DNA of 49,080 nucleotides, from contig DUOD01000007.1 in the NCBI GenBank assembly GCA_012838995.1, positions 1 through 49,080 of the forward strand, written 5' to 3'. Both the position numbers and the translations under genes were made by a program. Shown here in pieces: positions 1 through 49,080 of this stretch. The notes beneath the pieces are model-generated. The model saw nothing but the letters and a program-made list of their open reading frames with translations. It did no database searches and had not been told where the DNA came from. Source of the DNA: Clostridiales bacterium (GTDB lineage: Bacteria; Bacillota; Clostridia; DUOD01). The first letter of the stretch is position 1; the number at the start of each line of letters is the position of its first letter.

Positions 1-36
1 GAAGGAATCGAAGTATTAATTGACCTAAGGAAATAG
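1..36 (+). CDS. 3' end of an upstream gene (partial)
   Basis: Frame 1 is open from the first base and reads EGIEVLIDLRK followed by TAG. A hairpin starts five bases after the stop, which fits the end of a gene entering from the left. Too little remains to name a product. It could also be a chance open stretch. Confidence 0.4.
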   Translation, partial: EGIEVLIDLRK

Positions 37-40
37 ATTA

Positions 41-80
41 TGTGATGTGGTTATAACCTTCAGGTTATAACCACATCACA
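41..80 (+). terminator. perfect 19-bp hairpin with 2-nt loop
   Basis: TGTGATGTGGTTATAACCT pairs perfectly with its complement at 62-80 across a TC loop. There is no T-run on either side, so intrinsic termination is not certain. It directly follows the stop codon of the partial gene and probably marks a transcript end. Confidence 0.5.
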
Positions 81-191
81 ATAACTTAGCATATCAACGA
101 ATTCTCGCTAAAATTAGCTGTTAAATCGCATCTTGTTTAATTTCCTCAAGAATTGCCCAAAAAACTAGTGCATGTTTAAAAAAAACACTGT

Positions 192-219
192 TTGATTAAT
201 TTACAAGAATTTGTATAAT
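192..219 (+). promoter_or_regulatory. candidate sigma-A promoter, far upstream of the sugar transporter
   Basis: TTGATT at 192-197 and TATAAT at 214-219 are separated by 16 bases. It is the best promoter-like sequence in the 1-kb leader before the ABC transporter, but it lies more than 800 bases from the first start codon, so the mRNA would carry the whole 21-bp repeat array. Called by eye. Confidence 0.35.
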
Positions 220-251
220 ATAGTAAGAATAAGATAAATACTATTTAATAA

Positions 252-266
252 GATATAAAAAGGAGG
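252..266 (+). promoter_or_regulatory. orphan ribosome-binding-site-like sequence before the repeat array
   Basis: GATATAAAAAGGAGG is followed by no usable start codon with an open frame: the next codons after a CTG run only to TAA within five codons. Nearly the same string, with one more A, lies at 6436-6451 beside the second repeat array. It may be a leader-peptide remnant or a shared cis element. Confidence 0.3.
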
Positions 267-325
267 TTTTTACTGTTTATAGGTAAATAATAAAATAATG
301 TTTTCTAAGATATAGACCGATCTTT

Positions 326-827
326 ATATGTCTTAACTGTTGAAGTACACGTTTCAAACGTTGAATTACATGTCTTAATTGTCGTTTTACATATCTTAAC
401 CATTGAGTTATGCGTTTCTTTTGCTGAATTATACGTCGTACCCGTTGTATTACACGTATTACCTGTCGAGCTGCACATCTCAACCATTGAGTTATATGCC
501 TTAACTATGAACATTCGTTTCAAATATTGGTTTTACATTTAACTGCATAATTATATATCTTAAACTATCAAGCGCATGCATCAGGCTATCGGATTACACG
601 CTTCAATCGTTGAATCAAACGTCTTATACTATTGAACTACATATCTTAGCTATCGAATTATACATCCTAATTATTGAATTAAAGGTCTCAACTATTGAAT
701 TATACTTCCCAACTATTGGATGACACACCTCAACTATTGAATGGTACGTTTCAAACTGTTGAATGATATATCATAACTATAGGATTATACGTCTAATGTA
801 TGGATAATGCGTTCAAAACGTTGGATT
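326..827. repeat. degenerate 21-bp tandem repeat array, about 24 units
   Basis: Units follow each other every 20-22 bases with the core ACGTCTYAACTATTGAAT; units 1-8 (326-494) keep an exact 21-bp period. The most constant part is TTGAATT at the unit end. The array fills the leader before the sugar ABC transporter. On the minus strand 21 bp equals seven codons, so heptad-like open frames appear, but they lack a ribosome site and the units vary too much to be a conserved protein. There are no unique spacers, so it is not CRISPR. Two turns of B-DNA per unit would place the T/A-rich blocks on one helix face. Confidence 0.85.
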
Positions 828-1042
828 ATCACTAAATAAAGGAGTTTGGCTTGGAACAATCAAGAAAATAATAAATCTAAAAACGAAGGTGTAGATGTTG
901 TGCATGAAAGATAATAATGCATTATATAGGTTTAATGTTTTTTTGTGAAGATTTTGCCTTTCAAAAGATAAAGTTTGTCTTTAATTGGCGTTAAAAGCCT
1001 TTCCGTCTATATTCCTTTCTATTAAAAAAGAGGTGTTAAGCT

Positions 1043-2527
1043 ATGCAGGACTATATTTTGCAAATCAAAAACGTGAGCAAGAGTTTTTCCGGGGTTTATG
1101 TGCTAAAAAAAGTAAACATGAATGTTAAAAGGGGGGAAGTACACGTTGTCGTAGGTGAAAACGGTGCGGGAAAGTCTACGCTGATGAAGATTATCTCCGG
1201 CGTATATCAAAAGGATGAAGGTGAAATTATCTTTGAGGGAAAACCCGTTTCCTTCAGAGGTGCAGGAGATGCATTGGATAAAGGAATAAGTATTATTCAT
1301 CAGGAGTTTAATCTACTACCCCATCGTACCATCGGACAAAACATTTTCCTGGGCCGGGAACCCATCAAAGGAAGGTTTTTTAAAACCATAGACCAGGACA
1401 TAGTAAACCGGCGCAGTAAGGAACTCTTGGATTTTCTGGGGGTAGACATAGATCCGAGAACTAAGGTATATAGGTTAGGCATTGCTCAACAGCAAATGGT
1501 GGAGGTAGCCAAAGCCCTAAGCTTTAAATCAAAGGTATTAATAATGGACGAACCGACGGCAACCCTTACTCAAAAAGAAATAGTGAAACTGTTTAATATG
1601 ATTGAAAGATTAAAAAACGAAGGTGTATCAATAATCTATATATCCCACAGGCTGGAAGAATTAAAACACATTGCCGACACAATTACCGTTCTAAGGGACG
1701 GAGAAATGGTAGGTACGTTGGATGGAAAAGATGCCTCCATAGACGAAATAATCAGACTTATGGTAGGAAGGGAGATAAAAAACCAGTACAAAAGAGAATA
1801 TTGCGTGCCGGGAGAAGAGGTGCTAAGGACGGAAAACCTCTGCTCTTTAAGGTTTAAGGATGTGAATATCAGCGTTAGACGGGGAGAGATAGTAGGATTG
1901 TCCGGACTGGTGGGTGCAGGCAGGACGGAAGTTGCTAAATCAATATTCGGCTATGACATAATAGAAAAGGGATGCGTGTATTTCTACGGCAAAAAGTATA
2001 ACAAGGTCAATACCAAACTGACTACCCGTCTCAAGATTGGGTTTTTGTCCGAGGATAGAAAGGAAGAAGGCACAATAATTGAAATGCCTATGAAGTACAA
2101 TATAACCCATGCATCCTTAAAACGGTTATTCAAAAATAATATCATATCCAACAAAGTTGAAACCCAGGTGGCAACAAAGTATAAAGATGATCTGAATATT
2201 AGAACCACGTCGGTAAACAAACTCGTTAAACTCCTAAGCGGAGGTAACCAGCAAAAGGTAGTGGTGGCCAAATGGCTTTGCGCTGCCTGCGATATCTTTA
2301 TTTTTGATGAACCCACTCGGGGTATTGATGTTGGGGCAAAGGCGGAAATTTACGAAATCATGAACGCCTTGGTTAAAGAAGGAAAGGCCATTTTGATGAT
2401 ATCTTCCGATCTGCCCGAGCTGATTGGTTTATGCGATAGAATTTACACTATGAAAGATGGCAGGATAACGGGCGAATTTACCAAAGATGAAGCAACCCAG
2501 GAAAAAATACTATCTTATTGTGTTTAA
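1043..2527 (+). CDS. CUT2-type sugar ABC transporter, duplicated ATPase (RbsA/XylG/MglA family)
   Basis: This 494-residue protein is the energising subunit of a sugar importer and has two fused nucleotide-binding domains, as is usual for the family. The N-terminal domain has Walker A GENGAGKST near residue 38 and Walker B VLIMDEPTATLT; its signature region is the divergent GIAQQQMVEVAKAL. The second domain has a degenerate Walker A (GLVGAGRTEV) but a good signature, LSGGNQQKVVVAKWL, and Walker B IFIFDEPTRGID. GAGGTG lies just before the ATG at 1043. It heads a four-gene operon with two permeases and a lipoprotein. The substrate cannot be read from the ATPase; ribose, xylose, galactose or a polyol are all possible. 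Confidence 0.95.
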   Translation: MQDYILQIKNVSKSFSGVYVLKKVNMNVKRGEVHVVVGENGAGKSTLMKIISGVYQKDEGEIIFEGKPVSFRGAGDALDKGISIIHQEFNLLPHRTIGQNIFLGREPIKGRFFKTIDQDIVNRRSKELLDFLGVDIDPRTKVYRLGIAQQQMVEVAKALSFKSKVLIMDEPTATLTQKEIVKLFNMIERLKNEGVSIIYISHRLEELKHIADTITVLRDGEMVGTLDGKDASIDEIIRLMVGREIKNQYKREYCVPGEEVLRTENLCSLRFKDVNISVRRGEIVGLSGLVGAGRTEVAKSIFGYDIIEKGCVYFYGKKYNKVNTKLTTRLKIGFLSEDRKEEGTIIEMPMKYNITHASLKRLFKNNIISNKVETQVATKYKDDLNIRTTSVNKLVKLLSGGNQQKVVVAKWLCAACDIFIFDEPTRGIDVGAKAEIYEIMNALVKEGKAILMISSDLPELIGLCDRIYTMKDGRITGEFTKDEATQEKILSYCV

Positions 2528-2544
2528 ACGGGAGGTAGTTTGAT

Positions 2545-3522
2545 TTGAAGCCAAAAATAAAAACGTTGGATGCTGGTAAAGATATTGCAGGTCTGTTTAT
2601 AGGGATAGTGGCACTGATCATAATAATGAGCATTGCCGCAGAAGGATTTTTAAGTTGGTATAATTTCCAAAATGTATTAAAGGACTTCTCGATTCTGTTA
2701 ATTGTGGCTACCGGTATGACACTGGCAATCTTATTGGGGAAAATCGATATGTCTGCCGGTTCCGTCATGTCGCTGAGTGCCATCGTAACCACGATATTGT
2801 TGGCCAACGGTGTACATATAGCCTTTGCCCTTGCTGCGGGCGTTATATCCGGTGGACTTATTGGACTGTTAAACGGTTATTTGGTAGGAGTGCAAAAGCT
2901 CAACCATTTTGTGGCAACCTTTGCCACCATGAGTATCGCAAAGGGATTGGCTTTGGTGGCATGCGACGGGGATATTATAAGCAGCGACAGTGAAGTATTA
3001 CTGTTTATCGGCACGGGTAAAATTCTCGGTGTATTCTTCATTATTTGGTTTACGGCCATAGTTTATATTTTAATGCTGTATGTTACCAATCGAACCAAAT
3101 TTGGGTATGAAATTTATTCGATCGGCGGCTCGGAACAAGTCGCCATGCTTTCCGGGATAAAAACCTATAGAGTATATATTATTGCATATGTGATTGCGGG
3201 TATACTGTCAGCCATCGGCGGTATATTTCTGGCCGGTAAAGCCAATAGCGGTAATGCGACTATAGGCGACGGATATGAATTTAATGCCATTGCAACGGTA
3301 TTAATCGGCGGTACGCCCTTTGACGGGGGTAAAGGCGGGCTGTTGGGCACCGCGGTGGGTGCGTTCTTTATCTCCGTTTTAAGAAACGGAATCAGCCTTA
3401 TGGGCTTTACACCTGCATGGCAGTATGCACTAATCGGGATAGCGATACTTATAACCATTCTCGTTGATGTTCTTATCAATGAACGGGCAAAAAGAGAAGA
3501 GAAGCGGAGGGTGGCATTATGA
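2545..3522 (+). CDS. sugar ABC transporter permease 1 (RbsC-like)
   Basis: This 325-residue hydrophobic protein has eight or more likely membrane spans and the family's glycine-rich segments, such as LLGKIDMSAGSV near residue 65 and ATVLIGGTPFDGGKGG near residue 252. The start is a TTG at 2545 with GGGAGG ten bases upstream, 17 bases after the ATPase stop. Its stop overlaps the next permease by four bases (ATGA), so the two are probably translationally coupled. Many CUT2 systems have one permease gene forming a homodimer; two different permease genes here suggest a heterodimeric channel. Confidence 0.93.
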   Translation: MKPKIKTLDAGKDIAGLFIGIVALIIIMSIAAEGFLSWYNFQNVLKDFSILLIVATGMTLAILLGKIDMSAGSVMSLSAIVTTILLANGVHIAFALAAGVISGGLIGLLNGYLVGVQKLNHFVATFATMSIAKGLALVACDGDIISSDSEVLLFIGTGKILGVFFIIWFTAIVYILMLYVTNRTKFGYEIYSIGGSEQVAMLSGIKTYRVYIIAYVIAGILSAIGGIFLAGKANSGNATIGDGYEFNAIATVLIGGTPFDGGKGGLLGTAVGAFFISVLRNGISLMGFTPAWQYALIGIAILITILVDVLINERAKREEKRRVAL

Positions 3523-4520
3523 AACGGTCTGTTGGATTTGAATTAAAACAACCGAGGTTAGTAATACGTCAAAATATGAAAAGGTTTACCTGGTTTGTCT
3601 TGAAATATTCGAGGATAATAATACTTGCCGTCATTTTAATTGTTTCAAGCTGCGTTGCCCAAGATCCTCTGCAGAATATAAAGAACGTAATTTCACTTCA
3701 AGCCCCCTTTGTTATGATTTACAGTTTCGGTATGACCCTTGCGGTGCTTACAGGAGGGTTGGACTTGTCCATAGGCTCCGTTGCGGCTTTTTCATCTTGT
3801 GCCGGTGCCTTTTTGATAATTGAAGGACATATCGTCCTTGGGATAGCGGTTTGTATATTGATTGGGGCATTATTGGGAATGTTCAACGGAATTCTTATAA
3901 CCAGGGCGAAGATAGCGCCCTTTATAGCAACCTACGGCATGGACTGGGTAATAAGAGGAGCAGTATATATTATGATGGGAGGTGCCATGATTTATCACTT
4001 CAGCGATGGTTTTAAAATAATCGCTGAAGGGATGCTTTTTGGCCTATCCTCACTGCTGTATATTGCCTTCTCCATATTTGCCGTTTTGTTGTTTCTATTC
4101 GGGAAAACCATTTTTGGAAGGAATACCTATATGACCGGAGCAAATATAGAGGCCACAAAATTGTCCGGCGTTGACACCAATTTTGTTATAACGGTTGTGT
4201 ATATGATTTCCGGCGCCCTGGCCGCCACCGCAGGGATATTATATGTAGCGAGACTGGATTGTGCGGAGGCCTTTTTGGGAAGGAATTTCGGGTTAATTGC
4301 ACTGGCAGCTACCTTAATAGGTGGTACCTCGCTACAGGGCGGAAAGGGCGGAGTTGGCAATACCGTTATAGGGGTTTTGATCATGGTTTTCTTGATAAAT
4401 TGCTTAAATATATTGAGGGTTGACATCCTGTGGCAGGATTTCGTTTTCGGGGTAGTCATACTAATATCGGCGATGATAGAAAAGGCACGTGCGTTTTATG
4501 AGGAAGCACTACAAAATTAA
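3519..4520 (+). CDS. sugar ABC transporter permease 2 (RbsC-like)
   Basis: This 333-residue paralogue of the preceding permease has the same family segments: AVLTGGLDLSIGSVAAFSS after the second span and ATLIGGTSLQGGKGGVGN near the C-terminus. The ATG at 3519 overlaps the stop of permease 1. The N-terminal 25 residues before the first span are longer and more basic than in permease 1, as expected for a cytoplasmic N-terminus. It belongs to the transporter operon and should pair with permease 1 and the double ATPase. Confidence 0.93.
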   Translation: MKRSVGFELKQPRLVIRQNMKRFTWFVLKYSRIIILAVILIVSSCVAQDPLQNIKNVISLQAPFVMIYSFGMTLAVLTGGLDLSIGSVAAFSSCAGAFLIIEGHIVLGIAVCILIGALLGMFNGILITRAKIAPFIATYGMDWVIRGAVYIMMGGAMIYHFSDGFKIIAEGMLFGLSSLLYIAFSIFAVLLFLFGKTIFGRNTYMTGANIEATKLSGVDTNFVITVVYMISGALAATAGILYVARLDCAEAFLGRNFGLIALAATLIGGTSLQGGKGGVGNTVIGVLIMVFLINCLNILRVDILWQDFVFGVVILISAMIEKARAFYEEALQN

Positions 4521-4580
4521 AAGGCGCATAACATCACGGGTTTTCCGGATGTTAAAAATAAAAAGATAGGGGGAAATAAG

Positions 4581-5705
4581 ATGAAGGTAACAAAAATGAG
4601 AAAAATGCTTTTGCTTGCATTGGCGGGGCTGTTGGTTGTGACACTATGTATTGGTTGTACTCAGGATACGGCCGAGACGCCAGCCGAGACGCCGTCGGAG
4701 CAGCCGAGTACCGCCCAGCCTGAACAACCGGCCGAGACCGCACAGGAAGAGCCTGAAGAGGCGCCGGAGCAAGAGGCAAGCGGCGATTATAAGTATCCAG
4801 GGGCAGTCGGTAAAACGGCAACCATTATTCTCAAAGACTTGACCAACCCGGTTTGGATACAGGCTGCAGCAGGAGCGCAGGCGGCTGCCGAAGAATTCGG
4901 TATGGATCTTGAGGTTGCCGCGCCCGTTGTTTCCAACAACAACGATGAACAGATACAGCTGGTACAACAGGCAATAGCTAAGAAGAAGGATATTGTTATA
5001 CTTACGCCTGCCGATTCCACGGGAATTGTTCCGGCGGTAACCGAACTAAACGAAGCAAACATACCGGTAATTAATCTAAATACCAAAATCAATAATGAGA
5101 GCGGCAAGGCAAACAGCGAAACCTTTGTAGTTGCCGACAATATTACCTGTGCAACCCTGTGCGCTACAGAGCTGGCTAAATTGGCAGGAGAAGAAGGAGA
5201 GGCAATTATACTCCAGGGTCCGTCCGGAGGACAGGTAACCATTGACCTTACAAAAGGTGCCGAAGATACCTTTGCAAAATATCCCAATATAAAGATTGTG
5301 GATAAGAAGGATGCAAAGTTTGACAGGGCCACCGGATACAGCGTGACCCAGGATATGCTCATTACCTACCCGAATTTGAAGATAATATTCTCATGTAACG
5401 ACGAAATGGCCCTGGGTGCCTTGAAAGCAGTAGAAGAAGCCGGAAAGCAGGATGACATAGTAATCGGCGGTATAGACGGTAACCAGGATGCTTTGGCCGC
5501 CATCAAGGAAGGTAGGCTGGATGTTACGGTATATAAGAATTTCTGGCTGCAGGCGTATACAGCCACCGAAGCGGCTGCCAGGTTCCTCAATGGAGAAAAG
5601 CTGGAAGAGCTTATCCCAATTGACCTGTCGGTTGTCACCAAAGACAATGTAGATGAGTATATAGAAAAAAACATAGAATACAGCAAATATGAACCAAAAC
5701 AATAA
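4581..5705 (+). CDS. sugar ABC transporter substrate-binding lipoprotein (Peripla_BP_4 type)
   Basis: This 374-residue protein captures the ligand outside the membrane. Residues 1-26 form a lipoprotein signal ending in LCIGC, with Cys26 as the lipidation site. A Pro/Glu/Thr-rich linker of about 40 residues follows, and the two-lobed ribose-binding-protein fold starts near TATIILKDLTNPVW. Typical segments are IVILTPADSTGIVP, IFSCNDEMALGALKA and IGGIDGNQDALAAIKEGRL. It lies 60 bases after permease 2 and ends at a strong hairpin. The binding protein is the last gene of the operon, whereas in many CUT2 operons it comes first. The ligand is unknown. Confidence 0.93.
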   Translation: MKVTKMRKMLLLALAGLLVVTLCIGCTQDTAETPAETPSEQPSTAQPEQPAETAQEEPEEAPEQEASGDYKYPGAVGKTATIILKDLTNPVWIQAAAGAQAAAEEFGMDLEVAAPVVSNNNDEQIQLVQQAIAKKKDIVILTPADSTGIVPAVTELNEANIPVINLNTKINNESGKANSETFVVADNITCATLCATELAKLAGEEGEAIILQGPSGGQVTIDLTKGAEDTFAKYPNIKIVDKKDAKFDRATGYSVTQDMLITYPNLKIIFSCNDEMALGALKAVEEAGKQDDIVIGGIDGNQDALAAIKEGRLDVTVYKNFWLQAYTATEAAARFLNGEKLEELIPIDLSVVTKDNVDEYIEKNIEYSKYEPKQ

Positions 5706-5737
5706 GATAACATATATGGCAAATTAATAAGCTTTAT

Positions 5738-5786
5738 ATATGGAGCAGCCGGCCGTTATACAATGTAACAGCCGGCTGCTCCATAT
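5738..5786 (+). terminator. strong hairpin ending the transporter operon
   Basis: ATATGGAGCAGCCGGC at 5738-5753 pairs perfectly with 5771-5786, giving a 16-bp GC-rich stem around a 17-base loop that can extend it slightly (GTTA/TAAC). Only a short ATTTAT follows instead of a long T-run. It begins 32 bases after the stop of the binding-protein gene. Confidence 0.7.
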
Positions 5787-5793
5787 TTATGTC

Positions 5794-6390
5794 AAGCAAA
5801 ACTATCGGGAGCGAAGGTTATTGTGAATGTTCTAGATGATAGTGTCATATGTTCTATTAAGCCAAACTATCGGGGACGAAAGACACCGGCGCATGCCTTG
5901 CTCTACGGCACCATATTTTCTATTAAACTTTAGATAACAAAGATGTTGGCAAATGCCCTGGCCCATGATGTTATATATATTTAAGCAAAATCTTCGAGGA
6001 CAAAAGACATTGGCGAATGCCCTGTCAATTATGAAATATATTCTGTTGAGCAAACCAATGGGCGAAAGACATTGGCGGATGCATCGGACAATAGTGCCGT
6101 GAATTCTATTGAGTAAAACCATTAGAGCGAAAGACCTTAGCGAATGTCCTGTCCAATGGCGCAATATTTTCTGTTAAGCAAGATTATCGTGAACGAAAGG
6201 AATTTATGGATGCTTCGGTCCATAGTGCAATATACACAATTGTGCAAAACCTTCAGGGACGGAGGATATTGATGAATGCTTTGTCCTATGGGGGCTATAC
6301 ATTATATGAAGCTAAATTATCGTAGACCAAAAACATTGGTGTATGCCCCGGCTCTATACAGCCATATATCCTTTTAAACCAAATAAAGGG
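5794..6390. repeat. degenerate 65-bp tandem repeat array, nine units plus a partial
   Basis: Units begin near 5794, 5859, 5924, 5983, 6048, 6111, 6176, 6242 and 6308, with a partial unit from about 6375. Each starts like AAGCAAAACTATCGGGGA, continues with a core like CGAAAGACATTGGCGAATG and ends like ATATTCTATT. Spacing is 59-67 bases, mostly 65. Units share perhaps two thirds of their bases. A minus-strand open frame across part of it is a by-product of the repetition. The array fills the gap between the transporter operon and the kinase gene. No spacers and no coding evidence. Confidence 0.85.
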
Positions 6391-6407
6391 GTGTTAGATT
6401 TTTGTAT

Positions 6408-6485
6408 TTGACCTGGGTTAGGATTGTTAGTTATGATATAAAAAAGGAGGGATTATTCATTTGGTTATGAAAGTAAGGGCTTAAA
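6408..6485 (+). promoter_or_regulatory. promoter-like site with ribosome site and five-codon mini-ORF
   Basis: TTGACC at 6408-6413 precedes TATGAT at 6433-6438 with a long 19-base spacer. GATATAAAAAAGGAGG (6436-6451) follows, then TTG at 6462 or ATG at 6468 reading MKVRA and stop at 6485. It could be a leader peptide controlling the kinase gene 260 bases downstream, or chance. The 6486-6742 stretch holds nothing else I can identify except a palindrome at 6675-6686. Confidence 0.3.
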
Positions 6486-6674
6486 AAGTGATTACGGTTA
6501 CATAACGGGTTGTTGGGTAAATAATATGGTCATGGGTTGTCATGGTTAGCATTTCGCCAACCGACATTTCGTGCTGAACTTTACGGTTATTAGTTATATT
6601 TTTTCTCATCTTCAAAAATCCGGTTAGTTTGGGAATAGAATTTAGGGAAAGGTTTTAATGGTTTCATTTCCTTG

Positions 6675-6686
6675 AAAAAGCTTTTT
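6675..6686. promoter_or_regulatory. 12-bp palindrome before the kinase gene
   Basis: AAAAAGCTTTTT is a perfect palindrome 57 bases before the kinase start. With flanks (TTGAAAAAGCTTTTTATGG) it resembles a CcpA cre site in outline but has GC instead of CG at the centre, so operator function is only a guess. Confidence 0.25.
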
Positions 6687-6742
6687 ATGGGTTTTATATA
6701 TCAAAATATGTTTTAATTCTAAAAAAGAAAGAGGAATTTAAT

Positions 6743-8239
6743 ATGGAAAAGAAATATGTAATTGCCGTGGATCAGGGTACAACGGGGACAAGGGTAGTGC
6801 TTTTCAACAGGCAGGGTGAAATTGTGGACTGGGCATACAGGGAGATAGAACAGATTTATCCCCACCCTGGTTGGGTTGAGCACAATCCAATGGAGTATTT
6901 CGATACAATGATGGATTGCATGGGGGAAATCTTTGACAGGAGCCGGGTTAATCCGGATTATATAGCGTCCATAGGAATAACCTGTCAGCGGGAAACCACT
7001 ATTTTGTGGGACAAGGACACCGGTATGCCGGTATATAACGCAATCGTATGGCAAAGCAGGCAGACGGCAGCGATATGCGACGAATATAAGGAAAAGGGAT
7101 ATGAAGACATTGTTAGGGAGAAGACGGGATTGGTAATCGATCCCTATTTTTCGGTTTCCAAGATCAAATGGATACTGGAAAATGTCGACGGTGTCAAAGA
7201 TAAGGTAGGGCAAGGGAAAATACTTATGGGTACCGTGGATACATGGCTTATATGGAAATTAAGCTGTGGAGCCTATCACGTAACTGACCATACCAATGCC
7301 TCAAGAACCCAGTTATTTAATATTAAAACCTTAAGCTGGGATGAAGAGCTATTTGAAATGTTCGGCATACCCCAAGAAATTATGCCTGAGGTGGTACCTT
7401 CATGCGGTATCTGTGCATACACAAGCAAAGATGTATTTTTCGGAAAAGAAGTGCCCATAGCAGGTGTGATAGGTGACCAGCAGGCAGCTACCTTCGGACA
7501 GGCATGTTTCGAGCCCGGGCTGGGAAAGAACACCTATGGTACCTCCCTGGCTTTTATGATGAATATCGGAACAAGGCCGGTGTTATCCCAAAGTAGAATG
7601 CTTACCGATCTTTTGTGGCATATGGACGGTACTACCCATTACGCCTTGGAGGCCATAATTTTTGTGGGCGGGGCTGCCATATAGTGGTTAAGGGATGGAC
7701 TGAGAATAATAGACAGCCCGTCGGAGTGCGATAAACTGGCCCAAAGGGTTGATGACACCGGCGGGGTGTATACCGTACCTGCCTTTACCGGGATGGGTTT
7801 TCCCCATTGGGATCCCTATGCCAGGGGCTTGATAATCGGTATTACCAGGGGTACCACAAAGGAACACGTGGCCAGGAGCGTGCTTGAGTCCTTGGCATAT
7901 CAGACAAGGGATATGCTGGAGGCCGCGACCCGGGATTCGGGACAAAAGGCGGTGGCGTTGAGGGTGGACGGCGGTGCTACAAAGAGCGAGTTTTTGATGC
8001 AGTTTCAGGCCGATATTTTAGGCATTCCCGTTTATAAGCCAGCAATAACCGAAATGGCGGCTTTGGGCGCAGCCTATTTGGCCGGACTGGGCGCGGATTT
8101 TTGGAAGGATGTGGACGAGATAGGCAAATTATGGAAAGTGGATAAAATTTATGAGCCCAAGATGCCGACGGAAAAGAGCGAACAATTATACCACGGCTGG
8201 AAAAAGGCCATAAAACGGTCCCTGAACTGGGCAAAATGA
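6743..8239 (+). pseudogene. glpK: glycerol kinase-like FGGY kinase interrupted by one in-frame TAG
   Basis: The frame from 6743 to 8239 encodes 498 codons, the normal GlpK length, with a single TAG at 7682-7684. The part before it has DQGTTGTR, CQRETTILWDKDTG, the catalytic-Asp segment GDQQAATFGQ and NTYGTS. After it the homology continues at once: WLRDGLRIIDS, PAFTGMGFPHWDPYARG, VDGGATKSEFLMQFQADIL and ALGAAYLAGL. In other GlpK proteins the interrupted position is the Q of IQWLRD, so CAG to TAG explains the stop. The second half (in-frame GTG at 7766) has no ribosome site of its own. Some residues differ from the usual motif (YFSVSKIKWIL; usual YFSGTKLKWIL), so this may be a divergent paralogue. 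A base-calling error remains possible. Confidence 0.85.
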
Positions 8240-8335
8240 TTTAAGGTTGCTTTCCCTCCTTTCCAAAATAATGTCACAAAAACCCCCTATACTGCATATA
8301 CTATATTAACATTGTATGTATTTGGGGGGGTCAAG

Positions 8336-9991
8336 GTGGCAATATCAGAAAAGAGGCTATACCAGAGGTATTCCGTTATTCTCCACCAAGGGGACAGGGG
8401 CTATGAAATCTCGGAAGGAAAGCAACCCACCGGATACGCCAAAATCGAGATAAGAAGCAATAACGGTAGGATGACGGCGCTGTTCCAGAACCTTAAACAA
8501 ATAGATGATGTCAAGGGTTTTTATAAAGCGTACATAGTTTCAAAGAGCGGCGGCAGTGTAACGCCCGTTAAAGTGGGCCTGGTAGAAGTGGATAAGTGGG
8601 GCAAGGGAAATATTGAATGGCGGTTCAATCCCTCCGATGTAGGGGGGAGCGGCCTGGACATAGAAAAGTTCAACATAGTAACCTTGGTGCACATACCGGA
8701 AACATTGGATAAGGATGCAAATATCCGTTTTCCCTTGGTGGGTCATTTAAAAAAGGGCATCAGTGTGCAGTGGAAGGAGGAAGTTATAAAACAGCTGATG
8801 GCCATTGCAGGTATTATGCCCGGTATTTTAAATCCAGAGCCTGAACAGGATGAAGCTGAACAAGACCTAGGGGCAAAACTGCGGGACAAAACCGAGGATA
8901 AGGCGGTTGGAGGGACCGGGGACTGGGGCGAAGGTGAAATACAAGTTAATGGAGACACATTAAGTTCAGATGAAGTTAATGTTAATGGGGATACTTATAG
9001 TGAATACCACGGGCTGCCGTTGGATAAAGTCGATGACTTGCCTGAGACTGCGCAGCTTAAAGGAGACGAACCGGAAGAACGGTTTGAGGCTGCAAAGTCC
9101 CGGGGGCAGGACAGCCGTGGGGACGTTGGGGATGACGCCCCGGAGAGGGGGGACAAAGAAGGATACGCAAGGGAGCGCTTTGATACCCTAAGGGATAGTC
9201 ATGATGACAGACGAGGTGATGAAGATACCCCGGACAAAGCCAATGGAGAGACAGCCGGCATCCAAACTCAACACCGTGATACACACCAAAGCCCGGCGGA
9301 TGATGATGTTCAAAGAACGGGGCAGGACGATACCCGGGATAAAGTATATGACGAGGATCGAAGGAGAGAGCAGGAGGATGCCCGGGATGAAGCATATGAT
9401 GGGGCACAAAGAGCAGGGCAGGACGGTGTCGGTAGCGAAGCATATGAGAGGGATCAAAGGGAAAAACGGGATGATGTCGGTATCCGGGGGGAAGACTTTG
9501 GGGACAGAAACAAATATGCCAGCTGGTATGCAGCCGACAAGGGCCAGGTAGGTTATCGGACCTATGGTTACAGCTTTTGGGATAGAATGGAATGGTATTA
9601 TAAGCGGTTATTCAACTCATATATGTCGGTGCAGCCCTTTGAAAAGGAAATGAAAGACGTTGAATGGATAAGGGTGGACATACACAAAAACTATAATCCC
9701 GCCTATGGCCAGAACTATTTCATGAACCAGTTTTACGGCTTTATGGCAAACCCCTATGATCATTATATTATAGGTTTGCAGCGGCAAGAGGGAAAACCGA
9801 AATACATAATTTACGGCATGCCGGGCAGATATATCAGGGAAGAACAGCCCTTTGGCGGCCAAACGGGATATACATACTGGCAGCCTGCCAAGGGTCAACA
9901 ACAATACCCGGGAGCCTTTGGCTATTGGATGGCCTATATAGATGTTATAAGCGGTACAATAGCCTTTCCCGAAAAACCTACGTATTTGTAA
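8336..9991 (+). CDS. conserved clostridial-type protein of unknown function with a charged repetitive middle
   Basis: The GTG at 8336 follows a G-rich ribosome site (GGGGGG), so I prefer it to the ATG at 8312, which has none; the product is 551 residues. Residues about 1-165 form a globular domain (RLYQRYSVILHQGDRGYEI at the start, later GYAKIEIRSNNGR). Residues about 170-390 are an acidic, Asp/Arg/Glu/Gln-rich low-complexity region with loose repeats such as AYDGAQRAGQDG. The last 140 residues are aromatic and globular (NPYDHYIIGLQ, YIIYGMPGRYIREEQPFGG). Similar N- and C-terminal segments occur, as I recall, in uncharacterised Clostridia proteins. No signal peptide or membrane span is visible. 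Function unknown. Confidence 0.85.
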   Translation: MAISEKRLYQRYSVILHQGDRGYEISEGKQPTGYAKIEIRSNNGRMTALFQNLKQIDDVKGFYKAYIVSKSGGSVTPVKVGLVEVDKWGKGNIEWRFNPSDVGGSGLDIEKFNIVTLVHIPETLDKDANIRFPLVGHLKKGISVQWKEEVIKQLMAIAGIMPGILNPEPEQDEAEQDLGAKLRDKTEDKAVGGTGDWGEGEIQVNGDTLSSDEVNVNGDTYSEYHGLPLDKVDDLPETAQLKGDEPEERFEAAKSRGQDSRGDVGDDAPERGDKEGYARERFDTLRDSHDDRRGDEDTPDKANGETAGIQTQHRDTHQSPADDDVQRTGQDDTRDKVYDEDRRREQEDARDEAYDGAQRAGQDGVGSEAYERDQREKRDDVGIRGEDFGDRNKYASWYAADKGQVGYRTYGYSFWDRMEWYYKRLFNSYMSVQPFEKEMKDVEWIRVDIHKNYNPAYGQNYFMNQFYGFMANPYDHYIIGLQRQEGKPKYIIYGMPGRYIREEQPFGGQTGYTYWQPAKGQQQYPGAFGYWMAYIDVISGTIAFPEKPTYL

Positions 9992-10167
9992 ACCCTTTCA
10001 CAAGACCATGACTACATAGCATTAGCTACACCGTATAATATATAGTCTAAAAAATACAAAGCCGGATTTAGGCAAAAGGCAGGGTATGGGCAATCAAAAT
10101 ATCAAGGCTTAAAGTTCAACTTTCCGGTTCCTTTGCTGTCCTTAAGAAAAAGGTTAAATTAAGCTGT

Positions 10168-10217
10168 AAAAAAGAGCGGGGAGACTGTTTTGAGTAACAG
10201 TTCCCCGCTCTTTTTTT
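10168..10217 (+). terminator. intrinsic terminator after the 8336-9991 gene
   Basis: GAGCGGGGA-G-ACTGTT pairs with AACAGTTCCCCGCTC around TTGAGT, leaving one bulged G, and TTTTTTT follows. An A-run precedes the stem, so it could work in both directions. It lies in a 424-base gap (9992-10415) that is otherwise AT-rich and contains one palindrome. Confidence 0.85.
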
Positions 10218-10328
10218 AAGTATTATTATAAATCAAACCAAAGTATAACCAATACCATACCAAAGGATACTTTCTAATCTTTTGGAATAACAATACACTA
10301 TATATACCAAATCCCAAAATTTATCAAC

Positions 10329-10347
10329 AATAACTATATATGTTATT
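10329..10347. promoter_or_regulatory. AT-rich palindrome upstream of the secreted-protein gene
   Basis: AATAAC and GTTATT flank TATATAT, giving a near-perfect 19-bp dyad about 70 bases before the next start codon. TTATGCATAA, a second perfect 10-bp palindrome, follows at 10350-10359. Position and symmetry suggest an operator, with no direct evidence. Confidence 0.3.
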
Positions 10348-10415
10348 AATTATGCATAAATTCCACTTAAAAAAATATACTAACATCAAGTAAAAAATTC
10401 CAAGGAGGTGAACAG

Positions 10416-11246
10416 ATGGGCAGGAGAATATTTACTCTGTGCCTCATATTGGCCCTTTTCTTTTCATTATCGGCATCAAGCAGCTATTCTTCAGCCTCCG
10501 TTGCCAGCAGTGCAAGGCTTAGAATTGTGGAATCCAAGGATGCCCTTTTGGCGGTAAAAGAAGCACCCCCGGAATTGGGCGCTAAGTCGGACAATGGCCA
10601 TTTGCTTACCGGGCAAAGCAGGTATTTTGCAGTTAAAATCTATACCATAAAAAACAATTCTTCCAATACCATGGATGTTAAGCTGAAGTGTACCAAATCC
10701 TTCGATGATGCCAGGGTGTATATATACACAGGCAAGGACAAGCCGGTTAAATGGCAGAAATGGAAAACCCTCAAACCGGGAAAAAGCATAAAGGCAATTG
10801 TGTTAGTTCAAGGCAGTCGTCAACTTCCCGGCAAAGTGCCTTTGGAGCTTAAGGGAAAATGGAAATGGGGCAGTGCAAAGGTGTGGTGGTCGTTTGATGC
10901 TACGGAAAATCAACAGGTTATAGAAGAGGTCGGGCCGAAGGTGGATGAGCAACCAACCGATGAACAGCCAACAAGCGGACAGTTAAAGGAGAATATAGAA
11001 ACAAAGGTAGAAACAAGCCAGGATGAAACAAAGGATACGGAGCAAGAAAATATCGAGAAACGGGATAAAGATACAAAGGATGAAGGGCAGCAACAAAAAG
11101 ATACAAAGGATGAAGGGCAGCAACAAGATGTAGGGGAGCAGCAAAAGGAGAGTAAAGAACAGCAGCAGGACACCGGCGACGATCCCCAAGACATTGTGCA
11201 AAATAGCGATTTGATGGAAGAAACAAAAGAAAACGGTGACCATTAG
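10416..11246 (+). CDS. secreted protein with beta-type domain and acidic repetitive tail
   Basis: This 276-residue protein starts at an ATG with AAGGAGGTG just upstream. Residues 1-30 are a signal peptide ending near SASVASSA. The following about 140 residues include SARLRIVESKDALLAV and IKNNSSNTMDVKLKC, which resemble the N-terminus and the 'KNNS' strand of the two short secreted proteins at 15118 and 15984, so I place it tentatively with that family. From about residue 175 the tail is Glu/Lys/Asp/Gln-rich and contains KDTKDEGQQQ twice in tandem, encoded by a 30-bp direct repeat. No LPXTG motif or C-terminal membrane span is present. Probably exported; role unknown. Confidence 0.8.
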   Translation: MGRRIFTLCLILALFFSLSASSSYSSASVASSARLRIVESKDALLAVKEAPPELGAKSDNGHLLTGQSRYFAVKIYTIKNNSSNTMDVKLKCTKSFDDARVYIYTGKDKPVKWQKWKTLKPGKSIKAIVLVQGSRQLPGKVPLELKGKWKWGSAKVWWSFDATENQQVIEEVGPKVDEQPTDEQPTSGQLKENIETKVETSQDETKDTEQENIEKRDKDTKDEGQQQKDTKDEGQQQDVGEQQKESKEQQQDTGDDPQDIVQNSDLMEETKENGDH

Positions 11247-11370
11247 GCAGAGTGATATGCTTTTAGACTGATAGACGCAAAAGGGCTAATGGATGCAAAG
11301 AGAGGCTAAATATTGTAAATATCGATTAACAAAGGGGAAAAGTCTGGACAAGCGGGAAAATGACCGCAAA

Positions 11371-11388
11371 TCACAATCTTAATTGTGA
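11371..11388. promoter_or_regulatory. perfect inverted repeat before the sensor kinase gene
   Basis: TCACAAT-CTTA-ATTGTGA has 7-bp perfect arms and lies 48 bases before the kinase start. It looks like an operator for a dimeric regulator. A small mRNA hairpin is the alternative. Confidence 0.4.
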
Positions 11389-11435
11389 GTAATGACAAAA
11401 CAAAGCAATGCCCAATACAAGGAGGGCGGATACCA

Positions 11436-13157
11436 ATGTATAAGTGGATGGAAAACAGGCTTTTCAAAAAAACCTTGGACAAAATTGAAAAAGCGGCCGT
11501 TATTTACAGGTATATATCCTGGCTGGTTACGTCGGCCTTCTATTTAAGCGAGCCCAGGATGGATATTTCCTTTAAAATAGGCGTTGTGGCGGCATTGTTC
11601 ATTGCCATGGTGATATCCGCAAAAATATACATCAACTTGAGGGACGGAAAACTTTACTACTTTTTGGTATTTGCAGAGGTAATTGGCATAAGCTTTCTAA
11701 TCATACCAACCGGGGGCTTGAACAGCCCCTTTATTTGGTATGCTCTAAACCCAATACTTAATGCCGCATTGTCCGACCGACCCTTGTTATGTTGGACGGT
11801 TAACTTGGTCTTTTTAGCCGGCATAACGGTGATGAGCACTGTGTTCTTCAGACCCCTGTATTTATCGACTATCCTGTACGGTATAAGACCCACAGCCCTT
11901 ATTTTCATCCTTATCACCGTTGCCATTCGGCTTTCCTCCAGGATATTAAAGACCCTGTCGAGTCAGGCAGAAATACTTAGGCAGCAAAAGAAGGAACTGA
12001 TGGAGGCCAATGCCCAGCTGGAAGAATCAATAGATCATATCACCTCCCTTTACCATATGACCGAGGCCTTAACCGTCAGTACCGCCATAGAACAGATGAT
12101 CCATATCTTTTTGGTATATGCCAAACGGATTGTCAAAGGAGATATAATCGCTCTTTTGATAAAGAAGGACAGGCTGGGTTATCAATTGCTGGAGGATGAT
12201 CTCTTTATCATATACAAGGATGATATTCCCATAATAAACCGGCAAGCCTTTAAAGACATTATGCTGGACTATATTAATAATTTGGACGGTGGCCAGACGA
12301 TTATAGAACGGGATCTGGACACAATTGAACCCGGGCATGTGCTGATGACCGGCATAACCAGCGGCGGATGTTGTTACGGTGCCCTGGCACTGTTCGGCAA
12401 TGAAGTTGAACGGGACAGTAAATGTCAGCACCGCACCATGGCCTTTCTAGGCAGTATGTGCGGCGTTGCCATAGACAGGATCAAAAGCGTGGATATGCAA
12501 AACCACGTGCTGTTGGCCGAGGAACAAAAACGGATATCCAATGAGATGCATGATGTTGTATCCCATAATCTATTCAGTATCATCTATTGCAGCCAACAGC
12601 TATTAAATACTACGGACATGGCCCCCGAAAGGATGCGGGAAAAACTGACCGCCATCCGGGATACGGCCTCCATTGCCGCTAAGGAACTCAGAAAGTGTAT
12701 ATATAACCTCAACAACAAGGACGTTAATTATTTCGAAATAATGGGCGTATATTTAGGCAAACTTAAGGTATTGAACAATCTGGACATACATTTTAAAAAC
12801 GGGCTTACCCATGTCGATATGCCCAGTCCAAAGGTGCAGTACAGTATCTACAGGCTGGTTAGGGAGGCGGTGGGTAACGGTGTGCACCATGGAAAATGCA
12901 GTAAAATAAAGATTGATATATCCAGGGCGGGCAATGATATCAAGGTGTTGGTAGAGGATAACGGCATAGGATTCAATATTAAAGACACTTATGGGGAAAA
13001 TAAAGGCGGCCTGGGCTTAACCAACATCCATGCAGTGGCAAGGTCGGCCGGAGGCCGTGTTGACATACAAAGCCATATTGGAAGGGGTACAAGGTTAACC
13101 TGCACCATCCCTATCAATGATACCCATGCAATGGATAATAAGGAGGTAGTAGGATGA
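11436..13157 (+). CDS. membrane sensor histidine kinase, NarL/DegS-type (HisKA_3)
   Basis: I start it at the ATG at 11436 because GGAGGG precedes it by nine bases; the in-frame GTG at 11385 has no ribosome site. The 573-residue protein has five or six membrane spans in residues about 25-190, a coiled coil (QAEILRQQKKELMEANAQL), a GAF-like middle and a C-terminal kinase core. The phospho-accepting His is His372 in RISNEMHDVVSHNLFS. ATP-binding boxes are REAVGNGVHHG, VEDNGIGF and GGLGLTNIHAV. It overlaps the response regulator by four bases. The stimulus is unknown; the multi-span sensor with no large extracellular loop suggests a membrane or intracellular signal. Confidence 0.93.
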   Translation: MYKWMENRLFKKTLDKIEKAAVIYRYISWLVTSAFYLSEPRMDISFKIGVVAALFIAMVISAKIYINLRDGKLYYFLVFAEVIGISFLIIPTGGLNSPFIWYALNPILNAALSDRPLLCWTVNLVFLAGITVMSTVFFRPLYLSTILYGIRPTALIFILITVAIRLSSRILKTLSSQAEILRQQKKELMEANAQLEESIDHITSLYHMTEALTVSTAIEQMIHIFLVYAKRIVKGDIIALLIKKDRLGYQLLEDDLFIIYKDDIPIINRQAFKDIMLDYINNLDGGQTIIERDLDTIEPGHVLMTGITSGGCCYGALALFGNEVERDSKCQHRTMAFLGSMCGVAIDRIKSVDMQNHVLLAEEQKRISNEMHDVVSHNLFSIIYCSQQLLNTTDMAPERMREKLTAIRDTASIAAKELRKCIYNLNNKDVNYFEIMGVYLGKLKVLNNLDIHFKNGLTHVDMPSPKVQYSIYRLVREAVGNGVHHGKCSKIKIDISRAGNDIKVLVEDNGIGFNIKDTYGENKGGLGLTNIHAVARSAGGRVDIQSHIGRGTRLTCTIPINDTHAMDNKEVVG

Positions 13158-13777
13158 TAAGGATAGCCGTAGTGGACGACCATCCCCTGGTCAGGGAGGG
13201 TATAGAAGCGGTGTTGGGATGCCAACCGGATATGGAGATAGTAGGTTATGCAGGATCTTTGCAAGAAGCAAGGAAACTTATAGCCACCAAAAATCCGGAT
13301 ATGGTATTGTTGGATTTAAAGATAGGTGATGAACATGGCCTGGATTTGGTAAAGGATATAAGGGCAAGGAACCATGAATGTGCAATCGTGGTGCTCACCG
13401 CCTTTTTCGACGGTCAGGATATAAAAAGGGCCATGGATCTTAATATAAAAGGGTTTCTTTTAAAGGAGGCACTGCCTGAGGAAATGGTGGCTGCCGTAAG
13501 GATAGTTAGCAAAGGCAGGTCATATATAGATCCGGATATTATGGAGGAAATATTGAACAAAAAGAAGGACCACGGCCTCGATCAGCTAACCCCCCGGGAG
13601 GTGGACGTGCTGAAGGCAGTGGCCAAGGGAATGAACAACCGGGAAATCGCCAGCAATCTATTTGTAACCGAAAGCACGGTTAAAAAGCATATCAGTCAGA
13701 TCCTATCTAAGCTGGAGTTAAAGGACAGAACACAAGCGGCATTGTTTGCCATCAAGAACGGGATAGTTCACCTTTAA
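13154..13777 (+). CDS. NarL/LuxR-family response regulator
   Basis: This 207-residue protein has a complete receiver domain: acidic pair Asp8-Asp9 (VVDDHPLVREG), phospho-acceptor Asp54 (MVLLDLKIGDE), Thr in VLTAF and Lys in FLLKEA. A LuxR-type helix-turn-helix follows (LTPREVDVLKAVAKGM, then TESTVKKHISQILSKL). It is translationally coupled to the kinase before it (ATGA overlap) and should be its partner. Its last 26 bases overlap the convergent signal peptidase gene. Because the surface-protein genes next door carry TACC-N4-GGTA inverted repeats of the sort NarL-family proteins recognise, I infer that they are its targets. Confidence 0.94.
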   Translation: MIRIAVVDDHPLVREGIEAVLGCQPDMEIVGYAGSLQEARKLIATKNPDMVLLDLKIGDEHGLDLVKDIRARNHECAIVVLTAFFDGQDIKRAMDLNIKGFLLKEALPEEMVAAVRIVSKGRSYIDPDIMEEILNKKKDHGLDQLTPREVDVLKAVAKGMNNREIASNLFVTESTVKKHISQILSKLELKDRTQAALFAIKNGIVHL

Positions 13778-14885
13778 TCCGCCGGATTCTTTGGCGTATA
13801 ACCTTGGCGGTACTTTTGCGCATTTTTTTATCCAATACAGGGTACAGCATCAGCGGCAGGCCGGGTATAAGGGATATTACTATAAGGGCCAGCCAATAGC
13901 TGCGTTGGGCTAAGACGTGTATCCAATCAAGGGGTAGCAGCGGGAAAAACATGCCCACCCTGATGGAGGAGTTATAATCCCCCGGATTTAACGCCTTCAC
14001 CGTCATTTGAGTTTCGACATACTGCCCGGGTTTTAAGATAAGCTTGTCCCGGCTAAAAGAAATTTGTTCATCATCGGTGGTAATGGACACCAAAAGAGGG
14101 AAAAAACCGTTATTATTAAACTCGGCCAGGGGACGATCTACCTCGTCACCTATCTTCAACACCCCCACATTGCTGCCCATCAAAGCAGCCTCTTCGGTCT
14201 CTGAAACACCGTATGAAAGGTTTAGATGCTGGCTGGTGGCCAGCATACTGGCGCCTACCATAACGGCTATGGTAAGGCCGCTGAAAAAATATATTAGCTG
14301 CATATCCAAACTTTCGGTCTTTTCGGTCTTAGCATGTTTCCCCTTTTTAGTGTTTTTTAATTCGCCTACGGCTATGATGACTGCCAGTATAACGGCTATA
14401 ATAGGCAGCAGTAATTGGCTGTTTTTGGACTGTTCGGCGTACAGGGCCAGATGCCCCAACAGAGGTATCTTAAGGGGTTTGCCCCTCAGTACCAAGGCCT
14501 TGCCGGCAATCCATTCGGGTTTTATGGGAGGTATACCCATATCCTCTTGATCGGTCCGTTCATTGGCATCGCCCTTGGTGATAAACCCGTCCCTGGCATT
14601 GCCGTCGGTAATCCTGTGCATCATCCAATCATTGATTATATAGTTCCCCTCTTCCACTCTGAATACGATTATGTCCTTTGTTGATAGGGAATCCTTTGAC
14701 GAGAATTCATTAAGAATTACCAAATCTCCCCTTTCCAGCTGGGGATACATACTGTTTGATCTAATGGCCGTCATTAAAAAGGGCTGTTTGGCGACGATGG
14801 TGCCGACGGCGGATACCGCCATAAAGGCAGCGATAACGTATATTATTATCGTGACAACCAGCTTGAATATCTTTGTGGACTTCAT
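13752..14885 (-). CDS. sipW: SipW-type (ER-type) signal peptidase I with extended C-terminal domain
   Basis: This 377-residue membrane protein starts at 14885 with AAGGAGG eight bases upstream on the minus strand. An N-terminal span (residues about 7-30) precedes the catalytic Ser45 in IRSNSMYPQLERGD. As in the archaeal/ER class, the second key residue appears to be a His (His90 in WMMHRITD) rather than Lys, followed by GFITKGDANERTDQE. After two more spans there is an extracytoplasmic beta-rich segment of about 120 residues and a last span (WLALIVISLIPGLPLMLYPV), longer than Bacillus SipW (about 190 residues). SipW enzymes process TasA/camelysin-type proteins, and two such genes lie divergently next to it. 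Confidence 0.9.
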   Translation of the reverse strand: MKSTKIFKLVVTIIIYVIAAFMAVSAVGTIVAKQPFLMTAIRSNSMYPQLERGDLVILNEFSSKDSLSTKDIIVFRVEEGNYIINDWMMHRITDGNARDGFITKGDANERTDQEDMGIPPIKPEWIAGKALVLRGKPLKIPLLGHLALYAEQSKNSQLLLPIIAVILAVIIAVGELKNTKKGKHAKTEKTESLDMQLIYFFSGLTIAVMVGASMLATSQHLNLSYGVSETEEAALMGSNVGVLKIGDEVDRPLAEFNNNGFFPLLVSITTDDEQISFSRDKLILKPGQYVETQMTVKALNPGDYNSSIRVGMFFPLLPLDWIHVLAQRSYWLALIVISLIPGLPLMLYPVLDKKMRKSTAKVIRQRIRRIKGELSRS

Positions 14886-14977
14886 GGATTTCGCCTCCTT
14901 TTGTACTATTTACTATTTTATAGCAATTGTTTTTTGGACAAACCCCTCTTTGGTAGAAAAGATACGGTACTAAAGTA

Positions 14978-14989
14978 TACCATGGGGTA
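14978..14989. promoter_or_regulatory. inverted repeat TACC-N4-GGTA, copy 1
   Basis: TACCATGGGGTA lies between the divergent sipW and secreted-protein genes, 79 bases upstream of the TATAAT of the latter. The same element is at 15844-15855, a wider form (TACC-N7-GGTA) at 16797-16811 and a variant TACT-GTAG-GGTA at 20224-20235. NarL-type regulators bind TACYYMT-like half-sites, so the neighbouring response regulator is a plausible ligand. Confidence 0.45.
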
Positions 14990-15067
14990 CTGCGGTGGGG
15001 TTTTTGGGTGTAAATTGGTGAAATAAAGACTACCCTTTGGCGTGATGTAAATAATTTCAAGGGAAAT

Positions 15068-15073
15068 TATAAT
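15068..15073 (+). promoter_or_regulatory. -10 box TATAAT of the first short secreted-protein gene
   Basis: A perfect TATAAT lies 45 bases before the start codon. The base context 17 bases upstream (ATGTAA) is a poor -35, which fits a promoter that needs an activator. An identical box is at 15934-15939 in the duplicate. Confidence 0.5.
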
Positions 15074-15117
15074 GGGGGTGTGCATGGCACAATAATAATG
15101 ATTTGGAGGTATACAAA

Positions 15118-15663
15118 ATGAGAAAAGGTTTAATCTTAGTAGTAGTACTGCTCTGCGTAGCCGGCCTGATGGCAGCCATGGCTTACACTACGGCAACGGT
15201 TAATAATGATGCGAGCGTGAAATTAACCAATACCAGTCAAGCGCTTTTATCATTATCACCAAGTCCCATTCATAATGCATCATATCTAAAAAAGACTACT
15301 GCTCATTTATTAATAATTGATTTATCGAAGGGATACAATAATGACACCTTTGGTGTTCAACCCTTTAGCGTTTATACTTGGGAAGATCTTTTTAAAGTAA
15401 AGAACAATTCTGAAAACACGGTTAAAGTATCCATAGAATTAGATCCAAAAGCACAGGGAAGGATAAAAGTGTCTGCTAAGGCTGACGATAAATGGGTTTT
15501 ACTCTCGGGCATACATAGCAATGGAAGCGTACTTTCTTTCACCCTCGCACCAAATGCAGAACAATGGGTATCTATGAAGACCGATTCGTTGAATGGTCAT
15601 GTAACAACTTTAAATTATAATTTAATTGTAAGTGCTGAAGCTCAAAGCTCAACACTTAACTGA
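15118..15663 (+). CDS. short secreted surface protein 1 (DUF1102/TasA-camelysin-like)
   Basis: The ATG at 15118 follows GGAGGT by seven bases and gives 181 residues; the TTG at 15103 overlaps the ribosome site and is rejected. Residues 1-26 are a signal peptide of the SipW-cognate style (VVVLLCVAGLMAAMAYTTA). The mature part begins VNNDASVKLTNTS and contains FGVQPFSVYTWEDLFKVKNN, a motif shared with the next gene and with the LPXTG-type protein. A beta-sandwich export substrate of the adjacent SipW peptidase is likely. No anchor motif is present, so it may polymerise or bind the wall non-covalently. The family name is inferred from motifs only. Confidence 0.85.
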   Translation: MRKGLILVVVLLCVAGLMAAMAYTTATVNNDASVKLTNTSQALLSLSPSPIHNASYLKKTTAHLLIIDLSKGYNNDTFGVQPFSVYTWEDLFKVKNNSENTVKVSIELDPKAQGRIKVSAKADDKWVLLSGIHSNGSVLSFTLAPNAEQWVSMKTDSLNGHVTTLNYNLIVSAEAQSSTLN

Positions 15664-15673
15664 TATTAAGATT

Positions 15674-15715
15674 AAGCCATGGACAGGACGGTTCTCCCTG
15701 TCCATGGCTTTTTAT
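15674..15715 (+). terminator. intrinsic terminator after secreted protein 1
   Basis: AAGCCATGGACAGG (15674-15687) pairs perfectly with 15697-15710 around a nine-base loop, followed by TTTTTATTTT. It lies 11 bases after the stop, so the two secreted-protein genes are separate transcription units. Confidence 0.9.
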
Positions 15716-15828
15716 TTTCAATCCATTGTATGGGCAAATAAAGCAACTGTTTTTCTTTCAAACTAAATAAGTATTTAATTACATCAAGGTATGCCGGGCA
15801 TGACTATGCTTTAGTGTCATAAAGCTTA

Positions 15829-16058
15829 TACGGTACAAAAGTATACCATGGGGTACCGCAGTGGGATTTTTGGGTATAAATTGGTGAAGTAAAGACTACC
15901 CTTTGGCGTGATGTAAATAATTTCAAGGGAAATTATAATGGGGGTGTGCATAGCACAAAAATAATGATTTGGAGGTATTCAAGATGAAGAAAAGTTTAGT
16001 TTTAGTAGTAGTGCTGCTGTGCGTTGCCGGCCTGATGGCAGCCATGGCTTATACAAAT
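15829..16058 (+). repeat. copy 2 of the duplicated promoter/leader/signal-peptide segment
   Basis: It matches 14963-15192 without a net gap. Differences are mostly single substitutions; in the hairpin at 15946-15958 the stem TGTGC/GCACA is kept and only the loop changes (ATA for ATG). It includes the inverted repeat at 15844-15855 and TATAAT at 15934-15939. The similarity stops at the mature protein, so promoter and export signal stayed alike while the cargo diverged. Confidence 0.9.
15844..15855. promoter_or_regulatory. inverted repeat TACC-N4-GGTA, copy 2
   Basis: TACCATGGGGTA, identical to 14978-14989 and at the same distance from TATAAT (79 bases). Candidate operator for the locus regulator. 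Confidence 0.45.
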
Positions 16059-16613
16059 GCCTATGTAGCTAACGATGCCAGTATGACAATTGTAGATACA
16101 ACGGATGGTTCGTTGGAATTAGGTACTGTCGGTGGCAAAGGAAATGAGGATTTGACTGCACGAATAGACGAAAATGGTAATTTAGTATTTAATTTTGCTA
16201 AAGGAAATCTTGGCAAAGACTTTGGTTTTCAGCGCAACAGTATTTACGGATGGGAAAGGCTATTCTATGTAAAGAACAATTCATCAGAACCGGTTTGGTA
16301 TACAATTGAAAATGAAGGTTTGACCAATATATGGATCGGACCGGAATGGTGGCTAGGCAATGCGAAAAACCATGATTTTTGGTTTATTACTGATGGGATA
16401 ATTAACCCTAACGCCGGAACTCGCGGTGTAGAAGGATATGCTGTTGTGAATGGCCAGCTGTGGAGAAAATTAGCTCCGGATCAAAAACATCGTATAACGG
16501 TAAAATTCTTCATTGAAGACGATGAAAATGTAACTCTGAATGGAAGAATAATTGTAAAAGCAGCGGCTGGTAACACCATTGGTGATAGGAGTTATTTAAT
16601 GACTGACAAATAA
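15984..16613 (+). CDS. short secreted surface protein 2 (DUF1102/TasA-camelysin-like)
   Basis: The ATG at 15984 follows GGAGGT; the product has 209 residues. The signal peptide (VVVLLCVAGLMAAMAYTNA) is almost the same as in protein 1, and the mature start VANDASMTIVDTTDGSLELG is typical of the family. FGFQRNSIYGWERLFYVKNN is the shared motif. The rest is unlike protein 1 and rich in Trp/Gly (IWIGPEWWLGNAKNHDFWF). It is probably processed by the adjacent SipW peptidase. No C-terminal anchor. It may be an alternative or minor subunit of the same surface structure. Confidence 0.85.
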   Translation: MKKSLVLVVVLLCVAGLMAAMAYTNAYVANDASMTIVDTTDGSLELGTVGGKGNEDLTARIDENGNLVFNFAKGNLGKDFGFQRNSIYGWERLFYVKNNSSEPVWYTIENEGLTNIWIGPEWWLGNAKNHDFWFITDGIINPNAGTRGVEGYAVVNGQLWRKLAPDQKHRITVKFFIEDDENVTLNGRIIVKAAAGNTIGDRSYLMTDK

Positions 16614-16703
16614 ATGTTAATACGGCGTAGGCGTGAACACTGAGGGATTCTCACGGTTCATGGATTCTATTTAAATCTGTATAAGTTTATATAAACCTTG
16701 AAG

Positions 16704-16734
16704 CAGCTGTTACTACGGTAGCGGCTGTTTTTTT
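16704..16734 (+). terminator. intrinsic terminator after secreted protein 2
   Basis: CAGCTGTTAC (16704-16713) pairs with GTAGCGGCTG (16718-16727) with two G-U pairs and a TACG loop, then TTTTTTT. The 383-base gap 16614-16996 also holds a weaker imperfect hairpin near 16631 and the inverted repeat at 16797. Confidence 0.8.
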
Positions 16735-16796
16735 GGTTTCAATTTGTCAAAAAATGTGTGATTATGCTAAAGGGCCGTGGTATAATTATACAAAAG

Positions 16797-16811
16797 TACC
16801 CTGATTAGGTA
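16797..16811. promoter_or_regulatory. inverted repeat TACC-N7-GGTA before the M6 protease gene
   Basis: TACCCTGATTAGGTA has TACC and GGTA arms and the local context AAAAGTA like the sites at 14978 and 15844, but a wider gap. It lies about 190 bases before the protease start. Possible further target of the locus regulator. Confidence 0.35.
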
Positions 16812-16996
16812 TTGAATAGGTAAGTTCATTGTCGGCAATCCGTTTTAATCAAGTTATTAAGTGCATTAGCAGAATTAAGGATATTGCCTTAATGGAATAT
16901 TTATAAAAAAGAAAGCACCGCGGCCCGCATTTTATAAAGGCTAAAGATAAAAGGGAGACGGCCAAGGACCGGTCCTGCATAACAAGGAGATTAAAT

Positions 16997-18463
16997 ATGC
17001 AAAGGATAAGCAAAATAAGCATTATACTTATATGTATCATATTCATATTCATTTTATCTTCCTGCAGTTTGATTTTTGATGCCGACTATTACCGTAGCAC
17101 CTTCGCTGATACATCCCATATAGAAAAAAGCGGCAAGGACCGGAGCTATGGCCAACGTCGCAAGAATTTCGGGGATATACAAAATGCGAAAAATATCCAC
17201 AATGTATTGGTGGTGTTGATAGAATTCGATGATGTCAAGCTAAAGACCGACGCCCTGGATTGGTATGAACAAATATTTCAAAGGGGGGCCAATAGCGTCA
17301 ACGATTATTACGCGGAGATGTCCAACAATCTTTTTAGCTTTGTTCCCGCTCGGGAAAACCACGGCATAATCGATGACGGCATAGTGGAAGTAAGTTTGGG
17401 GCTTGACCATCCGGGAGATTCAGATAATGATTTGGAAGCATTTATTGCGGTTTTCAGTGCCCTGGAGGCCGCCGACGAGTATGTGGATTTTGCTTCCTTT
17501 GATGCCAATAATGACGGTGTTATTGCATGCCATGAACTCCATATCATCTGTGTGCTGGCCGGGTATGAAGGAGACCCAGAATTGGAAGACGGGCCTTGTG
17601 TAAGTAGTTACTTTTCTTGGTTATCCGATGATTTGTATAAATTCACCCTGGATAATAAAATGCTTAACACCTTTATATACACCGGCGAATTGTACTTTGA
17701 TGAGCTCAATACCGGAAGGGACAGCATAGCCACCATCTCCATAATATGCCATGAACTGGGTCATTCTTTGGGTTTGCCGGACCTGTACGATACCGATGAA
17801 AGCTCCCTGGGGGTGGGCGTCCACAGCCTCATGGGTTCGGGTACCGCCGCCCTGCGGGAAGGGGAGCTCATAGGCGAGACACCGGTGCCCCTCGATCCCT
17901 GGAGCATGATCTTCTTAGGGTTTATAGAACCCACGGTGGTTACACAATCCGGTGAATATAAGGTATACTCAGCCTCCACGGGAAAGTATAACATCCTCAA
18001 AATACCCACGCCAAATCCCAATGAGTATTACCTCATAGAAAACCGTCAGCTGGAGGGGTATTATAGGGCCTTGGAAAAGGAAATAAAGGGCGGTGGCGTG
18101 GCCATATGGCATATAGACGAGTCGGTAATCAATGACTCGATAGTAGACGAGTATGGTACAAAAATGGTGGACGGCCTTATAAACGATGACGAGTCCCGTA
18201 AAGGGGTGGCCCTTATAGAAGCAAGCATGTCGGACCTAGGTTATAGCCAGCTGGACGACTTGGAACCGGGCATGGATCTTAATGAAGAAATATACAACAA
18301 CTATGACCACTATTTTTACTTGGGCGGAAATAATGTATTCGGGCCGGATACCACCCCGTCCAGCACTTTAAACGACGGTAGTCCCTCTAACATAACCGTT
18401 ATTGTTGGCAGTAGCGGTCCGGTAATGGATGTAAAGGTAAAGCTGGGGCAGCCAAACAAATAG
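16997..18463 (+). CDS. M6-family metalloprotease lipoprotein (immune inhibitor A-like)
   Basis: This 488-residue protein has a hydrophobic N-terminus ending in LSSCS, so it should be lipid-anchored at about Cys23. The zinc site is HELGH at residues 252-256, within SIICHELGHSLGLPDLYD, followed by the VHSLMGSG Met-turn-like segment; both are typical of M6 peptidases. YYLIENRQLEGYY and GGGVAIWHIDES are further family segments. AAGGAG lies just before the ATG at 16997. It sits between the secreted-protein genes and the LPXTG/sortase pair, so it may trim or turn over the surface proteins; that role is inferred from position. No inactive-site change is visible. Confidence 0.9.
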   Translation: MQRISKISIILICIIFIFILSSCSLIFDADYYRSTFADTSHIEKSGKDRSYGQRRKNFGDIQNAKNIHNVLVVLIEFDDVKLKTDALDWYEQIFQRGANSVNDYYAEMSNNLFSFVPARENHGIIDDGIVEVSLGLDHPGDSDNDLEAFIAVFSALEAADEYVDFASFDANNDGVIACHELHIICVLAGYEGDPELEDGPCVSSYFSWLSDDLYKFTLDNKMLNTFIYTGELYFDELNTGRDSIATISIICHELGHSLGLPDLYDTDESSLGVGVHSLMGSGTAALREGELIGETPVPLDPWSMIFLGFIEPTVVTQSGEYKVYSASTGKYNILKIPTPNPNEYYLIENRQLEGYYRALEKEIKGGGVAIWHIDESVINDSIVDEYGTKMVDGLINDDESRKGVALIEASMSDLGYSQLDDLEPGMDLNEEIYNNYDHYFYLGGNNVFGPDTTPSSTLNDGSPSNITVIVGSSGPVMDVKVKLGQPNK

Positions 18464-18486
18464 TCAGGTTACCAATTAATTGTTTA

Positions 18487-18516
18487 GGATAAGTCCAAAG
18501 GGACTTATCCTTTTTT
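18487..18516 (+). terminator. intrinsic terminator after the M6 protease gene
   Basis: GGATAAGTCC-AAAG-GGACTTATCC is a perfect 10-bp stem followed by TTTTTT. Confidence 0.92.
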
Positions 18517-18678
18517 AATGCCGGTAGGACGGTACTTTCGTGGAGTTTATAATGTATCCTATTTTCCCGATAAAAGTATCCCTACGAACTATATAAAAAA
18601 TTCCCTGCTGAAATAAAATTAAGTTAGGAAACAGGCTAAATAACGGGCTAAATACGCTTTCGAAGGGAGGTGGGTTGT

Positions 18679-19473
18679 ATGAAGAGGGGGACGATAGCAA
18701 AAATTGTTATCGTGGGCTTATTTCTAAGCATAGTACTAAATATGGCCGGAGCCTCAGTCAATATGCTTATGGTGGGCAGCTGTAGGGGAGGGGCCGGTAT
18801 TATGTCAGTCATGGCTACCGGTCCGAAGGACAGCAAGCTGAAATTCGAGCCTAATACGGGCGTGGGGTATAGGGATAATACAGTATACAAGAAGGGTGCT
18901 GGCCTTGAAATAAATTTCGCTGCCGGCTATGGTGATGACGAAGGCCAGGGCAGCTACGGCTTTCAGCCCAACAGTACCTATAGATTTGAAAACCTCTTTA
19001 AGGTGGTGAACAAAAGCAAGGATACCGTTAAGCTGTGGATAACGGTACACGGTTTTTTCAGTGATTTTGACTGGGTAAAGGTATATAGCGACAATAATTG
19101 GAACAAGGACCTTGATCCATGGAGCAACCCAATTTATTTAAAGGGCAATGAAAGCTTTTTCATGAGCGTGGTCTTTGAAGACATACCTTTCGATATGGCA
19201 TTGGGTCAATACCTGGGAAGCATTAGATTCCATACCGAAGAACCCCGTCCTGAAGAAATTATCCCAATCCCCGAGGAGCCCAGTGCCGGGGGACCTACCC
19301 CAATTACCGAAAAGCCACCTGCTGAAGAAATTTCGATAATTGACGAAGAGCTACCCACCGGTTATTTGCCGGGTACCGGCGGACCGGGACCGGCCGTTAT
19401 TCTACCGGTAGGCATCGGAGCCGGGCTGGTGGCCATGGGGATTGGCATGAGGCATAGAAGGAAAAGAAAATAA
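18679..19473 (+). CDS. LPXTG-type surface protein with shared beta-domain
   Basis: The ATG at 18679 follows GGGAGG by eight bases; the product has 264 residues. It has an N-terminal signal (KIVIVGLFLSIVLNMAGASV), then a domain with YGFQPNSTYRFENLFKVVNK, the motif seen in the two short secreted proteins, and a Pro/Glu-rich stalk with the loose repeat PxxEEIxxIxEEP. The C-terminus is a sorting signal: LPGTGG, a hydrophobic stretch (VILPVGIGAGLVAMGIGM) and the basic tail RHRRKRK. The sortase gene follows 41 bases later, so it is very probably its substrate and could be the wall-anchored base or cap of the structure. Confidence 0.9.
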   Translation: MKRGTIAKIVIVGLFLSIVLNMAGASVNMLMVGSCRGGAGIMSVMATGPKDSKLKFEPNTGVGYRDNTVYKKGAGLEINFAAGYGDDEGQGSYGFQPNSTYRFENLFKVVNKSKDTVKLWITVHGFFSDFDWVKVYSDNNWNKDLDPWSNPIYLKGNESFFMSVVFEDIPFDMALGQYLGSIRFHTEEPRPEEIIPIPEEPSAGGPTPITEKPPAEEISIIDEELPTGYLPGTGGPGPAVILPVGIGAGLVAMGIGMRHRRKRK

Positions 19474-19514
19474 GACAGCGGATTTTAGGGGAAGGCAGGG
19501 GTAGTAACGTATCC

Positions 19515-20144
19515 ATGAAGAGGTACTTGACGATTATTTTGATAGTAACAGGGATGGCGTTAATGCTTATACCTTTTGCCGGTGATCTTTACTGGTTAAG
19601 TAGGCCGGTTCTTATGGAAGGAAACGGCGAGATACCGGAGGTAGGCATAGATGTTGTGAGGGAAGACGGGTATGTGAGGGGTGAGGATTTACAGAAAGAC
19701 ATCCACACCCCTCCCTTTCCCAGGGAGGATTACAAAACCGGTATGATGGTGCTTAGCATACCGAAGCTGGGGCTTGTTAGCGGGGTTGTCGAGGGCACCA
19801 CCGAGGAATACCTGGAGCAAGGACCGGGACTTTATGAGATAAGCCCCCTGCCCGATGAGGAGTGGGGGAATGTATGCATCGCGGGCCATAGAAACGCCCA
19901 TGGCTCTCCCTTCCGTTATGTCGACAAACTGCAGGCGGGGGATGAAATAGTGCTTATATTCAACGGCTTTAAGTATGTCTACCACACTCAACGGGTGTTT
20001 ATAGTGGAGCCCGATGATTGGACGATAACCGAGCCGGTGGGTTATAACTGTCTTACCCTTACCAGCTGCCATCCGCTAAGGCCGCCCTATAAAAGGATTG
20101 TGGTAAGGGCACGCCTCAAGGAAAGGGTGGCTTTGGAACAATAA
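19515..20144 (+). CDS. class D sortase
   Basis: This 209-residue transpeptidase has an N-terminal membrane anchor (residues about 4-28) and the catalytic fold. The active site is His125 (CIAGHRNAHGSPF), Cys185 (LTLTSCHP) and Arg194 (PPYKRIVVRARL). TLTSCHP and GHR with the spacing seen here suit class D enzymes of spore-formers. The ribosome site is a modest GGCAGGGG. It should cut LPGTG of the preceding protein and join it to the wall or to another subunit. Some class D sortases act in sporulation; the neighbours here point to surface-protein assembly. Confidence 0.92.
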   Translation: MKRYLTIILIVTGMALMLIPFAGDLYWLSRPVLMEGNGEIPEVGIDVVREDGYVRGEDLQKDIHTPPFPREDYKTGMMVLSIPKLGLVSGVVEGTTEEYLEQGPGLYEISPLPDEEWGNVCIAGHRNAHGSPFRYVDKLQAGDEIVLIFNGFKYVYHTQRVFIVEPDDWTITEPVGYNCLTLTSCHPLRPPYKRIVVRARLKERVALEQ

Positions 20145-20223
20145 ACGGAGAATACAAAAATCAATACAAAGTATGGCATTACTAAAACCCACGAAGGATT
20201 ATCAACACCGCCAAAAGATAGTA

Positions 20224-20235
20224 TACTGTAGGGTA
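20224..20235. promoter_or_regulatory. variant inverted repeat TACT-GTAG-GGTA
   Basis: It sits in the context AGTATACTGTAGGGTAC, matching AAGTATACCATGGGGTAC of the duplicated promoters, 32 bases before the next start codon. It is closer to the gene than in the other copies, so if it is a protein site it may repress or overlap the promoter. Confidence 0.35.
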
Positions 20236-20267
20236 CTCCAAAAATGTTTAAAGGTGGTAGTATACAA

Positions 20268-20642
20268 ATGAAAAGAACGATTGCCATGGTCATAAACCTC
20301 CTTATCGGTGCTTTTATCCTGTTTACCTGTGCCATGGTATATATAAACATCCGGGCCATGTGGGATCCCGGTTACACGCCCATGGTGGGTAAATTCTTGT
20401 TATTTACTCCCGCCGTCCAGGAGGATTGGGCGGCCGGTGAGGGCGGAGGCATGCTCTGGGGCCCGGGGGGATTTGTTATTATTACCATAGCAATCCTTAT
20501 TATAATAATTCTTTATGAAATCATGGGTATAGTGAGGGAAATAAAGGCTGCAAAAAAATCCAAAATGTTATCGGCAAGGGTTAAAAAGATAGACTTTAAA
20601 AAGAAACGCAGTTATCAAAATAAAATAACGGCAAAAAAATAA
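20268..20642 (+). CDS. small two-span membrane protein of the surface locus
   Basis: The ATG at 20268 follows AAGGTGG; the context GGTAGTATACAAATG resembles the starts of the two secreted-protein genes. The 124-residue product has a first span (VINLLIGAFILFTCAMVYIN), an outside loop of about 40 residues with EDWAAGEGGGMLWGPGG, a second span (IITIAILIIIILYEIMGI) and a very basic cytoplasmic tail (KKSKMLSARVKKIDFKKKR). I do not recognise a family. It follows the sortase and may be an assembly or anchoring partner. Confidence 0.75.
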   Translation: MKRTIAMVINLLIGAFILFTCAMVYINIRAMWDPGYTPMVGKFLLFTPAVQEDWAAGEGGGMLWGPGGFVIITIAILIIIILYEIMGIVREIKAAKKSKMLSARVKKIDFKKKRSYQNKITAKK

Positions 20643-20803
20643 AATATCTTTTAGAACAGGTGGGGGATTTCAGTTTCAGATAATTTGACAGTGCAGTATA
20701 AAAAAGTTATCCCTTGGACAAATTAAATACTGGGTAAAATACGGCGGTGTATTTAGTAGCGGTATAGGATGCAGTAGCATATAATGTATAAGAGGGTGAT
20801 GAC

Positions 20804-21061
20804 TTGATCAATGCTGAATCCCTGTCCAGGGTAAGAAACGACATACAGTCATATATCGGCCATAAGGTACGGTTTAAGGCCAATAAGGGCAGAAAAAGGA
20901 TTTATGCAAGGGAAGGCATAATAGAAGAAACCTATCCTTGTGTCTTTGTCATTAAAATAGACACCAATTCCCAAACGGTACAAAGGGTGTCCTACAGCTA
21001 TTGTGACGTGCTTACCCAAACGGTGGAATTGGTGGTATGCAGCAATAATTATAGAATATAA
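20804..21061 (+). CDS. veg: Veg family protein
   Basis: This 85-residue protein starts at a TTG with AGAGGGTGA upstream. It matches Bacillus Veg in layout: IGHKVRFKANKGRKR, then GIIEETYPCVFVIKID and RVSYSYCDVLTQTVEL near the end. Veg is a small SH3-like protein linked to biofilm formation and spore outgrowth in Bacillus. It has its own terminator. In many spore-formers veg lies shortly before ispE, and the same holds here. Confidence 0.92.
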   Translation: MINAESLSRVRNDIQSYIGHKVRFKANKGRKRIYAREGIIEETYPCVFVIKIDTNSQTVQRVSYSYCDVLTQTVELVVCSNNYRI

Positions 21062-21077
21062 AGGCAAACAGCCCCCG

Positions 21078-21110
21078 GGGCACAGCCATAGCTGTGCCCT
21101 AATTTTTTTT
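21078..21110 (+). terminator. intrinsic terminator after veg
   Basis: GGGCACAGC-CATA-GCTGTGCCC is a perfect 9-bp stem followed by TAA and eight Ts. Confidence 0.93.
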
Positions 21111-21211
21111 GTAGCAATCTTTTTTTACGGTTTTTAACATATTTTCACCTGTATTTCTATATTATAGTAGTAGAAATTATGTTGTTATTCCGGGAGGAGG
21201 CCGAATAGACT

Positions 21212-22789
21212 ATGGCTGTTGAAGTTATAAGGGACCTCATCAAGGTGGAACAAGTGATAGGCGAAGAGTTGGCCCAGACCATGGTAGAGGGGGATTTTGT
21301 TGTATCCGACGAAAAACCGGATTTGAACAGGATACTGGCAGTAGACGGCAGGGTAACAATAAGCGGCAAGGAAGCGTTGCAGGATAGGGTTGTGGTTGAG
21401 GGATCGATTAAATTTACCCTTTTATATATTTCCGATGAAAAGGAAAGTCCCCTATGCAGCATAGAAGTGGATCAAAGTTTTACGCAAAATGTGGAGTTGC
21501 CTGGAGTAAAACCAAAGATGAATGTGCGCATAAAGGGCACAGTTGAGCATATAGATTATGGTATTATAAACAGCAGAAAATTCAAGGCCAATGCCGTTTT
21601 GAATTTGGATGTAAAGGTTACAAATGTCATACAGTTAGAAGTGGTCAAGAAAATAGAAGGGGTAGAAGATATACAAGTACTCAGCGACAACATTAAGGTA
21701 ACCGATGTAATAGGTGAAGGCACGTCCCAGACCATGGTTAAGGAAGATATAGAACTGCCCGACGATAAACCGCTCATCGACAATATACTATACAGCCAGG
21801 CCCAGGCGGTGGTTAGGGATAAAAGAACCATGGAAAATCGGGTTGTTGTTGAAGGTGAAGTTAATCTAAAGACATTATATGTAGCCGACGATGATGACAA
21901 ATCCATAAACTACGTCCAGCACAGCATACCCTTCAGTCAATTTGTACAAGTGGACGGCGCCTTGGAGAACATGGACTGCGAAGTGGAGGCATCGGTGGAT
22001 GAAGTGTATTCCTCCGTCAGGGAAAATGCCATGGGTGAAGCCACCATTCTGGCCGCCGAAGCGGTGGTGGGTTTATGGGTTAGGGTTTGCTTTACCGAGG
22101 ATATACAGGCAGTGATGGATGCCTACAGCCCCACTAGAAATTTGGAAATAGGCACAAAGGACCTTAAAATCGTTCAGATGGTGGGCCAGGGCGATGCCGA
22201 TGTGGTGATAAAGGAAAGCATAGATATCCCGTCGGAAGTTCCCGAGGTCAGCAAGGTATACAGTATCGACGCCCGACCCATGATAACCGATCACAAAATA
22301 GGCGACGACAGGGTGATAGTCGAAGGTATACTGGGCATTAATATGCTGTATATGGCAGCCAACTCAGAGCAGTTGGTACATAACTATGCCTGGGAGGTAC
22401 CCTTTAGACATTTCATACCCTTCGACGGAATTGCCCAGGATATGGAGGCTGATTTAACCATTGACACAACGGCGCTGGAATACAATGTTATAGCACCCGA
22501 TGAGGTAGAGGTAAAAACAACCCTGAGGGCATCGGCGGTGGTAACCCGTCAAGTGGAGAAGAAGGTTATCCTTACGGTTAAAGAGGCGGAAGGGGAACAA
22601 CAGCCCCAAGAGCTAAGCAGTATTACCATATACTATGTAAAGGAAGGGGATATCCTCTGGGATATTGCCAAGAGATTTAATACAACTGTCGAAGATATAT
22701 TAAAAACCAACGAAATAGAAGACCAGGAAAAGCTGGATAAGGGAAAACCCATATTAATATACAGGCGCAAACAATATAAACTGGCTTAA
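21212..22789 (+). CDS. sipL: SPOCS (DUF3794) x3 and LysM protein, SipL-like spore morphogenesis factor
   Basis: This 525-residue protein has three successive SPOCS/DUF3794 repeats, each opening with a stretch like VIGEELAQTMVEGDFVVSDE (residues about 16, 168 and 315) and containing ARVVVEG-type strands (DRVVVEG, NRVVVEG, DRVIVEG). A LysM domain ends it (YYVKEGDILWDIAKRFNTT). Length and order match C. difficile SipL, which binds SpoIVA and tethers the coat to the forespore. GGGAGGAGG precedes the ATG by eight or nine bases. Mother-cell expression is expected by analogy; no clear sporulation sigma site was identified. Confidence 0.88.
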   Translation: MAVEVIRDLIKVEQVIGEELAQTMVEGDFVVSDEKPDLNRILAVDGRVTISGKEALQDRVVVEGSIKFTLLYISDEKESPLCSIEVDQSFTQNVELPGVKPKMNVRIKGTVEHIDYGIINSRKFKANAVLNLDVKVTNVIQLEVVKKIEGVEDIQVLSDNIKVTDVIGEGTSQTMVKEDIELPDDKPLIDNILYSQAQAVVRDKRTMENRVVVEGEVNLKTLYVADDDDKSINYVQHSIPFSQFVQVDGALENMDCEVEASVDEVYSSVRENAMGEATILAAEAVVGLWVRVCFTEDIQAVMDAYSPTRNLEIGTKDLKIVQMVGQGDADVVIKESIDIPSEVPEVSKVYSIDARPMITDHKIGDDRVIVEGILGINMLYMAANSEQLVHNYAWEVPFRHFIPFDGIAQDMEADLTIDTTALEYNVIAPDEVEVKTTLRASAVVTRQVEKKVILTVKEAEGEQQPQELSSITIYYVKEGDILWDIAKRFNTTVEDILKTNEIEDQEKLDKGKPILIYRRKQYKLA

Positions 22790-22947
22790 GATTAAAGGGT
22801 AGAAGACGGAAAAAGTACGCCGGTCTATGGCAGTGCAAATTTGCCTGATAAAACCAAGGCCGATCGGAATTTACCTTAATTAAAATACTGCATTGACGGA
22901 AATTTTGTTGATTGAGACCAAAGGGCCGATACAGTTCTATTCTGCTA

Positions 22948-23018
22948 AAGGGGCAGTCCGCCTTAATAAATAGGGCGGGTGCTGCCCCTTCGATATTTCC
23001 CGCCGAAATATTCTTTTT
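22948..23018 (+). terminator. two consecutive hairpins after the SPOCS/LysM gene
   Basis: AAGGGGCAG (22948-22956) pairs with CTGCCCCTT (22982-22990), with inner CCGCC/GGGCGG pairing. Directly after it, ATATTTC-CCGCC-GAAATAT (22993-23011) is followed by TCTTTTT. The second has the form of a terminator. They lie in a 492-base gap (22790-23281); two short overlapping open frames (22979-23255) there lack ribosome sites. A lone TATAAT is at 23118-23123. Confidence 0.6.
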
Positions 23019-23281
23019 ATGCGAATATTGATAAATTTTATTTTAATACGTCAAAATTTTATAAGGATACAAGGGCGATTGATGTATTATTACGACAAAT
23101 TAACGGGAAATGTGGTTATAATGTATTATTGTGTAGTGTGGATAGGCAACCGGGGAAATATTATGTACAAAGGAAGGTATGACCGCTGTTTTGTTGAATA
23201 TATTTTTGAGCATATCAACCATTGCTCATACCAAAGTAGTATTCGCTTATACTAAAACAGTATGAATTTAGGAGGGTGGCC

Positions 23282-23962
23282 ATGGAGAGAATAAAGATAA
23301 TGTTTGCCCATAGATGTAAAATAGTAATAGAGGGGTTTAAGTCTATCTTCAGTGCCGATGACTTCCATACAGTGGGACAAGCCTATGATGAAAAGAATGC
23401 GATGATGGGGGTTAGAACCCTAAAACCCGATATTTTAATAATAAACCCCGAGCTTTCCAAAACCGACAGCGGAGAGCTTATTAAAAAGCTAAAACAGACA
23501 GGGCAGTCCACCAAAGTGGTAGTATTGACCGATACCGACGACTATGATTATATTTATGAGTGTGTGGGCAACGGAGCCGACGGTTTTATATTCGAAGACG
23601 GGGATATAGAGAATAGTAAAATAGTGGACATGATAAGGCTGTTGTATAAATTTGATGTAGTGTGTATGCCCAAACCTGTCTTTAAAAGTTTGGTGAACCT
23701 GTCGGGTGATCGGAAGCCAAGCGGTGTCGGGCCCCTTAAACTGCTGACACCCCGGGAAAGAGAGGTGTATATGCTCATGGCCAAGAACTATTCCAACCAT
23801 GAGATAGGTAAGGCCCTTTTTATATCGGAGGCTACCGTCAAAAGCCATGTAAGCAGTATTTTGCGGAAATTCAAACAGCCCAGCCGTTCCAAGGCCGTGC
23901 TCTATGGTTTCCAAAACGGGGTGTTTAATATCAGGACCATTAATAAGATGGAAGTTTTATAG
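23282..23962 (+). CDS. LuxR-family regulator with a degenerate receiver domain
   Basis: The ATG at 23282 follows AGGAGGG by five or six bases; the product has 226 residues. The N-terminal 120 residues have the length and pattern of a receiver domain, but the key residues are changed: the acidic pair is His10-Arg11 (MFAHRCKIVIEG), the phospho-acceptor position is Asn55 (ILIINPEL) and the conserved Lys is Glu105 (GFIFEDGD). The Thr of VLTDTDD remains. A normal LuxR helix-turn-helix follows (LTPREREVYMLMAKNY, SEATVKSHVSSILRKF). It is a single gene with no kinase nearby, so it probably acts without phosphorylation. Confidence 0.9.
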   Translation: MERIKIMFAHRCKIVIEGFKSIFSADDFHTVGQAYDEKNAMMGVRTLKPDILIINPELSKTDSGELIKKLKQTGQSTKVVVLTDTDDYDYIYECVGNGADGFIFEDGDIENSKIVDMIRLLYKFDVVCMPKPVFKSLVNLSGDRKPSGVGPLKLLTPREREVYMLMAKNYSNHEIGKALFISEATVKSHVSSILRKFKQPSRSKAVLYGFQNGVFNIRTINKMEVL

Positions 23963-23986
23963 ATTAAAAATTAATTAAAGGAAACA

Positions 23987-24048
23987 CTTCATTGTACTGC
24001 CATCTATAGCGGTTAACAGGTGCTGCAGTGTCAATGAAGATTTTTTTT
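23987..24048 (+). terminator. intrinsic terminator after the LuxR gene
   Basis: CTTCATTGTACTGC (23987-24000) pairs with GCAGTGTCAATGAAG (24025-24039) with one bulge and a long loop; A and eight Ts follow. Confidence 0.8.
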
Positions 24049-24128
24049 GTATGGGGTTGTATAATAGGTTATATACAGGAAAAGACTTTTAAGCTTGCGG
24101 ACGTTTTGTGAAAAAGGAGGATGGCTTA

Positions 24129-24992
24129 ATGGATCATATCGATATAAAAGCCCGGGCAAAGGTAAACCTTGCCCTTGATGTACTGGGTAGAAGGCCGGAC
24201 GGGTATCATAATGTCAGGATGGTGATGCAGTCTATAGACCTGTATGACGAAGTGAGGGTGGTGTCTACCGATGGTGATATACGGCTATACTGCGATGATA
24301 AGTCCCTGCCACTGGATGAAAATAATCTGGCCTATAGGGCGGCCATGCTGCTTAAGGAGAGGTTTAACGTGCGCCGGGGTGCGGACATCCATATTCGAAA
24401 AAACATACCGGTGGCGGCGGGACTGGCCGGCGGCAGCAGCGACGGTGCTGCCGTACTAAAGGCGTTGAATGAGCTGTGGGGCATTGGCCTGTCCGGGCAA
24501 AAGCTTATGGAGCTTGGCCTTGCCCTGGGTGCCGATGTTCCCTATTGTATACTGGGAGGTACGGCGCTGGCCGAGGGTATAGGCGAGGTGCTCACACCGT
24601 TGCCCGATTTGCCCAAGACGTGGATGGTGTTGGTTAAGCCCGAGATAGATATATCCACCAAGTGGGTATATACCCACCTGGATTTGGACAAACTAACCGA
24701 TAGACCGGATATTGATGCCATGGTAAAGGCGGTTGAGGATAGAGATATACGTGCCGTGGCTGAGAACTTGAGTAATGTACTGGAAAGCGTAAGCGCCCGT
24801 CGGTATCCGGTTATAGAGGCAATCAAGAACGGTCTTACAGGAATGGGTGCCCTGGGCAGTGTTATGAGCGGCAGCGGCCCAACGGTGTTTGGTATATTCA
24901 AAGACAGGGCGGCCGCCCAAAGGGCTGCCCGGGTTTTAGCCATGGAGTACGGGCATGTATATGTAACAAGTACGTATAACGATAGGGTATGA
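24129..24992 (+). CDS. ispE: 4-diphosphocytidyl-2-C-methyl-D-erythritol kinase
   Basis: IspE phosphorylates the 2-hydroxyl of CDP-methylerythritol in the MEP isoprenoid pathway. The ATG at 24129 is chosen because AAAGGAGG lies eight bases upstream; GTG 24108 would place the ribosome site inside the gene. The 287-residue product is the usual size. It has ARAKVNLALDVLGRRPDGYH at the N-terminus, the GHMP-kinase ATP loop PVAAGLAGGSSDGAAVL near residue 95 and the C-terminal GSVMSGSGPTVFGIF. The next gene begins 12 bases after the stop, forming an operon. Confidence 0.96.
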   Translation: MDHIDIKARAKVNLALDVLGRRPDGYHNVRMVMQSIDLYDEVRVVSTDGDIRLYCDDKSLPLDENNLAYRAAMLLKERFNVRRGADIHIRKNIPVAAGLAGGSSDGAAVLKALNELWGIGLSGQKLMELGLALGADVPYCILGGTALAEGIGEVLTPLPDLPKTWMVLVKPEIDISTKWVYTHLDLDKLTDRPDIDAMVKAVEDRDIRAVAENLSNVLESVSARRYPVIEAIKNGLTGMGALGSVMSGSGPTVFGIFKDRAAAQRAARVLAMEYGHVYVTSTYNDRV

Positions 24993-25004
24993 AAGGGGTG
25001 GCAT

Positions 25005-25757
25005 ATGGTAAACGCTTTGGTGTTGGCAGGCAGCGGGCCGGAGGATAAAGGCTTGCCCGACAAGCCTTTTATAATGATTAACGGTAAGCCCATGGTGGAA
25101 TACGTGGTAAATGCCTTGGACAATGCCGCCATGGTGGACAGCATATCGGTGGTGGGGCCCAGACCTTTGTTGGAACGGTTTGTAAAGGATAGGGTCAGTT
25201 ACATAATCGATCAATCCAAATCCATACTTGACAATTTAAACCTGGGTATCCAGCCCTTTAGGAATGACGGCAGGGTGCTGGTAACCACATCGGACATACC
25301 CATGATAACCCCCGGGGCGGTGGACCATTTCATAAGCAAAAGCCGGCAGCTGGCCGCCGATTTATGCTATCCCATTGTGAGCAAGGAAATAAACGAAAAG
25401 AAATTCCCCGGCATCCGGAGGACCTATGTCAGGCTGAGGGAAGGGGTGTTCACCGGCGGTAACATGATGTATATAAATCCAAGAATGATAAACCCCTGCA
25501 GTGAGTTTGCCAAAAAGCTGCTGGATTATAGAAAAAAGCCCCTAAAAACCGGCCGCCTTATCGGCTTTTCTTTTTTGGTACGGCTGCTGTTGGGCATGTT
25601 GTCCATACCAAAACTGGAAAAGCGGTTTTCTTCCATACTGGCCTTTAAGGTAGCGGCGGTAATATCCCCCTATGCCGAGATAGGTACCGATGTGGATAGG
25701 GTGGAGGATATCGAGTTGGCCGAAAGGTATGTGCAAAGATTGAACATAGGTGCATAA
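25005..25757 (+). CDS. MobA-like nucleotidyltransferase family protein
   Basis: This 250-residue protein has the NTP-transferase fold: an N-terminal nucleotide loop VNALVLAGSGPEDKGLPDKPF, GKPMVEYVVNAL, and the metal-binding Asp in LVTTSDIPMITP. The loop has LAGS where LAGG is usual. The C-terminal third (RLIGFSFLVRLLLGMLSIPK, then RFSSILAFKVAAVISPYAE) is a clostridial extension. It follows ispE closely; similar pairs occur in other Clostridia. The substrate is unknown; molybdopterin or sugar-phosphate nucleotidyl transfer are family options, and nothing here favours one. Confidence 0.85.
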   Translation: MVNALVLAGSGPEDKGLPDKPFIMINGKPMVEYVVNALDNAAMVDSISVVGPRPLLERFVKDRVSYIIDQSKSILDNLNLGIQPFRNDGRVLVTTSDIPMITPGAVDHFISKSRQLAADLCYPIVSKEINEKKFPGIRRTYVRLREGVFTGGNMMYINPRMINPCSEFAKKLLDYRKKPLKTGRLIGFSFLVRLLLGMLSIPKLEKRFSSILAFKVAAVISPYAEIGTDVDRVEDIELAERYVQRLNIGA

Positions 25758-25761
25758 AATC

Positions 25762-25785
25762 CTTCCTTTTAAGGAAGAATTTTTT
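25762..25785 (+). terminator. intrinsic terminator after the nucleotidyltransferase gene
   Basis: CTTCCTT-TT-AAGGAAG forms a short perfect stem followed by AATTTTTT, three bases after the stop region. Confidence 0.8.
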
Positions 25786-25855
25786 ATAGCCAATTATTTA
25801 TGGAAATTAAAATATACCCGGCATGTCCGGCCGGGGACAAGGAGAAGTAGTACAA

Positions 25856-26062
25856 ATGATGGATTTCCTCGAGAAATTGTTGGAGATATTTAACATAGGC
25901 GTGATTTTAATGATCATTGCTGCCGGGATGATAGGGATATTGGTGGACAGTAAAGCCATGGACAAAAAAGGTTACAAAAAGGAGGCGCTTATCTCCAAGT
26001 TTGGCGGCATGTTCTACATCCTATTGGGCATTGCACTTATTATACTTACTATTTTAATATAA
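25856..26062 (+). CDS. small membrane protein of the germination operon (CLC_0170 type)
   Basis: I start it at the ATG at 25856 since AAGGAG lies ten bases upstream; the ATG at 25823 has none. The 68-residue product has two membrane spans (GVILMIIAAGMIGILV and FYILLGIALIILTILI) with a short basic loop containing KAMDKKGYKKEAL. Small proteins of this size and layout, called CLC_0170 family, accompany GerA-type receptor operons in clostridia. Ten bases separate it from the GerA-type gene. It may be an accessory subunit of the receptor. Confidence 0.8.
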   Translation: MMDFLEKLLEIFNIGVILMIIAAGMIGILVDSKAMDKKGYKKEALISKFGGMFYILLGIALIILTILI

Positions 26063-26072
26063 GGAGTTGTGT

Positions 26073-27674
26073 ATGAGCTTATACAAAAGGATAAGGAAAA
26101 CAAAGAGAAACAGCCAAGAAAAAACGGCTAAGGAGGTTGACCGGCAAAACATACAGGAGATCGGTATGCCTGCCGATTCCAGCCTGGACCGTAATCTTGA
26201 CTATTTTCGCCAACAGCTCGAGGATGCCGATGATGTGGTATACAGGGAAATGGTCATAGGTTCCCGGCATGACCTAAGGGCGGTATTGATGTATGTGGAC
26301 GGTATGGTGGACAAGGACCTGGTAAACCATCAGATTTTAAAGTCATTGATGCTGGATATCAGACAGGCCTATGACAGCGTACAAACCCTTAAGGAAGACA
26401 TGTACAGAATACTGGTCAAATGTTCCATAACCGTAGGGGAAATATCCGAAACACAGGACCTGGACCAGGCCATTCTGGCACTGCTCTCCGGAGAAACCCT
26501 CTTCCTTTTGGACGGGTATGCTGTTGTTCTCAAGATAGCCACCAGGGGCTGGCCCTCCAGGGGTGTTGAAGAACCTCCCACCGAATCTGTTATAAGGGGT
26601 CCGCGGGACGGGTTTAACGAAACCTTAAGGGTAAACACCACGTTAATCCGCCGGCGGATTAGGGATCCCAGGCTTAAGATCAAGTCTTTAAAGATTGGCC
26701 AAAGGTCCCAGACCGACGTGGTAATAGCCTATATCAAGGACGTAGTGGATCCCAATGTATTGAATGAAGTAAAAAATAGGCTTAAGGACATAAAGATTGA
26801 CGGTATTTTTGAAAGCGGGTATATAGAACAGCTGATAGAGGATAATTGGCTGTCTCCCTTTCCCCAGGTGCAGAATACCGAACGCCCTGATGAGGCGGCC
26901 GCTGCCTTACTGGAGGGCAGGGTGGCCATTATTGTCGATAATACGCCTTTTGTATTATTGGTACCCACCACTCTTAACAGCCTGTTCCAGTCTCCGGAGG
27001 ATTATTACGAACGATGGCTGATTGCCAGTGCCATAAGGGTGCTCAGGTTTATTGCCGGAGCATATTCCCTCATCCTGCCCGCCCTGTATATCGCGGTAAC
27101 ATCCTTCAACCCCGGGATAATACCCAACAGGCTGGTACTCTCCATAGCCGGTTCCAGGGAGGGGGTGCCTTTTCCCGCCTATGTGGAGGCCATTATCATG
27201 GAGGTGTCACTGGAACTTTTAAGGGAGGCAGGAGTGAGACTGCCGGGGCCCATAGGCCAAACCATAGGTATAGTGGGCGGCCTCATAATAGGACAGGCGG
27301 CGGTACAGGCCGGCATAGTCAGCCCCATTATGGTGATAGTGGTGGCCATTACCGCCATAGCATCCTTCGCCATACCCAGCTATAATGTGGCCATTAGCTT
27401 TAGGATTTTAAGGTTTGCCCTTATACTGGCGGCGGCCTTCTTAGGCCTGTATGGCTTGGTTTTGGGTTTACTTGCCATAATCGTACACCTGGCCACCCTA
27501 AAGAGTTTCGGAGTGCCCTACCTGCCATCCTTTGATAAGTACAACATAAAAAATTTCCAGGACTTTGTTATAAGGGCACCGCTGATGACCATGAAACAGA
27601 GGCCCATGTTTTTAGAGGGCAGGGACAAGACAAGGGCCCAGGACGAAAGGCCGGAGGAGAAGGAGGCAAACTAG
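26073..27674 (+). CDS. spore germination receptor A subunit (GerA/GerKA family)
   Basis: The ATG at 26073 has AAGGAG six bases upstream; the product has 533 residues. The soluble N-terminal domain (to about residue 290) binds nutrient signals in this family, and typical strings are LLSGETLFLLDGY, RGPRDGFNETLRVNTTLIRRR and EGRVAIIVDNTPFVLLVP. Then follow five or so spans with SPEDYYERW, the ALYIAVTSFNPGIIP segment and REAGVRLPGPIGQTIGIVGG. It lies in the forespore inner membrane. Next come the B and C subunits, the usual tricistronic receptor. Confidence 0.94.
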   Translation: MSLYKRIRKTKRNSQEKTAKEVDRQNIQEIGMPADSSLDRNLDYFRQQLEDADDVVYREMVIGSRHDLRAVLMYVDGMVDKDLVNHQILKSLMLDIRQAYDSVQTLKEDMYRILVKCSITVGEISETQDLDQAILALLSGETLFLLDGYAVVLKIATRGWPSRGVEEPPTESVIRGPRDGFNETLRVNTTLIRRRIRDPRLKIKSLKIGQRSQTDVVIAYIKDVVDPNVLNEVKNRLKDIKIDGIFESGYIEQLIEDNWLSPFPQVQNTERPDEAAAALLEGRVAIIVDNTPFVLLVPTTLNSLFQSPEDYYERWLIASAIRVLRFIAGAYSLILPALYIAVTSFNPGIIPNRLVLSIAGSREGVPFPAYVEAIIMEVSLELLREAGVRLPGPIGQTIGIVGGLIIGQAAVQAGIVSPIMVIVVAITAIASFAIPSYNVAISFRILRFALILAAAFLGLYGLVLGLLAIIVHLATLKSFGVPYLPSFDKYNIKNFQDFVIRAPLMTMKQRPMFLEGRDKTRAQDERPEEKEAN

Positions 27675-27675
27675 G

Positions 27676-28776
27676 TTGCTCAAGGATAACGATGCCATAA
27701 GCGAAAACCAGCTGATGCAGGTATTGATACTCACCATTATGGGTGTGGGTGTTGTCAGCCTGCCCCGGGAAGTGGCCGAAATTTGGGGCGCCAGCGGTTG
27801 GATGCTGGTGATTTTGGGCGGGCTGCTGGCTCTAGTACAGGCGCTGATCATTACCGCATTGGCCAAACGTTTTCCTGACAGAACCTTTCCCGAATACAGC
27901 GTAGATATCGCCGGCAAATTCATCGGTACGGCCGTTGCACTGCTTATAGCCGTATACTTTATGCTGGTTACCGTCTTTCAGGCGAGGATTATCGGTGATG
28001 TAATAAAGCTGTTTCTCCTTTTTGATACGCCCATTGAGGTGATAATTGTGACCATAATGGCGGTGGTATTATATTTGGTGAGAAACGGTATAGAACCCAT
28101 AACACGGGTGGCGGTTATAATCCTGCCCCTGTTGGTCTTCGGAGCGTTTTTACTGCTTATACCCGCCTTTTCCGGGGCGGATTTTTCCAATCTCCTGCCT
28201 CTTGTACCCGATAATATACCGGCGGTATTCAGGGGTATTACCACTATCTCCTTCAGTTTTTTAGGATATGAAAGCCTGCTGCTGTTGATACCCTTTACCG
28301 CCAAGCCCAAACATTTGAATAAAACGGTATCTAAAGCAATGGTTATTGTCATGTTAATATATCTTGTTATTTGTATAATAGTTTTTATAGAATTCGGCGT
28401 TGCCGAGACCAAGTCCCTTATATGGCCCCTGTTTAGCCTTATGAAGGCGGTGGAGATACCCGGCGCCTTTGTGGAACGGCTGGAGGGTATATTTTTGTCC
28501 CTATGGGTATTTGCCGTGTTTTCCACCATGATGATGACATATTTTTGTGCTTACTTTATACTGGGCAAGGTAATCGGCCTAAAACAGCCCCGAATACTGG
28601 CGGTGCCCCTATTTCCCGTCATATACATATTGGCCATGATACCCCGTAATGTGGTGGTGGTCTATGAGTACCTGGGTTATTTCACCAAAACCTTTGGCAC
28701 CTTGGTGGCCGGTATTATTCCCGTAATTTTTCTTATACTGGCTGTTATAAGGAAAAAGAGGGATGCCCATGGTTAA
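27676..28776 (+). CDS. spore germination receptor B subunit (GerB/GerKB family)
   Basis: This 366-residue integral membrane protein has about ten spans and belongs to the APC-like transporter superfamily. The TTG start at 27676 lies one base after the A-subunit stop, with GGAGGAGAAGGAGG upstream inside the A gene. It opens with ISENQLMQVLILTIMGVGVV and contains VRNGIEPITRVAVIILP, typical of GerB proteins. Its 3' end overlaps the C-subunit gene, so the two are translated together. In the receptor it is thought to form the ligand pocket or channel. Confidence 0.93.
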   Translation: MLKDNDAISENQLMQVLILTIMGVGVVSLPREVAEIWGASGWMLVILGGLLALVQALIITALAKRFPDRTFPEYSVDIAGKFIGTAVALLIAVYFMLVTVFQARIIGDVIKLFLLFDTPIEVIIVTIMAVVLYLVRNGIEPITRVAVIILPLLVFGAFLLLIPAFSGADFSNLLPLVPDNIPAVFRGITTISFSFLGYESLLLLIPFTAKPKHLNKTVSKAMVIVMLIYLVICIIVFIEFGVAETKSLIWPLFSLMKAVEIPGAFVERLEGIFLSLWVFAVFSTMMMTYFCAYFILGKVIGLKQPRILAVPLFPVIYILAMIPRNVVVVYEYLGYFTKTFGTLVAGIIPVIFLILAVIRKKRDAHG

Positions 28777-29920
28777 AAGGATGGTCCTGTTTTTTTTGGT
28801 ACTTGCAGCTATTTTGACGACCGGATGTTGGGACAAGATAGAGATAGAAAGAAGGGCTTTTATCCAAGTAATAGCCTTGGACAAAATACCTGAGGAGGAA
28901 AGGACGGATCAAAACAGCCGGTATGTAGCCTCCTTTGTGTTTCCCAATACGGCCATGCTGGGCGCCCAGGGGGGAGAATACGGGAGTGGCGGGGGTGGGG
29001 AAGCCTCCGTTACCATCAGTATTACCGGTAGAACGTTGTCCCAGTGTGCGTATTTAATGTCTACACGTCTGGGGAGGGTAGTATATTTTAACCAGGCCAG
29101 GATAATGCTCTTTGGCAAGGAGTTGATGAAGGACCGGCAACTGGTAAGGGAAACCGTTGATAAGCTGGCCAGGGATTTTCGGCTAAACAGACGCATGTAT
29201 GTGGGTGTGGTGGACGGCATGGCAAGGGACGTGCTCAAGGTCAAACCCAAGGTGGATCAATTGATCGTGGGATATTTAACCGGGCTGTTTGAAGACGAAT
29301 TGGACCCGGCCAGGGTACGTACCATGGAGGCCGGGGAATATTTGGCCGCCATGAGGGAGGGCGGAGATCTTATTATGCCAAAACTAACGCCTTATACGGA
29401 TGAGGTTAAGGTAGCCGGCGGGGCCATAATAAAGGATCACAGGCTAATAGGATGGCTGGGCGAGCAAGAAAGCGTCATGTCATTGCTACTGGAGGACGAG
29501 TTTGACAGCGGCATCTTTGAGGTTTTATATAAGGATGCGCTGGTAACCTACGACGTATTTGACGCCAAGAGGAAGATTAAATACGAGGGCGAACAAAACG
29601 GCTGGCTTAAGTTCACCATCAGCGTGGATGTCGAAGGTAACCTGGCTGAATTTGTATTGGGTGAAGAATTATTCGATTCTAAGGTTATAGCCCATATAGA
29701 AGGGTTAATAAATAAAAAAATAGAAAAGGGCACCCGGGATGTTTTGTACAAATACCAGTGTCACTATAAAATGGACGGTATAGGGCTTAACGAATTCCTG
29801 TTTAAATACCATCCCAGGGTTTGGCAAAGGGTAAAGAATAACTGGGAACAGGTGTTTTGTGAAGCGCTGATAACGGTGGAAAGCGATGCCAAGATCAAGC
29901 GGATAGGCATGATAAAATAA
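28769..29920 (+). CDS. spore germination receptor C subunit, Ger(x)C lipoprotein
   Basis: Two starts are possible, ATG 28763 and ATG 28769; GAGGG ends at 28762, so 28769 has the better spacing. The 383-residue lipoprotein has a signal ending TTGC with Cys20 as the lipid site, followed by the family hallmark WDKIEIERRAFIQVIALDK. Further on are SYFNQARIMLFGKELM-like text (VYFNQARIMLFG), GGAIIKDHRLIGWL and, near the end, YHPRVWQRVKNNWEQVF. It completes the receptor and lies on the outer face of the inner spore membrane. It starts inside the 3' end of the B gene. Confidence 0.93.
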   Translation: MVKRMVLFFLVLAAILTTGCWDKIEIERRAFIQVIALDKIPEEERTDQNSRYVASFVFPNTAMLGAQGGEYGSGGGGEASVTISITGRTLSQCAYLMSTRLGRVVYFNQARIMLFGKELMKDRQLVRETVDKLARDFRLNRRMYVGVVDGMARDVLKVKPKVDQLIVGYLTGLFEDELDPARVRTMEAGEYLAAMREGGDLIMPKLTPYTDEVKVAGGAIIKDHRLIGWLGEQESVMSLLLEDEFDSGIFEVLYKDALVTYDVFDAKRKIKYEGEQNGWLKFTISVDVEGNLAEFVLGEELFDSKVIAHIEGLINKKIEKGTRDVLYKYQCHYKMDGIGLNEFLFKYHPRVWQRVKNNWEQVFCEALITVESDAKIKRIGMIK

Positions 29921-29993
29921 TTTTAAAAGTGTTTAAAAAATGAAAAATTGTTAATACTTATAATAAACCCTAAGGAGACTGGAGGTAAGGGCA

Positions 29994-30662
29994 ATGAAGA
30001 AAAAAGGGCGGTTATTGCTGGTATTGGCAATTTTTCTGGCACTGGGCACTCATTTTTTCATAATTAATAATAAAACCGGCAGGGCCGAGGAAGATATTAT
30101 ACGGTTTCATGTTGTTGCCAACAGCGATTCTCCCGAGGACCAGCAGCTTAAGCTAAGGATCAGGGACAGGGTGCTTGACACCCTGGATAAGGAATTTGAA
30201 AAATGCGTATCAGTTGATGAGGCAAGGGATGTTATAAGGAGTAGGCTAGGGGAAATAGAAAGCATTGCAAAGGATGAAATAGCAAGGTTTGGAAAAGACT
30301 ATACCGTAAAAGCTGTCCTCGGGAATTATACCTTCCCTACCAAGGTATACGGCAATACATACCTGCCCGCCGGAGAGTATGAAACCTTCAGGGTGGTAAT
30401 AGGTCGGGGCAGGGGCGCCAATTGGTGGTGTGTCATGTTCCCGCCGCTGTGTTTTGTGGATATCAGCCACGGTGTGGCGGTGGAGGATACGACACAGCCG
30501 CTGAAAAAGGCCGGTTGGTCCATGGACGATGTCCATCCTCCCGCCCGATACCATGTCGAAGAGAATACGCAAATTGAGTTTTCCTTTAAGATAGTCGAAT
30601 GGTGGAAGGACATACGGCCCAGGATGACCAAGGCACTGTTCTTCTCTAACGGGAATAAATAA
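29994..30662 (+). CDS. spoIIR: stage II sporulation protein R
   Basis: SpoIIR is made in the forespore under sigma-F and secreted to trigger pro-sigma-E processing by SpoIIGA. The 222-residue protein has an N-terminal signal (LLLVLAIFLALGTHFFI), then IRFHVVANSDSPEDQQLKLR, the family signature, and GANWWCVMFPPLCFVD. GGAGGT precedes the ATG by nine or ten bases. TATAAT lies at 29959-29964, without a clear -35; I saw no convincing sigma-F site. It is a single gene closed by a hairpin terminator. Confidence 0.95.
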   Translation: MKKKGRLLLVLAIFLALGTHFFIINNKTGRAEEDIIRFHVVANSDSPEDQQLKLRIRDRVLDTLDKEFEKCVSVDEARDVIRSRLGEIESIAKDEIARFGKDYTVKAVLGNYTFPTKVYGNTYLPAGEYETFRVVIGRGRGANWWCVMFPPLCFVDISHGVAVEDTTQPLKKAGWSMDDVHPPARYHVEENTQIEFSFKIVEWWKDIRPRMTKALFFSNGNK

Positions 30663-30693
30663 AAGCTCGATAAATATCGGGCTTTTATTTATT
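30654..30693 (+). terminator. terminator overlapping the spoIIR stop codon
   Basis: A 19-base arm (30654-30672) pairs with 30675-30693 with one G-U pair. The spoIIR TAA (30660-30662) lies inside the stem. The T-rich right arm serves as the U-tract. Confidence 0.8.
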
Positions 30694-30752
30694 GAAATTT
30701 TTTGCCCTTTGTGGTCTAATATATATTGCAATTTTTTTTGGAGTGATGGATA

Positions 30753-32207
30753 TTGAATATTATGGATCAAAACAGTACACCTCTATTTGACGCCCTGAAG
30801 AAATATGTGGATGATGGTGTAATACCCTTTCACGTGCCCGGTCACAAGAGGGGAAGGGGTATAAAGGAGTTGACCCAATTTTTAGGGCAAAATACCATGG
30901 CCATAGACGTCAATGGTATGGAGGACCTGGACAATATTTGCAACCCCATAGGGGTTATAAAACAGTCTGCCCAGTTGCTGGCCCAACTATACGGTGCCGA
31001 TCATGCCTTTTTTCTGGTAAACGGTACCAGCCAGGGTATTCATACCATGATACTTAATACCTGTAAGCCCGGGGATGAGATTATACTGCCCCGGAACGCC
31101 CATAAATCCACCATCGGTGCTATGATACTGAGCGGCGCCAAACCGGTTTACGTACAGCCCGAGATAAATTACGAGCTGGGCATAGCCATGGGTATGAGTG
31201 TGGAAAGTGTGGAAAGGGCCATGGAAAGACATCCCAATGCGGTAGGTGTGTTCATCATAAATCCCACCTATTATGGAGTGGTGTCCGATCTAAAGCGGAT
31301 AACCAAGATGGCTCATGAGAGAAATATGACGGTGCTGGTCGATGAGGCCCACGGTTCCCACCTGAAGTTTTCAAAGCAGCTGCCGCCGTCGGCCATGGAC
31401 TGCGGTGCAGACATGAGTGCTCTTAGCCTTCACAAGACCGGCGGTTCCCTTACCCAAAGCTCGGCATTGATAATAAGGGGCGACGAGGCCTATGCCAATA
31501 GGGTGAAGTCCAGCATTAATCTCACCCAGACCACCAGTGCGTCCTATATATTAATGGCCTCTTTGGACGTGGCCAGGAAACAACTGGCTTTAAGGGGTGA
31601 GGAACTGGTGGAGCGGTCTCTGGAACTGGCCCGTTATGCACGGCGCAGGATTAACGAAATCCCCGGCCTGTACGCCTTTGGCAAGGAGATAACCGGTACC
31701 CCGGGAAGTTTCGATTTTGATGAGACCAAGCTGGGTATCCATGTAAGGGGATTGGGCCTTACCGGATATAAGATGGAGGCCATTCTAAGGAAAAAATATA
31801 ATATACAGATAGAGTTATCCGACCTTTATAATATAATGGCCATAATAAGCCTGGGGGACACCAAGGAGGACGTGGATGCCTTAATTAGGGCTCTGGAGGA
31901 TATAGCCGGGCAGCAGGGGGTCCATAAGGTTGCCAATTCCACCATGGTACCCTATAAGCCCAAACTGGTGGTATCGCCCAGGGATGCTTTTTACAGCATG
32001 AAAAGATCGGTAAAGTTGGAAGAGGCTGAGGGAGAGATAAGCGGCGAGATGATAATGGCCTATCCGCCTGGCATTCCCGCCATATGCCCCGGGGAGAGAA
32101 TTACCAAGGAAGTGATTGAATATATCCAGGCTCTGAAGAGGGAAGAATGCCAGCTTCAGGGACCGGATGATCCATATATCAATTATATAAAGGTCTTGGG
32201 CCAGTAA
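30753..32207 (+). CDS. Orn/Lys/Arg decarboxylase family PLP enzyme
   Basis: This 484-residue fold-type I PLP protein resembles Bacillus YaaO/SpeA. The PLP lysine is in SLHKTGGSLTQSSALI (near residue 228), with DEAHGSHLKF before it. The N-terminal FHVPGHKRGRG and the C-terminal AYPPGIPAICPGE are hallmarks of the family. TTG at 30753 has TTTGGAGTG seven bases upstream; ATG 30762 is an alternative. Lysine, arginine or ornithine could be the substrate; the sequence alone does not decide. It stands alone, and its 3' end faces the convergent glycosyltransferase gene 10 bases away. Confidence 0.9.
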   Translation: MNIMDQNSTPLFDALKKYVDDGVIPFHVPGHKRGRGIKELTQFLGQNTMAIDVNGMEDLDNICNPIGVIKQSAQLLAQLYGADHAFFLVNGTSQGIHTMILNTCKPGDEIILPRNAHKSTIGAMILSGAKPVYVQPEINYELGIAMGMSVESVERAMERHPNAVGVFIINPTYYGVVSDLKRITKMAHERNMTVLVDEAHGSHLKFSKQLPPSAMDCGADMSALSLHKTGGSLTQSSALIIRGDEAYANRVKSSINLTQTTSASYILMASLDVARKQLALRGEELVERSLELARYARRRINEIPGLYAFGKEITGTPGSFDFDETKLGIHVRGLGLTGYKMEAILRKKYNIQIELSDLYNIMAIISLGDTKEDVDALIRALEDIAGQQGVHKVANSTMVPYKPKLVVSPRDAFYSMKRSVKLEEAEGEISGEMIMAYPPGIPAICPGERITKEVIEYIQALKREECQLQGPDDPYINYIKVLGQ

Positions 32208-32217
32208 ATATCTGGCG

Positions 32218-33363
32218 TTATTTGCCGGCAAAATTCCTTTTTTCAACACTGTCCGATGAACACATGCGGAACATTAGATGGGTTATATCCTTGCATGCAT
32301 TGGGCTTGGCCTTGAGCAGGGCCATTTCCCGCATATGCTTAAGCCTTTGGGGGTTTTCCAAAAGCTGGGCCACCACCGTCGCACAGTCATTACTGTTGGA
32401 TATCTTGGCGGCAATGCCCATATTGATAACATATTGGGCGTTTTTTTCCTCCTGGCCGGGTATGGGCGAAATAACGACCATGGGCAGGTGTTTTATCATT
32501 GCCTCGCTTATCGTCAGTCCTCCCGGCTTGGTTATTATAATATCGGCTACGGACATCAGCTGGTGGATATTATCCGAATAGCCCAGCACCATTACCCTTT
32601 TTGGGGCGTTTATTACCAGTTCATCCAACTGGGTCTTCAGTTTCTTATTGGTGCCCGTAACGATTATAAGTTGTATATCCAGGCTACTGTCTACCAAAGC
32701 CTTATAAATCTTTTTAATTTGTCCCATGCCCAGGCTGCCGCCCATTACCAGTACCACGGGCGCATCCTCAAAATCCAGCCGTTTTTTTATTGAGGATTTA
32801 TCCACATGGGCGGTAAATCTATGGTGAACGGGTATACCCAATGGAAAAATTTTGTCTTCGGGTATATCCTTGTTTATCAAGTCGTGCCTTATATCTTCGT
32901 TGGCTATCACGTACCCGTCCACCATGGGGTGTACGCACATGGCGTGAACGGTGAAATCGGTTATGATTGCCAGCAGCGGCGTATTAATAATTTTTTTTTG
33001 TTTAAGGGTAGCAATCATTTCCATGGGAAAGGGATGGGTGGTTGCCATGACATCGGGTTGATAATCCCTTATAAGATCCAGTATATGGTTGGACATGAAC
33101 TTATTAAATTTCTGTGTGGCTTCCAGTATACCTTCTCCTTTTTCAGCATATTCATAGAGCTTTTTGTATATCAAGGGCGTGGCCTTAACGGTGCCTATAT
33201 ACCCTCCTATTATTAATTTGTCCACTAGGGGACTTATATATTTTAAGGTATCGATAACCATGGCTTGGCTGTCTGAATGGCACTCATCTATGTATTCTTT
33301 TATGGCCTGCGCGGCGGCCATATGTCCTGCTCCTGCGGAGACTGAAAAAATCAAGACTTTCAT
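32218..33363 (-). CDS. UgtP/MGDG synthase-type glycosyltransferase (GT28)
   Basis: This 381-residue enzyme probably transfers a sugar from a UDP-sugar to diacylglycerol, making membrane glycolipids or the lipoteichoic acid anchor. The N-terminus MKVLIFSVSAGAGHMAAAQA has the family's acceptor loop, MATTHPFPMEMIATLKQK follows, and the C-terminal half has VLVMGGSLGMGQI and the donor-site motif ITKPGGLTISEAMIKHLPMV. The start at 33363 is an ATG preceded on the minus strand by GGAGGTTTCTG. Convergent with the decarboxylase gene. Acceptor and processivity cannot be told from sequence. Confidence 0.9.
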   Translation of the reverse strand: MKVLIFSVSAGAGHMAAAQAIKEYIDECHSDSQAMVIDTLKYISPLVDKLIIGGYIGTVKATPLIYKKLYEYAEKGEGILEATQKFNKFMSNHILDLIRDYQPDVMATTHPFPMEMIATLKQKKIINTPLLAIITDFTVHAMCVHPMVDGYVIANEDIRHDLINKDIPEDKIFPLGIPVHHRFTAHVDKSSIKKRLDFEDAPVVLVMGGSLGMGQIKKIYKALVDSSLDIQLIIVTGTNKKLKTQLDELVINAPKRVMVLGYSDNIHQLMSVADIIITKPGGLTISEAMIKHLPMVVISPIPGQEEKNAQYVINMGIAAKISNSNDCATVVAQLLENPQRLKHMREMALLKAKPNACKDITHLMFRMCSSDSVEKRNFAGK

Positions 33364-33439
33364 CAGAAACCTCCGAATATTGCTAATAAGGATGTTTAAT
33401 TTCCGCTATATTACCTTTTATTATATTAGCATTGTTTTT

Positions 33440-33640
33440 TTTTATCAATATGGATAATTTCATCGCGAGGACAATTATTTGTTTGAAAAGTTGTCCCTAT
33501 GCCCCAACTAAGCTGATCCGAAGGAAACCAAGAAAAAGCTTTTTATTCAAAAAGCTTACCTGTCTTTAAATTTTTCTGTCTTGGTGTTACAACCAATCGA
33601 TTGTTCCCGGTGAAAGATTCGAATATTTAATTGCCACCGT
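33440..33640. other. possible structured leader RNA in the sleB/glycosyltransferase intergenic region
   Basis: The 447-base gap 33364-33810 holds several nested pairings: GGACAA (33469-33474) with TTGTCC (33491-33496); CCAAGA (33528-33533) with TCTTGG (33579-33584), enclosing AAGCTTTTT-ATTC-AAAAAGCTT (33536-33557); and AATCGATT near 33595. The region could be the leader of the minus-strand glycosyltransferase or of sleB. It does not match any riboswitch I can recall well. ACAAGT-TTTG-ACTTGT at 33729-33744 is a further small dyad. Confidence 0.3.
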
Positions 33641-33810
33641 CAAAGTCATAATTGGTAGAAAATTGCCCACAAAGTTATTGGTTTATCCCTTGAAGGATGG
33701 GTTTTCGAATAAATTTTTCATAAATATGACAAGTTTTGACTTGTATAACTCAACCTTATGTGACAAAAAATATAAATGCTAATTTTGTTGTCAGAAAGGA
33801 AGGGTTGTTA

Positions 33811-34533
33811 TTGAGAGTTAAAGCAGTAATCCTCGTACTGGTCATTTCAGCAACCATATTCTCCGTTTGTTTCATGGTTAACAATACCATTGCCGTCAAT
33901 GACGATGCCCGGGAAACGGCAAACATTGCCTGGGGTTCCAAGGGCGAATATGTGAGGAAAATCCAGTCCAAGCTCAAACGATGGGATTATTATGACGGTC
34001 CCATAGACGGTGTATTCGGGGCCAAGACCTATGAGGCCGTCAGATTGTTTCAAAGGAAAAACGGCCTTTTGGTGGACGGTGTTGTGGGTCCTCAAACGGC
34101 AGCCGCCCTGGGTATTACCCTTCCCGGTACCCGAAAGGGCCGGGCCGATGCGGCTTATGTATCCACCAGCGGGGTTACCAACAGAAACGATATAAATCTT
34201 TTGGCCCGGGCAATACACGGGGAGGCCAGGGGTGAGCCGTATATCGGCAAGGTGGCCATTGCCGCTGTTATACTCAACAGGGTGAGGCATCCGTCATTCC
34301 CCAATACCATTGCCGGGGTCATATACCAGCCCGGTGCTTTTACCGCCGTGGCCGACGGTCAGATAAATTTACAGCCGGACAGGGAGGCCAGGAGGGCGGC
34401 CCACGATGCGTTAAACGGCTGGGATCCGTCGGGAGGGGCCATATATTACTATAACCCTGCCAAAACCACCAACCGATGGATTTGGAGCAGGGTGGTCCAT
34501 AGAGTAATCGGCAAACACAGGTTTGCCAAATAG
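33811..34533 (+). CDS. sleB: spore cortex-lytic enzyme SleB
   Basis: SleB is a lytic transglycosylase that degrades cortex peptidoglycan at germination. TTG 33811 is chosen because AAAGGAAGGG lies upstream; earlier in-frame starts such as 33736 lack a ribosome site. The 240-residue protein has a signal peptide (VILVLVISATIFSVCFMV), a peptidoglycan-binding domain (KSKLKRWDYYDGPIDG..., VDGVVGPQTAAALGI) and the C-terminal Hydrolase_2 domain with the catalytic Glu in ARAIHGEARGEPYIGKVAIA and GGAIYYYNPAKTTNRW. The ypeB gene follows 12 bases later, the standard pair. It is slightly shorter than Bacillus SleB (about 300 residues). Confidence 0.95.
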   Translation: MRVKAVILVLVISATIFSVCFMVNNTIAVNDDARETANIAWGSKGEYVRKIQSKLKRWDYYDGPIDGVFGAKTYEAVRLFQRKNGLLVDGVVGPQTAAALGITLPGTRKGRADAAYVSTSGVTNRNDINLLARAIHGEARGEPYIGKVAIAAVILNRVRHPSFPNTIAGVIYQPGAFTAVADGQINLQPDREARRAAHDALNGWDPSGGAIYYYNPAKTTNRWIWSRVVHRVIGKHRFAK

Positions 34534-34545
34534 GAGGTGATAATT

Positions 34546-35898
34546 ATGAAAGGACGACATTTTATTCTGCCCACCGTATTGGCGGTGGCATTGATTGGTG
34601 TTGCCATCTGGGGATATAACCAGTACACCCAGAAACAGCAGTATCATACATATGTAGATAATTTATACCAAAAATCCTTTTATGATTTAATCGGTTCGGT
34701 TGAGAATATCCAGACAAATCTGTCTAAGTTGATGGTGGCTTCTTCACCCAACCAGTCCATGTCCACCCTGTCGGAAATCAGGAGGCATAGCGATAATGCC
34801 GAAACCAATCTGGCCCAGCTGCCAATATCCCATTTAGCCTTGGACAATACCCAAAAGTATTTAAATCAGCTGGGTGACTATTGTTATTTCCTGGCCCGTA
34901 ATACCGGTGAAGGACGGCCCATAAGCCAGGAACAAAGGAACAACCTTTTAAAGCTAAAGAAAAATGCCGCAGCCTTAACCACGCAGCTCCATCAGCTGGA
35001 AGAGGATATAAGCGCAAAGGGCGTTAAATGGGGTGAATTAAGGCAAAAGGGACGTCGTAAAATGGAACAGACATCCGAGGATATCGTGGATACCCGGTTT
35101 AAGGATATAGAGCAGCAAATGATGGAGTATCCGGTACTGATATATGACGGTCCTTTTTCGGAGGGTATAGAGCGTATGAAGGCCGTAGGCCTGACCGGGC
35201 CCGAAATCAGTCAGGAGGAAGCGGAAAGAAGGGTTAGAGAGTTTGTAGGACGGAACTTTGTCGGGGAAATAGAGCGTTTAGGTGAAGGCGAAGGCAAGAT
35301 AAAGACCTGGAATTTCCAGGTTATGCCGAGAAATCGGGGTATTGCCCCCTATAACGTGGATATTAGTAAAAAAGGCGGCCATATCGTTTGGATGATAAGC
35401 TCCCATCAGCCCGCACGGTCCAACATGACCATAGAAGAGGCTGTTAAAAGGGCACAGGATTTCTTAAAAGAGAAGGGATATGACAACATGGTGCCCACAT
35501 ACAAGCAGCATTTTGATAATATAGCCGTGGTGAATTTTGCCTATCAGCAGGACGGTGTAATCATATACCCCGATCACATAAAGGTGAATGTGTCCATGGA
35601 TAACGGCATAATCCTCGGCTTTGAGGCCCAAAGCTATCTCATGGCCCATCGTATCAGGGATAACTTAAAACCCAAACTTACCGAAGAACAGGCCAGGGAG
35701 TTTGTGGATGACGGGCATAATATAACCTCCGTCCGGCTGGCGGTTATTCCGACGGCTTCAATGGAGGAAAGGCTTTGTTATGAGTTCAAGTGTACCTTGG
35801 AAGAGGATGAATTCTTCATCTATATAAATGCAAATACTGGAAAGGAAGAAAAGATATTACAGCTCCTCAGAACAACCAACGGCACGCTGGCTATTTAA
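34546..35898 (+). CDS. ypeB: germination protein YpeB
   Basis: YpeB stabilises and localises SleB in the dormant spore. The ATG at 34546 has AGGAGG eight bases upstream; GTG 34537 lies within that ribosome site. The 450-residue protein has an N-terminal span (FILPTVLAVALIGVAIWGY), a helical region of about 180 residues and three PepSY-like repeats, seen at SQEEAERRVREFVGRNF, TIEEAVKRAQDFLKEKGY and TEEQAREFVDDG. Length matches the family. It is the second gene of the sleB operon. Confidence 0.95.
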   Translation: MKGRHFILPTVLAVALIGVAIWGYNQYTQKQQYHTYVDNLYQKSFYDLIGSVENIQTNLSKLMVASSPNQSMSTLSEIRRHSDNAETNLAQLPISHLALDNTQKYLNQLGDYCYFLARNTGEGRPISQEQRNNLLKLKKNAAALTTQLHQLEEDISAKGVKWGELRQKGRRKMEQTSEDIVDTRFKDIEQQMMEYPVLIYDGPFSEGIERMKAVGLTGPEISQEEAERRVREFVGRNFVGEIERLGEGEGKIKTWNFQVMPRNRGIAPYNVDISKKGGHIVWMISSHQPARSNMTIEEAVKRAQDFLKEKGYDNMVPTYKQHFDNIAVVNFAYQQDGVIIYPDHIKVNVSMDNGIILGFEAQSYLMAHRIRDNLKPKLTEEQAREFVDDGHNITSVRLAVIPTASMEERLCYEFKCTLEEDEFFIYINANTGKEEKILQLLRTTNGTLAI

Positions 35899-35986
35899 CC
35901 GGCAAGTGACGCATTGACCATGGATTTACCTTAGATGATACAATTGCTTAACATAAAGCAATGGAAAATGGGAAAAATAATTTTGA

Positions 35987-35999
35987 GACCAAATTGGTC
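35987..35999. promoter_or_regulatory. GACCAA-A-TTGGTC dyad before the SASP gene
   Basis: A 13-bp near-perfect palindrome 21 bases upstream of the start codon and just before AAAGGAGG. It could be an operator or a small leader hairpin. No clear sigma-G promoter was found by eye. Confidence 0.3.
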
Positions 36000-36019
36000 A
36001 TCAAAGGAGGTATTTAATC

Positions 36020-36196
36020 ATGGCAAGGCGAAGAGGAGTAATGTCTGAACAGCTTAAGACCGAACTTGCCAAGGAATTGGGTGTTTATAATATCGTATCC
36101 AGCCAAGGTTGGGGAGAAGTAAGCTCGAGAAATTGCGGTAATATGGTAAAAAAGGCCATTGAAATGGCCGAAAGGAGCCTTATGAACAACCAATAA
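36020..36196 (+). CDS. alpha/beta-type small acid-soluble spore protein
   Basis: This 58-codon gene, below the usual size cutoff for gene finding, reads [20 protein letters not shown], then [20 protein letters not shown] and [28 protein letters not shown] corresponds to the GPR protease cleavage region and [17 protein letters not shown] to the second conserved helix of alpha/beta SASPs, which coat and protect forespore DNA. AAAGGAGG lies eight bases before the ATG. It carries a cysteine and a WG pair in the linker. It is expected to be a sigma-G gene and stands near sleB-ypeB. Confidence 0.9.
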
Positions 36197-36295
36197 ACAA
36201 AATAATAAAAGCTGTAGAAATGGCTTAAACTAAAATTTTTAATGACAAATAATAAATAAAAAGTCATGGAAACAGCCAAAAGGAAGCTAAGAAAG
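36197..36295 (+). repeat. decayed copies of the SASP gene 3' end
   Basis: Two stretches echo the gene's last 55 bases. AAAGCTGTAGAAATGGCTT (from about 36209) matches the AAGGCCATTGAAATGGCC of the coding strand, and AAAGTCATGGAAACAGCC followed by AAAAGGAAGC (from about 36260) matches the same codons plus GAAAGGAGCC. AATAAA-rich text separates them at roughly the same spacing. No open frame remains. The rest of the 323-base gap holds a terminator and AT-rich DNA. Confidence 0.55.
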
Positions 36296-36320
36296 AAACC
36301 GGCATTTGCCCGGTTTTTTT
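36296..36320 (+). terminator. intrinsic terminator of the SASP unit
   Basis: AACCGG-CATTTG-CCGGTT is a short stem followed directly by TTTTTT. Confidence 0.85.
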
Positions 36321-36519
36321 CTTAAATAATACAATAAAAGGCAAATAAACTGCAAAACAAGGCCGCGGCAGTGCCGGCAAAAGGCAAAGATACCCATAAT
36401 CATTATCAATTGAAAATAAATATTTTACCGGTTAATCTTAATATATTTGCACATATAGCGAAATATATAATATAATAAAGCAAATATGAATTTTTCAAAT
36501 GAAATTGAGGAGAAGGCAA

Positions 36520-37455
36520 ATGGAAAGGGAAAATTGGCAACCCGGCGGTCGCCGTGGGGAGTTAACCGGCCGGCAGAGGTTTGAGCAGGGCTGGAGGATA
36601 TCGGTATATACCATGATAGGTAATATAATATTGGGCATTATAAAACTGGCAATAGGCATTTTTTCTGGCAGCACGGCCATGATAGCCGACAGTGTCCATA
36701 CAATGTCGGATATAGTGTCCACCCTGGGGGTTATGGCCAGTATGGCCATTGCTAAAAAACCGGCGGACAGCAATCACCCCTACGGCCATGAAAAGGCCGA
36801 GACGGTAATGGCCAAGATACTGGCCATTATACTTATAGTAATCGGTGTGATCACCGCTCTTCCCAGCTACAGGGTGATAGCCGAACAATCCTATAACACC
36901 CCGGCATCGGCGGCGTTATATGCCGCCATCCTATCCATAGTGGTTAAGGAAGCCATGTACAGGATCACCTTAAGGGTGGGCCGCAGGATAAACAGCACCG
37001 CCCTGGAGGCCGATGCATGGCATCACCGGTCGGATGCCATTTCCTCAGTAGCTGCCCTGATAGGCATAATCGGAGCCCGGTTGGGCGTGCCGGTGCTGGA
37101 CCCGATCGCCGCCATGGTTGTATCGGGTTTGATAGTATGGGTGGGAGTGGGCATATATATAAAATCCATAAACCAACTGATGGATATTTCCGCCCGGCCG
37201 GAGGATTTGGACAAAATCAGGGCAATAGTCGCCGGTGTAAAGGGCGTCGAGGGTATAAACAAGATAAAAAGCAGGGTTCACGGTCCCTATTATTATGTGG
37301 ACATAGAGGTATGTGTACGGCCGGATATTACGGTATACCAGGGCCATGAGATAGCCCACGGCATCAAGGACCGGGTGGAGGCCGAGATGGAAAGGGTGAA
37401 ATACGTAATGGTCCATGTCAACCCATGGGATGGGCCGAATGTAGATGGGGGTTAA
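36520..37455 (+). CDS. cation diffusion facilitator (CDF) family transporter
   Basis: ATG 36520 follows GAGGAGAAGG; ATG 36499 has no ribosome site. The 311-residue protein has six spans and the metal sites of the family: DSVHTMSD in the second span (D, H/D pair) and HHRSDAISS in the fifth, plus the HPYGHEK loop. A cytoplasmic C-terminal domain of about 90 residues ends it (HVNPWD). It exports divalent metals such as Zn, Mn or Fe in exchange for protons; the exact metal cannot be told. No regulator gene is adjacent. Confidence 0.92.
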   Translation: MERENWQPGGRRGELTGRQRFEQGWRISVYTMIGNIILGIIKLAIGIFSGSTAMIADSVHTMSDIVSTLGVMASMAIAKKPADSNHPYGHEKAETVMAKILAIILIVIGVITALPSYRVIAEQSYNTPASAALYAAILSIVVKEAMYRITLRVGRRINSTALEADAWHHRSDAISSVAALIGIIGARLGVPVLDPIAAMVVSGLIVWVGVGIYIKSINQLMDISARPEDLDKIRAIVAGVKGVEGINKIKSRVHGPYYYVDIEVCVRPDITVYQGHEIAHGIKDRVEAEMERVKYVMVHVNPWDGPNVDGG

Positions 37456-37531
37456 AATAATAAATATACTTTAGTATAAATATACAAGCCCTTGGTTGAA
37501 TATTGATATTTTACGTAGTAGAATATACTTA

Positions 37532-37558
37532 AAATGCCCTTCGGGTAAAAGGGCATTT
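37532..37558 (+). terminator. hairpin after the CDF transporter gene
   Basis: AAATGCCC and GGGCATTT form a perfect 8-bp stem with a 11-base loop. Only TTTAC follows, so termination is likely but not certain. Confidence 0.55.
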
Positions 37559-37609
37559 ACTTTGGAGATATTATCCATGACGGATTTTATATAGTAAGGA
37601 AGTGAAAAT

Positions 37610-38683
37610 GTGGCGGATAAGTTAAAAGTAGGCGTTATATTCGGCGGACAGTCCGGAGAGCATGAAGTTTCCTTGATATCGGCTACATCTATAATTAACA
37701 ATATGGACAGGGACAAATACCAACCCATCCTTATAGGTATAACAAAGGAGGGGAAGTGGCTGCTCTACCGGGGCGATGAAGGACTGATAAAGGACGGCAG
37801 GTGGCAAAAGTTTGGCGTACCTGTCATATTTCCTCCCGATCCTTCTTATAAATGTTTGATTGTACAGGACGGTACCTATAAAAGCATCCCTGTGGATATA
37901 ATGTTCCCGGTGCTTCACGGTCCCCGGGGTGAAGACGGCACCATACAGGGTGTTTTTGAAATGGCAGGCATCCCTTATGTAGGATGCGGCGTCGTCTCAT
38001 CTTCAGTGGGTATGGACAAGGTGGTGTCCAAAGAATTGTTCAAAGCCCACGGCCTGCCCCAGTGCGATTTTGTCGGCGTACTGAAAAATACTTATCTGGA
38101 AGATAGGGAGGGTGTAATTAAAAATATCGAAGACAGGTTGGGCTATCCGTGTTTTGTAAAGCCGGCCAATATGGGTTCCAGTGTCGGTATTAGCAAGGCC
38201 CGTAACCGGCAGCAGCTGATGGAGGGGTTGGACCTGGCCGGCAGGTATGATACCAAGATAATTGTGGAACAGTGTATAAAGGGACGGGAGATAGAATGTT
38301 CGGTACTGGGCAACCACCAACCCATGGCATCTACGGTGGGGGAAATACTCCCTTCCAACGAGTTTTACGATTACGATGCAAAATATCGTGACCAGGGGGC
38401 GTCCAAATTGATCATACCCGCACCCCTGGATGATGAAAAGATAGACGAGATAAGGGGTCTGGCAGTAAAGGCCTTTAAGATTCTAAACTGCAGCGGTCTT
38501 GCCCGGGCGGATTTCTTTTTGGAAGAGGGCACTCAAAGGGTATTGATAAACGAGCTCAATACCATGCCCGGCTTTACCGACATAAGCATGTATCCCAAGC
38601 TGTGGGAGGCCAGCGGTATATCCTATGGCGAGCTTATCGACAGGCTTATACAACTGGCGCTGGAAAAACAAAAATTCAAATAA
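37610..38683 (+). CDS. ddl: D-alanine--D-alanine ligase
   Basis: This ATP-grasp enzyme makes the D-Ala-D-Ala dipeptide for peptidoglycan. The GTG start at 37610 is preceded by AAGGAAGTG. The 357-residue protein has GVIFGGQSGEHEVSLISA at the N-terminus, the omega loop FYDYDAKYRDQGASKLIIPA and the C-terminal metal and ATP site ARADFFLEEG and LINELNTMPGFT. The KY pair in the omega loop is of the D-Ala type rather than the D-Lac ligases of vancomycin resistance. A wall-precursor cluster follows, including murI. Confidence 0.95.
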   Translation: MADKLKVGVIFGGQSGEHEVSLISATSIINNMDRDKYQPILIGITKEGKWLLYRGDEGLIKDGRWQKFGVPVIFPPDPSYKCLIVQDGTYKSIPVDIMFPVLHGPRGEDGTIQGVFEMAGIPYVGCGVVSSSVGMDKVVSKELFKAHGLPQCDFVGVLKNTYLEDREGVIKNIEDRLGYPCFVKPANMGSSVGISKARNRQQLMEGLDLAGRYDTKIIVEQCIKGREIECSVLGNHQPMASTVGEILPSNEFYDYDAKYRDQGASKLIIPAPLDDEKIDEIRGLAVKAFKILNCSGLARADFFLEEGTQRVLINELNTMPGFTDISMYPKLWEASGISYGELIDRLIQLALEKQKFK

Positions 38684-38768
38684 AAACAATATCCTGCAAT
38701 TATACTCGCCGGTCGGCTGCCTAATGGACAGGCACAGGTTGGGACAGAAAACCGTTAAGGAGGCACCC

Positions 38769-39659
38769 ATGGAGCAGCTGGTAAATATTCAAGGCAATAC
38801 CCATTATATTCCGGGGCCGGTGAATATAGGCGTCATTACCGGCTCTGAGGGGGACTGTATATTGATAGACACGGGTATAGATGACAACAGCGCCAAGAAA
38901 ATTTTGAAGGTGCTTAAAAAGCACTCCCTTAGGGTTAAGGCCATTATAAATACCCATTCCCATGCAGACCATTTTGGCGGGAATAAATATATATTGGATA
39001 ATACCGATGCCTTGGTATATGCATCGGACTTTGAAAGGGCCATAATAGAAAATCCCAAACTTGAACCTTTTTATCTTTTTTCAGCCCGACCGATTTCCAA
39101 GCTTAATACAAAACTTTTACTGGGAAAAAGGTGCAGGGTGGATTATACTGTTTATCCGGGCATTCAACAAATATGCGGCATAAATTTGGAGGTGGTGTCC
39201 CTAAAGGGGCACAGCGTCAATCAAATAGGTATTATAACTTCGGATGACGTTTTTTTTGTGGGCGATGCCCTTTTTCCCAAGGAGGTAATTGAAAAATACA
39301 AAATACCCTATTTTGTGGATATAGAAAATGCCCTTAACACTTTAAACTTTATTAAGGGCTGCCGGTGTTACCGGTATGTAATGGCCCACAGCGGCGTCGT
39401 GGACAGGGTGGAGGATATCGTCGATTTAAATATCGAGCGCATTGGCAATATATGTAAAGATATAATCGCCATACTGAGACAGCCCATGACAAGGGAAGGG
39501 TTGGTAGGCAGATTGGTGGGCAAAGTAGGCGCGAGCCTTACGTTGCAGCGGTACTACCTGGCGCTTTCGTCGGTTTCCGCCTATCTGTCCTATCTGTCCG
39601 ACGGGGGTAAGATAAAGCCCCTTTTAACGTCTACCCAGTTATTATGGGGCGCCTGCTGA
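38769..39659 (+). CDS. metallo-beta-lactamase-fold hydrolase
   Basis: The ATG at 38769 has AAGGAGG five bases upstream; a longer frame from 38625 overlaps ddl and is unlikely. The 296-residue protein has the HxHxDH site (THSHADHFGG), a second-shell GHSVNQIG with His, and DAL(F) for the bridging Asp (FFVGDALFP). The C-terminal domain of about 90 residues is helical. It lies between ddl and murI, but MBL-fold proteins of this type have many activities, so its link to wall synthesis is only positional. Substrate unknown. Confidence 0.85.
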   Translation: MEQLVNIQGNTHYIPGPVNIGVITGSEGDCILIDTGIDDNSAKKILKVLKKHSLRVKAIINTHSHADHFGGNKYILDNTDALVYASDFERAIIENPKLEPFYLFSARPISKLNTKLLLGKRCRVDYTVYPGIQQICGINLEVVSLKGHSVNQIGIITSDDVFFVGDALFPKEVIEKYKIPYFVDIENALNTLNFIKGCRCYRYVMAHSGVVDRVEDIVDLNIERIGNICKDIIAILRQPMTREGLVGRLVGKVGASLTLQRYYLALSSVSAYLSYLSDGGKIKPLLTSTQLLWGAC

Positions 39660-39713
39660 TGGGACGTTTTTTTAAGGCACAAACCTATATATTTATTGAC
39701 AGGAGTGAAGGTA

Positions 39714-40520
39714 TTGGACGATAGACCCATTGGAGTTTTTGATTCGGGCGTGGGCGGTCTTACCGTGGTTAAGGAATTAATGGAAGAACTGCCCAACGAA
39801 AACATAATATATTTCGGTGACACCGCCAGGTTACCCTATGGCAGCAGGTCCGCCGATGTTGTAACCCGTTACTCCCTACAGTGTATAAGGTTCTTAATGG
39901 AAAAGGGGGTTAAGGCCATAATCGTTGCTTGCAATACTGCCAGTGCCATGGGCATGGATGCCATAAAAAGCACCTTCGACATTCCCGTAATGGGGGTAAT
40001 AGAATCCGGCGCCCGGGCAGCGGCAACTTCCAGCAAAAACGGCAGCATAGGGGTTATCGGCACCGAGGGCACCATTGCCACCGGAGCATACCAGAAGGAG
40101 ATAAAAAGGATTAATCCCCACCTTAAGTTAACGGGTATTGCCTGTCCCTTGTTTGTGCCCATAGTCGAGGAGGGATGGGCTGACAGCGAAATAGCCTATT
40201 TAACTGCCAGAAAATATTTATCGGCCTTTGAGGATAAAGGAATAGACACGCTGGTGTTGGGGTGTACCCATTATCCCCTGTTGTTTAATACCATCAGCAG
40301 GGTTATGGGCCCGGGGGTAACTCTGGTTAATCCTGCAAAACAGGTGGCCCATGCCACCCGTCATATGCTTGAGGATAAAGGCTTAATATCGGCTCGGAAC
40401 TGCCAGGGCAGGTATAAATACTATGCCAGCGACAGTGTGGAAAGGTTCCAAAGGGTGGGCACAGCCTTCCTTAAAAAGGCCATACAATCCGTGGAAAGAG
40501 TGGATATTCACCGTTATTAA
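39714..40520 (+). CDS. murI: glutamate racemase
   Basis: MurI makes D-glutamate for peptidoglycan. TTG 39714 is favoured because AGGAG ends eight bases upstream; upstream starts at 39696 or 39705 overlap it. The 268-residue product has GVFDSGVGGLTVVKEL, the two catalytic cysteines in VACNTASAMG and LGCTHYPLLF, and EEGWADSE. Length is usual. It follows the MBL protein by 54 bases and may share its transcript. Confidence 0.95.
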   Translation: MDDRPIGVFDSGVGGLTVVKELMEELPNENIIYFGDTARLPYGSRSADVVTRYSLQCIRFLMEKGVKAIIVACNTASAMGMDAIKSTFDIPVMGVIESGARAAATSSKNGSIGVIGTEGTIATGAYQKEIKRINPHLKLTGIACPLFVPIVEEGWADSEIAYLTARKYLSAFEDKGIDTLVLGCTHYPLLFNTISRVMGPGVTLVNPAKQVAHATRHMLEDKGLISARNCQGRYKYYASDSVERFQRVGTAFLKKAIQSVERVDIHRY

Positions 40521-40574
40521 TTATTTGATTTTGTTCTTTATTACATATATAATATTATAATGTGAATATCATAA

Positions 40575-41054
40575 ATGTTGGAAAAACACCAGGCCAATAT
40601 GAGTTGGAAAAAGGCGGTGGTTGCTATTTTAAAGAAGGAAATGATAATTTCCGTCACGGGAAGACAGAGATACCCGGAAGGCCAGGATAACGAAATAGAA
40701 CTGGTAACCATGGGAACACTATATAAAACAGGGGATACCATATATATCGAATACGAGGAAAACCAGTTGTCCGACGATGACGGAAAGACCATCATTACAA
40801 TCGAATCGGACATCATATCCATGGAAAGGGTGGGCAGCAACACCACCAAGCTGATATTCCAAAAGGGTAAGAAATATGTAAACCATTACGATACTGCCTA
40901 CGGCACCCTGGAACTGGGCATATTCCCTACTATGGTGGATACTGCCGTTGATGAAGCCGGCGGTAACCTGTTCCTTAAGTATCAGTTGGATATCGACGGG
41001 ATGTATACCAGTACCAATGAATTGACAATCACCCTAAAGGAGAGGAAACATTGA
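40575..41054 (+). CDS. DUF1934 (YwiB-like) protein
   Basis: This 159-residue protein has the lipocalin-like DUF1934 domain. The domain itself starts at MIISVTGRQRYPEGQD, and ATG 40641 (AAGAAGGA three bases away) may be the true start; ATG 40575 gives extra N-terminal residues and has no ribosome site, and TATAAT at 40555-40560 lies close before it. The C-terminal part has AYGTLELGIFPTMVDT and GGNLFLKYQLDIDG, which fit the family. It overlaps argS by four bases, as in other Firmicutes where ywiB precedes argS. Function unknown. Confidence 0.85.
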   Translation: MLEKHQANMSWKKAVVAILKKEMIISVTGRQRYPEGQDNEIELVTMGTLYKTGDTIYIEYEENQLSDDDGKTIITIESDIISMERVGSNTTKLIFQKGKKYVNHYDTAYGTLELGIFPTMVDTAVDEAGGNLFLKYQLDIDGMYTSTNELTITLKERKH

Positions 41055-42739
41055 TTAATCTAGTGGATAACATAAAACAAGACATAACGAAGATAGTCAG
41101 CCGGGCGGCTGAAATCGCCCGGGATAAGGGACAGCTGGATATTGAACAGGTGCCCGAAGTACAGGTAGAGGTACCCAGGGAAAGGAACCATGGGGATTTT
41201 TCGGTAAATACCGCCATGACCTTGGTACGATTTGTCAAAAAGAACCCCCGGGAAATAGCCGCTATTTTGATAGAAAACATGGAATATTCCGATACTTTTA
41301 TAGAAAAGGTGGAAATGGCGGGACCGGGTTTTATAAATTTTTATCTGAAAAAAGACTGGCTGTGGCAGGTGGTGCCCGTCATACTGGAACTTGAGGATAG
41401 ATATGGCAGAGTGGATTTTGGCAAAGGGCGCAAGGTACAGGTAGAGTTCGTCAGTGCCAACCCCACCGGGCCCATGCACATGGGCAATGCCCGGGGTGCC
41501 GCCCTGGGTGATTCCCTTGCCAGTGTACTGGAGGCTGCCGGATATCAGGTGGACAGAGAATTTTACATAAACGATGCCGGCAACCAGATAGACAAGTTCG
41601 GGAGATCGTTGGAAGCCAGATACCTGCAGTTGCTGGGCCATGAGGCCGAGGTGCCCGAAGGGGGCTATATGGGCCAGGATATAATAGACCATGCCAAGGC
41701 GATAATAGACCGGGACGGGGATAAATATCTGGACATGCCCTCTGAGGAGCGGCGAAAGGCCTTTGTGAAATACGCCCTGGAGAAGAATATTGCCAAGATT
41801 AAAGAGGACCTGGCGGCTTTCGGTGTGGAGTTTGACGTTTGGTTTTCCGAACAGTCACTGTACGACAGCGGAGAAATACAGGACACCATAGACTATTTAA
41901 AGAATAAGGGTTACACCTACGAAAAGGAAGGAGCCCTATGGTTTAAGGCCTCGGCCTTTGGCGCCGAAAAGGACGAAGTGCTCATTAGAAATAATGGAAT
42001 TCCCACCTATTTTGCCGGTGACATTGCATACCATCGGAACAAGTTTGTGGTAAGGGGCTACGACCGGGTCATCGATATTTGGGGTGCGGATCATCACGGC
42101 CATGTGGCCAGGATGAAGGGCAGTATGCAAGCCCTGGGTTGCGATCCCGATAAGCTGGATATTATAATAATGCAGTTGGTTAGGCTGCTTAGAAAGGGCC
42201 AAGTGGCCAGGATGTCCAAGAGACGGGGTCAGAGTATCACCCTGGCCGATTTGATCGATGAGGTGGGCAAGGACGCCGCCCGGTTCTTTTTTAATATGCG
42301 CTCGGCCGACAGCCACCTGGATTTTGATTTGGACCTGGCGGTGGAACAGTCCAACGAAAACCCGGTATTTTATGTACAATATGCCCATGCCAGGATATGC
42401 AGTATCCTCAGGCAGGTGGGGCAGGAAGGCATAAAGCTCAGGGATTTTAAGACCATAGATTATAGTCGTCTGACCCATCAAACGGAATTGGAACTTATGA
42501 GAAAACTAATCGAGTATCCTGAGGAAATAACAATAGCGGCCAGGACCATGGAACCCAGCCGGATAACCAGGTATGTTTTGGATTTGGCTTCTCTGTTCCA
42601 TTCCTTTTACAACAGCTGTAGAGTTAAACTGGAGGACGAGGAGCTGATGCAAGCCCGACTGGCTCTTATTGCTTCGGTAAGGATAGTCATAAAAAACGTT
42701 CTTAGCCTTCTTAAGATAGAGGCCCCCGAAAGAATGTAA
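41051..42739 (+). CDS. argS: arginyl-tRNA synthetase
   Basis: ArgS charges tRNA-Arg. The TTG at 41051 overlaps the preceding stop and has AAAGGAGAGG upstream. The 562-residue class I synthetase has NPTGPMHMGNARGAALGD (HIGH variant HMGN), the RMSKRRGQS loop equivalent to KMSKS, and the N-terminal additional domain with RNHGDFSVNTAM. Anticodon-binding residues lie in the C-terminal 150. Its length fits the family. Confidence 0.96.
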   Translation: MINLVDNIKQDITKIVSRAAEIARDKGQLDIEQVPEVQVEVPRERNHGDFSVNTAMTLVRFVKKNPREIAAILIENMEYSDTFIEKVEMAGPGFINFYLKKDWLWQVVPVILELEDRYGRVDFGKGRKVQVEFVSANPTGPMHMGNARGAALGDSLASVLEAAGYQVDREFYINDAGNQIDKFGRSLEARYLQLLGHEAEVPEGGYMGQDIIDHAKAIIDRDGDKYLDMPSEERRKAFVKYALEKNIAKIKEDLAAFGVEFDVWFSEQSLYDSGEIQDTIDYLKNKGYTYEKEGALWFKASAFGAEKDEVLIRNNGIPTYFAGDIAYHRNKFVVRGYDRVIDIWGADHHGHVARMKGSMQALGCDPDKLDIIIMQLVRLLRKGQVARMSKRRGQSITLADLIDEVGKDAARFFFNMRSADSHLDFDLDLAVEQSNENPVFYVQYAHARICSILRQVGQEGIKLRDFKTIDYSRLTHQTELELMRKLIEYPEEITIAARTMEPSRITRYVLDLASLFHSFYNSCRVKLEDEELMQARLALIASVRIVIKNVLSLLKIEAPERM

Positions 42740-42817
42740 AAGGAGTTGTAACTTAAAGCCCCATTTGTCGGAACAAGGGTTTATATAAAAATGCAACGGA
42801 AAGGAGGGTGAAGAAAA

Positions 42818-43456
42818 GTGAAGCTTAAGTGGTTTGGCCATGCGTGTTTTAAGCTCACCTCCCAACAAGGCCTGTCGGTGATAACCGATCCCTTTGACCG
42901 GTCGGTGGGATATGATTTGTCCGGAGAAAGTGCGGATGTGGTAACCGTCAGCCATGACCATTATGACCATAATTACGTGGAAGGGGTTGAGGGAACACCG
43001 CAAATTATCAACAAACCCGGTGTTTTCCATGTAAAGGACATGGTGATAAAAGGCGTTAAGACCTACCACGATGAAGCGGAGGGTGCCAAAAGAGGCGGGA
43101 ATATAATCTTCAACATAACCATGGACGATATCAACATCTGCCACTTGGGCGATTTGGGCCATGTATTGTCCCGGCAACAGGTAGAAGATATCGGACGGGT
43201 GGACGTATTACTGGTACCGGTAGGCGGTACCTATACCATAGACAAGACAGAGGCCATGGAGGTGGTCCGGGCCGTCAAGCCCAACGTGGTGGTTCCCATG
43301 CATTACAAGACCGATGCATTGTCCTTTGAAATAGACGCCGTGGATCCGTTTTTGGAGATAGTGGGCAGCCATCAAAGGATTGACGGAAACGAAATAGAAT
43401 TGGATAAGAAAACCCTTCCGACGGGTGGCCGGGTGATTGTACTGAACTATAAATAA
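42818..43456 (+). CDS. UPF0173 metal-dependent hydrolase
   Basis: The GTG start at 42818 follows AAAGGAGGGTG by eight bases. The 212-residue MBL-fold protein has MKLKWFGHACFKLTS at its N-terminus, the metal site VSHDHYDHNYVEG and the later HLGDLGHVL and VPMHYKTDA. Proteins of this family are widespread and uncharacterised. It lies 78 bases after argS, possibly in the same transcript, and ends at a terminator. Confidence 0.9.
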   Translation: MKLKWFGHACFKLTSQQGLSVITDPFDRSVGYDLSGESADVVTVSHDHYDHNYVEGVEGTPQIINKPGVFHVKDMVIKGVKTYHDEAEGAKRGGNIIFNITMDDINICHLGDLGHVLSRQQVEDIGRVDVLLVPVGGTYTIDKTEAMEVVRAVKPNVVVPMHYKTDALSFEIDAVDPFLEIVGSHQRIDGNEIELDKKTLPTGGRVIVLNYK

Positions 43457-43468
43457 CGGGTTTATTAC

Positions 43469-43504
43469 AATTCAGATGGGTATCCCCGTCTGAATTTATT
43501 TATG
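43469..43504 (+). terminator. terminator between the UPF0173 gene and pyrG
   Basis: AATTCAGATGGG pairs with CCCGTCTGAATT with one G-U pair around TAT/C, followed by TATTTAT. Confidence 0.75.
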
Positions 43505-43513
43505 CCTTTTATC

Positions 43514-43542
43514 TTGACACAAATAAAGGGGAAATATAAAAT
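43514..43542 (+). promoter_or_regulatory. sigma-A promoter of pyrG
   Basis: TTGACA (43514-43519) and TAAAAT (43537-43542) with a 17-base spacer lie about 50 bases before the start codon. The leader between promoter and ATG contains no terminator hairpin, and the likely start region reads GGAAGTGG rather than GGGC, so the reiterative-initiation attenuation known for Bacillus pyrG is not evident. Confidence 0.65.
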
Positions 43543-43562
43543 TTAGGAAGTGGAATTATTAG

Positions 43563-45267
<1,705 letters not shown>

Positions 45268-45362
45268 CTTCATTGAATCACTTAGTGCGTCACTTTTCAT
45301 TGCATAACGCATCATTAAATATATGACCTTTCATTGCACCGTGCAACATTAAATATAATACC
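45268..45362. repeat. short direct repeat of 34-35 bp
   Basis: TTTTCATTGCATAACGCATC and its continuation (45294-45328) repeats as TTTCATTGCACCGTGCAAC with continuation (45329-45362), both ending in ATTAAATATA. A partial third copy starts at about 45268 (CTTCATTGAATCACTTAGTG). It fills the gap between the pyrG palindrome and the end of the minus-strand gene. Confidence 0.5.
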
Positions 45363-45431
45363 GACAGTATATATACAAGAAAGAATCTATAATCCGGGCA
45401 TATGTTCTAAGTATTTAAATCCTTGACATGT

Positions 45432-46301
45432 TTAAATGCCGCCCAAATTTGCCGGATTTCCTTCTTCCTTGCTTGTGTCTTTATAAACCAGAAACAGAAA
45501 GGCGGTAAAGACGGTAGTCAGTATGATTGTAATGGCATAGGATATTACGTCCATGTAATGAAAGGCGGGTATATCCAGCAGCGTACTGCGGTTAACGGCG
45601 CCGTACAATAGATTAAGGCCGATGACAACCGCCCAGCTTATTATGATGTACAATGCTCCAATGCCCAATATTGTCCAAAAATTTTTCTTTGCTGCCTTAA
45701 AACCCTTGGAAAGGCCGCTTATTACCCCTTCATCGTCCATTATAACAGCCGGCATCCAAAGGGACGTTAAAACACCTATTACCACCACCGATATTATTAT
45801 GGCTAAGACAGAGATTGCCAGTGCGATGATACTCCCTATGGTGAGGGTATTGAAGGGGTATATATGTCCCTTGCCGTGGAAACCGTCTCCCCAAAGGCTT
45901 AGGACCAATAACAAAACTCCCGGGATGCATATCACCAAAACAGCCAGTATCATGATGGCGATGATCAAAAGGGTGGCCAGTATTATTTTTCCCAAGTATT
46001 TTTTAACGCCTGTGCCAAAGTCCTTAAGAGATGTTTGATTGTTGTTTATAGCCGATTTAATCATGTTGCCGGTGCCGGCATAAATAATTAACCCCACCAA
46101 TGTCGCAACCAAAGTTATAACCACAAGGCTTCCCAGGCTTGTTACCATGGATAGCGGACTATGGACTGACAGCGTAAAATCTGTTGCATGGTTCATAATT
46201 AAAACATTGCATATGATGTTTAGAGCAAGGTTGCCTATTTGGGGTACCAGTATTACCGGGTGGGCGTTTATCAATTCATAGGCCTTTTTGACGTATCCCA
46301 T
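45432..46301 (-). CDS. multispan membrane protein of unknown function
   Basis: I start it at the ATG at 46301, nine bases after AAGGA on the minus strand; ATG 46310 directly touches that ribosome site. The 289-residue protein has about six membrane spans, with a cytoplasmic MGYVKKAYELINAHPV at the start, an FWTILGIGALYIIISWAVV span late, and LSKGFKAAKKNF between spans. The layout, with a charged helix before each pair of spans, is like that of proteins of the DUF975 or glycerophosphodiester-phosphodiesterase membrane-domain type. No catalytic residues are evident. Confidence 0.8.
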   Translation of the reverse strand: MGYVKKAYELINAHPVILVPQIGNLALNIICNVLIMNHATDFTLSVHSPLSMVTSLGSLVVITLVATLVGLIIYAGTGNMIKSAINNNQTSLKDFGTGVKKYLGKIILATLLIIAIMILAVLVICIPGVLLLVLSLWGDGFHGKGHIYPFNTLTIGSIIALAISVLAIIISVVVIGVLTSLWMPAVIMDDEGVISGLSKGFKAAKKNFWTILGIGALYIIISWAVVIGLNLLYGAVNRSTLLDIPAFHYMDVISYAITIILTTVFTAFLFLVYKDTSKEEGNPANLGGI

Positions 46302-46484
46302 TTTTATCATTCCTTAAATAATCTTTTTTAAATTGTAGCAAAAAGAGTATACCAATACAATAATATGAGACCGTAGAAGGAAATAAAATATTTTGTCTTT
46401 TTTTTGCAGGAAATATTAATGTTTTATAGAATTAATATTCATAGTCACTTTTGGTGGCTTTACGGAAAACAGGAGGTTTTTTCC

Positions 46485-47123
46485 TTGAATATTACAATGA
46501 GTAAGGTATCAATAGCGGTCAAGTGCTCCAAGTGCGGCAAGCTAAATATTGTCGAAGTACGGCCCTTTGATTTCTCCGGGGAGAAGGTGGTTGAAAGAAG
46601 ATGTGAATGTTTCAATATGCTGGTTACCCTCTCCCTTAGGAATAATAAATGCTGTGATATCCGTGTATGGTGCTTGGCCTGCAACAATATCCATAACTAC
46701 AGTGTAAAATGGAAGAGCATTTGGACCAAACGTGTTCTGGTACTATACTGTCCACTGTTTTCCTACGAAAATTGTCTAATAGGTCGAATAAAGGATATTT
46801 GTGTCATATTGGACAATAGAGATAAGAGATTGAATGATGCCCTAACCCACATGGAATGGAAGGAGCATTTCATTAATCCGGGGATTATGCTGGAAGTCTT
46901 CAACAGGATACAGGATTTCCACGACCAGGACAGGATAATTTGCCGGTGCGGCAGTAAGAATATAGTTGTAGGTTTAAACACCGATTCCATAAACCTTATG
47001 TGTAAAAATTGTATGGACAATACCCTTATCAGAGCATCAAATACATTGGATTTAAATCGTCTAAAGTCCGCGGATTTTATCTTTATCGGTGCCCGTCTAC
47101 AAACCCGGCGGTCTAACTATTAG
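46485..47123 (+). CDS. cysteine-rich zinc-ribbon-like protein of unknown function
   Basis: TTG 46485 is chosen because CAGGAGG lies eight bases upstream; the frame extends to 46404 without a ribosome site. The 212-residue product has several CxxC or CxC pairs: VKCSKCGKLN, RRCECFN, KCCDIRVWCLACNN, IICRCGSKN and MCKNC, all of which could bind zinc. The middle part is hydrophobic but not a membrane span. No domain I recognise. It sits upstream of rho with its own terminator. Its codon choice looks like that of its neighbours. Confidence 0.8.
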   Translation: MNITMSKVSIAVKCSKCGKLNIVEVRPFDFSGEKVVERRCECFNMLVTLSLRNNKCCDIRVWCLACNNIHNYSVKWKSIWTKRVLVLYCPLFSYENCLIGRIKDICVILDNRDKRLNDALTHMEWKEHFINPGIMLEVFNRIQDFHDQDRIICRCGSKNIVVGLNTDSINLMCKNCMDNTLIRASNTLDLNRLKSADFIFIGARLQTRRSNY

Positions 47124-47130
47124 CCGCTTT

Positions 47131-47170
47131 CAGCCTTATAAACTAAATTATTAGTTTATGGGCTTTTTTT
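47131..47170 (+). terminator. intrinsic terminator before rho
   Basis: CCTTATAAACTAA-ATTA-TTAGTTTATGGG forms a long AT-rich stem with one mismatch, followed by CTTTTTTT. The 273-base gap to rho also contains an AT-rich segment with TATACT/TATAAT-like words near 47333-47349. Confidence 0.8.
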
Positions 47171-47396
47171 CTTGACTAAAAAATTATTCTGTAATATTAT
47201 ATATTAAATAATACAGTATATCATTCCGGTTTTATTGTGCACATTATTTTCTCATTTTAAATAAGTATCTTTTTTCCAGTTGCCTGTTCTGCTTTTCCTA
47301 CGGGGTTGGTTAATTAGGAAAATACGTATTTTTATACTATAATATGGTAATACTATAAAACTAAGAGAGAAAGGACATTCGAAAGGAGAAGTTCAA

Positions 47397-49067
47397 TTGA
47401 ATATAGATGATTTGCAACGCATGACCATTCACGAGTTGAGGAGTTTTGGACGACAGTTAAAGGTAAAAAGCGTGACTACTTTTCCCAAGGCCGAGTTGAT
47501 AAAACGGATAATGGAAAAACTCAAGGAGATAGAACAGTTACAGCAGGAGGCGCCCGTTCAACCACTTGAACCTAAACCAACTTCCGAAACAAGAAAAGTC
47601 GAACTCAAGACCGAAAAGAAAGCAAAATCCGAAGAAAAGGTACAACCCACGGAAAAGGCTGAACAGTCAAAGGATTATAAAACTTCTAAAGAAACAGAAA
47701 ATGTAATTCCCATTAAACAAGTAGAACAAACAAAAACTGAAGATACGCCCGACATCGTCCAAAAGGACGGGGCCCAGAAGACTGAAAAGCCGGTTTTCCA
47801 AAAGACCGAGCAAAAGGTCCAGGCTGGAAGGGAAAAGGACGAAACGGCTGAGCCTAAGGAGGAGCCGGCCGAGGAGGATACTTCTGTTTCCGCCGGTGCT
47901 GCCAGACCCAGAAGGGAATGGACCATTCCCGATTCAATAAGCCTTGATGAATGCGGTGAAGCGGACGGTGTACTGGAAGTACTGCCCGATGGATACGGCT
48001 TCTTAAGGTCGGAAAATTACCTGTCCGGCGCAAGGGATGTTTATGTTTCCCAGTCCCAGATTAGACGGTTCAACTTAAAAACCGGGGATAGAATAGTCGG
48101 TAAGACCAGAAAGGCCAAGGACAGCGAGAAGTTTTCAGCACTATTATATGTGGAATCGGTGAACGGAGACAGTCCCGAGGTTGCTATAAAGCGCACCCCC
48201 TTCGAGGAATTGATTCCCATTTATCCTGATGAACGAATAACCCTTGAAAATGAGAAAGTTATACCCAAGGAATTATCAACCAGACTTATCGATTTGATAG
48301 CGCCCATCGGTAAAGGCCAAAGGGGACTGATAGTCGCACCTCCAAAGGCAGGAAAAACGGTTCTTTTAAAAAAAATCGCCAATAGTGTGTCCCTTAACTA
48401 TCCCGAAATGGAATTAATAGTATTGTTAATAGACGAACGTCCGGAAGAGGTTACCGACATGAAACGCTCCATAAAGGGAGAGGTCATCTACTCAACCTTT
48501 GACGAGCAACCGGAGCATCATACCAAGGTAGCCGAAATGGTACTGGAAAGGGCCCAAAGACTGGTAGAACACGGCAAGGATGTTATTATACTCCTGGACA
48601 GCATTACAAGGCTGGCCAGGGCCTACAACCTCACCATCCCGCCCACGGGCAGGACGCTGTCCGGTGGTCTGGACCCCGGCGCCCTGTACAAACCCAAAAG
48701 GTTTTTCGGTGCCGCACGTAATGTTGAAAACGGTGGCAGCCTTACCATCATCGCCACCGCCCTTATAGATACCGGCAGTAGGATGGATGAGGTTATATAT
48801 GAGGAGTTTAAGGGTACGGGTAACATGGAACTTCATCTGGACAGAAGGCTGTCGGAAAAGAGAATTTTCCCGGCCATCGATATCAACAAATCGGGCACCC
48901 GAAGGGAAGAGTTGTTATTATCCCAACTGGAATTGGAGGGCATATGGTCAATACGCAAGGCCATGAGTTCCCTGGGCACGGCGGAGGTTACCGATACCCT
49001 GATAACCAAGCTTATGTGTACCAATTCCAACAAAGAGTTTTTAACGGCTATAAAGGATGCCATATAA
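47397..49067 (+). CDS. rho: transcription termination factor Rho with long charged N-terminal insert
   Basis: Rho is an RNA-dependent ATPase that ends untranslated transcripts. The TTG at 47397 is preceded by AAAGGAG. The 556-residue protein has the Rho_N helix region ([20 protein letters not shown]), a Lys/Glu/Gln-rich disordered insert of about residues 50-180, the cold-shock RNA-binding domain ([19 protein letters not shown]), Walker A APPKAGKT, Walker [17 protein letters not shown], and the central pore segment [20 protein letters not shown]. Residues 420-556 ([19 protein letters not shown]) are highly typical. It is longer than the core 420-residue enzyme because of the insert, as in several Gram-positives. 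Confidence 0.97.
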
Positions 49068-49080
49068 GACAAAAAAAAAC

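Follow-up and report, generated by a model that had tools for sequence, protein, structure and literature searches.

Genes for a signal peptidase, several secreted proteins, a sorting-signal protein and a sortase lie side by side in a Clostridiales bacterium. What surface structure would they build, and how would it be held to the cell? The window, which is the whole stretch of DNA that was analysed, comprises 49,080 nt of the forward strand of contig DUOD01000007.1 (GCA_012838995.1). In family- and order-level genome searches, only this genome was represented. Judged from its sequence, the locus (Table 1) appears to be a self-contained set of genes, sensor included, for surface fibres; the fibre proteins are related to archaeal pili, and one of them is apparently fixed to the wall by its own enzyme. 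The parts named in the initial annotation (SipW peptidase, secreted proteins, M6 protease, LPGTGG protein, sortase, small membrane protein) are all present among the open reading frames. Its list was incomplete in that it overlooked SecN, a further secreted protein of the system. The kinase/regulator pair that it described is present and lies at 11385-13777, just upstream of the 13752-20642 interval assigned to the locus.

Table 1. Features of the locus, with positions in the window
Feature	Position	Strand	Evidence
Weak copy of the regulon site, 5' of SecN	10256..10274	.	Rank 30 of 98,114
SecN, secreted; D-like N-terminus, Ig-like domain, disordered charged tail	10416..11246	+	Homologues at the same place in relatives
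Sensor histidine kinase (HisKA_3)	11385..13157	+	Pfam; conserved in core
NarL-type response regulator (NarL/GerE-type)	13154..13777	+	Pfam, NCBIfam; conserved in core
SipX, SipW-type signal peptidase with C-terminal Ig-like/membrane extension	13752..14885	-	TIGR02228 over cut-off; motifs invariant in alignment A3
D1 leader and signal-peptide region, repeated before D2 at about 15827-16066	14961..15200	+	Identity of 73-100% per 30-base step, about 40% beyond
Regulon site GGTACTAAAGTATACCATGGGGTAC, between SipX and D1	14966..14990	+	Rank 2 of 98,114; one of two exact palindrome matches in genome
D1, putative DUF1102/Taf-family fibre subunit	15118..15663	+	PF06510 over cut-off; profile match 9p0a; model match 7ueg
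Terminator-like stem 3' of D1	15686..15703	+	Consensus scan
Regulon site 5' of D2	15832..15856	+	Rank 1 of 98,114
D2, second D-family subunit	15984..16613	+	Homology to D1; family alignment
Terminator-like stem 3' of D2	16700..16731	+	Consensus scan
M6 metalloprotease lipoprotein; local extra, membership uncertain	16997..18463	+	TIGR03296 over cut-off
Terminator-like stem 3' of M6	18486..18511	+	Consensus scan
Regulon site 5' of anchored D/sortase pair	18567..18590	+	Rank 5 of 98,114
Anchored D, with LPGTGG sorting signal at 19366-19383	18679..19473	+	D homology; anchored clade 97/85
Sortase, class D/E type, 41 bases 3' of anchored D	19515..20144	+	PF04203; nearest relative follows G579 anchored D
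Palindrome AGTATACTGTAGGGTACT, 5' of small membrane protein	20220..20237	.	Exact palindrome match; weak with outside matrix
Small membrane protein	20268..20642	+	Open reading frame; no family over cut-off (Pfam, NCBIfam)

The secreted proteins D1 and D2 and the LPGTGG protein belong to the DUF1102/Taf pilin superfamily and not to TasA/camelysin proper. D1 scores 25.0 bits against the Pfam model of DUF1102 (PF06510, gathering cut-off 22.2) and the LPGTGG protein scores 20.9 bits, just below that cut-off. D2 has no Pfam match of its own and matches D1 at E 1e-21. The motif that had been noticed in the three proteins is more than chance because a whole-genome search with the LPGTGG protein at E<=1 returns the query, D1 (E 3.8e-5) and D2 (E 4.4e-4) and nothing else. 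Homology to a haloarchaeal pilin of solved structure, Tafi (9p0a), is established by a profile of this family, here called D, which aligns with it over 111 positions at E 6.9e-11. The D1 model is of moderate confidence (pLDDT 75, TM 0.44); among solved folds it fits the Pyrobaculum bundling pilus 7ueg best (E 3.3e-4) and FimA next. The initial annotation had instead named TasA/camelysin-type fibre subunits as what SipW is known to release. None of the three proteins matches Peptidase_M73 (PF12389) or the SipW-dependent signal model TIGR04088 at E<=1. A separate camelysin-type SipW locus is found in the same genome on contig C27, and its proteins do match the Peptidase_M73/SipW-dependent signal models. 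The D family alignment contains a conserved N-terminal segment, and relatives carry one to five tandem D copies per locus. Chengkuizengella axinellae, a cultured species, has the core together with five D genes, and its locus showed no anchored D. The 240-bp leader and signal region, 73-100% identical between D1 and D2 and followed by diverged mature parts, is suggestive of exchangeable subunits. The repeated leader showed no RNA structure (z 0.24).

SipX was called a SipW-like peptidase, and it scores 73.9 bits against TIGR02228 (archaeal-type signal peptidase, cut-off 51.85), with the Ser in SNSMYP, the His in MHRI and the Asp in KGDAN; the Ser and His motifs are invariant. A single-protein scan of genome contigs with SipX gave no match. 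The model of SecN is a generic Ig-like sandwich. We infer that SecN may act as a TapA/CapP-like helper; homology to TapA was not accepted as proven, its fold matches being generic Ig-like domains. The conserved core, found in more than 15 Bacillota loci, consists of SecN, DUF5305, kinase, regulator, extended SipW and D; no other genes accompany D and SipX as constantly as the kinase and regulator do. Archaea conserve D, SipX and DUF5305 without the kinase and regulator. DUF5305 is absent from this 98% complete genome and present in most bacterial relatives. The idea that the LPGTGG/sortase pair replaced it is attractive, but it was rejected because two loci (L034 and L037) carry both DUF5305 and an anchored D. 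The PDB matches of the A7 profile covered short repeats of designed WD-type propellers and were discarded.

Co-occurrence in relatives was borne out for the kinase, regulator, SipW and D genes, which are kept together; an anchored D with an adjacent sortase is found in a minority of loci. Two genes, those of the M6 protease and of the small membrane protein, seem to be local additions. The M6 domain scores 131 bits (cut-off 110.8) and the protein contains HELGHSLGLPD and a lipobox-like LSSC, in agreement with its description as a lipoprotein protease. No M6 gene was found in relatives' loci with the window's M6 query. The small membrane protein, for which 20268 is the more likely start, did not turn up in the locus of any relative.

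The kinase and regulator were confirmed as HisKA_3 and NarL/GerE-type proteins, and a palindromic DNA site, GGTAC-AAAGTATACC, marks their putative regulon; the regulator would bind there. The ranks in Table 1 come from a matrix built only from other genomes, with 98,114 positions scored. The site 5' of the M6 gene ranks only 106 with this outside matrix. Of the 23 outside loci, 7 have AGTATACC 5' of D, where 0.33 would be expected. The palindrome pattern overall shows no genome-wide excess (11 places versus 12 for the reversed pattern).

The LPGTGG protein ends in the LPGTGG signal, a membrane stretch and an RRKRK tail. It is a long branch and falls in a supported clade of D proteins (nine rows, 97/85), in most of which the usual N-terminal strand is apparently missing. 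Within this clade, the C-terminal anchors vary between sortase signals, SLH domains and transmembrane segments. In two further genomes, G827 and G579, a sortase again follows an anchored D; in G579 the pair spans a 24-base contig overlap, which completes LPFTGG. The genome with an SLH-type anchored D is without a sortase, and most D loci are without an anchored D. The common trait is therefore the anchoring of a D domain and not the sortase, because anchored D proteins group as one clade in the D family, are encoded in D loci and have counterparts with SLH or membrane anchors. The sortase of the window scores 90 bits against the general Pfam model (PF04203, cut-off 26.6) and has the His, Cys and Arg motifs. 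Its placement in class D is not clear: the class E model gives 97.2 bits (cut-off 160) and class D models give 74-81 bits, all below their cut-offs, the NCBIfam class D model giving 73.6 versus 165. The nearest solved chain is SrtE1, and the G579 sortase is the nearest relative among those compared. Because the genome encodes three sortases in all, and contig C27 carries a further LPXTG-type protein (LRR), the pairing of anchored D and sortase is not exclusive.

We regard as the best reading, and on balance a probable one, a strand-exchanged fibre under two-component control that belongs to the TasA/Taf superfamily and has its terminal subunit anchored by the sortase. We infer its assembly, polarity and anchoring as follows. 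The kinase/regulator pair would switch on the promoters of D1, D2 and the anchored D/sortase pair, and probably that of SecN, through the palindromic site. D1 and D2 would be exported and their signals removed by SipX as a dedicated peptidase. Once the signal is gone, a free N-terminal strand would fill in the beta-sandwich of the subunit that follows, strand exchange being modelled on TasA. SecN may start or help assembly in the manner of TapA/CapP. The anchored D appears to have no free N-terminal strand and keeps the fold; it would therefore accept the last donor strand as the terminal subunit. The co-transcribed sortase, which recurs with the anchored-D clade in operons, would then join it covalently to peptidoglycan. 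The fibre or coat first proposed, with one wall-anchored and two exchangeable unanchored members, survives here as a fibre with such members, their exchangeability being only suggestive. Several observations count against this reading: the moderate confidence of the D1 model, the long branch and sub-threshold DUF1102 score of the anchored D, the missing DUF5305 that is core elsewhere, the many D loci without an anchored D, the non-exclusive pairing, and the TasA-type fibres that form elsewhere without a sortase.

Some of these points would fit another reading, in which the D fibre is shed or only loosely held, as happens in C. perfringens and B. subtilis; the LPGTGG protein would then be an adhesin or receptor of its own, bound to the wall and with the same fold, and the sortase would serve several LPXTG proteins. 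BsaA polymerises without the neighbouring sortase (PMC7395162), the anchored D is missing from most D loci, and the genome offers a second LPXTG-type protein and two more sortases. We consider this unlikely, if worth serious attention, given that the anchored D proteins are one clade inside the D family, in D loci, with SLH- or membrane-anchored equivalents, and that a regulon site precedes the anchored D/sortase pair. A role without polymerisation for the three D proteins, whether as a coat, as a cell-bound layer or as kinase ligands, is improbable; the constant linkage of kinase and regulator to D and SipX would suit such a role and the fibre is a prediction from the genes, but D is homologous to a solved pilin, the best fold match is a pilus, and one to five tandem D copies are expected of structural subunits. 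A classical pilus of D1 and D2 polymerised by the sortase, for which the locus does hold a sortase and an LPXTG protein, is very improbable and was rejected: neither D1 nor D2 carries a sorting signal or a membrane stretch at its C-terminus, the D core has no adjacent sortase in most relatives, and several D genomes have no sortase at all.

With slightly more doubt than belief, we propose that the anchored fibre may represent a previously undescribed plan across Bacillota, in which terminal subunits of strand-exchanged fibres form one clade with different acquired anchors (LPXTG with its own sortase, SLH, transmembrane), parallel to the archaeal TafF-like proteins. If true, non-covalent polymerisation is joined to covalent wall attachment. 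To our knowledge, BsaA fibres have no known anchor; the anchoring role of TapA is a proposal only. How TasA-type fibres hold to cells would have a direct and testable answer in D subunits of one clade that bear explicit anchors to wall or membrane. The analysis further connects an archaeal pilus whose structure was solved recently with loci of Bacillota that would otherwise carry no annotation beyond DUF1102 and DUF5305, and it offers these loci a candidate regulator together with its DNA site.

The initial statement that no described system has all these parts was too strong. The sipW-bsaABCRSD locus of C. perfringens, with srtB, has SipW, several secreted fibre proteins, a two-component system that is required and a neighbouring sortase gene (PMC7395162). 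There, srtB is dispensable for polymerisation and pellicle formation, and BsaA has no LPXTG-like motif (PMC7395162). The NCBIfam BsaA model matches the separate camelysin-type locus of this genome and not D1 or D2. We could not find in the literature a description of archaeal-pilus-type fibre genes combined with their own sensor and a sortase-anchored member. The tapA-sipW-tasA system of B. subtilis and the CapP/TasA/CalY system of B. cereus also have SipW-processed fibre subunits and a helper with a beta domain, CapP having in addition a disordered C-domain (PMC9674648, PMC13082335). They differ in their regulators and in assembly without a sortase, and D1 and D2 have no Peptidase_M73/TasA match. 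The archaeal bundling pili of Pyrobaculum calidifontis are the best fold match of the D1 model, whereas the sequence profile of D does not find 7ueg. We know of no two-component system or sortase for these pili. Haloarchaeal Taf fimbriae (NCBIfam TafA, TafC, TafE, TafF) differ in that the best window score is 12.6 bits against equivalog cut-offs of 155-190, and in that the window has a NarL-type two-component system and a sortase signal and its genome is without DUF5305. They resemble the D loci in the homologous subunit of the Tafi pilus, in the SipW-type peptidase and DUF5305 neighbours, in a TafC-like accessory protein, and in a TafF-like DUF1102 protein with a C-terminal extension.

The initial annotation proposed a TasA/camelysin-like fibre or coat locus with a sortase at 13752-20642. 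All of the genes that it listed are present, each confirmed by ORF calls and profile scans, although the kinase and regulator lie upstream of that interval. An additional secreted gene, SecN, is located 5' of this pair. The three D (DUF1102/Taf-family) proteins, namely the secreted D1 and D2 and the anchored LPGTGG protein, share a motif that is more than chance, because the LPGTGG protein, searched against the whole genome, returned itself, D1 and D2 alone at E<=1. D1 and D2 match each other at E 1e-21. Their DNA is 73-100% identical over the leader and signal region and, the FGxQ motif excepted, about 40% identical beyond it, and a tree places them on separate branches. The shared region gives the impression of a cassette for expression and export that has been used twice. 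Terminator-like stems suggest that D1, D2 and M6 are separate transcription units.

Features of the locus, its surroundings and related loci (ranks: outside matrix, of 98,114 window positions)
Feature	Position	Remark
Glycerol-kinase-like gene	6743-8239	two ORFs (6743-7684, 7766-8239); resembles frameshift or assembly error
SecN site	10256	rank 30
SecN	10416-11246	secreted
Kinase	11385-13157	
Regulator	13154-13777	
SipX	13752-14885 (-)	extended SipW-type signal peptidase
D1/D2 leader and signal region	about 14961 to 15200	
Site	14966	rank 2
D1	15118-15663	stem at 15686
Site	15832	rank 1
D2	15984-16613	stem at 16700
M6 site		rank 106 only
M6	16997-18463	metalloprotease lipoprotein; stem at 18486
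LPGTGG protein site	18567	rank 5
LPGTGG protein	18679-19473	anchored D
Sortase	19515-20144	
Small membrane protein	20268-20642	
Second NarL-type response regulator	23276-23962	no neighbouring kinase
DUF7847 membrane protein	45432-46310 (-)	
Site	46338-46361	rank 3; between the DUF7847 gene and an unassigned ORF; possibly a further regulon member
ORF	46404-47123 (+)	
Lutispora locus L022	10879-15526	D/SipX locus directly adjoining a classical SipW/TasA-type (Peptidase_M73) gene set
Locus L037	6060-6110	LPQTS-type anchored D seemingly not in frame with its probable start; T run nearby; sequencing error or frameshift
Locus L169	3423-4535	anchored D; locus has two extra SipW-like peptidases
Camelysin/BsaA-type locus L110 (window's genome, contig C27)	461-5491	two SipW-dependent secreted proteins, sortase close by; SipW (428 aa) N-terminus similar to a response-regulator receiver domain
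Locus L111 (contig C27)	3338-4909	leucine-rich-repeat surface protein, LPXTG-like end (PKTGG); third sortase ~2 kb off

Searching the 391 genomes of the class with a profile built from the three D proteins gave relatives in 10, the window's genome counted. Neighbourhoods of these relatives, a GTDB genome scan with a SipX profile and later loci define one core: SecN, DUF5305 (verified by Pfam in relatives), kinase, regulator and SipX, plus D genes in one to five copies. Carriers include Lutispora, Paenisporosarcina, Bacillus sp. FJAT-29814, Chengkuizengella, Herbinix and a Peptococcaceae MAG; some loci are without single core members, or have members past contig ends. The expectation that the genes stay together in relatives held for kinase, regulator, SipX and D and failed for M6 and the small membrane protein, whose window queries had no match in relatives' loci. 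The conserved system thus defined departs from the one first proposed.

The D proteins are likely fibre subunits of the Taf/TasA superfamily. A 13-row D profile matched a single PDB sequence, the Natrinema Tafi pilus pilin (9p0a, E 6.9e-11). The AlphaFold model of D1 (pLDDT 75) has the Pyrobaculum bundling pilus 7ueg as its top fold match (E 3.3e-4, TM 0.44), followed by FimA among others. Given this subunit homology, the locus should function in the manner of TasA and Taf fibres, and the subunits would polymerise with a polarity and may serve adhesion or biofilm. A TasA operon it is not: TasA/camelysin membership of the D proteins failed in profile scans, and the same genome has its own separate camelysin-type SipW locus.

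The local two-component system quite probably controls these genes. The top enriched 8-mer upstream of D genes is AGTATACC, found at 7 of 23 loci (window sequences left out) against 0.33 expected, and 300 shuffles gave at most 3. A matrix of ten sites, all from other genomes, places the sites upstream of D1, D2 and the LPGTGG protein among its top five window positions, and those upstream of SecN and M6 lower (Table). NarL-family regulators fit inverted TACC-type half-sites, and the local regulator would bind here.

Searches started from the LPGTGG protein and its kin turned up more D proteins that carry a C-terminal anchor: LPQTS (L037, the same locus as L167 of genome G854), LPPTG (L168), PPTG (L171), PPQTG (L170), HPGTSG plus membrane stretch (L133) and SLH (L034; PF00395, E 1.6e-18). 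That of L169 has a membrane stretch, a cytoplasmic C-terminal part and no sorting signal. With anchors trimmed, nine anchored D proteins, including those of the window and locus L135, group in one clade, apart from 44 other rows (support 97/85; long branches call for caution); with five rows in the clade, support was 96/90. In canonical D proteins an AYTxATVxND-like segment comes after the signal; most of the anchored ones start near the fold, seemingly without it. In genome G827 the sortase gene overlaps the anchored-D stop. In G579, a contig carrying regulator, SipX, D and anchored D terminates within the anchor; a second, whose first 24 bases repeat that end, supplies the rest of LPFTGG-membrane-RRRK and runs on into a sortase. 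Of the sortases compared, this one is closest to the window's (41-43% identity). From overlap and open frame, the two contigs probably join. No sortase was found in G518 or the SLH-type G775, and in G774, G804 and G796 it is located elsewhere. On balance we lean towards the LPGTGG protein being a sortase-anchored terminal subunit, presumably held covalently.

In Clostridium perfringens, sipW-bsaABCRSD encodes SipW and fibre proteins together with a two-component system that is required, while the sortase next to it is dispensable (PMC7395162). Archaeoglobales, Thermococcus and haloarchaea carry D and SipX, often with DUF5305, and differ from the Bacillota core in that this kinase and regulator are absent. 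Haloarchaeal members are matched by the NCBIfam TafA, TafC, TafE and TafF models, whereas window proteins, though homologous in the subunit, score far under the cut-offs, and DUF5305 is absent from the window's genome. TasA polymerises through N-terminal donor strands, the first possibly from TapA (PMC9674648). CapP combines a beta N-domain with a disordered C-domain by which it is held to the wall (PMC13082335), and SecN has the same layout.
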